This document shows, one piece after another, positions 1-43,161 of a stretch of 43,161 nucleotides of DNA. Under the pieces are notes generated by a model that was given only the letters and a program-made list of their open reading frames with translations, was not told the origin of the DNA and searched no databases. The DNA is from Verrucomicrobiaceae bacterium. Lineage in GTDB: Bacteria > Pseudomonadota > Gammaproteobacteria > Pseudomonadales > CAMLJR01. Made by a program: the position numbers and the translations under genes. Within the stretch, counting starts at the first letter, position 1. Each line of letters opens with the position of its first letter. Location of the stretch: NCBI GenBank assembly GCA_028293825.1, contig JAQGNY010000008.1:1-43161 (forward strand), given 5' to 3'.

Positions 1-117
1 CCGTTTTATTTATTGATGGCGTTTTTATTATCGACAGCGGTGGGATTGATCGCCGGAATTACGCCGGCGTGGCGCGCATCGAAACTCGATCCGATTGAAG
101 CGCTGCGACAGGAGTGA
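1..117 (+). CDS. ABC transporter permease, MacB/FtsX type, C-terminal fragment
   Basis: Only the last 38 codons are in the window, running from base 1 in frame 1 to TGA at 115-117. The fragment is a hydrophobic helix followed by [21 protein letters not shown]. This is the typical end of MacB/FtsX-family permeases: the last membrane segment, then P-A-x-R-A-(S/A)-x-x-x-P-I-E-A-L-R. These permeases pair with a LolD/MacB-type ATPase to export peptides, drugs or lipoproteins. The rest of the gene and any ATPase lie upstream of the window. The same 3' end recurs in decayed form at 549-590, so this locus probably once carried two tandem permease genes. Family assignment is secure; the substrate cannot be told. 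Confidence 0.85.
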
Positions 118-204
118 AGCGCATTTAATTTGAACGCAAATAATCGAATTTATACCGCACGCTACGCGGCAAAAACTTATCGTTACACATTGCGAGAGAA
201 ATAA

Positions 205-543
205 ATGAAAGAATCCATGATCACCACAGCACTTACTCTGCCCGGATACAAAATTATTAGAAGCGTCGGTGTCGTTCGCGGCATTACGGTGCGCTCGCGA
301 TCCATCGTCGGCAATTTTCTGGGCGGCTTGCAATCATTATTCGGTGGCAACATTACGATCTATACCGAGCTCTGCGAACAGGCGCGCGCAGAAACATATC
401 AGTTGATGTGCCAGCACGCAGCAACGCTAGGCGCTAACGCAATTATCAGCATGCGCTACGACGCAACCGAGCTAATGCCGGGTCTCACTGAAGTGCTGTG
501 TTACGGAACAGCGGTTGTGGTTGAGCAGGAAATACGCGCTTAG
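205..543 (+). CDS. YbjQ/UPF0145 family protein
   Basis: The product is 112 residues, the usual size for UPF0145 (YbjQ, sometimes called a heavy-metal-binding domain). Visible family features are the early Gly-rich strand around GYKIIRSVGVVRGITVRS, the FLGGLQSLFGG segment, the helix with AETYQLMCQHAATLGANAII, and a C-terminal strand ending in YGTAVVV. The biochemical role of the family is not established; it is thought to form ring-shaped oligomers. ATG at 205 follows GAGAGAAATAA; a second ATG at 220 is possible and would remove five residues. The gene lies between the permease end and a decayed second permease end, so it may have been inserted between tandem permease genes or kept while its neighbour was lost. 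Confidence 0.85.
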   Translation: MKESMITTALTLPGYKIIRSVGVVRGITVRSRSIVGNFLGGLQSLFGGNITIYTELCEQARAETYQLMCQHAATLGANAIISMRYDATELMPGLTEVLCYGTAVVVEQEIRA

Positions 544-548
544 GGTCC

Positions 549-590
549 GCATCGAAATTCGATCCAATCGATGCGTTGTGACAGGAATAA
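549..590 (+). pseudogene. Relic of a second ABC permease 3' end
   Basis: Bases 549-590 match bases 76-117, the end of the intact permease gene, at 34 of 42 positions without gaps. Read in the same frame the relic gives ASKFDPIDAL, a TGA in place of the Arg codon, then QE and TAA, so it cannot be a working end. No matching body is visible before it, because the YbjQ-family gene ends at 543. I infer a tandem permease paralogue mostly removed by deletion. Confidence 0.75.
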
Positions 591-676
591 AAAAAGAAGC
601 TGCGAAATTATTTAACGTTGTTCGAGATATTGTTTTAAAAAAATAATTAAAGAAAAAAAATATACTTTAAAAGTGA

Positions 677-715
677 CGCAATTGTTTTGCTGCATTGCAC
701 AGAAAAACAATTGCG
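677..715. terminator. Inverted repeat, probable terminator of the flavoprotein gene
   Basis: Perfect 12-base arms CGCAATTGTTTT (677-688) and AAAACAATTGCG (704-715) flank a 15-base loop. On the minus strand the hairpin lies 16 bases past the stop of the gene ending at 732 and is followed by TCACTTTT and an AT-rich run. On the plus strand it is followed by CTTTATTTT, so it could also act on plus-strand transcripts. The stem is AT-rich, so its strength is uncertain. Confidence 0.55.
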
Positions 716-731
716 CTTTATTTTGCAGAAA

Positions 732-2378
732 TTATTTCAACATATCGCGCGCGGCGAGATGACCGAACACAAGACCGCGCGTGTTGGCGATGCCGCTGTT
801 GTAACCGCCACCGATATCGGTCCAGCTGGCCGAGTTGCCCGCTGCATACAAACCTTTAATCGGCTCACCGCGTGAATTGATCACCCGCGCATGCGCATCG
901 ATTTCAAGTCCGACAGTCGGTACGCCCATCACCACGCGTTCGAGTTTCACCGCGTAAAACGGTCCGCTTTCGATTGGCCCCAGATTGGGATTGTTGTGCG
1001 GCTGGCGCGGATCGCCAGCCATGATACGTCCCCACGGCACGGTGCCGCGTGCGAAGTCGGTATCGATACCGGTTTCGCAGAAGCCATTGAAACGCTGCAC
1101 GGTCGCGCGCAGGCCGGCGGCGTCGATGCCGGTGATTCCCGCCAATTGTTCGATGCTGTCGGCTTGTTGCGCCGCATCTTCCGGTACTGGCTGGCCGGGA
1201 TAATTCGGCAGCAGGTTGTACTTCTCGCGGAAGCTGTCGTCGAACACCAACCACGCTGGCCAATTGACCATGCCCTGATCGTTGCCGGCGCCCTGACCGT
1301 CGAAGCGGCCCACTTTAGTGGCGGCATCCGGGTAAAAACCGTCATCGCAGAAACGATTGCCGGCGCGATTGACCAGTATCGAATGCGGATTGCCCGGTAT
1401 GTACATGCGGTAGGACGGTTTGTCGTAGATTTTTTCGTGCGGCACTTTGTAGCCGATAAAGATCGGTGTCTGCGCCGGCGCGCGGCTGGCCAGTGGCAGT
1501 GCGCCGACTTCGGCCGCCATCACCAGATGGTCACCGGTGACAGTAGGCGGGCACATGCTGCCGAATTCCGGCAGCGTTTCGTACGAACGCACCAGCTTGT
1601 CGTTCCAGTCATAACCGCCGGTCGCGAGGATCACACCTTTGCGCGCGCGAACTCTTTTGTCGCCCTGTGGCGTCGCTACGATAGCTCCGATCACGCCGGT
1701 CTCATCACTGATCAATTTGGTCGCGCCGCTGTGCGTCCACACTTCAACGCCGCGTTGCAACGCTGCCTGCAGCATCGCCGCGACCAGGCCCGCGCCAGCG
1801 CAGCGCTCGTCTTTCGCGAGATGGTTTTCAAGACATTCAAATACCGATGGGCCAGTGCCGCCGAGCATGGCGGTTACTTCATTGGTCATCACATAGGCGT
1901 AGCCATTGCCGTACGAGGTAATGATGCTGCGGTCGGCCCATTCGCCGAGCTGCGCCGCCGCGAACGGTTCGACTTCGAGGTAGCGGCCTTCGGCCTTAGA
2001 GCCCTTGACCAGCGGGTAGTAGTAGTCGGGATAGTTGCGCACGACGACCAGACGGATGCCGATGGTGTCGGTGAGATAGCGAATGACGTCGATGCTTTTG
2101 TTGACGAACACTTCGCGCATGGCCGGATCGGCGTGGCCTTGGCTGAGATGCTCGAGATATTCCAGCGTTTCTGCCGCGCTGTCGGCGATGTCGGCGTTCT
2201 CTTCGAGATGGGTGCCGCCAATCCAGCATTGGCCTGAAGAAATGCCGGTTACGCCGCCGACCTTGGTGTCTTTCTCAACCAGTAACACCGAGGCTTTTTG
2301 TTCGCCCGCCGTGATTGCTGCCGCCAAACCGCCCGCACCTGAACCCACGCACAGCACGTCTACTTCTTTATCCCACAT
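732..2378 (-). CDS. FAD-dependent oxidoreductase, 3-ketosteroid dehydrogenase / fumarate reductase flavoprotein family
   Basis: The product is 548 residues. It opens with a dinucleotide-binding fold, VDVLCVGSGAGGLAAA (GxGxxG at residues 12-17), followed by EKDTKVGGVTGISSGQCWIGG, the FAD/substrate-cap entry typical of KstD and flavocytochrome fumarate reductases. It closes with GLYAAGNSASWTDIGGGYNSG, the second FAD contact. Relatives introduce or remove C=C bonds next to a carbonyl, in 3-ketosteroids or unsaturated acids. There is no signal peptide and no haem motif, so it is cytoplasmic and needs an external electron partner, which is not encoded nearby. The ATG at 2378 is preceded by GAGGGA. 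It is read as a single gene with its own hairpin downstream. The substrate is unknown; steroid dehydrogenase should not be assumed. Confidence 0.85.
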   Translation of the reverse strand: MWDKEVDVLCVGSGAGGLAAAITAGEQKASVLLVEKDTKVGGVTGISSGQCWIGGTHLEENADIADSAAETLEYLEHLSQGHADPAMREVFVNKSIDVIRYLTDTIGIRLVVVRNYPDYYYPLVKGSKAEGRYLEVEPFAAAQLGEWADRSIITSYGNGYAYVMTNEVTAMLGGTGPSVFECLENHLAKDERCAGAGLVAAMLQAALQRGVEVWTHSGATKLISDETGVIGAIVATPQGDKRVRARKGVILATGGYDWNDKLVRSYETLPEFGSMCPPTVTGDHLVMAAEVGALPLASRAPAQTPIFIGYKVPHEKIYDKPSYRMYIPGNPHSILVNRAGNRFCDDGFYPDAATKVGRFDGQGAGNDQGMVNWPAWLVFDDSFREKYNLLPNYPGQPVPEDAAQQADSIEQLAGITGIDAAGLRATVQRFNGFCETGIDTDFARGTVPWGRIMAGDPRQPHNNPNLGPIESGPFYAVKLERVVMGVPTVGLEIDAHARVINSRGEPIKGLYAAGNSASWTDIGGGYNSGIANTRGLVFGHLAARDMLK

Positions 2379-2526
2379 GGTGATTCCCTCGCGATGATGC
2401 GCATGCCGGCACGCTGGCTGCGCTGTTAATTATTGTTTCCGGACGCTGGAGCCACGTATGTGGGAAGTCCGGTCATTTGGGCCGATATCATCGCTGTCTC
2501 GTCCAGGTCGGGCAATCGCTATCGTT

Positions 2527-3114
2527 TTACTGCGGGTCAACTCGCTCGACAAAAAACAATTCGCAGGCGCCAGCGCCGGTATCGTCGCGCGTCAGCGAGC
2601 TAACCCAGCGCCAGCCGTCGGCGGCATCGGCGCGGACTAGTTCACCCTGCAAATGCACAATCTGACCTTTGCGGATGGCACCGATCTGCCGCGCGATATT
2701 TTTATCGGCGGCGATCAAATGTACATTGGCGCTGGAGGTTTCGATCTCGCGCTGCGGGATGGGGAGTTCCTCGACCTGCCAAAAATAAAAACGTCCCGAC
2801 TGATTGATCGAAATCGCTTTCAGTACGCTCTCATCCGACATACGGCCCCAGCCGAGCGCGAAATCGGTGTTCGATAAATCGGCTTCGCGGCCGATGTGAT
2901 AATCCTCACGCGACAGCACGCGCGCCGTGATCGAGTAATCGGCCAGCGGCGTGATGCGATAACCGTTGAAATCGAAGGTGCGTGTATGGGTCGCGCCACT
3001 TTGCACCGGTGCTTCCGGCGCCAACACGCCGGGCCCGTGCATCATCTCGCGCTTGGCCCACCATGAATGCGCACCCCAGGCGATTAGGGCGATAACGAGC
3101 AGGCGTTTCCACAT
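2527..3114 (-). CDS. Conserved hypothetical protein with N-terminal signal anchor
   Basis: The product is 195 residues. Residues 1-18 form a short hydrophobic helix after MWKR, so the protein is probably exported or anchored with the rest in the periplasm. The body has the pattern FNGYRITPLADYSITARVLS, then LGWGRMSDESV, QSGRFYFW and SSANVHLIAA, which I recall from uncharacterised proteins in other gammaproteobacteria and xanthomonads. I know no function for it. It is rich in beta-forming stretches, has only one Cys, and shows no enzyme motif. It lies upstream of the flavoprotein gene on the same strand but 148 bases away, so co-transcription is uncertain. The ATG at 3114 is the natural start because the anchor follows directly. 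Confidence 0.75.
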   Translation of the reverse strand: MWKRLLVIALIAWGAHSWWAKREMMHGPGVLAPEAPVQSGATHTRTFDFNGYRITPLADYSITARVLSREDYHIGREADLSNTDFALGWGRMSDESVLKAISINQSGRFYFWQVEELPIPQREIETSSANVHLIAADKNIARQIGAIRKGQIVHLQGELVRADAADGWRWVSSLTRDDTGAGACELFFVERVDPQ

Positions 3115-3384
3115 GATTTGGTCTTGAAGGGGCGAGGAAAGAAAATTATAGATTCGGAATCGAAAATTATGGTTTAAAAATTACTGCTGTTGTAAATCAA
3201 AAATCGATTTCTTGAGGCCGCTGCGATTAACAGAAAAATCAGCTGAGCACGCAGTCATTTAGCCGTTGCGATTATCTCGAATCCACTCTTTGAAGATCAT
3301 ATAGCGTCACCGCCGCACTAATCGCGCGCGTCGCAATGACGTGGCAGTTACAATGGCCGTCCTAATTGCACGACGGCACTCCAC

Positions 3385-4095
3385 ATGACCGAACCCATTC
3401 GCCTCTCCAAACGCCTGATCGAACTGGTTGGCTGTTCACGGCGCGAGGCCGAGCTGTATATCGAGGGCGGCTGGGTGTTGGTCGATGGCATGGTGGTCGA
3501 GGAGCCGCAATTCAAGATCGAGCAGCAGCGGGTGGAGTTGCATCCCGATGCGGTATTGACGTTGCCGGAGCCGGTCACGCTGTTGGTACATTTGCGTGCC
3601 GGTGAAGCGCCGGCCGCAGCGTTGGCTGCGTTAAGCGCTGCCACGCGCTGGCCGGATGATGCGTCCGGCATGCGCCAGCTTAAAAATCATTTCACGCGAC
3701 TAACGCCGCTGGTTGCGTTGCCGGCCGAGGCCAGCGGTCTGCATGTGTTGACGCAGGATTATCGCGTGCAGCGCAAACTCACGGAGGATTTAAATAAGCT
3801 CGAGCAGGAATATGTGGTCGAGGTCAGCGGCGATATTCAAAGCAACGGACTGAAGCGCCTGAATCAAAGCTTCAATCACGGCGGTGCGGTGTTGCCCGCG
3901 TGCAAAGTCAGTTGGCAGAATGAAACGCGGCTGCGCATCGCGGTAAAAAATCCGCAGCCGGGCCAGCTTTTAAAATTGTGTGAAAGCGTCGGCCTGCAAG
4001 TGCTAACGATGAAACGTATCCGCATCGGCGGCGTGCCGATGTCGAAATTACAGCCCGGTCAGTGGCGTTATCTCACTGCAAAAGAACGGTTTTAA
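3385..4095 (+). CDS. RluF/RsuA-like S4-domain RNA pseudouridine synthase homologue, catalytic Asp missing
   Basis: The product is 236 residues. Residues 5-50 are an S4 RNA-binding domain (IRLSKRLIELVGCSRREAEL...GGWVLVDG). The remainder follows the RsuA/RluB/E/F fold, with KLEQEYVVEVSG and a C-terminal LKRIRIGG-like segment (MKRIRIGGVPMSKLQPGQW). The family's catalytic loop is normally GRLDxDTxGLLLLT; here the aligned stretch is VALPAEASGLHVLT at residues 110-123, with Pro113 where the nucleophilic Asp should be. I therefore doubt that it makes pseudouridine, although it probably still binds structured RNA. I believe close relatives in Pseudomonas share this change, which would make it a conserved inactive branch and not a local mutation. 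It stands alone on the strand, followed by yehS. Confidence 0.8.
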   Translation: MTEPIRLSKRLIELVGCSRREAELYIEGGWVLVDGMVVEEPQFKIEQQRVELHPDAVLTLPEPVTLLVHLRAGEAPAAALAALSAATRWPDDASGMRQLKNHFTRLTPLVALPAEASGLHVLTQDYRVQRKLTEDLNKLEQEYVVEVSGDIQSNGLKRLNQSFNHGGAVLPACKVSWQNETRLRIAVKNPQPGQLLKLCESVGLQVLTMKRIRIGGVPMSKLQPGQWRYLTAKERF

Positions 4096-4179
4096 TTGTT
4101 GAAGTGCATGCGGCGCTCAATCTGGCACTTGGGTTTGATCCGGTATTAAGCTCCGCTCTCTTATTTTCAGGAAAATTTG

Positions 4180-4641
4180 ATGATCAATAACGATGTAATG
4201 CGCAGCCTTCGCTACACGCTCGATGTTAGCGACGTGAAGTTGGCCGAAATTATTCAGCTCGGCGGTAAAGCGATTACCGATGCGGAAGTCACCGCGCTGC
4301 TAAAAAAAGAAGACGATGCCGAATACGTGGTGTGCAGCGACGAGCTGATGGCACATTTTCTCGACGGTCTGGTTTATTTCAAGCGTGGTAAAGATGAAAG
4401 TCGTCCGGCGCAGCCGTTTGAATTGCCGATGACCAATAACGCGGTGCTGAAAAAATTGCGCGTTGCATTCGAGTTGAAAGAAGACGACATGCACGCGATT
4501 ATGCAAAGTGTTAATTGTCCCGTGTCGAAACCGGAAATGAGCGCGCTGTTTCGCAAATTTGGACGCAGCAATTACCGTCCGTGCGGCGATCAATTTTTGC
4601 GTAACTTTCTAAAAGGCTTAACGCAGCGCGTGCGCGGCTGA
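4180..4641 (+). CDS. yehS: DUF1456 family protein (YehS)
   Basis: The product is 153 residues and consists of two copies of the same helical unit: NNDVMRSLRYTLDVSDVKLAEII in the first half and NNAVLKKLRVAFELKEDDMHAIM in the second. This is the DUF1456 duplication found in YehS. Its function is unknown; the fold suggests protein or nucleic acid binding. I chose ATG at 4180 because CAGGA lies about seven bases before it; a TTG three bases earlier is the only alternative. It is followed 28 bases later by yaiL on the same strand, and the two are likely one transcript. Confidence 0.9.
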   Translation: MINNDVMRSLRYTLDVSDVKLAEIIQLGGKAITDAEVTALLKKEDDAEYVVCSDELMAHFLDGLVYFKRGKDESRPAQPFELPMTNNAVLKKLRVAFELKEDDMHAIMQSVNCPVSKPEMSALFRKFGRSNYRPCGDQFLRNFLKGLTQRVRG

Positions 4642-4669
4642 CCACTATTTATCATCGGAGAATAAGTCG

Positions 4670-5209
4670 ATGGCCAAATCGCTAATGGATCAATTGCTCA
4701 AGGCCGGGCTGGTGGACGCGCATAAAGTCAGCAGCGTCAACAAGGAAAAGAAAAAACAGGAAAAGCAGCAGCGCAAAGGTCAAATCGAAACGGTCGACGA
4801 AACCAAACAAAATGTGCAGCAGGCGCTGGCGGAAAAAGGCGAGCGCGATCGACAGTTGAATTTCGAACGCGACGAACAGGCGCGCCATAAAGCCATTATC
4901 GCGCAAATAAAACAGCTCATCGAAACCAGTCAATTGTCGCGCGAGCGCGCGGACATCGCGTACAACTTTACCGATGGCACTAAAATCAAAAAAATATTCG
5001 TGACCGACAGCATGTTGAATCAGCTCAGCAACGGCCGGCTCGCGATCGTTAAATTTGAAGAACAGTATTCAGTGGTGCCCAAATCGGTGGCGGAAAAAAT
5101 CAAATTGCGCGATGAAAAATACGTCGTCGTCAGCAATGTGTTGCAGCAAACTGACGACGCCGATGATCCGTACGCAGAATATAAAATTCCTGACGATTTG
5201 ATGTGGTAA
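4670..5209 (+). CDS. yaiL: DUF2058 family protein (YaiL)
   Basis: The product is 179 residues. It starts with MAKSLMDQLLKAGLVDAHK and continues into a highly charged Lys/Gln/Glu stretch (residues about 24-75) predicted to be a long helix or coiled coil. A compact C-terminal part follows (AYNFTDGTKIKKIFVTDSM... LAIVKFEEQYSVVP) and the protein ends in YAEYKIPDDLMW. This order defines DUF2058/YaiL, described in databases as a nucleoprotein or polynucleotide-associated enzyme regulator, with little experimental support. The start has GGAGAATAAGTCG before it. It converges on dbpA with only 10 bases between the stops. Confidence 0.9.
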   Translation: MAKSLMDQLLKAGLVDAHKVSSVNKEKKKQEKQQRKGQIETVDETKQNVQQALAEKGERDRQLNFERDEQARHKAIIAQIKQLIETSQLSRERADIAYNFTDGTKIKKIFVTDSMLNQLSNGRLAIVKFEEQYSVVPKSVAEKIKLRDEKYVVVSNVLQQTDDADDPYAEYKIPDDLMW

Positions 5210-5219
5210 TGCGCTCGGT

Positions 5220-6683
5220 TTAAAGCCGACGAATTTTAAACGGTTTGGCTTTGATACCGTCTTTTTCAATTCGCTGAATTGCCGCCGACGCTGCATCGCG
5301 AGTCACCGCGACATAGGCGTGTAAATCGGCAATCGCAATTTTTCCTACCTGCGTTCCTGCAATTCCGCCTTCGCCGGTCAGCGCGCCGAGAATATCGCCG
5401 GGGCGCAATTTATCTTTGCGACCGCCGGAAATTTGCAAGGTGACCCAGGCGGGAACGGGTATCGTGCTCGACGATTTTGTCGATGGCAGCGTTTGCCAAT
5501 TCATTGGTTGTTTTAAATATTCTTCGATGGCTAGCGCGCGATGCGCTTCCGCCGGCGCGCATAAACTCAGCGCAAGACCGACCTGGCCGGCGCGTCCGGT
5601 TCTGCCGATGCGATGCACATGCACTTCGGGATCGAAGGCGAGCTCGACATTAATTACCGCCGTTAAATCTTTAATATCCAGGCCGCGCGCAGCGACATCG
5701 GTGGCAACCAATAGCGGGCAGCTCATATTCGAAAATTGCGCGAGCACTTGATCGCGATCGCGCTGTTCCAAATCGCCGTGCAATGCAGCGACGTGAAAAC
5801 CCTGCGCGCGCAGCGTTTGCGTTACTTCGTCGCAGCGTTGTTTGGTATTGCAAAATAATAAAGCCGATTTTTCTTCGCTTTTTTGTTTTTCTTTTTCATC
5901 ACTGGCATTAGTCGAATTATTAAAAACAAAAGCGCGCAATAAATTGCCTACCGCGCTCACGCGGTTTTTATCGGCGACTTCAAAAAACTGTTGTTCGATT
6001 TGCGTTTCGGTATGCACCGATTCGACGGTAACTTCGAGCGGATCGTTTTGAAAGCGTCCGCTCAGGCCGCGAATTTCTTCGGAGTAAGTTGCCGAAAACA
6101 ACAGCGTTTGGCGGCGTTTCGGCAGTTGCTCGTTGACCGCGAGAATACTGTCGTAAAAGCCCATGTCGAGCATGCGGTCGGCTTCGTCGAGCACAAAAGT
6201 ATTGACCCGATTCAGCGTCAGCGTTTCTTTTTGCAAATGTTTCAGCACGCGTCCGGGGGTGCCGACGACAACGTGCGCGCCGTGTTCAAGCGAACCGATT
6301 TGCGGCCCGATCGAAACGCCACCGCACAAGCTGAGAATTTTGATATTGCCGAGTGCGCGCGCTAGACGTCGCAATTCCTGCATCACCTGATCGGCCAATT
6401 CGCGGGTCGGGCAGAGCACCAATGCCTGTATCGCGAACAAGCGCGGATCGAGATTATTCAGCGCACTGATACCAAATGCGGCAGTTTTGCCGCTGCCGGT
6501 TTTCGCCTGCGCAATCACATCGCGCCCGGCCAATAAAGCCGGCAGACTTTCGGCTTGAATAGGGGTCATGTTGTCGTAGCCGAGCTCGCGCAGATTATCG
6601 AGTACGGCGGCAGACAGCGGCAGCGAGGCGAAGGATTGTGAAGATAACGATGTTGGCGATGGTGAGACGGGTGCGGAGGTCAC
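5220..6683 (-). CDS. dbpA: ATP-dependent RNA helicase DbpA
   Basis: The product is 487 residues. It has the DEAD-box motifs in order: the Q motif around FASLPLSAAVLDNLRELGY with TPIQ, motif I AKTGSGKT (60-67), PTRELADQV, TPGRVLKH, LDEADRMLD, FSATYS, VATDVAARGLD and HRIGRTGRAGQ. The last 75 residues form the DbpA RNA-binding domain that recognises hairpin 92 of 23S rRNA (ISGGRKDKLRPGDILGAL ... VGKIAIADLHAYVAV). It therefore should act in large ribosomal subunit assembly. A polar insert, NSTNASDEKEKQKSEEK, sits between the two helicase lobes. The start is a GTG at 6683; there is no ATG before the Q motif. It is divergent from the RIO kinase gene. Confidence 0.93.
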   Translation of the reverse strand: MTSAPVSPSPTSLSSQSFASLPLSAAVLDNLRELGYDNMTPIQAESLPALLAGRDVIAQAKTGSGKTAAFGISALNNLDPRLFAIQALVLCPTRELADQVMQELRRLARALGNIKILSLCGGVSIGPQIGSLEHGAHVVVGTPGRVLKHLQKETLTLNRVNTFVLDEADRMLDMGFYDSILAVNEQLPKRRQTLLFSATYSEEIRGLSGRFQNDPLEVTVESVHTETQIEQQFFEVADKNRVSAVGNLLRAFVFNNSTNASDEKEKQKSEEKSALLFCNTKQRCDEVTQTLRAQGFHVAALHGDLEQRDRDQVLAQFSNMSCPLLVATDVAARGLDIKDLTAVINVELAFDPEVHVHRIGRTGRAGQVGLALSLCAPAEAHRALAIEEYLKQPMNWQTLPSTKSSSTIPVPAWVTLQISGGRKDKLRPGDILGALTGEGGIAGTQVGKIAIADLHAYVAVTRDAASAAIQRIEKDGIKAKPFKIRRL

Positions 6684-6876
6684 AGCGGCTGGCTCTTAGC
6701 GAAACGGTTGGCATGTTACCACTTGCTCGCGGATTCACCGCTTTCGATCGATTAGCGGCTGCGTAAAGCGCCTGTATTATCGATTGCGTCAGCATCGGTG
6801 AAGCCGGATCGGCGGCGACGTGTTAAATTTGCGGCTGCTGCTTCAACAAACGCTGTGTTTTCAAAAGAGGGTTTAA

Positions 6877-6900
6877 ATGAAAAAGGTTTGCTGTCGATGA
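6877..6900 (+). CDS. Possible seven-codon leader peptide overlapping the RIO kinase start
   Basis: The reading frame ATG AAA AAG GTT TGC TGT CGA TGA encodes MKKVCCR. It has a strong AAGAGGG ribosome-binding site at 6865-6871, better placed than anything before the kinase ATG. Its stop overlaps the kinase start as ATGA (6897-6900), the usual arrangement for translational coupling. The sequence facts are direct; that it is translated or regulatory is inference. Confidence 0.35.
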   Translation: MKKVCCR

Positions 6901-7781
6901 AAGTCCCAAAACGCATTGAGCCCTTGATCGAGGACGGTTTGGTCGACGAAGTGCTGCGTCCGCTGATGAGCGGCAAAGAAGCGGCGGTCTATGTCGTGCG
7001 TTGCGGTGAGGAATTGCGGTGCGCGAAAGTTTACAAAGAGGCGAATAAACGCAGTTTTCGACAGGCGGCGACCTATCAAGAGGGCCGTAAAGTGCGCAAC
7101 AGCCGGCAGGCGCGCGCGATGGCGAAGGGTTCCAAGTACGGTCGCAAAGAACAGGAAGAAGCATGGCAAAACGCCGAAGTCACCGCGCTGTATCGTCTGG
7201 CCGGAGCCGGTGTGCGCGTGCCGAAGCCGTATGATTTTCTCGACGGTGTGTTGTTGATGGAGTTGGTCACCGACGCCAATGGCAACGCCGCGCCGCGTTT
7301 TAACGATGTCGATTTAGAGCCCGAGCAGGCGCGCACCTATCACGAATTTTTAATTCGGCAAATTGTGTTGATGCTTTGCAGCGGCGTGGTGCACGGAGAT
7401 TTATCGGAATTCAATGTGCTGCTCGGCGCGGAAGGTCCGGTCATTATCGATTTGCCGCAGGCAGTGGACGCGGCGGGAAACAATCATGCTTTCAGCATGC
7501 TGGAGCGCGACGTCGGCAATATGGCGGCGTATTTCGGTCAATTCGCGCCGGAATTGAAAACCACGAAATATGCGAAAGAAATGTGGGCGCTGTACGAAGA
7601 GGGGAAATTACATCCGGAGGTCGAATTGACCGGCCATTTCGACGAGCCGGAAGTCGACGCCGATGTCGATGCGGTGATTCGTGAAATCGAAGCGGTGCGC
7701 GTCGAAGAAATGCGGCGCCAAGCGGCACGCGCCGTCGACAGCGATGCGCCGGTGGAAGTACCGCCACCGTGGGCGAATTAA
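6897..7781 (+). CDS. RIO-type serine protein kinase
   Basis: The product is 294 residues from the ATG at 6897, beginning MKVPKRIEPLIEDGLVDEVL as in other gammaproteobacterial members. An in-frame start 33 codons earlier exists but adds a low-complexity Arg/Ala stretch not expected in the family. Kinase features are the RIO ATP loop SGKEAAVYVVR, the Lys in CAKVYKE, catalytic HGDLSEFN (His166, Asp168, Asn173) and metal-binding IIDLPQAVD (Asp185). Archaeal and eukaryotic RIO1 act in small ribosomal subunit maturation; the bacterial substrate is not known to me. It sits beside a ribosome-assembly helicase, which fits such a role but does not prove it. A seven-codon frame overlaps its start. Confidence 0.88.
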   Translation: MKVPKRIEPLIEDGLVDEVLRPLMSGKEAAVYVVRCGEELRCAKVYKEANKRSFRQAATYQEGRKVRNSRQARAMAKGSKYGRKEQEEAWQNAEVTALYRLAGAGVRVPKPYDFLDGVLLMELVTDANGNAAPRFNDVDLEPEQARTYHEFLIRQIVLMLCSGVVHGDLSEFNVLLGAEGPVIIDLPQAVDAAGNNHAFSMLERDVGNMAAYFGQFAPELKTTKYAKEMWALYEEGKLHPEVELTGHFDEPEVDADVDAVIREIEAVRVEEMRRQAARAVDSDAPVEVPPPWAN

Positions 7782-7810
7782 TTTCGCCAATTCCTTTTCA
7801 ATAAATCCGT

Positions 7811-7848
7811 AAACAAAAATGCCAACCCGAGGGTTGGCATTTTTGTTT
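7811..7848. terminator. Bidirectional intrinsic terminator
   Basis: Perfect 18-base arms (7811-7828 and 7831-7848) surround a GA centre, with a GCCAACCC/GGGTTGGC core flanked by A-runs on the left and T-runs on the right. It therefore reads as hairpin plus U-tract in both directions. It separates the convergent RIO kinase gene (ending 7781) and RND pump gene (ending 7887). Confidence 0.92.
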
Positions 7849-7886
7849 GTGCTGCGGTGCTTCTTTCTATGATCAGTGTTCTGCGA

Positions 7887-10800
7887 TCAGTGCTGCAACG
7901 GTTGCGGCGAATTTTCCACCGCTGTGTCTTGCTCGGTTTTTTTCCGGTGATCCGCCGCTAACAACAGGTACATCGCCGGCACAATAAATAACGTAAATAA
8001 CGTGCCGATCGAAATACCGGTGGTGATAACCAAGCCCATGTTATTGCGCGCTGCTGCGCCGGCGCCGCCGGAGAATGTCAGCGGCAATGCACCCAGTACC
8101 ATCGCCGCACTGGTCATTAAAATCGGGCGCAATCGCGTGCCGGCTGCGCTCTCAATAGCTTGCCGTTTATTCAGGCCGCGGCGCTGTTCGTCGTTGGCGT
8201 ATTGCACGATTAAAATGCCGTGCTTGGCGATTAATCCAACCAGCGTAATTAAGCCGACCTCCGTGTAGATATTCAGCGTCGCGGCGCCGAGGAAAATAAA
8301 TACCATCGCGCCGAAAATCGCCATCGGTACCGCCGCCATAATAATCAGCGGATCGCGGAAGCTTTCGAATTGCGCTGCGAGCACCAGGAAAATAATTAGA
8401 ATCGCGAAGCTCACGGTAATCGCAAAGGTATTTGATTCCTGAATGCTCTGCCGCGACAAACCGCCGTAGTCGATATCGTAGCCATCGGGCAGCGTTTCTT
8501 TCGCGATTTGTTGCAGCTTGTTCAGCACATCGCCGATGGGTGCGCCGGTGATGCCGGAAATAGTCGCCGCATTTAATTGCTGAAAGTGATGCACGGTTTC
8601 TGGAATGGTTTCCGTGTTGAACGAAATAAACGTGGATGCCGGCACTGACGACCCACTCGGCAAACGAATGTAGTAATCGTTCAGCTGCTCGGGGTTGAGG
8701 CGGTCGGTCTGCTGGATTTGCGGCATCACTTTGTAGGAGCGACCTTGCATGCTGAAATAATTCACATAGCCGCCACCAAGCACAGTTGTTAGAGCGGTGC
8801 CGACATCGCGCATGGTCAAGCCCATCGCAGCCACTTTATCGCGATCGATAACAACATTGGTCTGTGGCTTATCGAATTTCAAATCGTTGTCGAGATAAAA
8901 GAACATGCCGGTTTCTTGCACTTTCTGTTCGAACTGGCGCGCCACTTCGTCGAGATTTTGTAACGGCTCGGTGGTTTTTATCACGAACTGCACCGGCAAA
9001 CCGCCGCCGCTGCCCGGCAAGGATGGTGGCGAAATCGATGCCACGCGCGCGCCGGCGATACTGTTAAACCGTTGCTGCATGTCTGCTTGAATTTCATTCG
9101 ACGAACGTTTGCGTTCGCCCCACGGCTTGGTGATAAAGGGCGCGAACGCATTGTTCTTGCCGCCGAAACCAATCAGCATCAATTGTGTTTGGCGCTCCGG
9201 AATATCGCGCGTCGCTTCGGTAATTTGCTGCGCGTACATTTCCATTTGTTGCAAGGTTGCAGTGGCGGGGCCGGTCACCATATTGATGATGAAGCCCTGA
9301 TCCTCGGCTGGCGCCAATTCGCTTTGCGATAATTTTCCCATCACCGCGATCAACACGACGATGACGACGCCGAACGCAATAACGACCTTGGTCGCATCGA
9401 GCGCATGGCCCAATAAATAATCGTAAATGCGCCGCGTGATTTCGAGATTGCGATCGACCATGCGCGCCAATTTGCTATCGGCGTGGCCTTTCAATAAACG
9501 CGAGCACATCATCGGCGAAAGCGTTAATGCAACGACGGCGGAAACGGCAACCGCGCCGGCCAACGTAAATGCAAACTCGGTAAATAATTTTCCGGTGAGG
9601 CCGCCTTGAAAGCCGATCGGAATGTACACCGCAATTAACACCACGGAAATTGCGATGATCGGCCCGGTCAATTCGCTGGCGCCGGCCAGTGCCGCCTGCA
9701 TCGGTGTCATGCCTTCTTTCAAATGGCGGTCGACGTTTTCCACAATAATAATGGCGTCATCGACGACCAGACCGATGCCCAAAACCAGCGCCAGTAGCGT
9801 CAGCATATTGATCGAATAGCCGAGCACCATCATCAGCATAAACGCGCCGATCAGCGACAGCGGCACCGCGATAGCGGGAACGATCGAGGTACGCACGGTG
9901 CCGAGAAATAAAAATACAACGACGGTGACAATGACCAGCGCTTCGAGCAGGGTTTTTATTACTTCGTGAATCGATGTGCTGACATAGACGGACGCGTCGT
10001 AAACGACGTACGTGTCCACACCGGCCGGCAACTGCGCTTTGATTTCCGGTATCAGCGCGCGTACGCGCGCATTGACGTCGAGTAAGTTCGCTTCAGGCGC
10101 GGTTTTAACTTGGATCGCGAGCGAGCGCGTGCCGTTAATGCGACCGGATGAATCGTAATTTTCACTGCCGAGTACGACGTTGGCGACATCCTGTAAGCGC
10201 ACTAATGCGTCGCCTTTTTGTTTAATGACGAGCTGCCTGAATTCTTCGACGGAATGTAAATCGCTGGTTGAGCTCAGCGTAATTTCCGTCATCTGGCCCA
10301 TGGTCGAACCGATCGCAGCCAGATAATGGTTTTTATTGAGGATGGTAAAAATATCTTCGCCGGTTAAATCGTACGCCGCTAATTTGCGTGCATCGAGCCA
10401 CACCCGCAGCGCGAACGGACGACCTGCCGAAATCGTGGCGCTTTGCACGCCGGCCACGGTTTGTAGTTTCGGTTGCACCACACGCACGATGTAATCGGTC
10501 ATTTGCGTGGTGGACAAAACATTGCTGTTGAAGTTGATAAACATCGCCGCCGCGGCTTCGGTTTGCGCAACATCGATTTGCGGGCGCTGCGCTTCGGGCG
10601 GTAATTGATTGAGTACCGAATTTACTTTGGTGGTGATTTCGGTCAGTGCGCGATTACTGTCGTAATTCAAACGCAAATTCGCGGTGATTGTGCTCAGGCC
10701 GTTAACGCTGGTCGAGGTTAAATAATCGATGCCCTGCGCCTGCGCGACAGCCGCTTCGATCGGTGTGGTGATAAAGCCCGCGATGACATCCGGGTTGGCG

Positions 10801-10958
10801 CCGAAATAAGCGGTTGTTACCGTGATATTGGCGCTTTCCAATTTCGGAAACTGCCGCACCGGCAAATCGAAAACGGCGCGCAATCCCAATACTAAAATCA
10901 TCAGGCTTACGACGGTGGCAAGCACCGGCCGTCGAATAAAAATATCAGTGATATTCAT
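7887..10958 (-). CDS. RND multidrug efflux pump, inner-membrane permease (HAE1 family)
   Basis: The product is 1023 residues, the usual AcrB/MexB size. It starts MNITDIFIRRPVLATVVSLM, the standard first transmembrane helix. It carries the proton-relay pair in VVDDAIIIVENV (two Asp, TM4), the large periplasmic porter loops, and the second-half repeat (VLAAQFESFRDPLIIMAAVP, GLIAKHGILIVQYAND). It should form a trimer taking drugs or other amphiphiles from periplasm and membrane and passing them to the channel encoded upstream. It is the last gene of a three-gene operon, 12 bases after the adaptor stop, with a strong terminator after it. The sequence resembles the MexW/MdtB-like side of HAE1, but the substrate range cannot be read from it. 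No regulator gene is adjacent. Confidence 0.95.
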   Translation of the reverse strand: MNITDIFIRRPVLATVVSLMILVLGLRAVFDLPVRQFPKLESANITVTTAYFGANPDVIAGFITTPIEAAVAQAQGIDYLTSTSVNGLSTITANLRLNYDSNRALTEITTKVNSVLNQLPPEAQRPQIDVAQTEAAAAMFINFNSNVLSTTQMTDYIVRVVQPKLQTVAGVQSATISAGRPFALRVWLDARKLAAYDLTGEDIFTILNKNHYLAAIGSTMGQMTEITLSSTSDLHSVEEFRQLVIKQKGDALVRLQDVANVVLGSENYDSSGRINGTRSLAIQVKTAPEANLLDVNARVRALIPEIKAQLPAGVDTYVVYDASVYVSTSIHEVIKTLLEALVIVTVVVFLFLGTVRTSIVPAIAVPLSLIGAFMLMMVLGYSINMLTLLALVLGIGLVVDDAIIIVENVDRHLKEGMTPMQAALAGASELTGPIIAISVVLIAVYIPIGFQGGLTGKLFTEFAFTLAGAVAVSAVVALTLSPMMCSRLLKGHADSKLARMVDRNLEITRRIYDYLLGHALDATKVVIAFGVVIVVLIAVMGKLSQSELAPAEDQGFIINMVTGPATATLQQMEMYAQQITEATRDIPERQTQLMLIGFGGKNNAFAPFITKPWGERKRSSNEIQADMQQRFNSIAGARVASISPPSLPGSGGGLPVQFVIKTTEPLQNLDEVARQFEQKVQETGMFFYLDNDLKFDKPQTNVVIDRDKVAAMGLTMRDVGTALTTVLGGGYVNYFSMQGRSYKVMPQIQQTDRLNPEQLNDYYIRLPSGSSVPASTFISFNTETIPETVHHFQQLNAATISGITGAPIGDVLNKLQQIAKETLPDGYDIDYGGLSRQSIQESNTFAITVSFAILIIFLVLAAQFESFRDPLIIMAAVPMAIFGAMVFIFLGAATLNIYTEVGLITLVGLIAKHGILIVQYANDEQRRGLNKRQAIESAAGTRLRPILMTSAAMVLGALPLTFSGGAGAAARNNMGLVITTGISIGTLFTLFIVPAMYLLLAADHRKKTEQDTAVENSPQPLQH

Positions 10959-10970
10959 AAGCGCGCGAAC

Positions 10971-12143
10971 TCACTCTTCCGACGGATGGGGGTTGGGATC
11001 GAACGCCGGTTGCACGCTGTTATTCACGGCAATACGCGAACCATTTTTCAGTTTGAGCTGACCGCTGGTCACGACTACATCGCCGACATTTAAGCCTTTC
11101 AAAATCGAAATCTGATCGCCGCGTTTCGATCCTGGCGTCACGAAAACTTGTTTGGTGACGAGCGTGTCGTTGGCATTAGTTGTTTTGCCATCGGTGGTAG
11201 CTTTTTCGCTGTCTTTATTTTCAGCTTGTTTGTTTTCACGGACGGCAAGATACGCGGTCGCGCCGTAAGGGTTGTAGGTCAGCGCGGTAATCGGCAGCGT
11301 AATCAAGTTTTCCGGTTTGCCCGCGTCGATCGTTAAATTCGCATACATGCCCGGCAACAATTGTTGTTTTGGATTTTTCAGCACGGCGCGAACTAAAACA
11401 TTGCGCGTATCTTTATCCACTTTCGGATCGATCGCAGCGATGCTGCCGCTAAAGGTTAATTCAGGATAACTGTCGGAATGCGCGGTCACCGTTTGGCCAA
11501 CACGCAAGGCCGATAATTTTTGTTGCGGCACGGAAAAATCGATATGAATCGGATCGAGCGTTTGCAGCGTCACGAATTTGGTGCCCGCCGCCACGTATTG
11601 GCCTTCGTCGATACTGCGAATACCGAGCTTGCCGGAGAAGGGCGCGCGAATACGTTTTTTATTGACTAGCGCTTCCTGCTCGTTGACCTGCGCTTTAGCA
11701 CTGGTGGCCATTGCTTCGGCGGAATCGAGATCGGCTTTGCTGATTGCATTGGCGTCGAGTTGCGCGCGTGCGCGGTGAAAATTTAAATCGGCCAATTTTG
11801 CTGTGGCGCGCAATGAATCCAATTTACTGGAATCATCGACTGCGCGCAGCTCGGCAAGCAATTCGCCTTTTTTAACGGTCGCGCCCGATTCGAAATGAAT
11901 GGCATCGACCGTGCCCGCGACTTCATTGCTGAGATCCGCGCCCTGTACAGCGCGCAGTGTGCCGACCGCATTGATTTGTTCGCGCCACGTTTGTGTCTCC
12001 GCGCGAATAGTTGTCACGGTAAAAGTCGGTGTGCCCATCGCTTTGAAGCTGGCGATTTTTTTCGACAGGTTGTAGCCCCAGATACCGCCGATGACTGCGA
12101 TCAACACAATCACACCGGCAAGCATAATTAACCAACGTTTCAT
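10971..12143 (-). CDS. RND efflux periplasmic adaptor (membrane fusion protein)
   Basis: The product is 390 residues. An N-terminal membrane anchor (residues about 3-25, WLIMLAGVIVLIAVIGGIWG) is followed by the barrel-sandwich segment (GADLSNEVAGTVDAIHFESG), an alpha-hairpin of about 60 residues, the second lipoyl half (IRAPFSGKLGIRSIDEGQYV) and the beta-barrel and proximal domains. It bridges the pump in the inner membrane to the outer-membrane channel. There is no lipobox, so it is anchored by its helix. A Lys/Asp/Asn-rich insert (KQAENKDSEKATTDGKTT) in the membrane-proximal domain looks like a flexible loop. ATG at 12143 lies 12 bases after the channel stop codon. Confidence 0.94.
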   Translation of the reverse strand: MKRWLIMLAGVIVLIAVIGGIWGYNLSKKIASFKAMGTPTFTVTTIRAETQTWREQINAVGTLRAVQGADLSNEVAGTVDAIHFESGATVKKGELLAELRAVDDSSKLDSLRATAKLADLNFHRARAQLDANAISKADLDSAEAMATSAKAQVNEQEALVNKKRIRAPFSGKLGIRSIDEGQYVAAGTKFVTLQTLDPIHIDFSVPQQKLSALRVGQTVTAHSDSYPELTFSGSIAAIDPKVDKDTRNVLVRAVLKNPKQQLLPGMYANLTIDAGKPENLITLPITALTYNPYGATAYLAVRENKQAENKDSEKATTDGKTTNANDTLVTKQVFVTPGSKRGDQISILKGLNVGDVVVTSGQLKLKNGSRIAVNNSVQPAFDPNPHPSEE

Positions 12144-12155
12144 GCAAATACTTCC

Positions 12156-13661
12156 CTATTGTTGTGCTGGCGTTTTAGTGGATTCGGCTGCTGTCGCGAC
12201 GGGCTGGATCAGCGCCGCAGTGTCATCCCAATCGCCGCCAAGCGCTTGAAACAGCGCTGCCGTATCTTGATAACGACTTGCCAATGCCTGCGAATAATTG
12301 ATGCGGGTTTGTTGATACTGACGCTGCGCATCGAGCAGATTTAAAAAACTAATGCTGCCGAGAGCGAGTTGTTTTTCGCGCAGATCAAGACTGCTTTTAG
12401 CTGATGACATGGCTTCGTATTGCGCCTGCAATGCTTTGGCATCGCTGTGTACGGCGCTCAATGCATCGGCGACATTTTGAAACGACTTCAACACTACGTT
12501 TTGATAATTCGCCGCGGCTTGATCGTAAGCGGCGATGGCTGCGCGCCGTTGCGCGGTTAAGGTACCGCCATGAAATAGCGGCTGGGTAATGCCGGCACCG
12601 AAGCTCCAAACTTTGTCTTTAAATAATTGCGCGGCTTCGGTGGTCTGTGAACCGAAGCTGCCGTTCAGTGAAATCTGCGGCAGCAGGTTTGCGGTGGCCA
12701 CACCAATCTCCGCCGATGCTTCGTGCATGCGTGCTTCGGCAGAGCGCACATCGGGACGACGACGAACCAATTCCGACGGCACATTCAACGGCAATTGTTG
12801 TGGCAGCGTTAATTCGCCGATATCGAAATTGCTGGCGGTGAAATCGCTCGGCAATTTACCGAGATAAACCGCGAGCTGATTTTGCACGGCGGCGAGTTGT
12901 TTTTCATACGTAGGTAATGTTGCGCGCACAGCGGCGAGATTCGAGCGCGCGGAGAGCACATCGGAAAACGCGGCTGCACCGAGCTGATGACGTTGCTCGA
13001 TGATATTGAGCTGGTTTTCCAGTGCTTTGATGATGTCTTGCGTGGCCGCGAGTTGATCGCGCAACGCGGCTTCGCCAACACTGCTGGTGACGACATTTGC
13101 CGCCAGGGTTAGATAAGTTGCCTGTAATTCGAATTGCTGCGAATCCACTGCCGCTGCGCGCGCTTCCACGCCGCGCCGCACGCCGCCGAAAATATCGAGC
13201 GTATACGCGACCGACACCGACGCGTTATAGAGATTGTAAACGCCGGCGTCGCCAAGGCCCGGCGCGAGCACGGCGCCGCGCTGACGTTGTGCGGAGCCAT
13301 TGGCATCGATGCTCGGGAAGAAGCCACCGCGCTGCGCATTCAAATTTTCTTGCGCTTGGCGTAAGGCCGCACGTGCAGCAGCGCTGGTTGGGCTGCCATT
13401 AAATGCCGCTTGCACCAGCGTGTTGAGTTTGTCCGAGCCGAATAGCGTCCACCATTGCGCTGGCAATTGTTCGCCGATCGCGAAAGTCTGCGCTTCGCCG
13501 CCTTTAACGTCGGTGGCCGCTGTTTGTTGCGGCAACTCTTGTGCGGTGTAGCGATCGGTTTGCGGCGCAGCAGGCGTCTTAAAATCGGGCCCGACCGCGC
13601 AGCCTGACGCGGCGAGAATACACAGCGTCAATAACGATTTCCGTGGGTTTGAAAACTTCAT
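12156..13661 (-). CDS. RND efflux outer-membrane channel lipoprotein, NodT/OprM family
   Basis: The product is 501 residues from the ATG at 13661. That start has AAGGA six bases before it and puts the signal peptide at the N-terminus; a start 11 codons earlier lacks such a site. The signal peptide ends in the lipobox LAASGC, so the protein is lipidated at Cys. Two OEP repeats follow, with PAQWWTLFGSDKLNTLVQAA and the conserved LPSELVRRRPDVRSAEARMHEA-type block. It forms the trimeric outer-membrane tunnel of the efflux system. Gene order channel-adaptor-pump is less common than adaptor-pump-channel. Confidence 0.94.
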   Translation of the reverse strand: MKFSNPRKSLLTLCILAASGCAVGPDFKTPAAPQTDRYTAQELPQQTAATDVKGGEAQTFAIGEQLPAQWWTLFGSDKLNTLVQAAFNGSPTSAAARAALRQAQENLNAQRGGFFPSIDANGSAQRQRGAVLAPGLGDAGVYNLYNASVSVAYTLDIFGGVRRGVEARAAAVDSQQFELQATYLTLAANVVTSSVGEAALRDQLAATQDIIKALENQLNIIEQRHQLGAAAFSDVLSARSNLAAVRATLPTYEKQLAAVQNQLAVYLGKLPSDFTASNFDIGELTLPQQLPLNVPSELVRRRPDVRSAEARMHEASAEIGVATANLLPQISLNGSFGSQTTEAAQLFKDKVWSFGAGITQPLFHGGTLTAQRRAAIAAYDQAAANYQNVVLKSFQNVADALSAVHSDAKALQAQYEAMSSAKSSLDLREKQLALGSISFLNLLDAQRQYQQTRINYSQALASRYQDTAALFQALGGDWDDTAALIQPVATAAESTKTPAQQ

Positions 13662-14426
13662 TGCAAGTCCTTGCCTATCGCTGCGCGTGAGCACAGCCGC
13701 GATAGGGTTGTGTATTGGTTGCTCGATAGTGGCGCCTATTAATTACGACGCTTCGACATTGTCGGTTTGCAGCGATCACTACACCGCGTGAATTGAAAAC
13801 GTGCGTGTTGATCGGCAAGTATCGCTGTGGTTTAGATTTCGTTCGAGGTAACGCGTGTTGATACTTTGGAATGCCGGCAGTTTATACCGGCATCGTTGCG
13901 CCGGTGTATTTCTTGCCAATATTTAAGAAAACTTTACTGCAACCAAGCGCATGCATTTAAAGCAGCAATGTTTATGCAAATCATGGATGCCGCGTCTCAG
14001 CGAATAATTCCGGCAGAAGTTTTTGACGCCAATAAATTTCGATCAAAAAGTGATCGATATAAAAACGGCTTGATCCCAGCTCGCTAAAATCCCCTATGCA
14101 CAGAGTTACCCACAGTTTTTTACACAGTTTTTGGGGACAACCCGCGTCGGCTTGATTCACCAAGATGAAATGAATTTAACGTAATTGCTCAAAATGTCAG
14201 CAGAGTGACGCCACATCATTGCCATTTTTATGACAATTTTTCAAAAACAAATAATTTTCACGCAACCGTTACATTGCGCCCGCAAACTGGTGAATTTATT
14301 TAGATAAGCAGTAACCGCATGATTTTTACTCTGCGCCATTTTTATCCACAGTGGCGAAATGGGTATGAAAACAGAGTGAAGCAGTGCCGTTAGGCTGTGA
14401 ACCAGTGGCAGCGGTAAATTAAATAA
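13662..14426. other. Long intergenic region upstream of the efflux operon
   Basis: I see no convincing gene in these 765 bases. The part next to the operon should hold its promoter. An inverted repeat ATGCCGG/CCGGCAT (13871-13877 and 13887-13893, 9-base spacer) could be an operator or hairpin. Three GATC sites lie at about 14040-14075, followed by DnaA-box-like sequences and an AT-rich stretch at about 14160-14330. The frames present have no ribosome-binding site or family resemblance. Confidence 0.6.
14094..14350 (+). promoter_or_regulatory. Cluster of DnaA-box-like sites
   Basis: A perfect TTATCCACA is at 14342-14350. Three more sequences, each one base off the TTATNCACA consensus, lie in the same orientation at 14094-14102 (CTATGCACA), 14108-14116 (TTACCCACA) and 14120-14128 (TTTTACACA). 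The DNA between them is AT-rich. Sites this dense can bind DnaA, but no dnaA, dnaN or other origin-linked gene is nearby. Confidence 0.4.
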
Positions 14427-14642
14427 TTAAGAGACTTGCGGGTCATCGAGCGTGGGAGGGTCTAGCTCTTCTACGTAGTTAGTTTGCAGCCACCAGGGTT
14501 GCGGATGGTATTGCCGAAGGATGTTGCGCCGCTCACCGCCACGCCGACAGTCCGCGTTGGGACTGCCGAGAGGGCCACGCCGACTCCGTCTATCTGTCTG
14601 TAAGCGGCGGTCTTGAAATATCACTGTCAGGTTGTTTGTCAC
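14427..14642 (-). CDS. Small hypothetical protein with DRR/ERR repeats and a PWW motif
   Basis: The frame encodes 71 residues from GTG at 14642; a GTG six codons in is also possible. The first half is rich in Arg with repeated D/E-R-R units (QDRRLQTDRRSRRG, GGERR) and the second half has YHPQPWWLQTNYVEEL. The repeated basic motif and the Trp pair look selected, and I have seen similar short proteins in gammaproteobacteria, but I cannot name a family. Ribosome-binding signals are weak. A hairpin lies 25 bases before the start. Against it, the hairpin is oriented as a terminator for the opposite strand, so this region might instead hold a plus-strand RNA. Confidence 0.45.
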   Translation of the reverse strand: MTNNLTVIFQDRRLQTDRRSRRGPLGSPNADCRRGGERRNILRQYHPQPWWLQTNYVEELDPPTLDDPQVS

Positions 14643-14666
14643 TCGCTGCGCCGTAATGCCGTTACT

Positions 14667-14697
14667 GCGGGTCAGAGTTTATAGACCCGCTTTTTTT
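14667..14697 (+). terminator. Intrinsic terminator with no obvious plus-strand gene
   Basis: A seven-base perfect stem GCGGGTC (14667-14673) and GACCCGC (14684-14690) is followed directly by seven T on the plus strand. On the minus strand it is followed by AGTAACGG and would not terminate. All genes for a kilobase upstream are on the minus strand, so it implies an unannotated plus-strand transcript ending here. Confidence 0.65.
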
Positions 14698-14765
14698 ACG
14701 ACAACTGCATTAAATCAAAAATCAGAACTACGGCGCATTATGCAATTGTCGGTCCTTGACGGTGT

Positions 14766-15245
14766 TTAGTGATGATGGCCGTGTGCGTGAACATGGCCAT
14801 GATCCAGTTCTTCCTGCGTAGCGGTACGCACTTCATCGATGGTGACGGCGAAATGCAACACCTGGCCGGCCAATGGATGATTGCCATCGACCGTTACATG
14901 CGACGCGCTGACAGCAGTCACTTCAACCGATACGTCGCCGTGTTCCGACTGTGCGGTGAAACGCATACCGAGCTCAATGCTGTCGGGATCGGGAAATGCG
15001 TCGCGCGGGACTTCTTGCACCATGTCCGGCTGTTTGACGCCGTAGCCGTCTTCGGGTTGCACAGTCACTTTCAGCTGATCCCCGACCTTGTGGCCGACCA
15101 GCGCCTGCTCAAGGCCGGGAATGATATTGTGAGCGCCCTGCAGATAAGTCAGCGGCTCGCCATCAGCGGAAGTATCGAGCACTTCGCCGGCGTCGTTGGT
15201 TAATTCGTAATGGATGCTAACGACGCAATCGGGACCAATTTGCAT
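14766..15245 (-). CDS. slyD: FKBP-type peptidyl-prolyl isomerase SlyD
   Basis: The product is 159 residues from the ATG at 15245, which follows AAGGAG; a start 60 codons upstream is open but has no site and no family support. It has the FKBP half (CVVSIHYELTNDAGEVLDTS, YLQGAHNIIPGLEQALVGHKVGD), the inserted chaperone flap (residues about 70-120) and a short His-rich tail (HGHVHAHGHHH). SlyD isomerises prolyl bonds, assists folding and carries nickel or zinc through this tail. The tail is shorter than in Escherichia coli and lacks Cys, so weaker metal storage is expected. Confidence 0.93.
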   Translation of the reverse strand: MQIGPDCVVSIHYELTNDAGEVLDTSADGEPLTYLQGAHNIIPGLEQALVGHKVGDQLKVTVQPEDGYGVKQPDMVQEVPRDAFPDPDSIELGMRFTAQSEHGDVSVEVTAVSASHVTVDGNHPLAGQVLHFAVTIDEVRTATQEELDHGHVHAHGHHH

Positions 15246-15458
15246 GGGAATCTCCTTGACCGGAAGAGAGAGTAAATTATCGGGACTTAATCTGTCGGAG
15301 ACTGACGATCGCGCGGTGAGGCGATGACTGCCGCGAAAAACCAGGAGCCGGTACGCTAAAACGTCGCGCAGTTTAACTGCATTGAGGTCCGCTCGCCAAT
15401 CGCAGGCGTATGATCCCGCAGTCACCGTTCATTAATGCACTCGCAAAAGGACTACATC

Positions 15459-16022
15459 ATGTGGACTCGAAACCTGGTTTTATTAATCGCCGCGTTGTTT
15501 ACCCAACAAAGTTTTGCCGTCGACGCCAATTGCCCCGCGTGGATGAATGAAAGCAAACGGTTATTGCGCTCAGACAACAGCAAAAATTTATGCGATGCCT
15601 ATCGCGGTAAACCGTTGCTGATCGTAAATACCGCGAGTCACTGCGGATTTACGCCGCAGTTCAAAGGACTGGAGGCGCTATCGCAACGCTATAAATCGCA
15701 GGGATTGGTGGTTATCGGTTTTCCCTCCGACGATTTCAAGCAAGAAGATAAAGCTGAAGAAAAAACAGCCGAAGTTTGTTATGCGAATTATGGCGTGACC
15801 TTCGATATGTATGCGCCGATTTCAGTGAGCGGCGACAGCGCAGATCCGTTGTATAAAGAATTGGCGAAGCAGGGCGGCGGTTATCCGAAATGGAATTTTT
15901 ATAAATATTTAGTGAATCGCGATGGTGTGGTGGTGAAGCGCTTTTCGAGTTTTGATAAACCCGACAGCGACGATATGCACAGCGCAATCGAAAAAGTTTT
16001 AGCTACGCCCGCGAAACCATAA
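15459..16022 (+). CDS. Exported glutathione-peroxidase-like thiol peroxidase
   Basis: The product is 187 residues from ATG 15459, with AAGGA seven bases before it. Residues 1-20 are a signal peptide ending in QSFA, so it acts in the periplasm. The core matches glutathione peroxidases: LLIVNTASHCGFTPQFKGLE with peroxidatic Cys62, and WNFYKYLVNRDG with the conserved Trp/Asn. The usual FPCNQFG motif is changed to FPSDDFK, removing the active-site Gln and a Cys, while Cys107 in EVCYANYGVTF may be the resolving Cys. It probably reduces peroxides with a thioredoxin-like donor and not glutathione. A 100-residue hypothetical gene follows five bases after its stop. Confidence 0.85.
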   Translation: MWTRNLVLLIAALFTQQSFAVDANCPAWMNESKRLLRSDNSKNLCDAYRGKPLLIVNTASHCGFTPQFKGLEALSQRYKSQGLVVIGFPSDDFKQEDKAEEKTAEVCYANYGVTFDMYAPISVSGDSADPLYKELAKQGGGYPKWNFYKYLVNRDGVVVKRFSSFDKPDSDDMHSAIEKVLATPAKP

Positions 16023-16027
16023 CCGCT

Positions 16028-16330
16028 ATGAACACAGGCATCGATGGCATAAATGCCGCGCAAGAGTGGTTCGATTTAATCGACGTGCAGTTGCGCGATA
16101 TTTTTGCAAAGCTCGAACAGTATTTCGATATTTCGCCGGCGCAATGCTTTCGGCTCGAAGGTATTGTCGCCGCAGCGCATTGCGATGGCATTGCATTGGA
16201 TGAGTTGCTGCAATTTTGCCAGCGCAATGTGCCGCCGAATTGCTCGGTGCGCATCGAGCCGCACCATCGACTATTAGGAAATCGAATGTTGCAATTTAAT
16301 TTCTGGCAAAAGCGCGCGCCGGTTAATTAA
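16028..16330 (+). CDS. Hypothetical protein, 100 residues
   Basis: No family is recognised. The protein is mostly helical and acidic in its first half (NAAQEWFDLIDVQLRDIFAKLEQYF), with two Cys (CFRLEGIVAAAHCDG) and a basic end (HHRLLGNRMLQFNFWQKR). It has no signal peptide, so it is cytoplasmic, unlike the peroxidase just upstream. It starts five bases after that gene's stop and has no good ribosome-binding site of its own, which suggests translation by re-initiation in one operon. Codon use matches its neighbours, which supports a real gene. Confidence 0.65.
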   Translation: MNTGIDGINAAQEWFDLIDVQLRDIFAKLEQYFDISPAQCFRLEGIVAAAHCDGIALDELLQFCQRNVPPNCSVRIEPHHRLLGNRMLQFNFWQKRAPVN

Positions 16331-16349
16331 TTACGCGGTGCGCAATTAA

Positions 16350-17615
16350 TTATTTTCGATAGCGAAAATACGGTGGTGTTGCAGTGATGCCGCGCAATTC
16401 ACGCCGAATTAAATCCATGCCGATGCAACTCACATATTGCTGAAATAATTCGCGCGGAAAGCGAATGTGCATTTGTTGCGCGCGCAAATTATCGATGCTG
16501 CCCCAGGCGATCCACACCGTGCCCACGGGCTTTTCTTCGGTGCCGCCATCCGGGCCGGCGATGCCTGAAACGGCTACCGCATAATCGGCGCCGCTGCGTT
16601 GCAGCGCGCCCTTGGCCATTTGCAATACCACTGGTTCGCTGACGGCTCCGGCGCTATTCAACACGGCGTTATCGACATCCAAAACGCTGTGTTTGATCGC
16701 GTTGCTATACGTGATGAATCCCGCGCTAAATACTTTTGATGCGCCGGGAATTTGCGTTAACGCCGCTGCAATTGAACCGCCAGTGCACGATTCGGCGAGC
16801 GTTATCTGTTTGTTGTTTTCTTGCAGCAATTGCACTAGATGCGCAGCGAGCGATGTTTCGCCCTCGCCAATGACGAAGTCTTTAATCACCGGTTGCAGGC
16901 GCTGAATTAATTCGGTGCACTTTGCCCGCGCTACAGGATTAGTAGTGGTGAGTTTTAAATCGAGTTGCGAAAATCCGGCGCGAAATCCCAAATCCACATC
17001 GGTGGGCCAATCGGGAATCGCTTCGCTAATTTGCTGCTGCAATGACGATTCGCCGATGCCGAATAATGCAAAGCGCTGCACCAGCATTTCGCCGGCACCG
17101 AATTGCGTATGCCACGCGGGAATAATTTCCTGCGTCAGCATGGCGTCGAGTTCGCGCGGCACGCCCGGTGTGCATACAACCAGGCAGCGTCCGAGCTGCA
17201 TTGAAAATCCAACTGCGCTGCCGATCGGATTTGCGACCAGTTTGCAGCCTTCTGGAAGAATGGTTTGTTTGCGGTTTGCCGCATTCAAAACGATGCCGAG
17301 ACGCGCGCACCATTGCGTTAAATGTTCTAGCGCATCGGGCTGCTCGACTAACGCTACATCGCACGCCGCTGCCAGCGCCTGCGCGGTGAGATCGTCGACC
17401 GTGGGACCCAGACCACCGTTCACCAGCAGCGCGTCGCAATCGCTCGCCAGCCAACGCAACGCGTCGATCAATTGGTGTAAATCATCGCCCACCGTCAATT
17501 TCTTTTTAATCGACCAACCGTGCGGCGCCAGATAGCGCGCAATCATCGCCGAATTCGAATCGACGATATCGCCCGTCATTAATTCATTACCGGTGAGCAG
17601 CAAATTCAGAATCAT
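16350..17615 (-). CDS. cinA: CinA family protein (nicotinamide-nucleotide amidase / competence-damage protein)
   Basis: The product is 421 residues with both CinA modules. Residues 1-170 are the MoCF-like domain (LLLTGNELMTGDIVDSNS, LVNGGLGPTVDDLT, CTPGVPRELDAML), a candidate ADP-ribose pyrophosphatase. Residues about 255-421 are the amidase (LAESCTGGSIAAALTQIPGA, SGIAGPDGGTEEKPVGTVW) that converts nicotinamide mononucleotide to the nicotinate form in NAD recycling. It starts at ATG 17615, whose last bases overlap the stop of the upstream MORN-type gene as ATGA, so translation is coupled. nadA, for de novo NAD synthesis, lies 14 kb away. Confidence 0.93.
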   Translation of the reverse strand: MILNLLLTGNELMTGDIVDSNSAMIARYLAPHGWSIKKKLTVGDDLHQLIDALRWLASDCDALLVNGGLGPTVDDLTAQALAAACDVALVEQPDALEHLTQWCARLGIVLNAANRKQTILPEGCKLVANPIGSAVGFSMQLGRCLVVCTPGVPRELDAMLTQEIIPAWHTQFGAGEMLVQRFALFGIGESSLQQQISEAIPDWPTDVDLGFRAGFSQLDLKLTTTNPVARAKCTELIQRLQPVIKDFVIGEGETSLAAHLVQLLQENNKQITLAESCTGGSIAAALTQIPGASKVFSAGFITYSNAIKHSVLDVDNAVLNSAGAVSEPVVLQMAKGALQRSGADYAVAVSGIAGPDGGTEEKPVGTVWIAWGSIDNLRAQQMHIRFPRELFQQYVSCIGMDLIRRELRGITATPPYFRYRK

Positions 17616-18028
17616 GGCGCGGGTCTCGGAGCGGGTTGCGATTTATTGTCCAGCTGTTTGGTGACGGTTTGCGTTTCGAGATTCAGTTCGGCGGGCGCAC
17701 CGTTAATCGACCAATATTTAAAACCTTTGTAGCGACTGCCTTCATAGCTGATGCCTTCCATCATCAATTGCCCGTTGGGCCACCAGCTGCGTTGCCGACC
17801 GTGCTCGCGGCCCTGCTTCATACCGCGCTCGCTCATCAGTTGACCGCTGCTGTACCAGGTTAACCATGGCCCTTCGGCGATGCCGGTCGCAGTGACGCAT
17901 TTGCGCTCGAAACCTTGCGGCGGCGCTGCGCCTTCACTGTGTGTGTCCGGTGGACACGGCGGAACCTCGGCATGAATTGGCGCGGCGAAGAGCGCCAGCG
18001 TAAAAAGGCAGTATGCAATCGACTTCAA
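17612..18028 (-). CDS. Exported MORN-repeat (YwqK-like) protein
   Basis: The product is 138 residues. Residues 1-20 are a signal peptide ending in PIHA. The middle has tandem MORN-like units: GPWLTWYSSGQLMSERGMKQG, then HGRQRSWWPNGQLMMEG. The end is low-complexity Pro/Lys (NKSQPAPRPAP). Such proteins are sometimes labelled YwqK-family antitoxins, but nothing here supports a toxin-antitoxin role. The only start before the signal peptide is TTG at 18028, because an in-frame TAA lies two codons upstream. Its stop overlaps the cinA start by ATGA. The role is unknown. Confidence 0.75.
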   Translation of the reverse strand: MKSIAYCLFTLALFAAPIHAEVPPCPPDTHSEGAAPPQGFERKCVTATGIAEGPWLTWYSSGQLMSERGMKQGREHGRQRSWWPNGQLMMEGISYEGSRYKGFKYWSINGAPAELNLETQTVTKQLDNKSQPAPRPAP

Positions 18029-18180
18029 CGTTTATGACTCGCTTAATATTTGATTCGCTGTCAGCATGGCGCGCCGGCAGGTTGCAGTAACCTATAAAAA
18101 TGGCGATGAATCAACTGTCTCAGATACAATTTCCCATCAGCAACTGTATCGAATCATTCGTCCCGAGTTAGGAGTTCACA

Positions 18181-18387
18181 ATGCCTGAAATCAAGCGCCC
18201 GGTGCAAACCGTTGAAATCAATTATGTGTGCGATAAATGCGGACACGGCATGATGCATAAATCCGGCGAGACCAATCCCACCAGCGGAGAAACACCTCAT
18301 AAATGCATGATCTGCGGCGCCGAGCAGGTGTTCAAATGGGTGAGCTATCCACGCATCGATCACATCGGTATCGGCGAAAAGATTTAA
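18181..18387 (+). CDS. Small zinc-ribbon protein
   Basis: The product is 68 residues with two CxxC knuckles, CDKC (17-20) and CMIC (42-45), spaced for one structural zinc. TAGGAG lies before the ATG. No catalytic motif is present. Zinc ribbons of this size often bind nucleic acid or partner proteins, but I cannot assign a function. It stands alone, about 80 bases before the tRNA-Thr gene. Confidence 0.8.
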   Translation: MPEIKRPVQTVEINYVCDKCGHGMMHKSGETNPTSGETPHKCMICGAEQVFKWVSYPRIDHIGIGEKI

Positions 18388-18467
18388 CGCTGGGCGCTGA
18401 GCAAAACAACGTCGCAAAAACCTTTTGAAAAAAATCTCGTTTTGCGCTCCAATAGCGCCCCCATCAG

Positions 18468-18543
<76 letters not shown>

Positions 18544-18575
18544 TCTAGCTAGTTTTTATTTTCCACAGCGCCGCA

Positions 18576-18630
18576 CACTTATTGCCGACAGCACGACTAT
18601 TTAATGCCCATTAAATACGGGTAATAAGTG
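18576..18630 (+). repeat. Nested inverted repeats between tRNA-Thr and the transferase gene
   Basis: The outer arms CACTTATT (18576-18583) and AATAAGTG (18623-18630) enclose inner arms ATTTAAT (18599-18605) and ATTAAAT (18610-18616). The whole lies 75 bases before the glutathione transferase start. It could be a leader structure or an operator; there is no terminal T-run. Confidence 0.45.
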
Positions 18631-18705
18631 AGCTGTTGCCAGCATTGAGTTTTATCCGAGTTACGTTTAATCGAATTGATTGATCGGTAAGAAGGAGCAT
18701 TGCTA

Positions 18706-19344
18706 ATGACTGCTGCACGCACACTGCCTGAATCGCCAATTAAATTGTACGGGTTAGCGTTGTCCGGTCATGCGCATCGCGTGGAATGGTTTCTTTCGCT
18801 GCTGCATTTGCCGTTCGAATATATCGACGTCGATATCACGGTCGGTGCGCAAAAAACGGCGGAATTTCTGCAGTTGAATCCGTTCGGACAAATTCCGGTC
18901 ATTCAGGACGGCGCAGTTACGCTGGCCGATTCCAATGCCATTTTGATTTATCTGGCGAAAAAATACGGCGGTGAAAAGTGGTTACCCGCAGATCCTTTGC
19001 GCGCCGCAATGCTTCAGCGTTGGTTGAGTGTGGCGGCGGGAATGTTGGCGTTCGGCCCGGCGCGAGCGCGGCGAATAGCAATTTTTAAATTGAATACGAA
19101 TCCCGCCGAGGCTCTCGCCCTGGCGGATAAATTGTTCGGTGTAATGAACGCCGAGCTGCAGCATTCGCCGTTTTTAATCGGCACCGAGTTGAGTCTCGCC
19201 GAGATCGCCAATTACGCGTATACCGCGCTGGCATTTGAAGGCGGTATTTCGCTTGAGCCATTTCCCTATGTGCGCGCATGGCTGCAGCGCGTGGAAAGTC
19301 TCCCCGATTTTATTCCGCTAAAAAAATCGGTCCTTGGAAATTAA
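18706..19344 (+). CDS. Glutathione S-transferase family protein
   Basis: The product is 212 residues from the ATG at 18706, with GAAGGAG eight bases before it; a TTG six bases earlier is less likely. The thioredoxin-like domain (residues 1-80) has LYGLALSGHAHRVEWFLSLL with a candidate catalytic Ser, NPFGQIPVIQDG (the cis-Pro) and LADSNAILIYLAKKYG (gamma-glutamyl contact). The all-helical C-terminal domain ends in a LIGTELSLAEIANYAY helix-cap motif. It probably conjugates glutathione to electrophiles or reduces peroxides; the substrate is unknown. It converges on the HMG-CoA lyase gene. Confidence 0.9.
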   Translation: MTAARTLPESPIKLYGLALSGHAHRVEWFLSLLHLPFEYIDVDITVGAQKTAEFLQLNPFGQIPVIQDGAVTLADSNAILIYLAKKYGGEKWLPADPLRAAMLQRWLSVAAGMLAFGPARARRIAIFKLNTNPAEALALADKLFGVMNAELQHSPFLIGTELSLAEIANYAYTALAFEGGISLEPFPYVRAWLQRVESLPDFIPLKKSVLGN

Positions 19345-19369
19345 TTTTCCGATAATTATTGGAAAATTA
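19342..19369. terminator. AT-rich inverted repeat between convergent genes
   Basis: Nine-base arms TAATTTTCC (19342-19350) and GGAAAATTA (19361-19369) overlap the transferase stop codon and end two bases before the lyase stop. The position suggests a shared terminator, but the stem is AT-rich and the loop is ten bases. Confidence 0.4.
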
Positions 19370-19370
19370 T

Positions 19371-20285
19371 TTAGACAGTGCCGCCTTTTGCCGTCGCTAC
19401 TTTTGAAGAAGATGCGCGTCCGAGCTGCGTACAAATACGGTTGCCGGCAGTAATTAATTTGTCGAGATCGATACCGGTTTCGATGCCCATGCCGTGCAGC
19501 ATGTAAACGAGATCTTCGGTAGCGACATTGCCGGTCGCGCGCGGTGCATACGGACAGCCGCCGAGCCCGGCGACAGATGCATCGACCACGCTGACACCCA
19601 GTTCCAAACACGCCAACACATTCGCCAACGCCTGGCCGTAGGTATCGTGAAAATGCACTGCAACTGCATTAATGCCGATGGCGTCGGCGACGGCCGCCGT
19701 CATCGCGCGCGCTTTACCGGCTGTGCCGACGCCAATCGTATCGCCGAGCGATACTTCGTAGCAGCCCATGTTTTTTAATGCAAGGGCAATTGAAACCACG
19801 CTGTCGATGGCGACATCACCTTCATACGGACAACCTAAAACGCACGATACGTAGCCGCGCACGGCAATATTTTGCGCACGCGCAATTTGTGCGACTTGTG
19901 AAAATCGTTCGAGACTTTCGGCGATCGAGCAGTTGATATTTTTTTTGCAGAACGCTTCCGATGCCGCGGAGAAAATGGCAATTTCAGTGGCACCCGCAGC
20001 GATTGCCGCCTCAAGTCCGCGCAAGTTGGGAACCAGCGCGGGATAGCGTGCGGCGTTGTTACGCGTAATTCCTCGCAATACCGTCGCGGTGTCGGCCATT
20101 TGCGGCACCCATGTGGGCGATACGAAACTGCCGACTTCAATAGCACTTAAGCCAGCTGCGGTTAAATCGTTAATCAAACGGATTTTGTCGGCAGCAGCGA
20201 CAATATTTTTTTCATTTTGTAATCCATCGCGCGGCCCTACATCGACGATGCGAACGTGTTGCGAAATACCGTGCGAAATGTCCAT
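19371..20285 (-). CDS. mvaB: Hydroxymethylglutaryl-CoA lyase
   Basis: The product is 304 residues from the ATG at 20285, which follows GGAGATTTCG. It is a TIM barrel of the HMGL-like family: [12 protein letters not shown] with the catalytic Arg/Asp, [13 protein letters not shown] with metal-binding His residues, and [16 protein letters not shown] with the active-site Cys loop. It cleaves HMG-CoA to acetyl-CoA and acetoacetate, the last step of leucine breakdown. Its usual partners (isovaleryl-CoA dehydrogenase, methylcrotonyl-CoA carboxylase) are absent, so it stands apart from a liu cluster in this window. The loop reads APRATGN where many homologues have a small residue in place of Arg. Confidence 0.93.
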
Positions 20286-20383
20286 CGAAATCTCCAAGAT
20301 GGCCACGCTGTGATAGCGCCATTCTTCAGTGAGTCGGCAATGATTTTAGTTTTAACGTACAAAAAATATCAGCATTCGAGCGT

Positions 20384-20410
20384 AATAAAAAAGCCGCATT
20401 AAGCGGCTTT
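20384..20410 (-). terminator. Intrinsic terminator of the aceE-aceF operon
   Basis: On the minus strand, AAAGCCGC (20410-20403) pairs with GCGGCTTT (20397-20390) around the loop TTAAT. The stem is followed by further T. It lies about 60 bases past the aceF stop. Confidence 0.88.
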
Positions 20411-20469
20411 AATATTGATTATCACGGTGCTAAAAATGCCATTTAAAAATTAAGACGCGCCATTGTTAA

Positions 20470-22110
20470 TCACAACACCAGCCGGCGAATATCGGAAAGC
20501 AACTCGTTCAAGTAGGTGAAGAAGCGTCCGGCGTCGGCGCCGTTAACGGCGCGGTGATCGTACGACAGCGACAGTGGCAGCATTTTGCGCGGCACAAAGT
20601 TTTTGCCGTCCCACACGGGTTTTACCGTGAGTTTCGACACGCCGAGAATTGCAACTTCCGGCGTATTGATGATCGGCGTAAATCCTAAACCACCAATGCT
20701 GCCGAGGCTGGAAATCGTAAAGCAGCCGCCTTGCATATCGGACGGTTTCAATTTGCGATCTTTTGCCTGCTGCGCGAGCGTTGCCGTTTCGGCCGCCAAT
20801 TCCCAAATCGATTTGCGATCGACATCGCGAATGACCGGCACCACGAGTCCAACCGGTGTATCGACCGCAAGACCGATATGCACATATTGTTTGTACGCAA
20901 TACGCTCACCATCGCCGAGCAACGAGGCGTTGAATTTCGGATGTGCTTTCAACGCGAGCGCGCTCGCTTTCAGCAAAAACGGCAGCGGAGAAATTTTAAC
21001 GCCGCGTTTTTCGCTTTCGGCTTTCAGCGTGCCGCGAAAATCTTCGAGCTCACTGATATCGACGTCGTCGAATTGAGTGACGTGCGGAACATTCAACCAA
21101 CTGCGATGCATATTGCTCGCGGTGATTTTGTGCAGCTTGCTGAGCGGTTGAATATCGACGCCGCCGAACTGCGCGAAATCGATATCGGGCACCGCGGGTA
21201 TGCCGGTGCCCGCAACCGTGCTGCCGCGCTTCTCGATTAAATCGCGAACGAAGCTTTTGATATCATCTTTTTGAACACGATTTTTCGGACCGCTGCCGTT
21301 AATTTTCGCCAGATCGATACCCATTTCGCGGGCGAATTTACGCACGGCGGGTCCGGCGTAAACATCGTTTGTCGCAGCGACTGTTTTCTGCGTTGCGACA
21401 ACGGGCGCTGCGGCGCTGGGTTGAGTTGGCTGAGCAGCGGTCGGCGCTGATACGGTTGCTGCGGGTTTCGCTGCCGGTGCTTCTGCAGGCGATGGCGTGC
21501 CGGCTACTTCCAATTCGAGGATGGGGCTGCCAATGGCAACCCTGTCGCCCTCTTTCAGTTTCAACGCGCGCACGATGCCGGCTTTCGGTGCCGGGATTTC
21601 CATCGACGCCTTGTCGGATTCGAGCACGATCATGGTGTCGCCTTCGGCTATTTGCTGGCCGGGCTTCACGTTGACCTCGATAACGTCGACTTTTTCCGAG
21701 CTGCCGATGTCGGGCACGTTAATCGTTTCGATACTGCTTGCTGCGGTCGCGGCGGCAGGCTTGCTCTCAGCCGGTTTTTCAGCAGCAGGAGTGCTTTCCT
21801 TGGGGGCGCTTTCTGTTTTTGGCGCAGCAGCGGCTTTAACGGCTTCCGGTGCAGGTGCGACGCTCGCTTCGGCCGCGCCTTCCATAACCAGAATAGCGTC
21901 GCCCTGTTTTACTTTGTCGCCGACCTTGACACGGATTTCGGCGATCTTCCCGGCCGTGGGCGAGGGGATTTCCATCGACGCTTTATCGGATTCGAGCACG
22001 ATCAGCGAGTCTTCCGCTTTCACGGTGTCGCCGACCTTTACCGAGATCTCGATGACTTCCACCGGATCGGTGGTGCCGATGTCGGGTACTGGAATAGTTT
22101 GTTTACTCAC
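20470..22110 (-). CDS. aceF: Pyruvate dehydrogenase E2, dihydrolipoyllysine acetyltransferase
   Basis: The product is 546 residues. Two lipoyl domains carry DKASMEIP with the lipoylated Lys43 and Lys167. An Ala/Pro linker joins each, then comes the peripheral subunit-binding domain (about 251-288, AGPAVRKFAREMGIDLAKI) and the catalytic domain. The active site reads DHRAVNGADAG: His519 is kept and the usual Asp is Asn523, as in the Azotobacter enzyme. It transfers acetyl from lipoate to CoA in the core of the complex. GTG at 22110 follows AAGGAAGC. It lies 30 bases after aceE; the E3 gene (lpd) is not in this window. Confidence 0.96.
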   Translation of the reverse strand: MSKQTIPVPDIGTTDPVEVIEISVKVGDTVKAEDSLIVLESDKASMEIPSPTAGKIAEIRVKVGDKVKQGDAILVMEGAAEASVAPAPEAVKAAAAPKTESAPKESTPAAEKPAESKPAAATAASSIETINVPDIGSSEKVDVIEVNVKPGQQIAEGDTMIVLESDKASMEIPAPKAGIVRALKLKEGDRVAIGSPILELEVAGTPSPAEAPAAKPAATVSAPTAAQPTQPSAAAPVVATQKTVAATNDVYAGPAVRKFAREMGIDLAKINGSGPKNRVQKDDIKSFVRDLIEKRGSTVAGTGIPAVPDIDFAQFGGVDIQPLSKLHKITASNMHRSWLNVPHVTQFDDVDISELEDFRGTLKAESEKRGVKISPLPFLLKASALALKAHPKFNASLLGDGERIAYKQYVHIGLAVDTPVGLVVPVIRDVDRKSIWELAAETATLAQQAKDRKLKPSDMQGGCFTISSLGSIGGLGFTPIINTPEVAILGVSKLTVKPVWDGKNFVPRKMLPLSLSYDHRAVNGADAGRFFTYLNELLSDIRRLVL

Positions 22111-22140
22111 GGTTGCTTCCTTCTAATTCGTCATCGCCTT

Positions 22141-24789
22141 CTAGCACTTCATCGGGTCGCGTTTATCGGGATCGATACCGAAGCGTTTAATCGCTTTGGT
22201 TACGTCTTTGATCGCGAAACGGCCTTCGTCGGCGAGTGCTTTCAACGCGGCAATCACGATGAAATAACGATTCACTTCGAAGTGATGACGCAATTTCGCA
22301 CGTGTATCGCTGCGGCCAAAACCGTCGGTGCCGAGCACCACATAACGGTGCGGAATGTACGGGCGCAATTGCTCGCTGAACGATTTGATGTAGTCGGTCG
22401 CGCAAATGACCGGGCCGCTGCGGTCTTGCAACAGCGAGGTGACATACGGGATTTTGGGTTTGCTTTCCGGGTGCAGCAAATTCCAGTGCTCGCAGGCCAG
22501 ACCATCGCGGCGCAGTTCGTTGATGCTCGGCGCGCTCCACACATCGGCACTGATACCGAATTCGTCGCGCAGAGTTTCTGCTGCTGCGCGTACTTCGCGC
22601 AGAATCGTACCGCTGCCGATCAGTTGCACGCGATCGGTTTTCCGGCGCGAATTTTTCGCCTCTTCCAGCAAATACATGCCGCGCACGATGCCTTCTTCAA
22701 CACCGACCGGCATGTCGGGATGCGCGTAGTTTTCATTCATCACAGTGATGTAATAAAAACAGTTTTCGCGATCCTGGTACATGCGCTTTAGACCGCTCTG
22801 AATGATGACGGTCAGTTCGTAAGCGTAAGTGGGATCGTAGGATATGCAGTTTGGAATCATGTTGGCCAGCAGCAGGCTGTGCCCATCCTGATGCTGCAAC
22901 CCTTCGCCGTTCAGCGTGGTGCGACCGGCAGTGCCGCCGACCAGAAAGCCGCGCGCCTGTGAATCGCCTGCCGCCCAGATCAAATCCATCACGCGCTGGA
23001 AGCCGAACATCGAGTAGTAAATGTAGAACGGTACCATCGTGTAGGCATGGTTGCTGTACGAGGTGGCCGTGGCGAGCCACGCGGACATCGCGCCGGCCTC
23101 GTTAATTCCTTCCTCGAGGATTTGGCCTTTTTTGTCTTCCTTGTAAAACATGATCTGGCCGGCATCTTGCGGTGCGTAGCGCTGACCCTGCGAGGAGTAA
23201 ATACCGAGCTGGCGGAACATGCCTTCCATGCCGAAGGTGCGCGCTTCATCGGGCACGATCGGTACGACGCGCTGGCCGATTTTGTCGTCTTTCACCAGCG
23301 TCGACAGCGTGCGCACAAACGACATCGTGGTGGATATTTCGCGCTCGCCGGTGCCTTTCAACTGGCCTTTCAGGTCGTCGAGCGTGGGCACGTCCAGCGG
23401 CTCGAACTCGGCGCGGCGTGCAGGCAGAAAACCGCCTAAATCGGCGCGGCGATTGCGCATGTAGACCATTTCCGGGCTGTCCGGCGCCGGACGGTAGTAC
23501 GGCACTTGTTCCAGCTCGCCGTCCGAAACGGAGATGCCGAAACGATCGCGGAATTTCTTCAGCGCGTCGAGGCCGAGTTTTTTCACCGAATGGGTTTCGT
23601 TGGCAGCTTCGCCGGACGAGCCCATGCCGTAGCCTTTCACCGTCATCGCCAGTACGACGGTCGGCTGGCCTTTATGTGCCGCCGCCGCCGCATAGGCTGC
23701 GTAAACTTTGTAGGGGTCATGGCCGCCGCGATTCAAATACATCAAATCGTCATCGGACAGATCTTTCACCATCTCTAACAGCTCGGGATACGCACCGAAG
23801 AAATGTTCGCGCGTGTAGGCGCCGCCGTTGGCTTTGTAGTTTTGCAGCTCGCCATCGCAGACTTCGTCCATGCGCTTCTTGAGCAGGCCGGTTTTGTCTT
23901 TTTCCAGCAGTGGGTCCCAGTGGCGACCCCAGACGACTTTGATAACGTTCCAGCCGGCGCCGCGGAAGATGCCTTCCAATTCTTGAATGATTTTGCCGTT
24001 GCCGCGCACCGGCCCATCGAGCCGTTGCAGGTTGCAGTTGACGACGAAGATCAGATTGTCGAGTTGCTCGCGGCCGGCCAGTGAGATCGAGCCCAGCGAT
24101 TCCGGCTCATCGCATTCGCCATCGCCGAGGAAGCACCACACTTTGCGGTCGGAATGATCGACCAGCTCGCGGCTCTGCTGGTACTTCATCACGTGCGCTT
24201 GGTAAATCGCCTGGATCGGGCCGAGGCCCATCGATACGGTCGGAAATTGCCAGTAGTTCGGCATCAGCCACGGGTGCGGATACGATGACAGGCCGTGGCC
24301 ATCGACTTCGCGGCGGAAGTTGTCGAGCTGATCTTCGTTCAGGCGACCTTCGAGATACGAGCGTGCATACATGCCCGGTGCACTGTGGCCTTGGTAATAG
24401 ATAAGGTCGGGCTTGTCGCCACCGCGCCAGAAATAGTTGAAGCCGACGTCATACAGCGTCGCAGCTGACGAGAACGTGGCGATGTGACCGCCGAGTGCAT
24501 CGTCGTTATCGTTTGCGCGCATCACCATCGCCATCGCATTCCAGCGAATCAGCGAGCGAATACGGCGCTCCATAAATAAATCGCCCGGCATGCGCTTTTC
24601 AGCTTCGGGTTCGATGGTGTTGCGAAACGGTGTGGTGATCGCGGCCGGCATCTTGGTGCCTGCCTGCGCGGCGTGTTCGGCCAATGTCTTGATCAGGAAA
24701 GCGGAGCGGCCGCGGCCTTGGTATTTCAGTACGCTGTCGAGCGCATCGAGCCATTCTCTGGTCTCGAGCGGATCTTTGTCCTCTTGCAT
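22141..24789 (-). CDS. aceE: Pyruvate dehydrogenase E1, homodimeric type
   Basis: The product is 882 residues from the ATG at 24789 (GGGAGA just upstream), starting MQEDKDPLETREWLDAL as in relatives. The thiamine diphosphate motif is visible as GDGECDEPESLGSISLAGRE through NCNLQRLDGPVRGNGKI. VPIVPDEARTFGMEGMFRQ and GTAGRTTLNGEGLQHQDGHS mark the pyrimidine domain and active-site His residues. It decarboxylates pyruvate and acetylates the lipoyl groups of AceF. It is the first gene of the aceE-aceF operon. No pdhR-type regulator is adjacent. The promoter should lie in the 460-base gap upstream. Confidence 0.97.
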   Translation of the reverse strand: MQEDKDPLETREWLDALDSVLKYQGRGRSAFLIKTLAEHAAQAGTKMPAAITTPFRNTIEPEAEKRMPGDLFMERRIRSLIRWNAMAMVMRANDNDDALGGHIATFSSAATLYDVGFNYFWRGGDKPDLIYYQGHSAPGMYARSYLEGRLNEDQLDNFRREVDGHGLSSYPHPWLMPNYWQFPTVSMGLGPIQAIYQAHVMKYQQSRELVDHSDRKVWCFLGDGECDEPESLGSISLAGREQLDNLIFVVNCNLQRLDGPVRGNGKIIQELEGIFRGAGWNVIKVVWGRHWDPLLEKDKTGLLKKRMDEVCDGELQNYKANGGAYTREHFFGAYPELLEMVKDLSDDDLMYLNRGGHDPYKVYAAYAAAAAHKGQPTVVLAMTVKGYGMGSSGEAANETHSVKKLGLDALKKFRDRFGISVSDGELEQVPYYRPAPDSPEMVYMRNRRADLGGFLPARRAEFEPLDVPTLDDLKGQLKGTGEREISTTMSFVRTLSTLVKDDKIGQRVVPIVPDEARTFGMEGMFRQLGIYSSQGQRYAPQDAGQIMFYKEDKKGQILEEGINEAGAMSAWLATATSYSNHAYTMVPFYIYYSMFGFQRVMDLIWAAGDSQARGFLVGGTAGRTTLNGEGLQHQDGHSLLLANMIPNCISYDPTYAYELTVIIQSGLKRMYQDRENCFYYITVMNENYAHPDMPVGVEEGIVRGMYLLEEAKNSRRKTDRVQLIGSGTILREVRAAAETLRDEFGISADVWSAPSINELRRDGLACEHWNLLHPESKPKIPYVTSLLQDRSGPVICATDYIKSFSEQLRPYIPHRYVVLGTDGFGRSDTRAKLRHHFEVNRYFIVIAALKALADEGRFAIKDVTKAIKRFGIDPDKRDPMKC

Positions 24790-25252
24790 GGTGTCTCCCA
24801 AGTTTATTAGCGCCGCAACAATACGTTGCTGGCGCGGAACTGGACGTCATTCTAAACGGCGTGACTGACCGCAATCGAGTGCGAAAATGCTGCGCTCGCC
24901 TCGTCGCTGAGGGTCTGCAACCGGTTGAGCGGTATGCCGGTTAGCGGTAAGCCTACTGTATAGAACGATGTCGTGCTCTTGATGACAGTCGGTCGCCGGA
25001 TGACGGTGACCAACCCTTTGCCGCGCATCGGCAAGACAGTGCGGGCGGGATCTTCCGTCGCGCAATGTTATGAGGGCTATTTCCATAGGGGAAAGCGCGA
25101 TAGCGCGAACTTGTAAAAATTTTACATCCTATTGTCGAATCGGCAAGCTTTTATTTGCATTGAGAATTCAGCATTAAAACGCTTATCGCTTGTTACCAGG
25201 GAGCGTCCATTCTCGCTGCTGAAAAAATAATCGAATAAATTTTGTAGTTTTT
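24790..25252. other. Intergenic region upstream of aceE
   Basis: These 463 bases hold no credible gene. They should contain the aceE promoter and the 3' end of the response-regulator transcript, both on the minus strand. A 15-base palindrome TGTAAAA-A-TTTTACA (25112-25126) is a candidate operator. I could not pick a clear promoter or terminator. Confidence 0.5.
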
Positions 25253-26377
25253 TTACAAATCGGACTTCGGTTGAAGAACGATCTGCACGCGTTGGTTGTG
25301 TTGCGCGACGCGATTCCACTCGCCGGCACTGACATTGGGATCGGCTGGGTAGTCCCACTTTGGTTCGGCCGAACCCAGCGGCACAGTCTCAATTCGGATC
25401 GTATCCGGCACTTCGTTAAGGAAGCGCTTGAACGCGGAGCTTTCGGCCGACGACATCGTGCGCGATTGCTCGGCGCTCTGGCCGAGCGCGTTGCAGTCGG
25501 TCAAATGCAACTCGGGTGGAGCCACTGTCCAGTTGGCGCCGGAGCCATCCGGCAGCGGCATATGAAGAAGGCAGAATTCGCCGATGTGGCTTTCCAGTCT
25601 GACAGTGCCGCGAAAGCCTGCGGCATTGAGCTGCTGCACCAACTCCTGCAACTGCGGCAGGCGATCACCGCCGAAGGGTGGTTCGCCGTAGGGGAATTCC
25701 TGCGCCAAATTGACGGCCCACTCGACCGCCTTGAATGCCATTTGCCGTTGCCGGTCGATTTGATTGCGTTGCGCCAGTGTATTCAATAACAAGCCGCCGA
25801 ATACCAAAGAGGCGACCAACCCGATGCCGGTCAGCCAATACGGCCAGCGCGCAGGTTCCGTCGATTCCTGAAACGTATGTTGCTGAGCCGCATACGCGAC
25901 GGGAGCGGGCGTCGGAATGACCACAGGTTCTGGATGGTATTCGTATTCATCCGCCGGTGTGCGTGGCAATTCCGGTTCAACAACAGCGACTACTTTCGCC
26001 GCGCTGCGCTGTTGCTGGTCTTCAAGTCGTTGCAGGACCGCAGCGAGATCCTCGGCGCTGGCCGGTTTGGAAATAACGTCGGCTGCGCCTAACGCACGGG
26101 CCTGACCGAAATAAACCCCGCCCTGTGTAGACGTGTACATCACGATCGGAATGTGCGCGGTGGCGCTGTTGGATTTCAGCGCTTTGACGGCCTGAAAGCC
26201 ATCCATTCCCGGCATCATGTGATCCATGAAAATCAGATCGGCGGTTTGCCGGTTGAGGTATTCGAGCGCGTCTTCGGCGGATTCCACCATATCGGTGCTG
26301 AATTTTTGTTTGTCGAGCAGTAACCGCAACGCGTAGCGCGCGGTTTTTGAGTCATCGACGATAAGGGCGTGCGGCAT
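25253..26377 (-). CDS. Membrane-anchored response regulator with an OmpA-like C-terminal region
   Basis: The product is 374 residues. Residues 1-118 are a receiver domain with the acidic pair Asp8/Asp9, phospho-acceptor Asp52 in FMDHMMPGMDG, and Lys104 in ISKP. A Pro-rich linker (135-175) leads to one transmembrane helix (about 179-200, WLTGIGLVASLVFGGLLL). A region of about 170 residues follows that should lie in the periplasm. Its end, DTIRIETVPLGSAEPKW to NRVAQHNQRVQIVLQ, resembles the last strands of OmpA/MotB peptidoglycan-binding domains. No DNA-binding or enzymatic output domain is present. AGGA precedes the ATG. No sensor kinase is nearby. I recall similar proteins in Pseudomonas, so this is probably a real but uncharacterised architecture. 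Confidence 0.8.
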   Translation of the reverse strand: MPHALIVDDSKTARYALRLLLDKQKFSTDMVESAEDALEYLNRQTADLIFMDHMMPGMDGFQAVKALKSNSATAHIPIVMYTSTQGGVYFGQARALGAADVISKPASAEDLAAVLQRLEDQQQRSAAKVVAVVEPELPRTPADEYEYHPEPVVIPTPAPVAYAAQQHTFQESTEPARWPYWLTGIGLVASLVFGGLLLNTLAQRNQIDRQRQMAFKAVEWAVNLAQEFPYGEPPFGGDRLPQLQELVQQLNAAGFRGTVRLESHIGEFCLLHMPLPDGSGANWTVAPPELHLTDCNALGQSAEQSRTMSSAESSAFKRFLNEVPDTIRIETVPLGSAEPKWDYPADPNVSAGEWNRVAQHNQRVQIVLQPKSDL

Positions 26378-26473
26378 ACTGCATCCTGAATTGCTTTACA
26401 GCGTCTGTTGTTCCGAGTGCTAACAACTATAGACGCTGTTACTGGGATCGCACGTGCTTGACTTCGCAAGCAA

Positions 26474-29380
26474 TCATTGAAATTCGTAAAATTGTTGCGT
26501 CGCTTTAAATCGTTTCAAATCGTCGATAGCGGCGCCGGTGGTTAATGCATTTTTTGAAAACCGACCGTTGCTCGACAACCAGATCGTGTGGCCGTCGTTA
26601 CCGAGAACATCGCGTCGAAATAACGCCAACCATTGCTCAAACGTCAATGCGTTAACCGCCGTTACGATTTGATCGCGACTATCGAATGCGCGATAACCGG
26701 ACGACAGATCTTGCCATAAACGATCGCTCGCTTCGCCGAGATTTTTTGGCTCCTGCGCTAAGCGTTGCGCCAGCGCGGCGCGATGACGCTCGAATAATGG
26801 CCGTAATTCCTCTTCGCTGCGCTGTGACCATTGCTGCAAAAATTTGCGATACGCATCGGCCAGTACAGCGGGTCCGGTATTCGGCGACTGCACCAGAAAT
26901 ATCAAACCCGGCACGTCGCGAATCGGATAGGCCGACGCCATCACGATATAGCCGAGCTGTTGTTCGGTGCGTAATTTCGCGTAAAAATCGGCGCCGATAA
27001 TTTGCGCGCTAACACCCAGCGCGGCACGGGTCGATTTTGCATTGTCGGCCGCTTGGCGATACCACATCAAACCGGCATCGCTGTGCGGCGCGGTGATTGT
27101 GCGGCGAATATCGTGCGTCGGCGCGTGCAGAATTTCCACGCGGGGAATCGTCGTCTTTTGCGCGGAGGTCAATAATTGCTGCGAAACGACAGCGCCTAAT
27201 TGACGCGCATCGGTTTCGGCGGCGTTGCCGTACACCAACATGTCGATATCGATTTGCGCGAATAATTCCGGCGCAAAACTTTGTACCTGCGCCAGCGTGG
27301 TTTTATCGACATAACGCAACAATTCATCGTCGGGCCAACGGTTGCGAATCAACACGTTCGGTAAATCGGCGAGCAGCAATTCATACGGCGGTCGTTTGAT
27401 ATTGTCTTGCAGTTCGCGGCGATATTCTTTTTGCACGCGCGCAAATAAATCGGCGGAAAATTGCGGTTGATGCAATGCATGCAACATGCGCTGGAGCAAT
27501 ACCGATTGCTTCTGATCGAAACCGTTAACGCGCAATAAAACGCCGCGACCGGTTCGCGAAATATCGTAGCCGAGGCCGGCGAGCGAAGCGGGATACGAAA
27601 ACTCATTTAAATTTTCGCGCAGCAAACGCACCAGCAATTCGCTTTTCACGGCGTCTACCGCGTTGTCTCCCGCTTTGGGCGAGCGCACTTCGATGGTCAC
27701 GGTGGCTTTCGGCAAACGGAACACCGGGTCCTGTAAAAACCATAAATGCAGACCATTATCGTCCTGCAGCAAGGCCGGTTTTTTTGCATCGCCTTGCAAT
27801 GGTTTCAACGACAAATTATCGGCGATAAAAACATTCGGCTCGGGCAAACGGATTTCGCTGGTCGCGGCGACGTTCTGCCATTGCGCGATACGTTGCGATG
27901 ACAGCGTTTGCACGCTGTACGGTGTCGAATAATACGTGCTGCGTTTATCGACTTTGGCTTCCGGCGCCGAATACGTCAGCACCATGTGCGTCGGCGTTAA
28001 TTGTTCGAGCAGTGCAGCGATTTGTTTCGGTTCGAACTCATCCATTAAATAATCGCCGCGAATCACATCGGCGGCGGGATATTCATGCAGATTGCCGGCG
28101 AGGTGACTGACCTCGGTAATCGGTTCGGGCGTTTCGCGAAAACGAAAACGCTGCGCGCTGACAATTTGCTGTTCGCGGTACAACCAGTCTTCGATGCCGT
28201 TGTCGCGAATGCGCTGAATTGCTTGATAGACCAACTGCACGATGTCATCGATGTGTTTATTGCCATCTTCTGTCAAATCGATGCCGAGATTAAATTGTGC
28301 ACCGCCTTGGTAATCGAGTCCTTGACCTGCGCTTAACGCCTGCGCCCAACCGCGTTTTTTCAGCGTCGACAGCAAGCTGCCATTGCCTTCATGGCCGAGA
28401 ATATTGCCGATGTATTCGAGCGATTTGCCGCGATAATCCGCGCGTTGGTCGGGCAGCGGCCACGCGAACGACAACGTGCGCTGTTGTTGCATCGGTTGAA
28501 CTTGGACAAATTGCGGTAATTGTTTGTCGGTGTAGAGCGGCGCGGTGATCGGTTGAATATCGCGGTTGCGATTCGGCACTGCGCTAAAACGCGCGCTGAC
28601 CATTTGTTGCAATTGATCGAGCGGTTCGCGGCCGACCACCACCAGCGTCATGATATTGGCCGAATAATTCTGCTGATAAAACTGCAGCAAATCATCGCGC
28701 ACCGAACGCTCCGGTCGATCGGCCAGCGTATCGAGACTGCCGACCGAAAATTTCGCAAATGGATGATCGGGGTTGACGGTTTCGCGCAGCACATCGAGCT
28801 GGCGATGCGCATCGTCCTGAATATTTGCTTGGTATTCCGAGTCAACGGCGTGTTTTTCGCGTTCGACGTATTCATTTGAAAATGACGGCGCGACAAAAAA
28901 TTGCGAGAAGCGATCGAGCGTGGGTTCGAGGTACGCGCTGTCGATATCAAAAAAATAATTCGTGTGTTCGAACGCGGTGAAGGCGTTATGGCTGCCGCCG
29001 TGCGCGGCGATGAAATCCTGATATTCATCGGGATTTGGGTATTTTTGGGTGCCGAGAAACAACATGTGCTCAAGAAAATGCGCGAGCCCTTGGCGCTGCG
29101 CTGGATCTTGGCGGCTGCCGACATTCACATCGAGTGCAGCAGCGGCTTTATCGGTATGCGGCGCGGAAATTAATAGCACGCGCAATTGATTGGGTAATTC
29201 CAAATAGCGGTAACTGCGATGATCGTCGTCGCTGGTGGCAATCGTATTTTTGGCAGCGGTATTAGTCGGCGCTGCGCTATTTTTATTTTCCACTGTGGGC
29301 TGACAGGCACTTATCAGCGTTACCAGTGTGAGTGTCAAAACGGTTTGCCAGCGACGGATGAGCGCAGGTTGATTTTTCAC
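26474..29380 (-). CDS. Pitrilysin/insulinase-like M16 metalloprotease, lipoprotein
   Basis: The product is 968 residues, the full single-chain M16A length. The signal peptide ends in lipobox LISAC, with Cys26 as the lipidated residue, so it is a periplasm-facing lipoprotein. The inverted zinc motif HFLEH (101-105) and Glu182 in KHAVDSEYQ provide the ligands at the spacing seen in pitrilysin. The active half is followed by the inactive M16 repeats that close the clam-shell chamber, with a final SDRLWQDLSSGYRAFDSRD region. It should degrade small peptides up to insulin-sized proteins. Start is GTG at 29380 after AAGGAAGC. The TusA-like gene lies 79 bases upstream on the same strand. Confidence 0.92.
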   Translation of the reverse strand: MKNQPALIRRWQTVLTLTLVTLISACQPTVENKNSAAPTNTAAKNTIATSDDDHRSYRYLELPNQLRVLLISAPHTDKAAAALDVNVGSRQDPAQRQGLAHFLEHMLFLGTQKYPNPDEYQDFIAAHGGSHNAFTAFEHTNYFFDIDSAYLEPTLDRFSQFFVAPSFSNEYVEREKHAVDSEYQANIQDDAHRQLDVLRETVNPDHPFAKFSVGSLDTLADRPERSVRDDLLQFYQQNYSANIMTLVVVGREPLDQLQQMVSARFSAVPNRNRDIQPITAPLYTDKQLPQFVQVQPMQQQRTLSFAWPLPDQRADYRGKSLEYIGNILGHEGNGSLLSTLKKRGWAQALSAGQGLDYQGGAQFNLGIDLTEDGNKHIDDIVQLVYQAIQRIRDNGIEDWLYREQQIVSAQRFRFRETPEPITEVSHLAGNLHEYPAADVIRGDYLMDEFEPKQIAALLEQLTPTHMVLTYSAPEAKVDKRSTYYSTPYSVQTLSSQRIAQWQNVAATSEIRLPEPNVFIADNLSLKPLQGDAKKPALLQDDNGLHLWFLQDPVFRLPKATVTIEVRSPKAGDNAVDAVKSELLVRLLRENLNEFSYPASLAGLGYDISRTGRGVLLRVNGFDQKQSVLLQRMLHALHQPQFSADLFARVQKEYRRELQDNIKRPPYELLLADLPNVLIRNRWPDDELLRYVDKTTLAQVQSFAPELFAQIDIDMLVYGNAAETDARQLGAVVSQQLLTSAQKTTIPRVEILHAPTHDIRRTITAPHSDAGLMWYRQAADNAKSTRAALGVSAQIIGADFYAKLRTEQQLGYIVMASAYPIRDVPGLIFLVQSPNTGPAVLADAYRKFLQQWSQRSEEELRPLFERHRAALAQRLAQEPKNLGEASDRLWQDLSSGYRAFDSRDQIVTAVNALTFEQWLALFRRDVLGNDGHTIWLSSNGRFSKNALTTGAAIDDLKRFKATQQFYEFQ

Positions 29381-29459
29381 AAAGCTTCCTTATTGGTGAT
29401 GATGCCGATAACTGGGCTGATAGCCGGTTGCATCGCGCCGCTGTGTTTGTTTGCATTCG

Positions 29460-29678
29460 TTAGCGTTTCTTAAGTACATAAAAGAACACGCCATTTTGTT
29501 CGCTGGTTTCGATCAGCTGATGTCCGCTTTGTTCCGCGAACACGCGAAAGTCGCGTTGCGAGCCGGGGTCGGTTGCAGTAACGCGCAATAATTCCCCGCT
29601 GGGCAGCTTATTCAACGCTTGTTTGGCTTTCAGCAGTGGCATTGGGCAGTCGAGTCCGCAGGTGTCGAGTTCGTGCAT
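29460..29678 (-). CDS. TusA/SirA-like sulfur-carrier protein
   Basis: The product is 72 residues from the ATG at 29678; an upstream extension of 64 codons is open but matches nothing. It has the family signature CGLDCPMPLLKAKQALN with the sulfur-accepting Cys11 in the CPxP motif, and an extra Cys7. TusA proteins carry persulfide sulfur for tRNA thiolation or molybdenum-cofactor work. The gene is divergent from bepA with nadA beyond it. I recall the same trio as PA1006-PA1005-PA1004 in Pseudomonas aeruginosa, where the TusA-like member affects molybdenum homeostasis. A similar role here is inference. Confidence 0.85.
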   Translation of the reverse strand: MHELDTCGLDCPMPLLKAKQALNKLPSGELLRVTATDPGSQRDFRVFAEQSGHQLIETSEQNGVFFYVLKKR

Positions 29679-29932
29679 TAAAAATTCCGCGCGTTTTTGC
29701 GAGGCGCCAGTATACGTGAGCAATGACTGGTCCACGTTGCGGCAACTAAACACGTTGTAAGAGCTGCGCGCGTTGCGAGAATCAATAGCTGCGACAGCTC
29801 GATCGTAGCCGCGACCCTTCGAGATGATCTCCGTGCTATTAATGAAATGGTCGCGGTGTTCTGTTGTCATAGCGGTCGCATGCTAAAGTAAATGCAGATT
29901 TTCGCGCCTTACATTCCAGTCATCGGTATCCC

Positions 29933-31390
29933 ATGACCTCTAAACATAATTTAATTGCCGGTTTGATTATCGCCTCGCTATTGCACGCCAATTTGCTGCA
30001 GGCGGCGCCCGCGTCGGGCGTAACGTTGCCCGAACTCGGCGATCCCGCGTCGAGCACATTCTCGACGCAGCAGGAATACGATCTCGGTCGCGCATGGCTG
30101 AAGATGTTTCGCAGTCAGGTGCGCACGGTATCCGATCCGCTGATGCAGGATTACATGGAGTACCTGATTTATAAGCTCGTCAGCGTCAGCCAGGTGAAGG
30201 ATCGTCGGCTTGAAGTAGTCGTTGTCGATAATCCGACCATCAACGCGTTCGCGGTTCCGGGTGGCGTTGTCGGCGTGCACAACGGCGCTTTTTTATACGC
30301 CGATAACGAAGCGGAACTGGCATCGATTCTCGGCCACGAATTAGGCCATTTGAGCCAACGCCATTTCGTGCGCGGTGTTGAGCAACAACAGCGCAATATG
30401 TTGCCGATGATGGCGGCAATGCTCGGCTCATTGGTGTTGGCCGCGACCGCGCATGGCGATGTCGGCATGGCGGGCATTGCGGCGACTCAAGCTGCCGCGC
30501 AGCAGGCGCAGTTAAGTTTTAGTCGTGAAAACGAACAAGAGGCCGATCGTGTCGGCATGGAGACATTGGTAAAAGCCGATTACGATCCCAATGCCTTCGC
30601 GGCGATGTTTGAAAATATGCTCGCCGCCAATCGTTTCGCCGGGCGCAACCCACCTGAATTTTTGCTCACGCACCCACTCACTGAAAGCCGCGTCAGCGAT
30701 GCGCGCAATCGTGCGCGCGATTACGTGCGCAAAGTGTATGTCGACAATCTCGATTTTCAATTGATGCGCGCGCGCGCCGAAGTACAACTGTCAGCAAATA
30801 GTTCGGAAGCGCTAAAAAAATTCAAAGCGCGCCTGAAAGGACAATCACGCAATGCCGAGGCCGATCATTACGGCTTGGCGCTGGCGTATTTACAGGCCGG
30901 ACAATTGCGTGAAGCGCGCGATCAACTCGATCCGTTGTTGCAAAAAGATCAGCGCCGTCTCGCCTATGTCATTACCGATACCGATATTGATGTAGCGGCC
31001 GGTGTGCCCGATCGCGCAGTGGAAAAATTGCGCGCGCAGTTGCGTGTTAATCCGGGTAATTATCCGTTGTCGATGGCATACGCCGACGCATTGTTGAAAG
31101 CCAATCAGCCACAAATTGCCGAAGGTGTATTGGAAGATCAGGCCCGAGTGCGACCGACCGATCCGGCGGTGTGGTATGAGCTGGCAGAAACGCACGGATT
31201 GGCCGGCAATATTCTTGGCGTACATCAGGCGCGCGCGGAGTATTTTGTGTTGAACGGCATTCTCGATAAAGCCGAGCAGCAATTGAACTACGCGTTGCAA
31301 TTGACCAAGAAAGATCCGATCACGACCACGAAAATCGAAGAGCGTATTCGCCAGATTAAAACGTTAAAAGATCAGATGGAGAAAATGTAA
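29933..31390 (+). CDS. bepA: Periplasmic M48 metalloprotease/chaperone with TPR domain, BepA family
   Basis: The product is 485 residues. Residues 1-25 are a signal peptide ending in LLQAA. The M48 protease domain has HELGH (His135, Glu136, His139) and the third ligand Glu203 in ENEQEADRVG. After about residue 290 come helical TPR repeats (YGLALAYLQAGQLREARDQL, LSMAYADALLKANQPQIAEGVL, WYELAETHGLAGN). BepA assists or degrades the LptD/BamA-type outer-membrane proteins during assembly. The start has no strong ribosome-binding site. A terminator follows its stop. Confidence 0.92.
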   Translation: MTSKHNLIAGLIIASLLHANLLQAAPASGVTLPELGDPASSTFSTQQEYDLGRAWLKMFRSQVRTVSDPLMQDYMEYLIYKLVSVSQVKDRRLEVVVVDNPTINAFAVPGGVVGVHNGAFLYADNEAELASILGHELGHLSQRHFVRGVEQQQRNMLPMMAAMLGSLVLAATAHGDVGMAGIAATQAAAQQAQLSFSRENEQEADRVGMETLVKADYDPNAFAAMFENMLAANRFAGRNPPEFLLTHPLTESRVSDARNRARDYVRKVYVDNLDFQLMRARAEVQLSANSSEALKKFKARLKGQSRNAEADHYGLALAYLQAGQLREARDQLDPLLQKDQRRLAYVITDTDIDVAAGVPDRAVEKLRAQLRVNPGNYPLSMAYADALLKANQPQIAEGVLEDQARVRPTDPAVWYELAETHGLAGNILGVHQARAEYFVLNGILDKAEQQLNYALQLTKKDPITTTKIEERIRQIKTLKDQMEKM

Positions 31391-31393
31391 AAC

Positions 31394-31421
31394 GGAGCGA
31401 CGAGCGCCGCTCCATTTTTTT
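31394..31421 (+). terminator. Intrinsic terminator of bepA
   Basis: GGAGCG (31394-31399) pairs with CGCTCC (31408-31413) around an eight-base loop and is followed by A and seven T. It starts three bases after the bepA stop codon. Confidence 0.88.
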
Positions 31422-31453
31422 GCGCGTTTTCTTTTGTTTTTAAGCGCGCTTGT

Positions 31454-32515
31454 TTACGCGTTGCCTTTCACGATTTGTTTACGCGCTGCCGCAAAATCCA
31501 GCATACGTTTCAATGGCACCATCGCGCGCTCGCCAATTTTTGGATCGACGAATATTTCGTTAGTACCAAATTCGAGGGATGCGGCCAGATTATCGAGCGC
31601 ATTCATGCCCATCCACGGACAATGCGCGCAGCTGCGACAACTCGCGCCGCTGCCTGCGGTCGGCGCAATAATAAATTCCTTATCCGGCACCTGCTGCTGC
31701 AATTTATAGAAAATGCCTTGATCGGTGGCGACGATAAATTGCGGATTTGGCAATGTGCGCGCGGCTTCGATAATTTGCGAGGTCGAGCCGACACGGTCCG
31801 CTAACGCGACCACCGATGCCGGCGATTCCGGATGCACCAGCACTGCGGCATCGGGATAAATCTTTTTAATATCCTCGATACCTTTCGCTTTAAATTCTTC
31901 GTGCACGATGCAAGCGCTGTCCCACAGAATCATGTCGGCGCCGGTTTCGCGCCGCACGTAATCGCCGAGATAACGATCTGGTGCCCACAGAATTTTTTCG
32001 CCTTTCGCGTCGAGGTGTTCGACAATCGGCAGTGCAATGCTCGAAGTAACGACCCAATCGGCGCGTGCTTTTACCGCAGCGGAGGTGTTTGCGTAAACGA
32101 CAACGGTGCGGTCGGGATGCTGATCGCAAAATGCGGAGAACTCATCGATGGGGCAACCGATATCGAGCGAGCAAGTCGCTTCGAGTGTCGGCATCAGCAC
32201 GCGTTTTTCCGGCGATAAAATTTTTGCGGTTTCGCCCATGAAGCGCACGCCGGCGACGATCAGCGTTTTGGCCGAATGTGCGTGCCCGAAGCGGGCCATT
32301 TCCAATGAATCGGAAACGCAGCCGCCGGTTTCTTCAGCCAATTCCTGCAACGTCGGATCGGTGTAGTAATGCGCTACCAGCACCGCATCTTTTTCGCGTA
32401 ACAGTTCTTTGATTCGAGTTTTCAGGCGGTGCTGCTCGGCCGCATCCAGCGGTGGATTCGGCTCCAGCTTATCCAGGTAGCTGCGCACCACTTCATACAT
32501 CTGCGTCTGGGACAT
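31454..32515 (-). CDS. nadA: Quinolinate synthase
   Basis: The product is 353 residues from the ATG at 32515, preceded by GAGGT; an earlier start adds 11 residues without a site. It has the three NadA repeats and the [4Fe-4S] Cys residues in [22 protein letters not shown] and [14 protein letters not shown], plus [19 protein letters not shown] at the dihydroxyacetone-phosphate site. It condenses iminoaspartate with dihydroxyacetone phosphate to quinolinate, the committed product of de novo NAD synthesis. nadB and nadC are not in the window. It converges on bepA. Confidence 0.96.
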
Positions 32516-32585
32516 CAAATACCTCGACTGCGACGAGCAGGCGGACACATTGGGGGGCGTAGTTTAGCAGAACTGATGTGGATGC

Positions 32586-33497
32586 TTATTCGGTGATTTC
32601 AACCTCGAGCGTGTGCTCGGCGCCGGGTGCCAGCGTGACGTTATCAGTTAGCGCATTCGCCGTTTCAATGCACACCATGCGCTGCCACGCCTCGTCGGCA
32701 AATTGTGAAAGCCGCTGTGCTTTGTCGATCCACGGATTCCACACGATGGCGGACGTGGCGTTGCGCGTACGCAATGCGATGCGCCGCTGCCAGCCTCGGT
32801 CGGATAATTCCAGCTGCGGCGGCACATCGAGATAAACGCGATCTGTTTCGCCCGAGAATTGAATTGCACCCTGCTGCGCATGTTCACGCCAGTCGTCGAG
32901 CGTATCGATGTAGCGCGTGTTGTCGAAACCGTTGATTTCGATAGCGTGAATATCGCTGATCGCAAAATACGTATGTAGTGCTTGCGTAAAACTGATCGCG
33001 GCTCGTGAATTGTTGACCGTAGATAACTGCAGACGCAGCGTTTTGCCGATACCGATCGTCAATTTTAAGGTGGCATCGTGCGGCCATTCCGGTTGCGCAC
33101 TGGCAACGGTGGCGTAACTCAACGTCACTTCGGTGCTATCGCTGTATTCCGCAATCGATTCGAGAATCCACGTTTGATTTCGCACCACGCCATGGGCCGG
33201 TAAATTTTTTCCGGCAGTCATGTTTTTCACGGCGTCAGGATTGCGCTGAATATCGCCGAACCAAGGCCAGCAAACCGGAATTCCACCGCGTACCGATTGC
33301 CCGCGTTTAAATTCGGCCTGCTCGCTCAGCCAAATTAGCGGTCGTTTATTTTTTTGGGTGAATTCGAGCAACTGCGCGCCTTGCAATGCAATCAATGCAT
33401 CGGCGTGCGTGTTGTTAATGCGCAGAAGCGTCAATTCATCGCGTTGTTCGAGCGCCGCGGTTTTGAAGTTAGAAGAACCAAATACATTTAAATCCAT
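32586..33497 (-). CDS. D-hexose-6-phosphate mutarotase (YeaD-like)
   Basis: The product is 303 residues, a galactose-mutarotase fold. Family marks are LQGAQLLEFTQKNKRPLIWLSEQAEF, VRGGIPVCWPWFGD, HGVVRNQTW (catalytic His region), FTQALHTYFAISD and IVWNPWIDKA. YeaD-type enzymes interconvert the anomers of glucose 6-phosphate. The ATG at 33497 shares its A with the TGA of the upstream oxidoreductase gene (TGATG), so translation is coupled, with GGAAGG upstream. It is the third gene of an operon with the SDR and the quinone oxidoreductase; the link between these activities is not evident. Confidence 0.9.
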   Translation of the reverse strand: MDLNVFGSSNFKTAALEQRDELTLLRINNTHADALIALQGAQLLEFTQKNKRPLIWLSEQAEFKRGQSVRGGIPVCWPWFGDIQRNPDAVKNMTAGKNLPAHGVVRNQTWILESIAEYSDSTEVTLSYATVASAQPEWPHDATLKLTIGIGKTLRLQLSTVNNSRAAISFTQALHTYFAISDIHAIEINGFDNTRYIDTLDDWREHAQQGAIQFSGETDRVYLDVPPQLELSDRGWQRRIALRTRNATSAIVWNPWIDKAQRLSQFADEAWQRMVCIETANALTDNVTLAPGAEHTLEVEITE

Positions 33498-34522
33498 CAA
33501 TTAAAACCTTCCAATACCAGTTTGCCGAGGGAGCGGCCGCTTTCGATTAATGCGTGCGCGCGACATAAATTGGTGGCGTTGATCGGGCCGATTATTTCCG
33601 ACAATGTTGTGCGCAATTGTCCGGCATCGACCATTTCCGATACAGCATTTAATGCTTCGTGCTGCGCGATTAAATCATGCGTAGTGAAAATCGAGCGCGT
33701 GAACATCGATTCCCAATGCAGCGAAATACTTTTCGATTTCAGCGGGCGGATATCGAGCGGCGCGGTTAAATCGTCGATCAAACCGAGCCGGCCCTGCGGC
33801 GCAATAATATCGGCGTAATGCGCATAATGCTGTTCGGTTTGCGTCAGGCTGGCGACGTAACGCACCGATTCGATACCGGCATTTTTTAATTCGTCGCGCA
33901 ATGAGCGGCTGTGATCGATAACGTGATGCGCGCCGAATTCGCGACACCAAGCGGCAGAGGCGGGACGCGATGCCGTCGCAATAATATTTAACGAGGTTAA
34001 TTGCCGCGCAAGTTGAATCGCAATCGAACCGACGCCGCCAGCGCCGCCGACGATTAATAAATTATCTGCTGCGTTGTATGAATTTACACCGCGCGGAATT
34101 TGCAGGCGGTCGAATAATAATTCCCACGCTGTCACCGAGGTTAACGGCAGCGCTGCTGCTTGCGCGAAATTGAGCGAAGTCGGTTTGTGGCCGACGATGC
34201 GCTCATCGACTAATTGCTGTTGCGCATTCGAGCCCTGCCGCAACAGCGTGCCGGCGTAAAATACTTCATCGCCGACTTTAAATAAGGTACACGCGCTGCC
34301 GACCGCGCGCACGATGCCGCTGGCATCGAAACCTAGCACGCGCGGTTTGCCGTCGGTCGGCGCAGCGTTGCGGCGCACTTTCGTGTCGACCGGATTTACC
34401 GAAACCGCGCGGACTTCGATCAATAAATCATGACCGCTAACGACGGGCTCGGGTAGCTCGATATCGATCAGCGCATTGGCGTTGTCGGCGGGTAACGATT
34501 GCGTAAAACCAACGGCTTTCAT
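33497..34522 (-). CDS. Zinc-independent quinone oxidoreductase-like alcohol dehydrogenase (MDR superfamily)
   Basis: The product is 341 residues. The GroES-like domain carries VRAVSVNPVDTKVRR and VLGFDASGIVRAVG, and the Rossmann domain carries LLIVGGAGGVGSIAIQLARQ. The structural and catalytic zinc Cys sets of alcohol dehydrogenases are absent, so it belongs with the quinone oxidoreductase/enoyl reductase branch and should use NADPH. The substrate is unknown. It begins nine bases after the SDR stop and its stop overlaps the mutarotase start. Confidence 0.9.
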   Translation of the reverse strand: MKAVGFTQSLPADNANALIDIELPEPVVSGHDLLIEVRAVSVNPVDTKVRRNAAPTDGKPRVLGFDASGIVRAVGSACTLFKVGDEVFYAGTLLRQGSNAQQQLVDERIVGHKPTSLNFAQAAALPLTSVTAWELLFDRLQIPRGVNSYNAADNLLIVGGAGGVGSIAIQLARQLTSLNIIATASRPASAAWCREFGAHHVIDHSRSLRDELKNAGIESVRYVASLTQTEQHYAHYADIIAPQGRLGLIDDLTAPLDIRPLKSKSISLHWESMFTRSIFTTHDLIAQHEALNAVSEMVDAGQLRTTLSEIIGPINATNLCRAHALIESGRSLGKLVLEGFN

Positions 34523-34531
34523 GGGCGATCC

Positions 34532-35326
34532 TTATTGCAATGAATTGATGATACCGCCATCGGCGCGCAGTGCAGCGCCATTGGTTGCGGCAGCTAATGG
34601 GCTGACGATATACGCACAAAATGCGGCGATTTCCGTCGTGGTCGCAAACCGGCGCAGCAGCGAATTCGGTCTTGTCTGCGTGAAGAAATCGCGCTCAGCG
34701 CTGGCTTTATCGACGCCGGTTTCGCGCGCGACATTGCCGATAAATTCATCGACACCTTCGCTGCGGGTTGGCCCGGGCAGCAATGAGTTCACAGTCACTT
34801 GGCTGCCGGCACATAAACTGGCGAGCCCGCGCGCCAATGACACTTGCATGGTTTTGGTGACGCCGTAATGAATCATTTCTTTCGGCACGTCGAACGCGGA
34901 TTCGCTGGCGATAAAAACAATACGACCCCAATCGCGCTGCAAGAGTTGCGGCAAATAAAAACGCGCGAGGCGCAAGCCGCTCATGAAGTTCGTTTCGATA
35001 AATTGATGCCATTCAGCGTCGCTGATCTCGGCGAATGCTTTCGGCGCATAAATGCCGAGATTGTTGACGAGGATATCGATGTTCGGAACAGCGCGAGTCA
35101 GTTTTTCGGTCACTTCGGCTTGCGCCAGATCGCCGGCAAATCCCTGTACTTTTGCGTCCGGCAATTGGGTTTTGATTTTGGTAACTGCGCTGTCGACTCG
35201 CTCTTGCGTGCGGCCAGTGATAATGACTTCGGCGCCTTCTTGCGCCAAGGTCTGTGCAATGGCGAAGCCGATGCCTGAGGTCGAGCCGGTAATTAATGCG
35301 CGTTTGTTTTGCAGATGCAGATTCAC
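34532..35326 (-). CDS. Short-chain dehydrogenase/reductase
   Basis: The product is 264 residues from the GTG at 35326, which has AAGGAAA five bases before it; the longer frame upstream would place a foreign 21 residues ahead of the fold. SDR features are the cofactor loop TGSTSGIG (13-20), LVNNLGIY, and the catalytic set Asn113, Ser141, Tyr154, Lys158 in HYGVTKT. Arg at the end of the second strand (ITGRTQER) favours NADPH. The substrate is unknown. It is the first gene of a three-gene operon and is divergent from yjbQ across a palindrome-rich gap. Confidence 0.92.
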   Translation of the reverse strand: MNLHLQNKRALITGSTSGIGFAIAQTLAQEGAEVIITGRTQERVDSAVTKIKTQLPDAKVQGFAGDLAQAEVTEKLTRAVPNIDILVNNLGIYAPKAFAEISDAEWHQFIETNFMSGLRLARFYLPQLLQRDWGRIVFIASESAFDVPKEMIHYGVTKTMQVSLARGLASLCAGSQVTVNSLLPGPTRSEGVDEFIGNVARETGVDKASAERDFFTQTRPNSLLRRFATTTEIAAFCAYIVSPLAAATNGAALRADGGIINSLQ

Positions 35327-35397
35327 GGTGATTTCCTTAATGTCGCTAGTTGGAGCGAGCGTTGAGTTGCGCTGGAAAACAGTGTGCACGCTTGCCG

Positions 35398-35448
35398 TTC
35401 AATTGAAAATGCCATGGAATGGCAAGTCAGTTTCAACAATCGGTTGAA
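35398..35448. promoter_or_regulatory. Three palindromes in the divergent SDR/yjbQ promoter region
   Basis: TTCAATTGAA lies at 35398-35407, TGCCAT-GGA-ATGGCA at 35410-35424, and TTCAAC-AATCG-GTTGAA at 35432-35448. Packed in 51 bases between two start codons facing apart, they look like binding sites for one or more dimeric repressors or activators. The first and third share the TTCAA/TTGAA half-sites. No regulator gene is adjacent. Confidence 0.5.
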
Positions 35449-35465
35449 GATGCGCGAGGTGGGAA

Positions 35466-35873
35466 ATGATCACAACATTGAATATCGCGGTTAAAAAGCA
35501 GGGGCTGCACGCGTTCACGCCGCAATTGGCGCGTGCGGTCGCGGCGAGTGCGATTGATGAAGGCCTGTGCACGCTATTTATTCAGCACACCTCGGCGAGT
35601 TTATTGATTCAGGAAAATTACGATCCGTCGGCCAAGCACGATCTGGAGAGCTGGCTGAATCGGCTGGTCCCCGAAAACGACGCGCTGTATACGCATACGC
35701 TGGAAGGTGCCGACGATATGCCGGCGCACATTAAGGCGGCGTTAACGGCGACCAGCGTCGCCATTCCGATTATCGATGGCGCGCTGGCGCTGGGAACTTG
35801 GCAGGGCGTGTATCTGTGGGAGCATCGCCATCACGCCGGTTCGCGCAAGGTCATCGTGCATTTCGGGCACTGA
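35466..35873 (+). CDS. yjbQ: YjbQ family protein (UPF0047)
   Basis: The product is 135 residues, the family's full length. Signature segments are GLCTLFIQHTSASLLIQENYDP, ALYTHTLEGADDMPAHIKAAL and GTWQGVYLWEHRHHAGSRKVIVH, whose conserved His residues are placed as a metal or phosphate site. A weak thiamin-phosphate-synthase activity is reported for homologues, and the physiological role is open. GAGGTGGGA precedes the ATG at 35466. It converges on the antiporter gene with eight bases between the stops. Confidence 0.92.
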   Translation: MITTLNIAVKKQGLHAFTPQLARAVAASAIDEGLCTLFIQHTSASLLIQENYDPSAKHDLESWLNRLVPENDALYTHTLEGADDMPAHIKAALTATSVAIPIIDGALALGTWQGVYLWEHRHHAGSRKVIVHFGH

Positions 35874-35881
35874 GAATAACT

Positions 35882-36892
35882 TCAGCGCGAAAGCGTCAGA
35901 CCGAGGTAAATCGCATACAGCGCGCCGTTAACCATTAGAGCCCACACACGGATTCCCTGTTGGCGCGAGTTCGCGCGCAGCCACGCCGCCGCCAGCAGCG
36001 TAATGAATATCCCACTCAACACTTCGATGCGCGGCTGCCAGGGCGTCAGCATGATGCCGATCGCAGGCAATAACGTGCCCTGAAATACCATCGCGCCGGT
36101 GATATTGCCGAACGCCAATGTGTCCTTGCCGCGTCGAATCCACAGGATGCTGTTAATTTTTTCCGGTAACTCGGTGGCGATCGGAATAATCAGCAGCGAA
36201 AGCAGCAGCGCGGACACGCCGATCAACTCCGACACGCCTTCGATGCCGTTGATAAAACCTTTCGCGCCATAGACCAGTAACGCCAGTCCAGCCGCCAGTT
36301 GCGCAACAATGGTGAGATAGTTGGTCGGCAATCCGGTGCGCGCGAGCAGCATTTTTTCGCCCGCTTCAGTGCCGTGGCCTTCCTGCACGAGCCGTTTCGA
36401 GGCGCGCAGCGTCAGCGCGATGTAGCCGATGTAGGTCAACACCAGCATGACGCTGATCGCGATGCGATAGATGCGAACATCGCTTGGCATAAACATCGCG
36501 GCGGCCGCGAGCAGAAACGCAAACAGGAAAAAGTGCAGATCGCGATGAAAGCCAGTCGGCTCGGGGGTGATCTGACCGCCCAAGCCACGACGCTTCAAAA
36601 TTGCCAGCGCCATCAGGCAGGTCGACAGTGTCGATAGCATCAGCGGCGCACCGAGGATCGCGCCGACGCCGATTTCTTCATTGGTATTGATGTTGGTAGT
36701 GCCCGCATACAGTGCGAGTAACGGCACCATTGTTTCCGGCAGCGCGGTTCCGACTGCGGCAAAGAGGGAGCCGGTTACGCCTTCCGATATTTTTAGTTTC
36801 TGGCCGAGGTGTTCGAGCGCATTCGTGAATAGCTCGGAGGCGGCGAGGATAATCAGCAGCATCAACAATAGTTGCAGCAAGAGACCGGTCAT
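35882..36892 (-). CDS. CaCA-family cation antiporter, predicted manganese exporter
   Basis: The product is 336 residues from the ATG at 36892 (GAGGT upstream), with about ten hydrophobic segments. The two alpha repeats of the Ca2+:cation antiporter family are visible: AAVGTALPETMVPLLALYAG with IGVGAILGAP in the first half, and IPIATELPEKINSILW with AFGNITGAMVFQG in the second. Both diverge from the classic G-T-S-x-P-E and G-N-x-x-G-S-N patterns, so its ion preference may differ from calcium. The 300-base leader holds a yybP-ykoY riboswitch on the same strand, which answers to Mn2+. I therefore predict Mn2+ export. A longer frame runs into this leader and is not the real start. Confidence 0.85.
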   Translation of the reverse strand: MTGLLLQLLLMLLIILAASELFTNALEHLGQKLKISEGVTGSLFAAVGTALPETMVPLLALYAGTTNINTNEEIGVGAILGAPLMLSTLSTCLMALAILKRRGLGGQITPEPTGFHRDLHFFLFAFLLAAAAMFMPSDVRIYRIAISVMLVLTYIGYIALTLRASKRLVQEGHGTEAGEKMLLARTGLPTNYLTIVAQLAAGLALLVYGAKGFINGIEGVSELIGVSALLLSLLIIPIATELPEKINSILWIRRGKDTLAFGNITGAMVFQGTLLPAIGIMLTPWQPRIEVLSGIFITLLAAAWLRANSRQQGIRVWALMVNGALYAIYLGLTLSR

Positions 36893-36982
36893 TACGAGCA
36901 CCTCGCCGGGACGAAAAGCGGCGCAAGAGATTGTGGGCGGCGGGAGAAAATGGGGCGTGGCGAGATCAAAATAAACTCCGAA

Positions 36983-37026
36983 GGGTTGGACGCGAACCAT
37001 AGACGCAACGCCTGCGCGTCCAACCC
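36983..37026 (-). terminator. Probable expression-platform hairpin of the riboswitch
   Basis: On the minus strand GGGTTGGACGCG (37026-37015) pairs perfectly with CGCGTCCAACCC (36994-36983) around a 20-base loop. It is followed by TTCGGAGTTTATTTT. The loop contains GCGTTGCGTC (37011-37002), which can pair over ten bases, one of them G-U, with GACGCAATGC (37044-37035), the 3' strand of the aptamer's closing stem. Alternative pairings of this kind are expected of a switch. Confidence 0.6.
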
Positions 37027-37039
37027 GGAGCCAAGCATT

Positions 37040-37145
37040 GCGTCAAAAGTCTCGCCAAACCAATCGGTCGATCGCGCCATGGCTGTGGCCAGGTATGTTG
37101 ACGCGGTCTCCTCGGGGCGGAGGAAGGCTACTCCCCAATGACCGC
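37040..37145 (-). promoter_or_regulatory. yybP-ykoY (manganese) riboswitch aptamer
   Basis: Read on the minus strand, the conserved blocks occur in order. GGGGAGTAGCC is at 37136-37126, GTCAACATACC at 37102-37092, and GGCGAGACTTT near 37056-37046. A closing stem GCG(G)TCA/TGACGC joins 37145-37139 to 37045-37040. These are the hallmark sequences of the yybP-ykoY class, which binds Mn2+ at the junction of the two inner loops and usually turns on manganese exporters. It lies 63 bases past the NTF2-like stop and about 150 bases before the antiporter ATG. Confidence 0.88.
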
Positions 37146-37207
37146 CGCAGCTTAGCGTTTTTGCAGCGGCGCGGTCTACCTTCAATCCATCACATTCGTA
37201 CGCCCAA

Positions 37208-37591
37208 TTACATGCTGAACGCAGCGGCCACGGCGGCGGTATCCATGTATTCCTTAACGGTGACGATCTGATCGTCGCGGACAATGAACAGATGGTGATA
37301 GGTGTTGCGATAAATCTTGCCGCCAGGAAATTCGAAGCTGCCTTCGACTTCCAGTGCAACACGTTCGCCTTCAGCGGTGCTGCCGACTACTTTGATGTCA
37401 CGATTGGTCGAGGTGACGATGGTTTGCGCGACATTTGCCATATAGGTTTTATGATCGAACCAACCGTGCCCGAGAATCCAAAATGTCGCTTCCGGGTGAA
37501 CGATTCGATCGAGCGTGGCTTGATCGGCGGTGGCGATAGCGTCGAGAAAGCGAATCGCGAGGGCGCGATTTTTTTCGATTAAATCAGTCAT
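37208..37591 (-). CDS. NTF2-like (SnoaL-type) protein
   Basis: The product is 127 residues with the cone-shaped NTF2 fold: an N-terminal helix pair (KNRALAIRFLDAIATADQATLDRIV), HPEATFWILGHGW, and four strands ending in NTYHHLFIVRDDQIVTVKEYMDT. Relatives are ketosteroid-isomerase-like or SnoaL cyclase-like enzymes and binding proteins, so a specific activity cannot be assigned. The end, EYMDTAAVAAAF, is typical of the SnoaL-like group. It lies upstream of the riboswitch on the same strand but probably belongs to a separate transcript, since the riboswitch needs its own start or processing. Confidence 0.82.
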   Translation of the reverse strand: MTDLIEKNRALAIRFLDAIATADQATLDRIVHPEATFWILGHGWFDHKTYMANVAQTIVTSTNRDIKVVGSTAEGERVALEVEGSFEFPGGKIYRNTYHHLFIVRDDQIVTVKEYMDTAAVAAAFSM

Positions 37592-38327
37592 TATTCTGTA
37601 CTCCGATGATTTTATAGTGGGTTGACACGTGCGCGACAGCGAGTCTCGGCATTATGCGTTTACTCGTCCGCACTGACCACGAGCGTGTTTTGACTTCGCG
37701 TAAAATGGAGGGTGTTAGTTAAAGTGATTTTTGAGTGAAGCGACGCAACTCCTTGTTATCGTTTGCCGCGCCTATTTGCCCGATGAGCGGGTGCATCGAC
37801 ACCCTAGCCCTATCCGACTTCAGATGACATAATGCGAAAAACCTTGCGCGCTGAATTTCGGCTTGGCTTCCTATTCGGTATTGCAGCGCACATGGAATGG
37901 ACCGGTACTTCAGCCAGTTAGTTTTGGCCAGTTTAAGAAAGGGCTTCACCTCGGCATTGAGCCGCGCGGTGAGCGGTTGCGAAGGATGAAGCGCGTACCG
38001 GGGCAGTTTAAATGCCTGCTGTTTCGCAGCGGGTAGAAGGTGTCGGCACTACTCAGGTTTTTCCGCAGGCGGCTTGATTGATCGGCCGATGACCCTGCAA
38101 CAGCAACTGGATCGCCAGCCGGGACAAGCGTTGGTACCAGGTTTCAAAGTTGGTTTGCGGTGCTCATCGCCCGACGGGCGAGGGGCCAATACGCGCCTGA
38201 GAGTGACTATTGGTGTCACCTTAAGTGCGCATGATAAGTGCGCGCGATGTTTCCGCTGCACTTCGAGTCTGGATCGGACCGAAGCGCAGCGTAATGCGAG
38301 TTTGAGCAGTTTGTTGGAGACAATTGA
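37592..38327. other. Long region upstream of gltB with traces of decayed coding
   Basis: No intact gene is supported in these 736 bases. On the minus strand, 38150-38049 reads NFETWYQRLSRLAIQLLLQ and on to a stop, without a start codon and needing a frameshift to reach the MSTANQ that precedes it, so it looks like a gene remnant. A perfect hairpin TCGCCCG-A-CGGGCGA is at 38167-38181. AAGTGCGC is repeated at 38223-38230 and 38236-38243, a 13-base period, and may be a regulatory site for gltB. A GTG frame of 76 codons at 37949-37719 on the minus strand has no recognisable family. Confidence 0.5.
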
Positions 38328-41300
38328 ATGACCAAAGCTACAACCGAACATGTCCAGCTGAGTCTGCCTTTTGCACACGGTCTCTATGATCCTGTGAATG
38401 AAAAAGACAGCTGTGGCGTCGGTTTTGTCGCGGACATGAAAGGCCGCGCCAGCCATGACATTCTGCTCGAAGCGGATCATGCGTTGCGACGCATGGACCA
38501 TCGCGGCGGTTGCGGTTGCGAAACCAATACTGGCGACGGCTGCGGCATTCTGACCGCATTACCGCATAAGTTTTTCCAGCGCATTGCTAAAGAAGAATTT
38601 CGCATCGAGTTACCGGCGAAAGGTCGTTACGCGGTGGGCAATGTGTTTTTGCCGGCAATCGAAAGCGAACGGCAAAAATGCAAAGAAACCATCAATCGCA
38701 TCATAGTTGAACAGGGCCAAACCCTTATCGGCTGGCGCGATGTACCGGTCGAGCCCGGCAATGCGGACGTCGGTCCGACCGCGCTGGCGTCGATGCCATC
38801 GATTGAGCAGCTTTTCGTCGGTGCCGCCGAAGGACTGGAAGGCGATGCCTTCGAGCGCGAGCTTTATACGATTCGTAAATTGGCGACGCGCACGCTGCGC
38901 TATGAGTCCGACCACTCGCAGGCCGATCTGTTTTACATCTGCACGCTATCGACCAAGGTCATCGTTTATAAAGGCATGCTGACCACCGGCCAATTGCTGC
39001 CGTTCTATACCGATTTGCGCGACCCGACTTACGAAACGCATTTGGCGATGATTCACTCGCGTTTCAGCACCAACACGTTCCCGTCGTGGGACCGCGCGCA
39101 ACCCAACCGCTTCATGAGCCACAACGGCGAAATCAACACCCGTCAAGGCAACGTGAACTGGATGCGCGCGCGCGAAGGCGTGGTGAAAAGCGAGTATTTC
39201 GGCGACGACATTCAAAAGCTGTTTCCCGTCTGCGAGCCCGATTGTTCCGACTCCGGCAACTTCGACAATGTGCTCGAGTTCATGCTGATGAGCGGCCGCA
39301 CGCTGCAAGAAGCCATGATGCTGATGGTGCCGGAAGCGTGGCAGAACGACACCGAAATGTCGGCCGAAAAACGCGCATTCTACGAATACAACTCGACCAT
39401 CATGGAGCCGTGGGATGGCCCGGCCTCGATTGCGTTTACCGACGGTCATTACATCGGCGCGGTGCTCGATCGCAATGGTCTGCGCCCCAGCCGCTACTAC
39501 ATCACGCACGATGACAAAGTCATCATGGCGTCCGAAGTCGGTGTGCTGCCGATCGATCCGGCCAACGTCAAAGCGAAAGGCCGTTTGCAGCCGGGCAAAA
39601 TGTTCCTGCTCGATTTCGAGCAGGGTCGTCTGATTGGCGACGCGGAACTGAAAGAAGGTTTTGCGACCTCGCGCCCGTTTGGCGATTGGATTAAAGAACA
39701 AAAAGTCGAATTCGCCGATCTGCACACCGAGCAGGAGCCGCACGGCTTCGAGCCGGCGACGCTGCTCAATCGCATGCGCACGTTCGGTTACACCACCGAA
39801 ACCATGCAGTTCATGTTGCTGCCGCTCGTAGAAGAGCTGCGCGACCCGGTCGATTCGATGGGCAACGACAGCGCGTTGGCGTGTCTGTCCGATAAGCCGC
39901 GCATGATTTACGACTACTTCAAGCAGCTATTCGCGCAGGTGACCAACCCTGCGATCGACTCGATTCGCGAAGAGATCGTGATGTCGCTTGAGTGCTACAT
40001 CGGGCCGGAAGGCAATCTGCTCGAAACCACCGCGCAGCACGCGCATCGCCTACGTATCCCACATCCGATTCTGACCAATGAAGAGTTGGCGGCGTTGCGG
40101 CACATCGATCATAAAGGCTGGAAATCGCGCGTCATCGACATGACCTTCCCGAAAAGCGAAGGTCGCGCGGGTTTGCAGAAAGCGTTACTGCGTTTGGGCG
40201 ACGAAGCCTCGCAAGCTATCACCGATGGCTGCAGTCTGATTATTCTTTCCGATCGCGCCGTCGGCCCCGATCGCGTCCCGGTCAGCACGTTGCTAGCGGC
40301 GGGCGAGGTCCATCACCATTTGGTGCGAGCCTCGGCGCGGACCAAAATCGGCATCGTGGTCGAAACCGGCGAAGCGCGCGAAGTACATCACCATTGCATG
40401 CTGATTGGTTTCGGCGTCGATGCGATCAATCCCTACCTTGCGTTCGAAGCGCTGTTCCAATCGCAACGCGACGGCCTGTTGCCGGGCGAGAAATACGTGC
40501 ACGACGACAAAATCGTCGAGTGTTACCGCAAGGCGGTCGCCAAAGGCATTCTCAAAGTCATGGCAAAAATGGGCATTTCCACTGCGCAGTCGTATAAAGG
40601 CGCGCAGATTTTCGAAGCCGTCGGCATCGCGCGCGAAGTTATCGATCGCTGCTTTGTCGGCACGCCGAGCCGTGTGCAGGGCGTCGGTTTCGATGTGCTC
40701 GCCGAAGAAGCGCTGCGTCGTCACGATCTCGCTTATTCGCGCACAGCCGATCCATTGCCGACGCTGCCGAACCCGGGCGATATTCAGTGGCGCGCCAACG
40801 GCGAAAAACATATGTGGAATCCGCGCACGATTTCCGCGTTGCAGATCGCCACGAGCGACAACAATCTCGACGCATACAAGCGCTTCGCGAAAATCTCCGA
40901 TGAGGAAGCGACGCGCGGTTGTACCTTGCGCGGCCTGATGGCGTTCAAGAAAAACGTCAACGGCGGACCAATTCCGCTTGATGAAGTCGAGTCAGCCAAA
41001 GACATCGTCAAACGTTTTTGTACCGGCGCGATGAGCTTCGGCTCGATTTCGCCGGAAGCGCACGAATCGCTCGCGATTGCGATGAATCGTATCGGCGGTA
41101 AATCGAACACGGGTGAAGGGGGCGAAGACGCCAAGCGCTTTATTCCGTTGCCGAACGGCGATTCGAAACGCTCTGCGATCAAGCAAGTGGCATCGGGCCG
41201 TTTCGGTGTCACCGCGCATTACCTCGCCAATGCCGACGAGCTGCAAATCAAAATTTCGCAGGGCGCCAAGCCTGGCGAAGGCGGCGAATTGCCGGGCGAA

Positions 41301-42923
41301 AAGGTCGACGAATACATCGCGAAATTGCGCCATTCGACGCCGGGTGTTGGTTTGATTTCGCCGCCGCCGCACCACGATATTTATTCCATCGAGGATATGG
41401 CGCAGCTGATTCACGATTTGAAAAATGCCAATAAAAGTGCGCGCATCAGCGTGAAGCTGGTTGCAGAAATGGGCGTCGGTACCATCGCGGCGGGTGTGAC
41501 GAAAGCGAAAGCCGATCACATCGTAATCGCCGGTCATGACGGTGGCACCGGTGCATCGCCGCTGACTTCAATCAAGCACGCCGGTCTGCCGTGGGAATTA
41601 GGTCTGACCGAAGCGCATCAGACATTGGTGATGAATAACCTGCGTTCGCGTGTCGTACTGCAAACCGACGGCCAGCTGAAAACCGGTCGCGATGTCGCCA
41701 TAGCGGCGCTGTTAGGCGCGGAAGAGTTTGGCTTTGCGACCGCGCCGCTGGTAACGCTCGGCTGCATCATGATGCGTAAATGCCATCTGAATACCTGCCC
41801 GGTTGGCGTGGCGACGCAAGACCCGGAGCTGCGCAAGAAATTCAAAGGCAAGCCGGAAAACGTCGTCAATTTCTTCTTTATGGTGGCCGAAGATCTGCGC
41901 GAAATCATGGCGCAACTCGGCTTTCGTACCATTCTCGAAATGGTCGGTCGTTCCGACGTGTTGGAAATGGATGCGGCGATCGATCACTGGAAAGCGAGCG
42001 GGTTGGATTTGGCGGCGATTTTGTTACCGGCGAAAAAACCGCACGCCGATGTGATCACGCACCAGACCATCGCGCAGGATCACGGCCTCGAGTTGGCGCT
42101 CGACAATGAAATTATCAAACAGGCGCAACGCGCGATCGATCATGCCGAGAAAGTAAAAATCGATTTGCCGGTGATTAATATCAATCGCGTGGTCGGCACC
42201 ATGCTGTCGCATGAAATCGCGAAAAAGTGGGGCGCCGATGGTCTGCCGGAGGACACTGTTCATATCAAATTGAGCGGCTCGGCCGGACAGAGTCTCGGCG
42301 CGTTTCTCGCGAAAGGCGTGACGATTGAAGTCGAAGGCGACTGCAACGATTTCGTAGGCAAGGGTTTGAGCGGGGGTCGTATCATTGTCTATCCGCCCAA
42401 AGTGAGCACGTTTAAAGCCGAAGAAAATATCCTGATCGGCAACGTCGTCATGTACGGCGCGACACAAGGTGAAGCGTTTTTCCGCGGCATTGCAGCCGAG
42501 CGTTTCTGCGTGCGCAATAGCGGCGCGACCGCTGTTATCGAAGGCATCGGCGATCACGGTTGCGAGTACATGACCGGCGGCAGAGTGGTTGTGTTAGGTG
42601 CGACGGGCCGTAACTTCGGCGCGGGCATGAGCGGTGGCGTTGCGTACATTCTCGACGAAGCCGGCGATTTCAACCGCAAATGCAATCGCGGTATGGTCGA
42701 TCTCGATACTCTGGAAGACGGCGACGATATTGCCGAGTTGAAAGCGCTTATCGAAAAACACGCGCTGTATACCGGCTCTGCCGTGGCGCAGCGTGTCCTC
42801 AGCGATTGGAATAAATATTTAGCCAAGTTCGTAAAAGTCATGCCGACCGATTACAAGCGCGTGTTGTTGCAACGCAAAGCGCAGCAAACAGAAGAACGCT
42901 TAGTGGTTGGTGCGCGCGGCTGA
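38328..42923 (+). CDS. gltB: Glutamate synthase large subunit
   Basis: The product is 1531 residues. A propeptide of 28 residues precedes Cys29 in KDSCGVGF, the nucleophile of the class II glutaminase after processing. The central and FMN-binding synthase domains follow ([57 protein letters not shown]). The 3Fe-4S Cys residues are 1146, 1152 and 1157 in [15 protein letters not shown], and the GXGXG helix domain closes the protein. It moves the glutamine amide to 2-oxoglutarate, giving two glutamates, with electrons from GltD. The N-terminal region ([20 protein letters not shown]) looks more like the plant NADH-type and related bacterial enzymes than the E. coli GltB I remember. It is also longer than that enzyme. 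GGAGACAATTG precedes the ATG. Confidence 0.96.
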
Positions 42924-42940
42924 TACTTTTTACCTGGCAA

Positions 42941-42986
42941 TGAAATGCATCCGCTGATGCATTTCAATTTCGCGGCTAAGACCGCG
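42941..42986 (+). repeat. Two hairpins between gltB and gltD
   Basis: TGAAATGCATC (42941-42951) pairs perfectly with GATGCATTTCA (42956-42966) around CGCT. CGCGG (42971-42975) then pairs with CCGCG (42982-42986). No T-run follows. They lie in the 122-base gap inside the gltBD operon and may set message stability or the GltB:GltD ratio. Confidence 0.6.
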
Positions 42987-43045
42987 CGGTTTGCGAAGCA
43001 CGGCTGAATACGCCTGCGATGTGAAAGTGGAGATAGAGTAGAACG

Positions 43046-43161
43046 ATGGGTAAGCCAACCGGATTCAAAGAGTTTGCGCGCGAGCCGCAGTCTTATCGCG
43101 ACATCGATGTGCGCTTGGCCGACTATGCCGAGTTGTACACCGAGGTTAACGAAGCGCCGCT
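43046..43161 (+). CDS. gltD: Glutamate synthase small subunit, N-terminal fragment
   Basis: The window ends 38 codons into the gene. The visible start MGKPTGFKEFAREPQSYRD is the standard GltD beginning, ahead of the Cys-rich region that binds two 4Fe-4S clusters. GltD oxidises NADPH and passes electrons to GltB. GGAGATAGAG precedes the ATG. It is downstream of gltB in the same orientation, 122 bases away. Confidence 0.93.
   Translation, partial: MGKPTGFKEFAREPQSYRDIDVRLADYAELYTEVNEAP

Follow-up and report, generated by a model that had tools for sequence, protein, structure and literature searches.

The minus strand of the window, by which we mean the whole 43,161-nucleotide stretch analysed here, carries a candidate yybP-ykoY riboswitch in front of an antiporter gene. 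Two questions arise from this arrangement: which ion would the antiporter move, and how could the state of the riboswitch reach a gene that begins well downstream of it? A first-pass annotation, made from the letters alone, had answered the first question with a Mn2+ exporter of the CaCA family and had left the second aside.

Identity and parts of the riboswitch

That annotation had placed three signature blocks in order, plus a closing stem, at 37040-37145. All of them are present on the minus strand, both in the sequence and in the alignment to the Rfam family RF00080. The RF00080 scan, on which the annotation had made its reading depend, matches 37148-36973 (minus strand) over the full model (1-177) with 80 bits and an E-value of 2.2e-19, against a gathering score of 45. 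The proposed span holds for the aptamer, which it covers, but the functional unit is longer and reaches the antiporter start at 36892. A chance match can be ruled out by the 80-bit score and because the 43 kb contain just one other Rfam gathering match, a tRNA, and the whole genome (4.34 Mb in 56 contigs) just one other RF00080 match, which lies on contig 9. The locus scores above gathering, possesses the core blocks and the closing P1 stem, and in relatives stands before a metal transporter gene; it is confirmed as a genuine yybP-ykoY riboswitch, a class known to sense manganese. Its parts, in the direction of transcription, are the following.

37149..37154, minus strand: -10-like element TAAGCT, position read from the sequence, putative promoter element
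36973..37148, minus strand: yybP-ykoY manganese riboswitch (RF00080, covariance model), aptamer to about 37036 and then expression platform
37126..37136, minus strand: first conserved block GGGGAGTAGCC, read from the sequence and agreeing with the Rfam consensus in the alignment
37092..37102, minus strand: second conserved block GTCAACATACC, from sequence and Rfam alignment
37049..37056, minus strand: third conserved block GGCGAGAC, from sequence and Rfam alignment
37035..37044, minus strand: P1 3' strand with extension, GACGCAATGC, able to pair with the P1 5' strand or with 37011-37002
37015..37026, minus strand: 5' arm of platform hairpin 2, GGGTTGGACGCG, half of a 12-base perfect inverted repeat
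37002..37011, minus strand: anti-P1 strand GCGTTGCGTC, alternative partner of the P1 3' strand, from sequence and folding
36983..36994, minus strand: 3' arm of platform hairpin 2, CGCGTCCAACCC, the other half of the 12-base perfect inverted repeat
36976..36980, minus strand: Shine-Dalgarno-like CGGAG at the base of hairpin 2, read from the sequence

We take the first block to be loop L1 and the second to be loop L3. Next after the third block comes TTTTGACG; its TGAC (37045-37042) and the GTCA at 37142-37139 are able to pair and so close P1. The competing pairing of GACGCAATGC with 37011-37002 is present in the minimum-energy folds. In the printed leaders of the window's own kind of antiporter (clade A, see below), the platform elements follow in the order P1 3' strand, hairpin 2 5' arm, a strand able to replace the P1 5' strand, and hairpin 2 3' arm. 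Most of these leaders then have a Shine-Dalgarno-like GGAG or GGAA, as do most printed relatives altogether; it is missing in some, for example L212, L213 and L257.

If the -10-like element is functional, transcription would begin near the P1 5' strand. In several Pseudomonas relatives, TAGAAT occupies the position of this element, and a promoter scan returned no sigma-70 match for the window's element. On the same strand, a 127-aa ORF (37591-37208, minus strand) stops some 60 nt short of the aptamer, and its transcription could therefore run on into the riboswitch. Four other aptamers upstream of the antiporter (L035, L092, L113 and L115) contain an insert of about 60-140 nt that follows GGCCC in the loop of the P3 hairpin; L115 reaches 47.0 bits, and the other three score below Rfam gathering.

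The contig 9 riboswitch lies directly before a 192-aa gene with the motifs EIGDKTQ and EMGDKTQ, which suggest UPF0016, the family of the MneA exporter. Its platform has the same order of elements, followed by the exporter's own ATG. Another genome, G299, has two equal-scoring RF00080 copies 20 kb apart (C2:152205-152377 and C2:172457-172629, loci L148 and L170), each preceding a UPF0016 gene with identical first 50 residues, as well as a third copy that precedes a different UPF0016 gene. A third CaCA type, with a canonical pocket (GTSAPE, GTSLPE, GSN), stands behind RF00080 in L018 and L022 (50.0 and 48.4 bits).

The antiporter and its ion pocket

35882..36892, minus strand: CaCA-superfamily antiporter, 336 aa, predicted Mn2+ exporter (PF01699, predicted fold)

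The controlled gene had been read as a CaCA-family antiporter, and PF01699 bears this out, matching with 100 bits (cut-off 24.9) in two stretches; the motifs GTALPE and ATELPE represent the two CaCA repeats. An AlphaFold2 model of the protein has a mean pLDDT of 81.7 and a pTM of 0.80, and is weaker (about 60) at residues 31-50, a stretch holding part of the first motif. Structure comparison of the model returned NCLX (Z 30.5 over 307 residues, 2.8 A), VCX1 (29.8), CAX (28.6) and NCX_Mj (19.2), and Foldseek matched CAX with an E-value of 3.4e-8. These CaCA matches span 286-317 residues, nearly the whole protein. The predicted structure accordingly has the CaCA fold, as in CAX, NCX and NCLX. 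The next Z is 7.3, and no further family is claimed from the rows below the CaCA matches.

Within the superfamily, the protein falls outside the calcium-antiporter equivalogs that we compared. It scores 90.3 against TIGR00367 (calcium/sodium antiporter; NCBIfam cut-off 179.65) and 52.7 against PRK10734, presumably YrbG (cut-off 432). In the motif alignment, A50, A82, L86 and E241 stand where NCX_Mj has S51, S77, N81 and S210; A267 and Q271 correspond to its S236 and D240, which lie beyond the end of the printed alignment at 235. We take these six NCX_Mj residues to be its ion site, and the window antiporter does not have the ion-site residues of an NCX_Mj-type Ca2+/Na+ exchanger. The two conserved glutamates, E53 and E244, are retained. 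Because the printed NCX_Mj alignment pairs opposite halves, the half-to-half equivalence rests on motif order. When the window protein is aligned with 18 relatives, none of the residues named here varies. As read from these motifs, the antiporter is a CaCA member with an altered ion pocket. Such a signature offers a testable basis for the choice of Mn2+ over Ca2+ within one fold.

Databases would label the protein a calcium antiporter, but its actual role is most likely manganese export. One may ask whether it is instead mainly a Ca2+ exporter, or a mixed Ca2+/Mn2+ exporter, with a riboswitch coupled to Ca2+ or to both ions. The protein does belong to a Ca2+ antiporter superfamily, canonical-pocket CaCA genes do occur behind RF00080 in two loci, and the yybP-ykoY aptamer before Streptococcus mgtA is described in the available part of a review as binding Ca2+ more tightly than Mn2+ (PMC9495176). 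However, the window protein and its 18 relatives without exception have Ala, Ala, Leu and Glu in place of the NCX_Mj site residues S51, S77, N81 and S210, and the Bordetella pertussis antiporter BP3410 was, in the accessible text of its report, not induced by calcium, while its loss altered cell Mn (PMC8546581). We therefore consider the calcium reading quite unlikely and keep manganese export as the predicted role.

Conservation of the linkage

The same pairing had been expected in relatives of the antiporter, and many Burkholderiales and some Pseudomonas genomes indeed have the switch upstream. The densest sampling is the family of Pararobbsia silviterrae (Burkholderiales; the genome of locus L039). 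With Infernal's stricter filters, which lose weak matches and were used in the family, order and class scans alike, RF00080 was found in 161 of its 200 genomes; antiporter relatives occur in 72. Sixty-one of the latter are of clade A, the window's kind, and 11 form clade B, about 34% identical, with the motifs GTALPES, GAAMGGPL or GAAIGGPL, ATELPE, and ANISGAMMIQA. The riboswitch lies directly upstream in 55 of the 61 clade A genomes (3 of the 55 at only 24-30 bits) and in all 11 clade B genomes (one at 42.8 bits). Of the six unlinked clade A genomes, four are of 1.1-1.2 Mb and lack a riboswitch match, and two have a split or partial antiporter match; one of these two, G659, was counted as unlinked with the place of its single RF00080 match (E 7.6e-5) not listed.

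More widely, among 194 genomes drawn evenly from the order, 55 have RF00080 and 6 this antiporter; the switch lies just upstream in 3 of the 5 non-self antiporters, all from one genus (85.4, 52.3 and 22.7 bits), and the other two have no upstream riboswitch. The class sample (369 genomes) has the antiporter in 36, the riboswitch in 24 and both in 2, adjacent only in the window's own genome. Among 80 named relatives, 9 have an upstream RF00080 match at gathering level and 2 more have two core motifs below it, which makes 8 Pseudomonas and 3 Burkholderiales; a search with RF00080 and the core motifs found no riboswitch upstream in the other 69. The class sample and these 69 weigh against the efflux unit proposed below. 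Six seed peptides served to collect the 80. As one of them, EKINSILW, does not pick up the variant EKVNSILW, 11 of 80 under-represents Burkholderiales, and the invariance of the EKINSILW motif among them is partly due to selection by the seed. Two Burkholderia records from a plasmid collection also have the riboswitch upstream of the antiporter (66.6 and 67.6 bits).

Some relatives without the riboswitch deserve mention. Loci of Acidithiobacillus, Methylophilaceae, Thiobacillus and Deltaproteobacteria (among L043-L111) have nearly the same pocket motifs, with no upstream RF00080 found. An Enterobacter cloacae plasmid typed as conjugative (L181) carries a clade A antiporter without an upstream riboswitch match, and 238 nt upstream of its annotated start lies a site resembling an MntR box (3 mismatches to the E. 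coli type). On E. coli genes, the MntR consensus used here has 0 mismatches at mntH and 2 at each of two mntP sites. Across 70 upstream regions of riboswitch-less relatives, boxes with at most 3 mismatches occur in one (L181) and with at most 4 in four, against 0.05 and 0.55 expected in simple shuffles. These numbers are only suggestive of MntR control in such relatives.

The genes behind RF00080, named in our locus surveys by short protein motifs and not by family models, are mostly UPF0016 genes. The 55 best-scoring loci of the order and class samples precede 45 UPF0016, 5 CaCA and 5 MntP genes; 36 further loci (8 from the genomes of named loci, 28 from the family) precede 22 UPF0016 and 14 CaCA genes.

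The conserved linkage, together with the precedent of BP3410 as far as its available text describes it (PMC8546581), supports by analogy the reading of the window protein as a CaCA Mn2+ exporter. The single characterised case would thereby be joined by two clades that are annotated as calcium antiporters and carried by many Burkholderiales and some Pseudomonas genomes. As these clades occur in many genomes, many calcium-antiporter annotations could be corrected.

A leader ORF between riboswitch and antiporter

36892..36969, minus strand: leader ORF with TTG start, 25 codons and TAA, the stop overlapping the antiporter ATG (TAATG); C-rich and G-poor

The first-pass annotation made no mention of this reading frame. 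For comparison we assembled 53 rows: the window, the 30 best matches of the Burkholderiales family, 6 further family loci, the 11 riboswitch-positive loci among the 80 relatives, 3 from the order sample and the 2 Burkholderia records. Three repeat genomes were dropped (L237 = L051, L215 = L039, L216 = L052), which leaves 50 leaders; of the 55 riboswitch-linked clade A loci of the family, 36 were read. The leader start was defined as the first ATG or GTG, or else TTG, 4-32 nt past the 3' arm of hairpin 2, and the window was scored through the TTG fallback. Since the hairpin was located by a program, the start codon was not picked by its frame.

In all 46 scored leaders (47 of 47 scorable rows before a repeat was removed), the start codon opens the +1 frame with respect to the antiporter, no stop intervenes, and the ORF ends overlapping the antiporter start, in forms such as ATGA and ATGCTGA, or TAATG in the window. 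Sixteen different leader distances occur, between 44 and 164 nt, and all of them fall in one residue class modulo 3. Shuffled interiors with a random frame gave a mean of 10.6 of 46 and a maximum of 20 (1000 trials, with relatedness ignored). In L236 the start was set 3 bases off, which leaves the frame unaffected. L229 and L115 went unscored, as the hairpin rule failed, yet a leader ORF is visible in both. In L039 and L052 the rule finds no start codon and the platform leads straight into the antiporter start; L052 does have one ORF that begins within the hairpin.

Could the leader simply be the N-terminus of a longer antiporter? A start at ATG 37000 would give an open frame of 372 aa, and frame 0, that of the antiporter, is open in 44 of 49 leader rows. 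Nevertheless, all 46 scored leaders have their first start after the platform in the +1 frame, frame 0 is closed in the remaining 5 rows (2 of them with mis-set boundaries), and in L039 and L052 the antiporter start itself comes directly after the platform. A longer antiporter without a separate leader ORF thus appears very unlikely. The +1 frame is open in 47 of the same 49 rows, being closed only in L113 and L236, both of which, and also L035, had mis-set boundaries. We rejected this openness as sole evidence for a leader ORF, since frame 0 is open nearly as often; the separate leader ORF is argued for by the position and frame of its start and end.

The encoded peptide is a different matter. 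Over 44 leader pairs, differences at codon positions 1, 2 and 3 number 61, 96 and 86, and 148 nonsynonymous stand against 52 synonymous codons; changes are not biased towards the third position. Conservation of a leader peptide was therefore rejected, and what is left is a frame without a peptide. Because selection appears to keep the frame while the peptide drifts, these comparisons suggest that the passage of ribosomes is the function of the leader.

Composition may indicate what the passage is for. C exceeds G in 45 of the 46 leader ORFs, with a median C/G of 2.7, against 0.93 in the aptamer; in the first antiporter codons, C exceeds G in 41 of 46 (median 1.29). The C/G of the window's best leader stretch is reached by only 32 of 43,083 minus-strand windows of 78 nt, which overlap and include that stretch itself. 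A C-rich, G-poor composition is that of Rho-loading sites. By analogy with E. coli mntP, translating ribosomes probably shield a Rho site in the leader. A parallel leader ORF guarding against Rho is mgtL before mgtA.

A Rho-independent alternative would turn hairpin 2 (37026-36983, extended by CTCC/GGAG) and the following TTTATTTT into a Mn-controlled intrinsic terminator and make the leader ORF incidental. In the window, the TTTATTTT tract does come directly after hairpin 2. The printed leaders of relatives have no comparable tract there (four T at most), however, and most have a Shine-Dalgarno-like site and a start codon instead. The conservation of the leader-ORF frame would also go unexplained. 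A terminator scan found none, with a loop limit of 8 that would miss hairpin 2. Intrinsic termination is on this evidence unlikely, and ribosome passage through a Rho-sensitive leader remains our preferred reading.

In clade B, a laxer rule finds an ORF in 7 of 11 leaders (in 5 its start falls within the platform) and none in the remaining 4; only 4 of 67 UPF0016 riboswitch leaders have one, by a Shine-Dalgarno-based rule that differs from the rule for CaCA leaders. The E. coli K-12 mntP leader has a 13-codon ORF ending on the mntP ATG. In the window, the leader start, TTG, is a weak one. Translational coupling of the leader ORF to the antiporter, which the overlap would allow, need not be strict, as the antiporter has its own GAGG before the ATG.

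A conserved, sequence-free leader ORF between a Mn riboswitch and its exporter looks new. The literature matches listed, which leave the subscription literature mostly outside and are weak evidence of absence, include none that describes a leader ORF behind a yybP-ykoY riboswitch.

Proposed mechanism and direction of regulation

Taken together, the locus may be read as a Mn2+ efflux unit. Mn2+ would be sensed by the RF00080 aptamer with which the transcript begins. As the P1 3' strand is common to P1 and the downstream alternative helix, Mn2+ binding would decide whether the Shine-Dalgarno at 36980-36976 can be used. This site would serve the 25-codon leader ORF and not the antiporter itself. 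Ribosomes finishing the leader would re-initiate on the antiporter at the overlapping stop and start, a case of translational coupling, and the leader peptide would be thrown away, its open frame being what counts. Meanwhile, the C-rich, G-poor leader, probably a Rho-loading stretch, would be covered by the translating ribosomes. At low Mn2+, the leader would stay untranslated, transcription would end early, and no transporter would be made; otherwise, the CaCA antiporter with the altered pocket would export Mn2+. We consider this whole unit of aptamer, leader coupling, probable Rho step and CaCA Mn2+ export to be likely. Observed were the riboswitch match, the conservation of both its linkage and the leader-ORF frame, and the altered pocket motifs. 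Mn2+ binding, the ON direction, coupling, Rho and the Mn2+ substrate we infer.

The ON direction deserves scrutiny, as the opposite has some support. If Mn2+ switched the gene off, the antiporter would import Mn2+ or another ion. Mn riboswitches are termed 'OFF' switches in the accessible part of a review (PMC11477304), and the alternative helices, read literally, fit that label. Folding with P1 forced or forbidden gave a mean unpaired probability of the window's Shine-Dalgarno of 0.19 with P1 and 0.40 without. Across 16 leaders, accessibility with P1 is lower in 12, equal in one (L032) and higher in three (L035, L039 and L001), the MneA copy of the window's genome being among the three (0.22 with P1 and 0.06 without). 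Equilibrium folding of these 16 leaders thus gives no support for ON and at face value leans the other way. That MneA copy, however, shares the platform order with the window and has the freer Shine-Dalgarno with P1. Moreover, the available texts of the respective reports describe V. parahaemolyticus mneA as Mn-induced (PMC13274385), E. coli mntP as Mn-ON (PMC11647493) and BP3410 as Mn-induced (PMC8546581). We set folding aside as evidence on direction and argue for a Mn-ON switch by analogy with these three genes; a switch that turns an importer off is in our view highly improbable.

A wider generalisation can be offered tentatively, at slightly less than even chances: that Mn2+ riboswitches before CaCA exporters and before E. 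coli mntP share one layout, and that clades A and B are a group of Mn2+ exporters. The aptamer would license a sequence-free leader ORF over a Rho-loading stretch instead of the exporter's own ribosome site, ribosomes would escort the polymerase past Rho and hand over at the overlapping stop and start, and the two clades would be marked by the extra Glu (ATELPE) in the ion pocket.

Comparison with known systems

The prediction of a CaCA Mn2+ exporter behind this riboswitch is not novel: its proven precedent is BP3410 (PMC8546581). A 2026 paper, in its available text, also lists V. vulnificus yrbG among the genes under a yybP-ykoY riboswitch in a RegPrecise-based analysis (PMC13274385). Capek and colleagues showed that the Bordetella pertussis antiporter BP3410, a CaCA member whose gene lies behind a yybP-ykoY riboswitch, acts as a Mn-induced Mn exporter. 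According to the accessible part of their paper, an aptamer mutant loses Mn induction, functional BP3410 lowers cell Mn about 5-fold, and calcium leaves expression unaffected (data not shown there) (PMC8546581). BP3410 and the window antiporter are alike in being CaCA antiporters directly behind an RF00080-type riboswitch. They differ in that the BP3410 copy is reported, in the same available text, as inactive in most B. pertussis strains, whereas the window reading frame is open (PMC8546581).

NCX_Mj and the bacterial Ca2+/Na+ antiporters (TIGR00367, YrbG) share the fold and the two GTxxPE-like motifs with the window antiporter, which differs from them by scoring below the equivalog cut-offs and by its ion-pocket residues. 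The UPF0016/GDT1 (MneA) genes behind RF00080 share the aptamer class and the platform order, even within the same genome, but belong to another transporter family and usually have no leader ORF.

E. coli mntP is like the window locus in having a yybP-ykoY riboswitch and a short ORF ending on the exporter's ATG, and unlike it in that MntP represents another exporter family. There, Rho terminates in the riboswitch region and Mn partly restores transcription-translation coupling; the main text of that report, in the part available, contains no mention of a uORF, upstream ORF or leader peptide (PMC11647493). The conserved leader ORF of the window and its relatives predicts how a translational riboswitch may act on a gene that begins some 80 bases further along, and the similar ORF in the E. 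coli mntP leader opens this layout to direct testing there.
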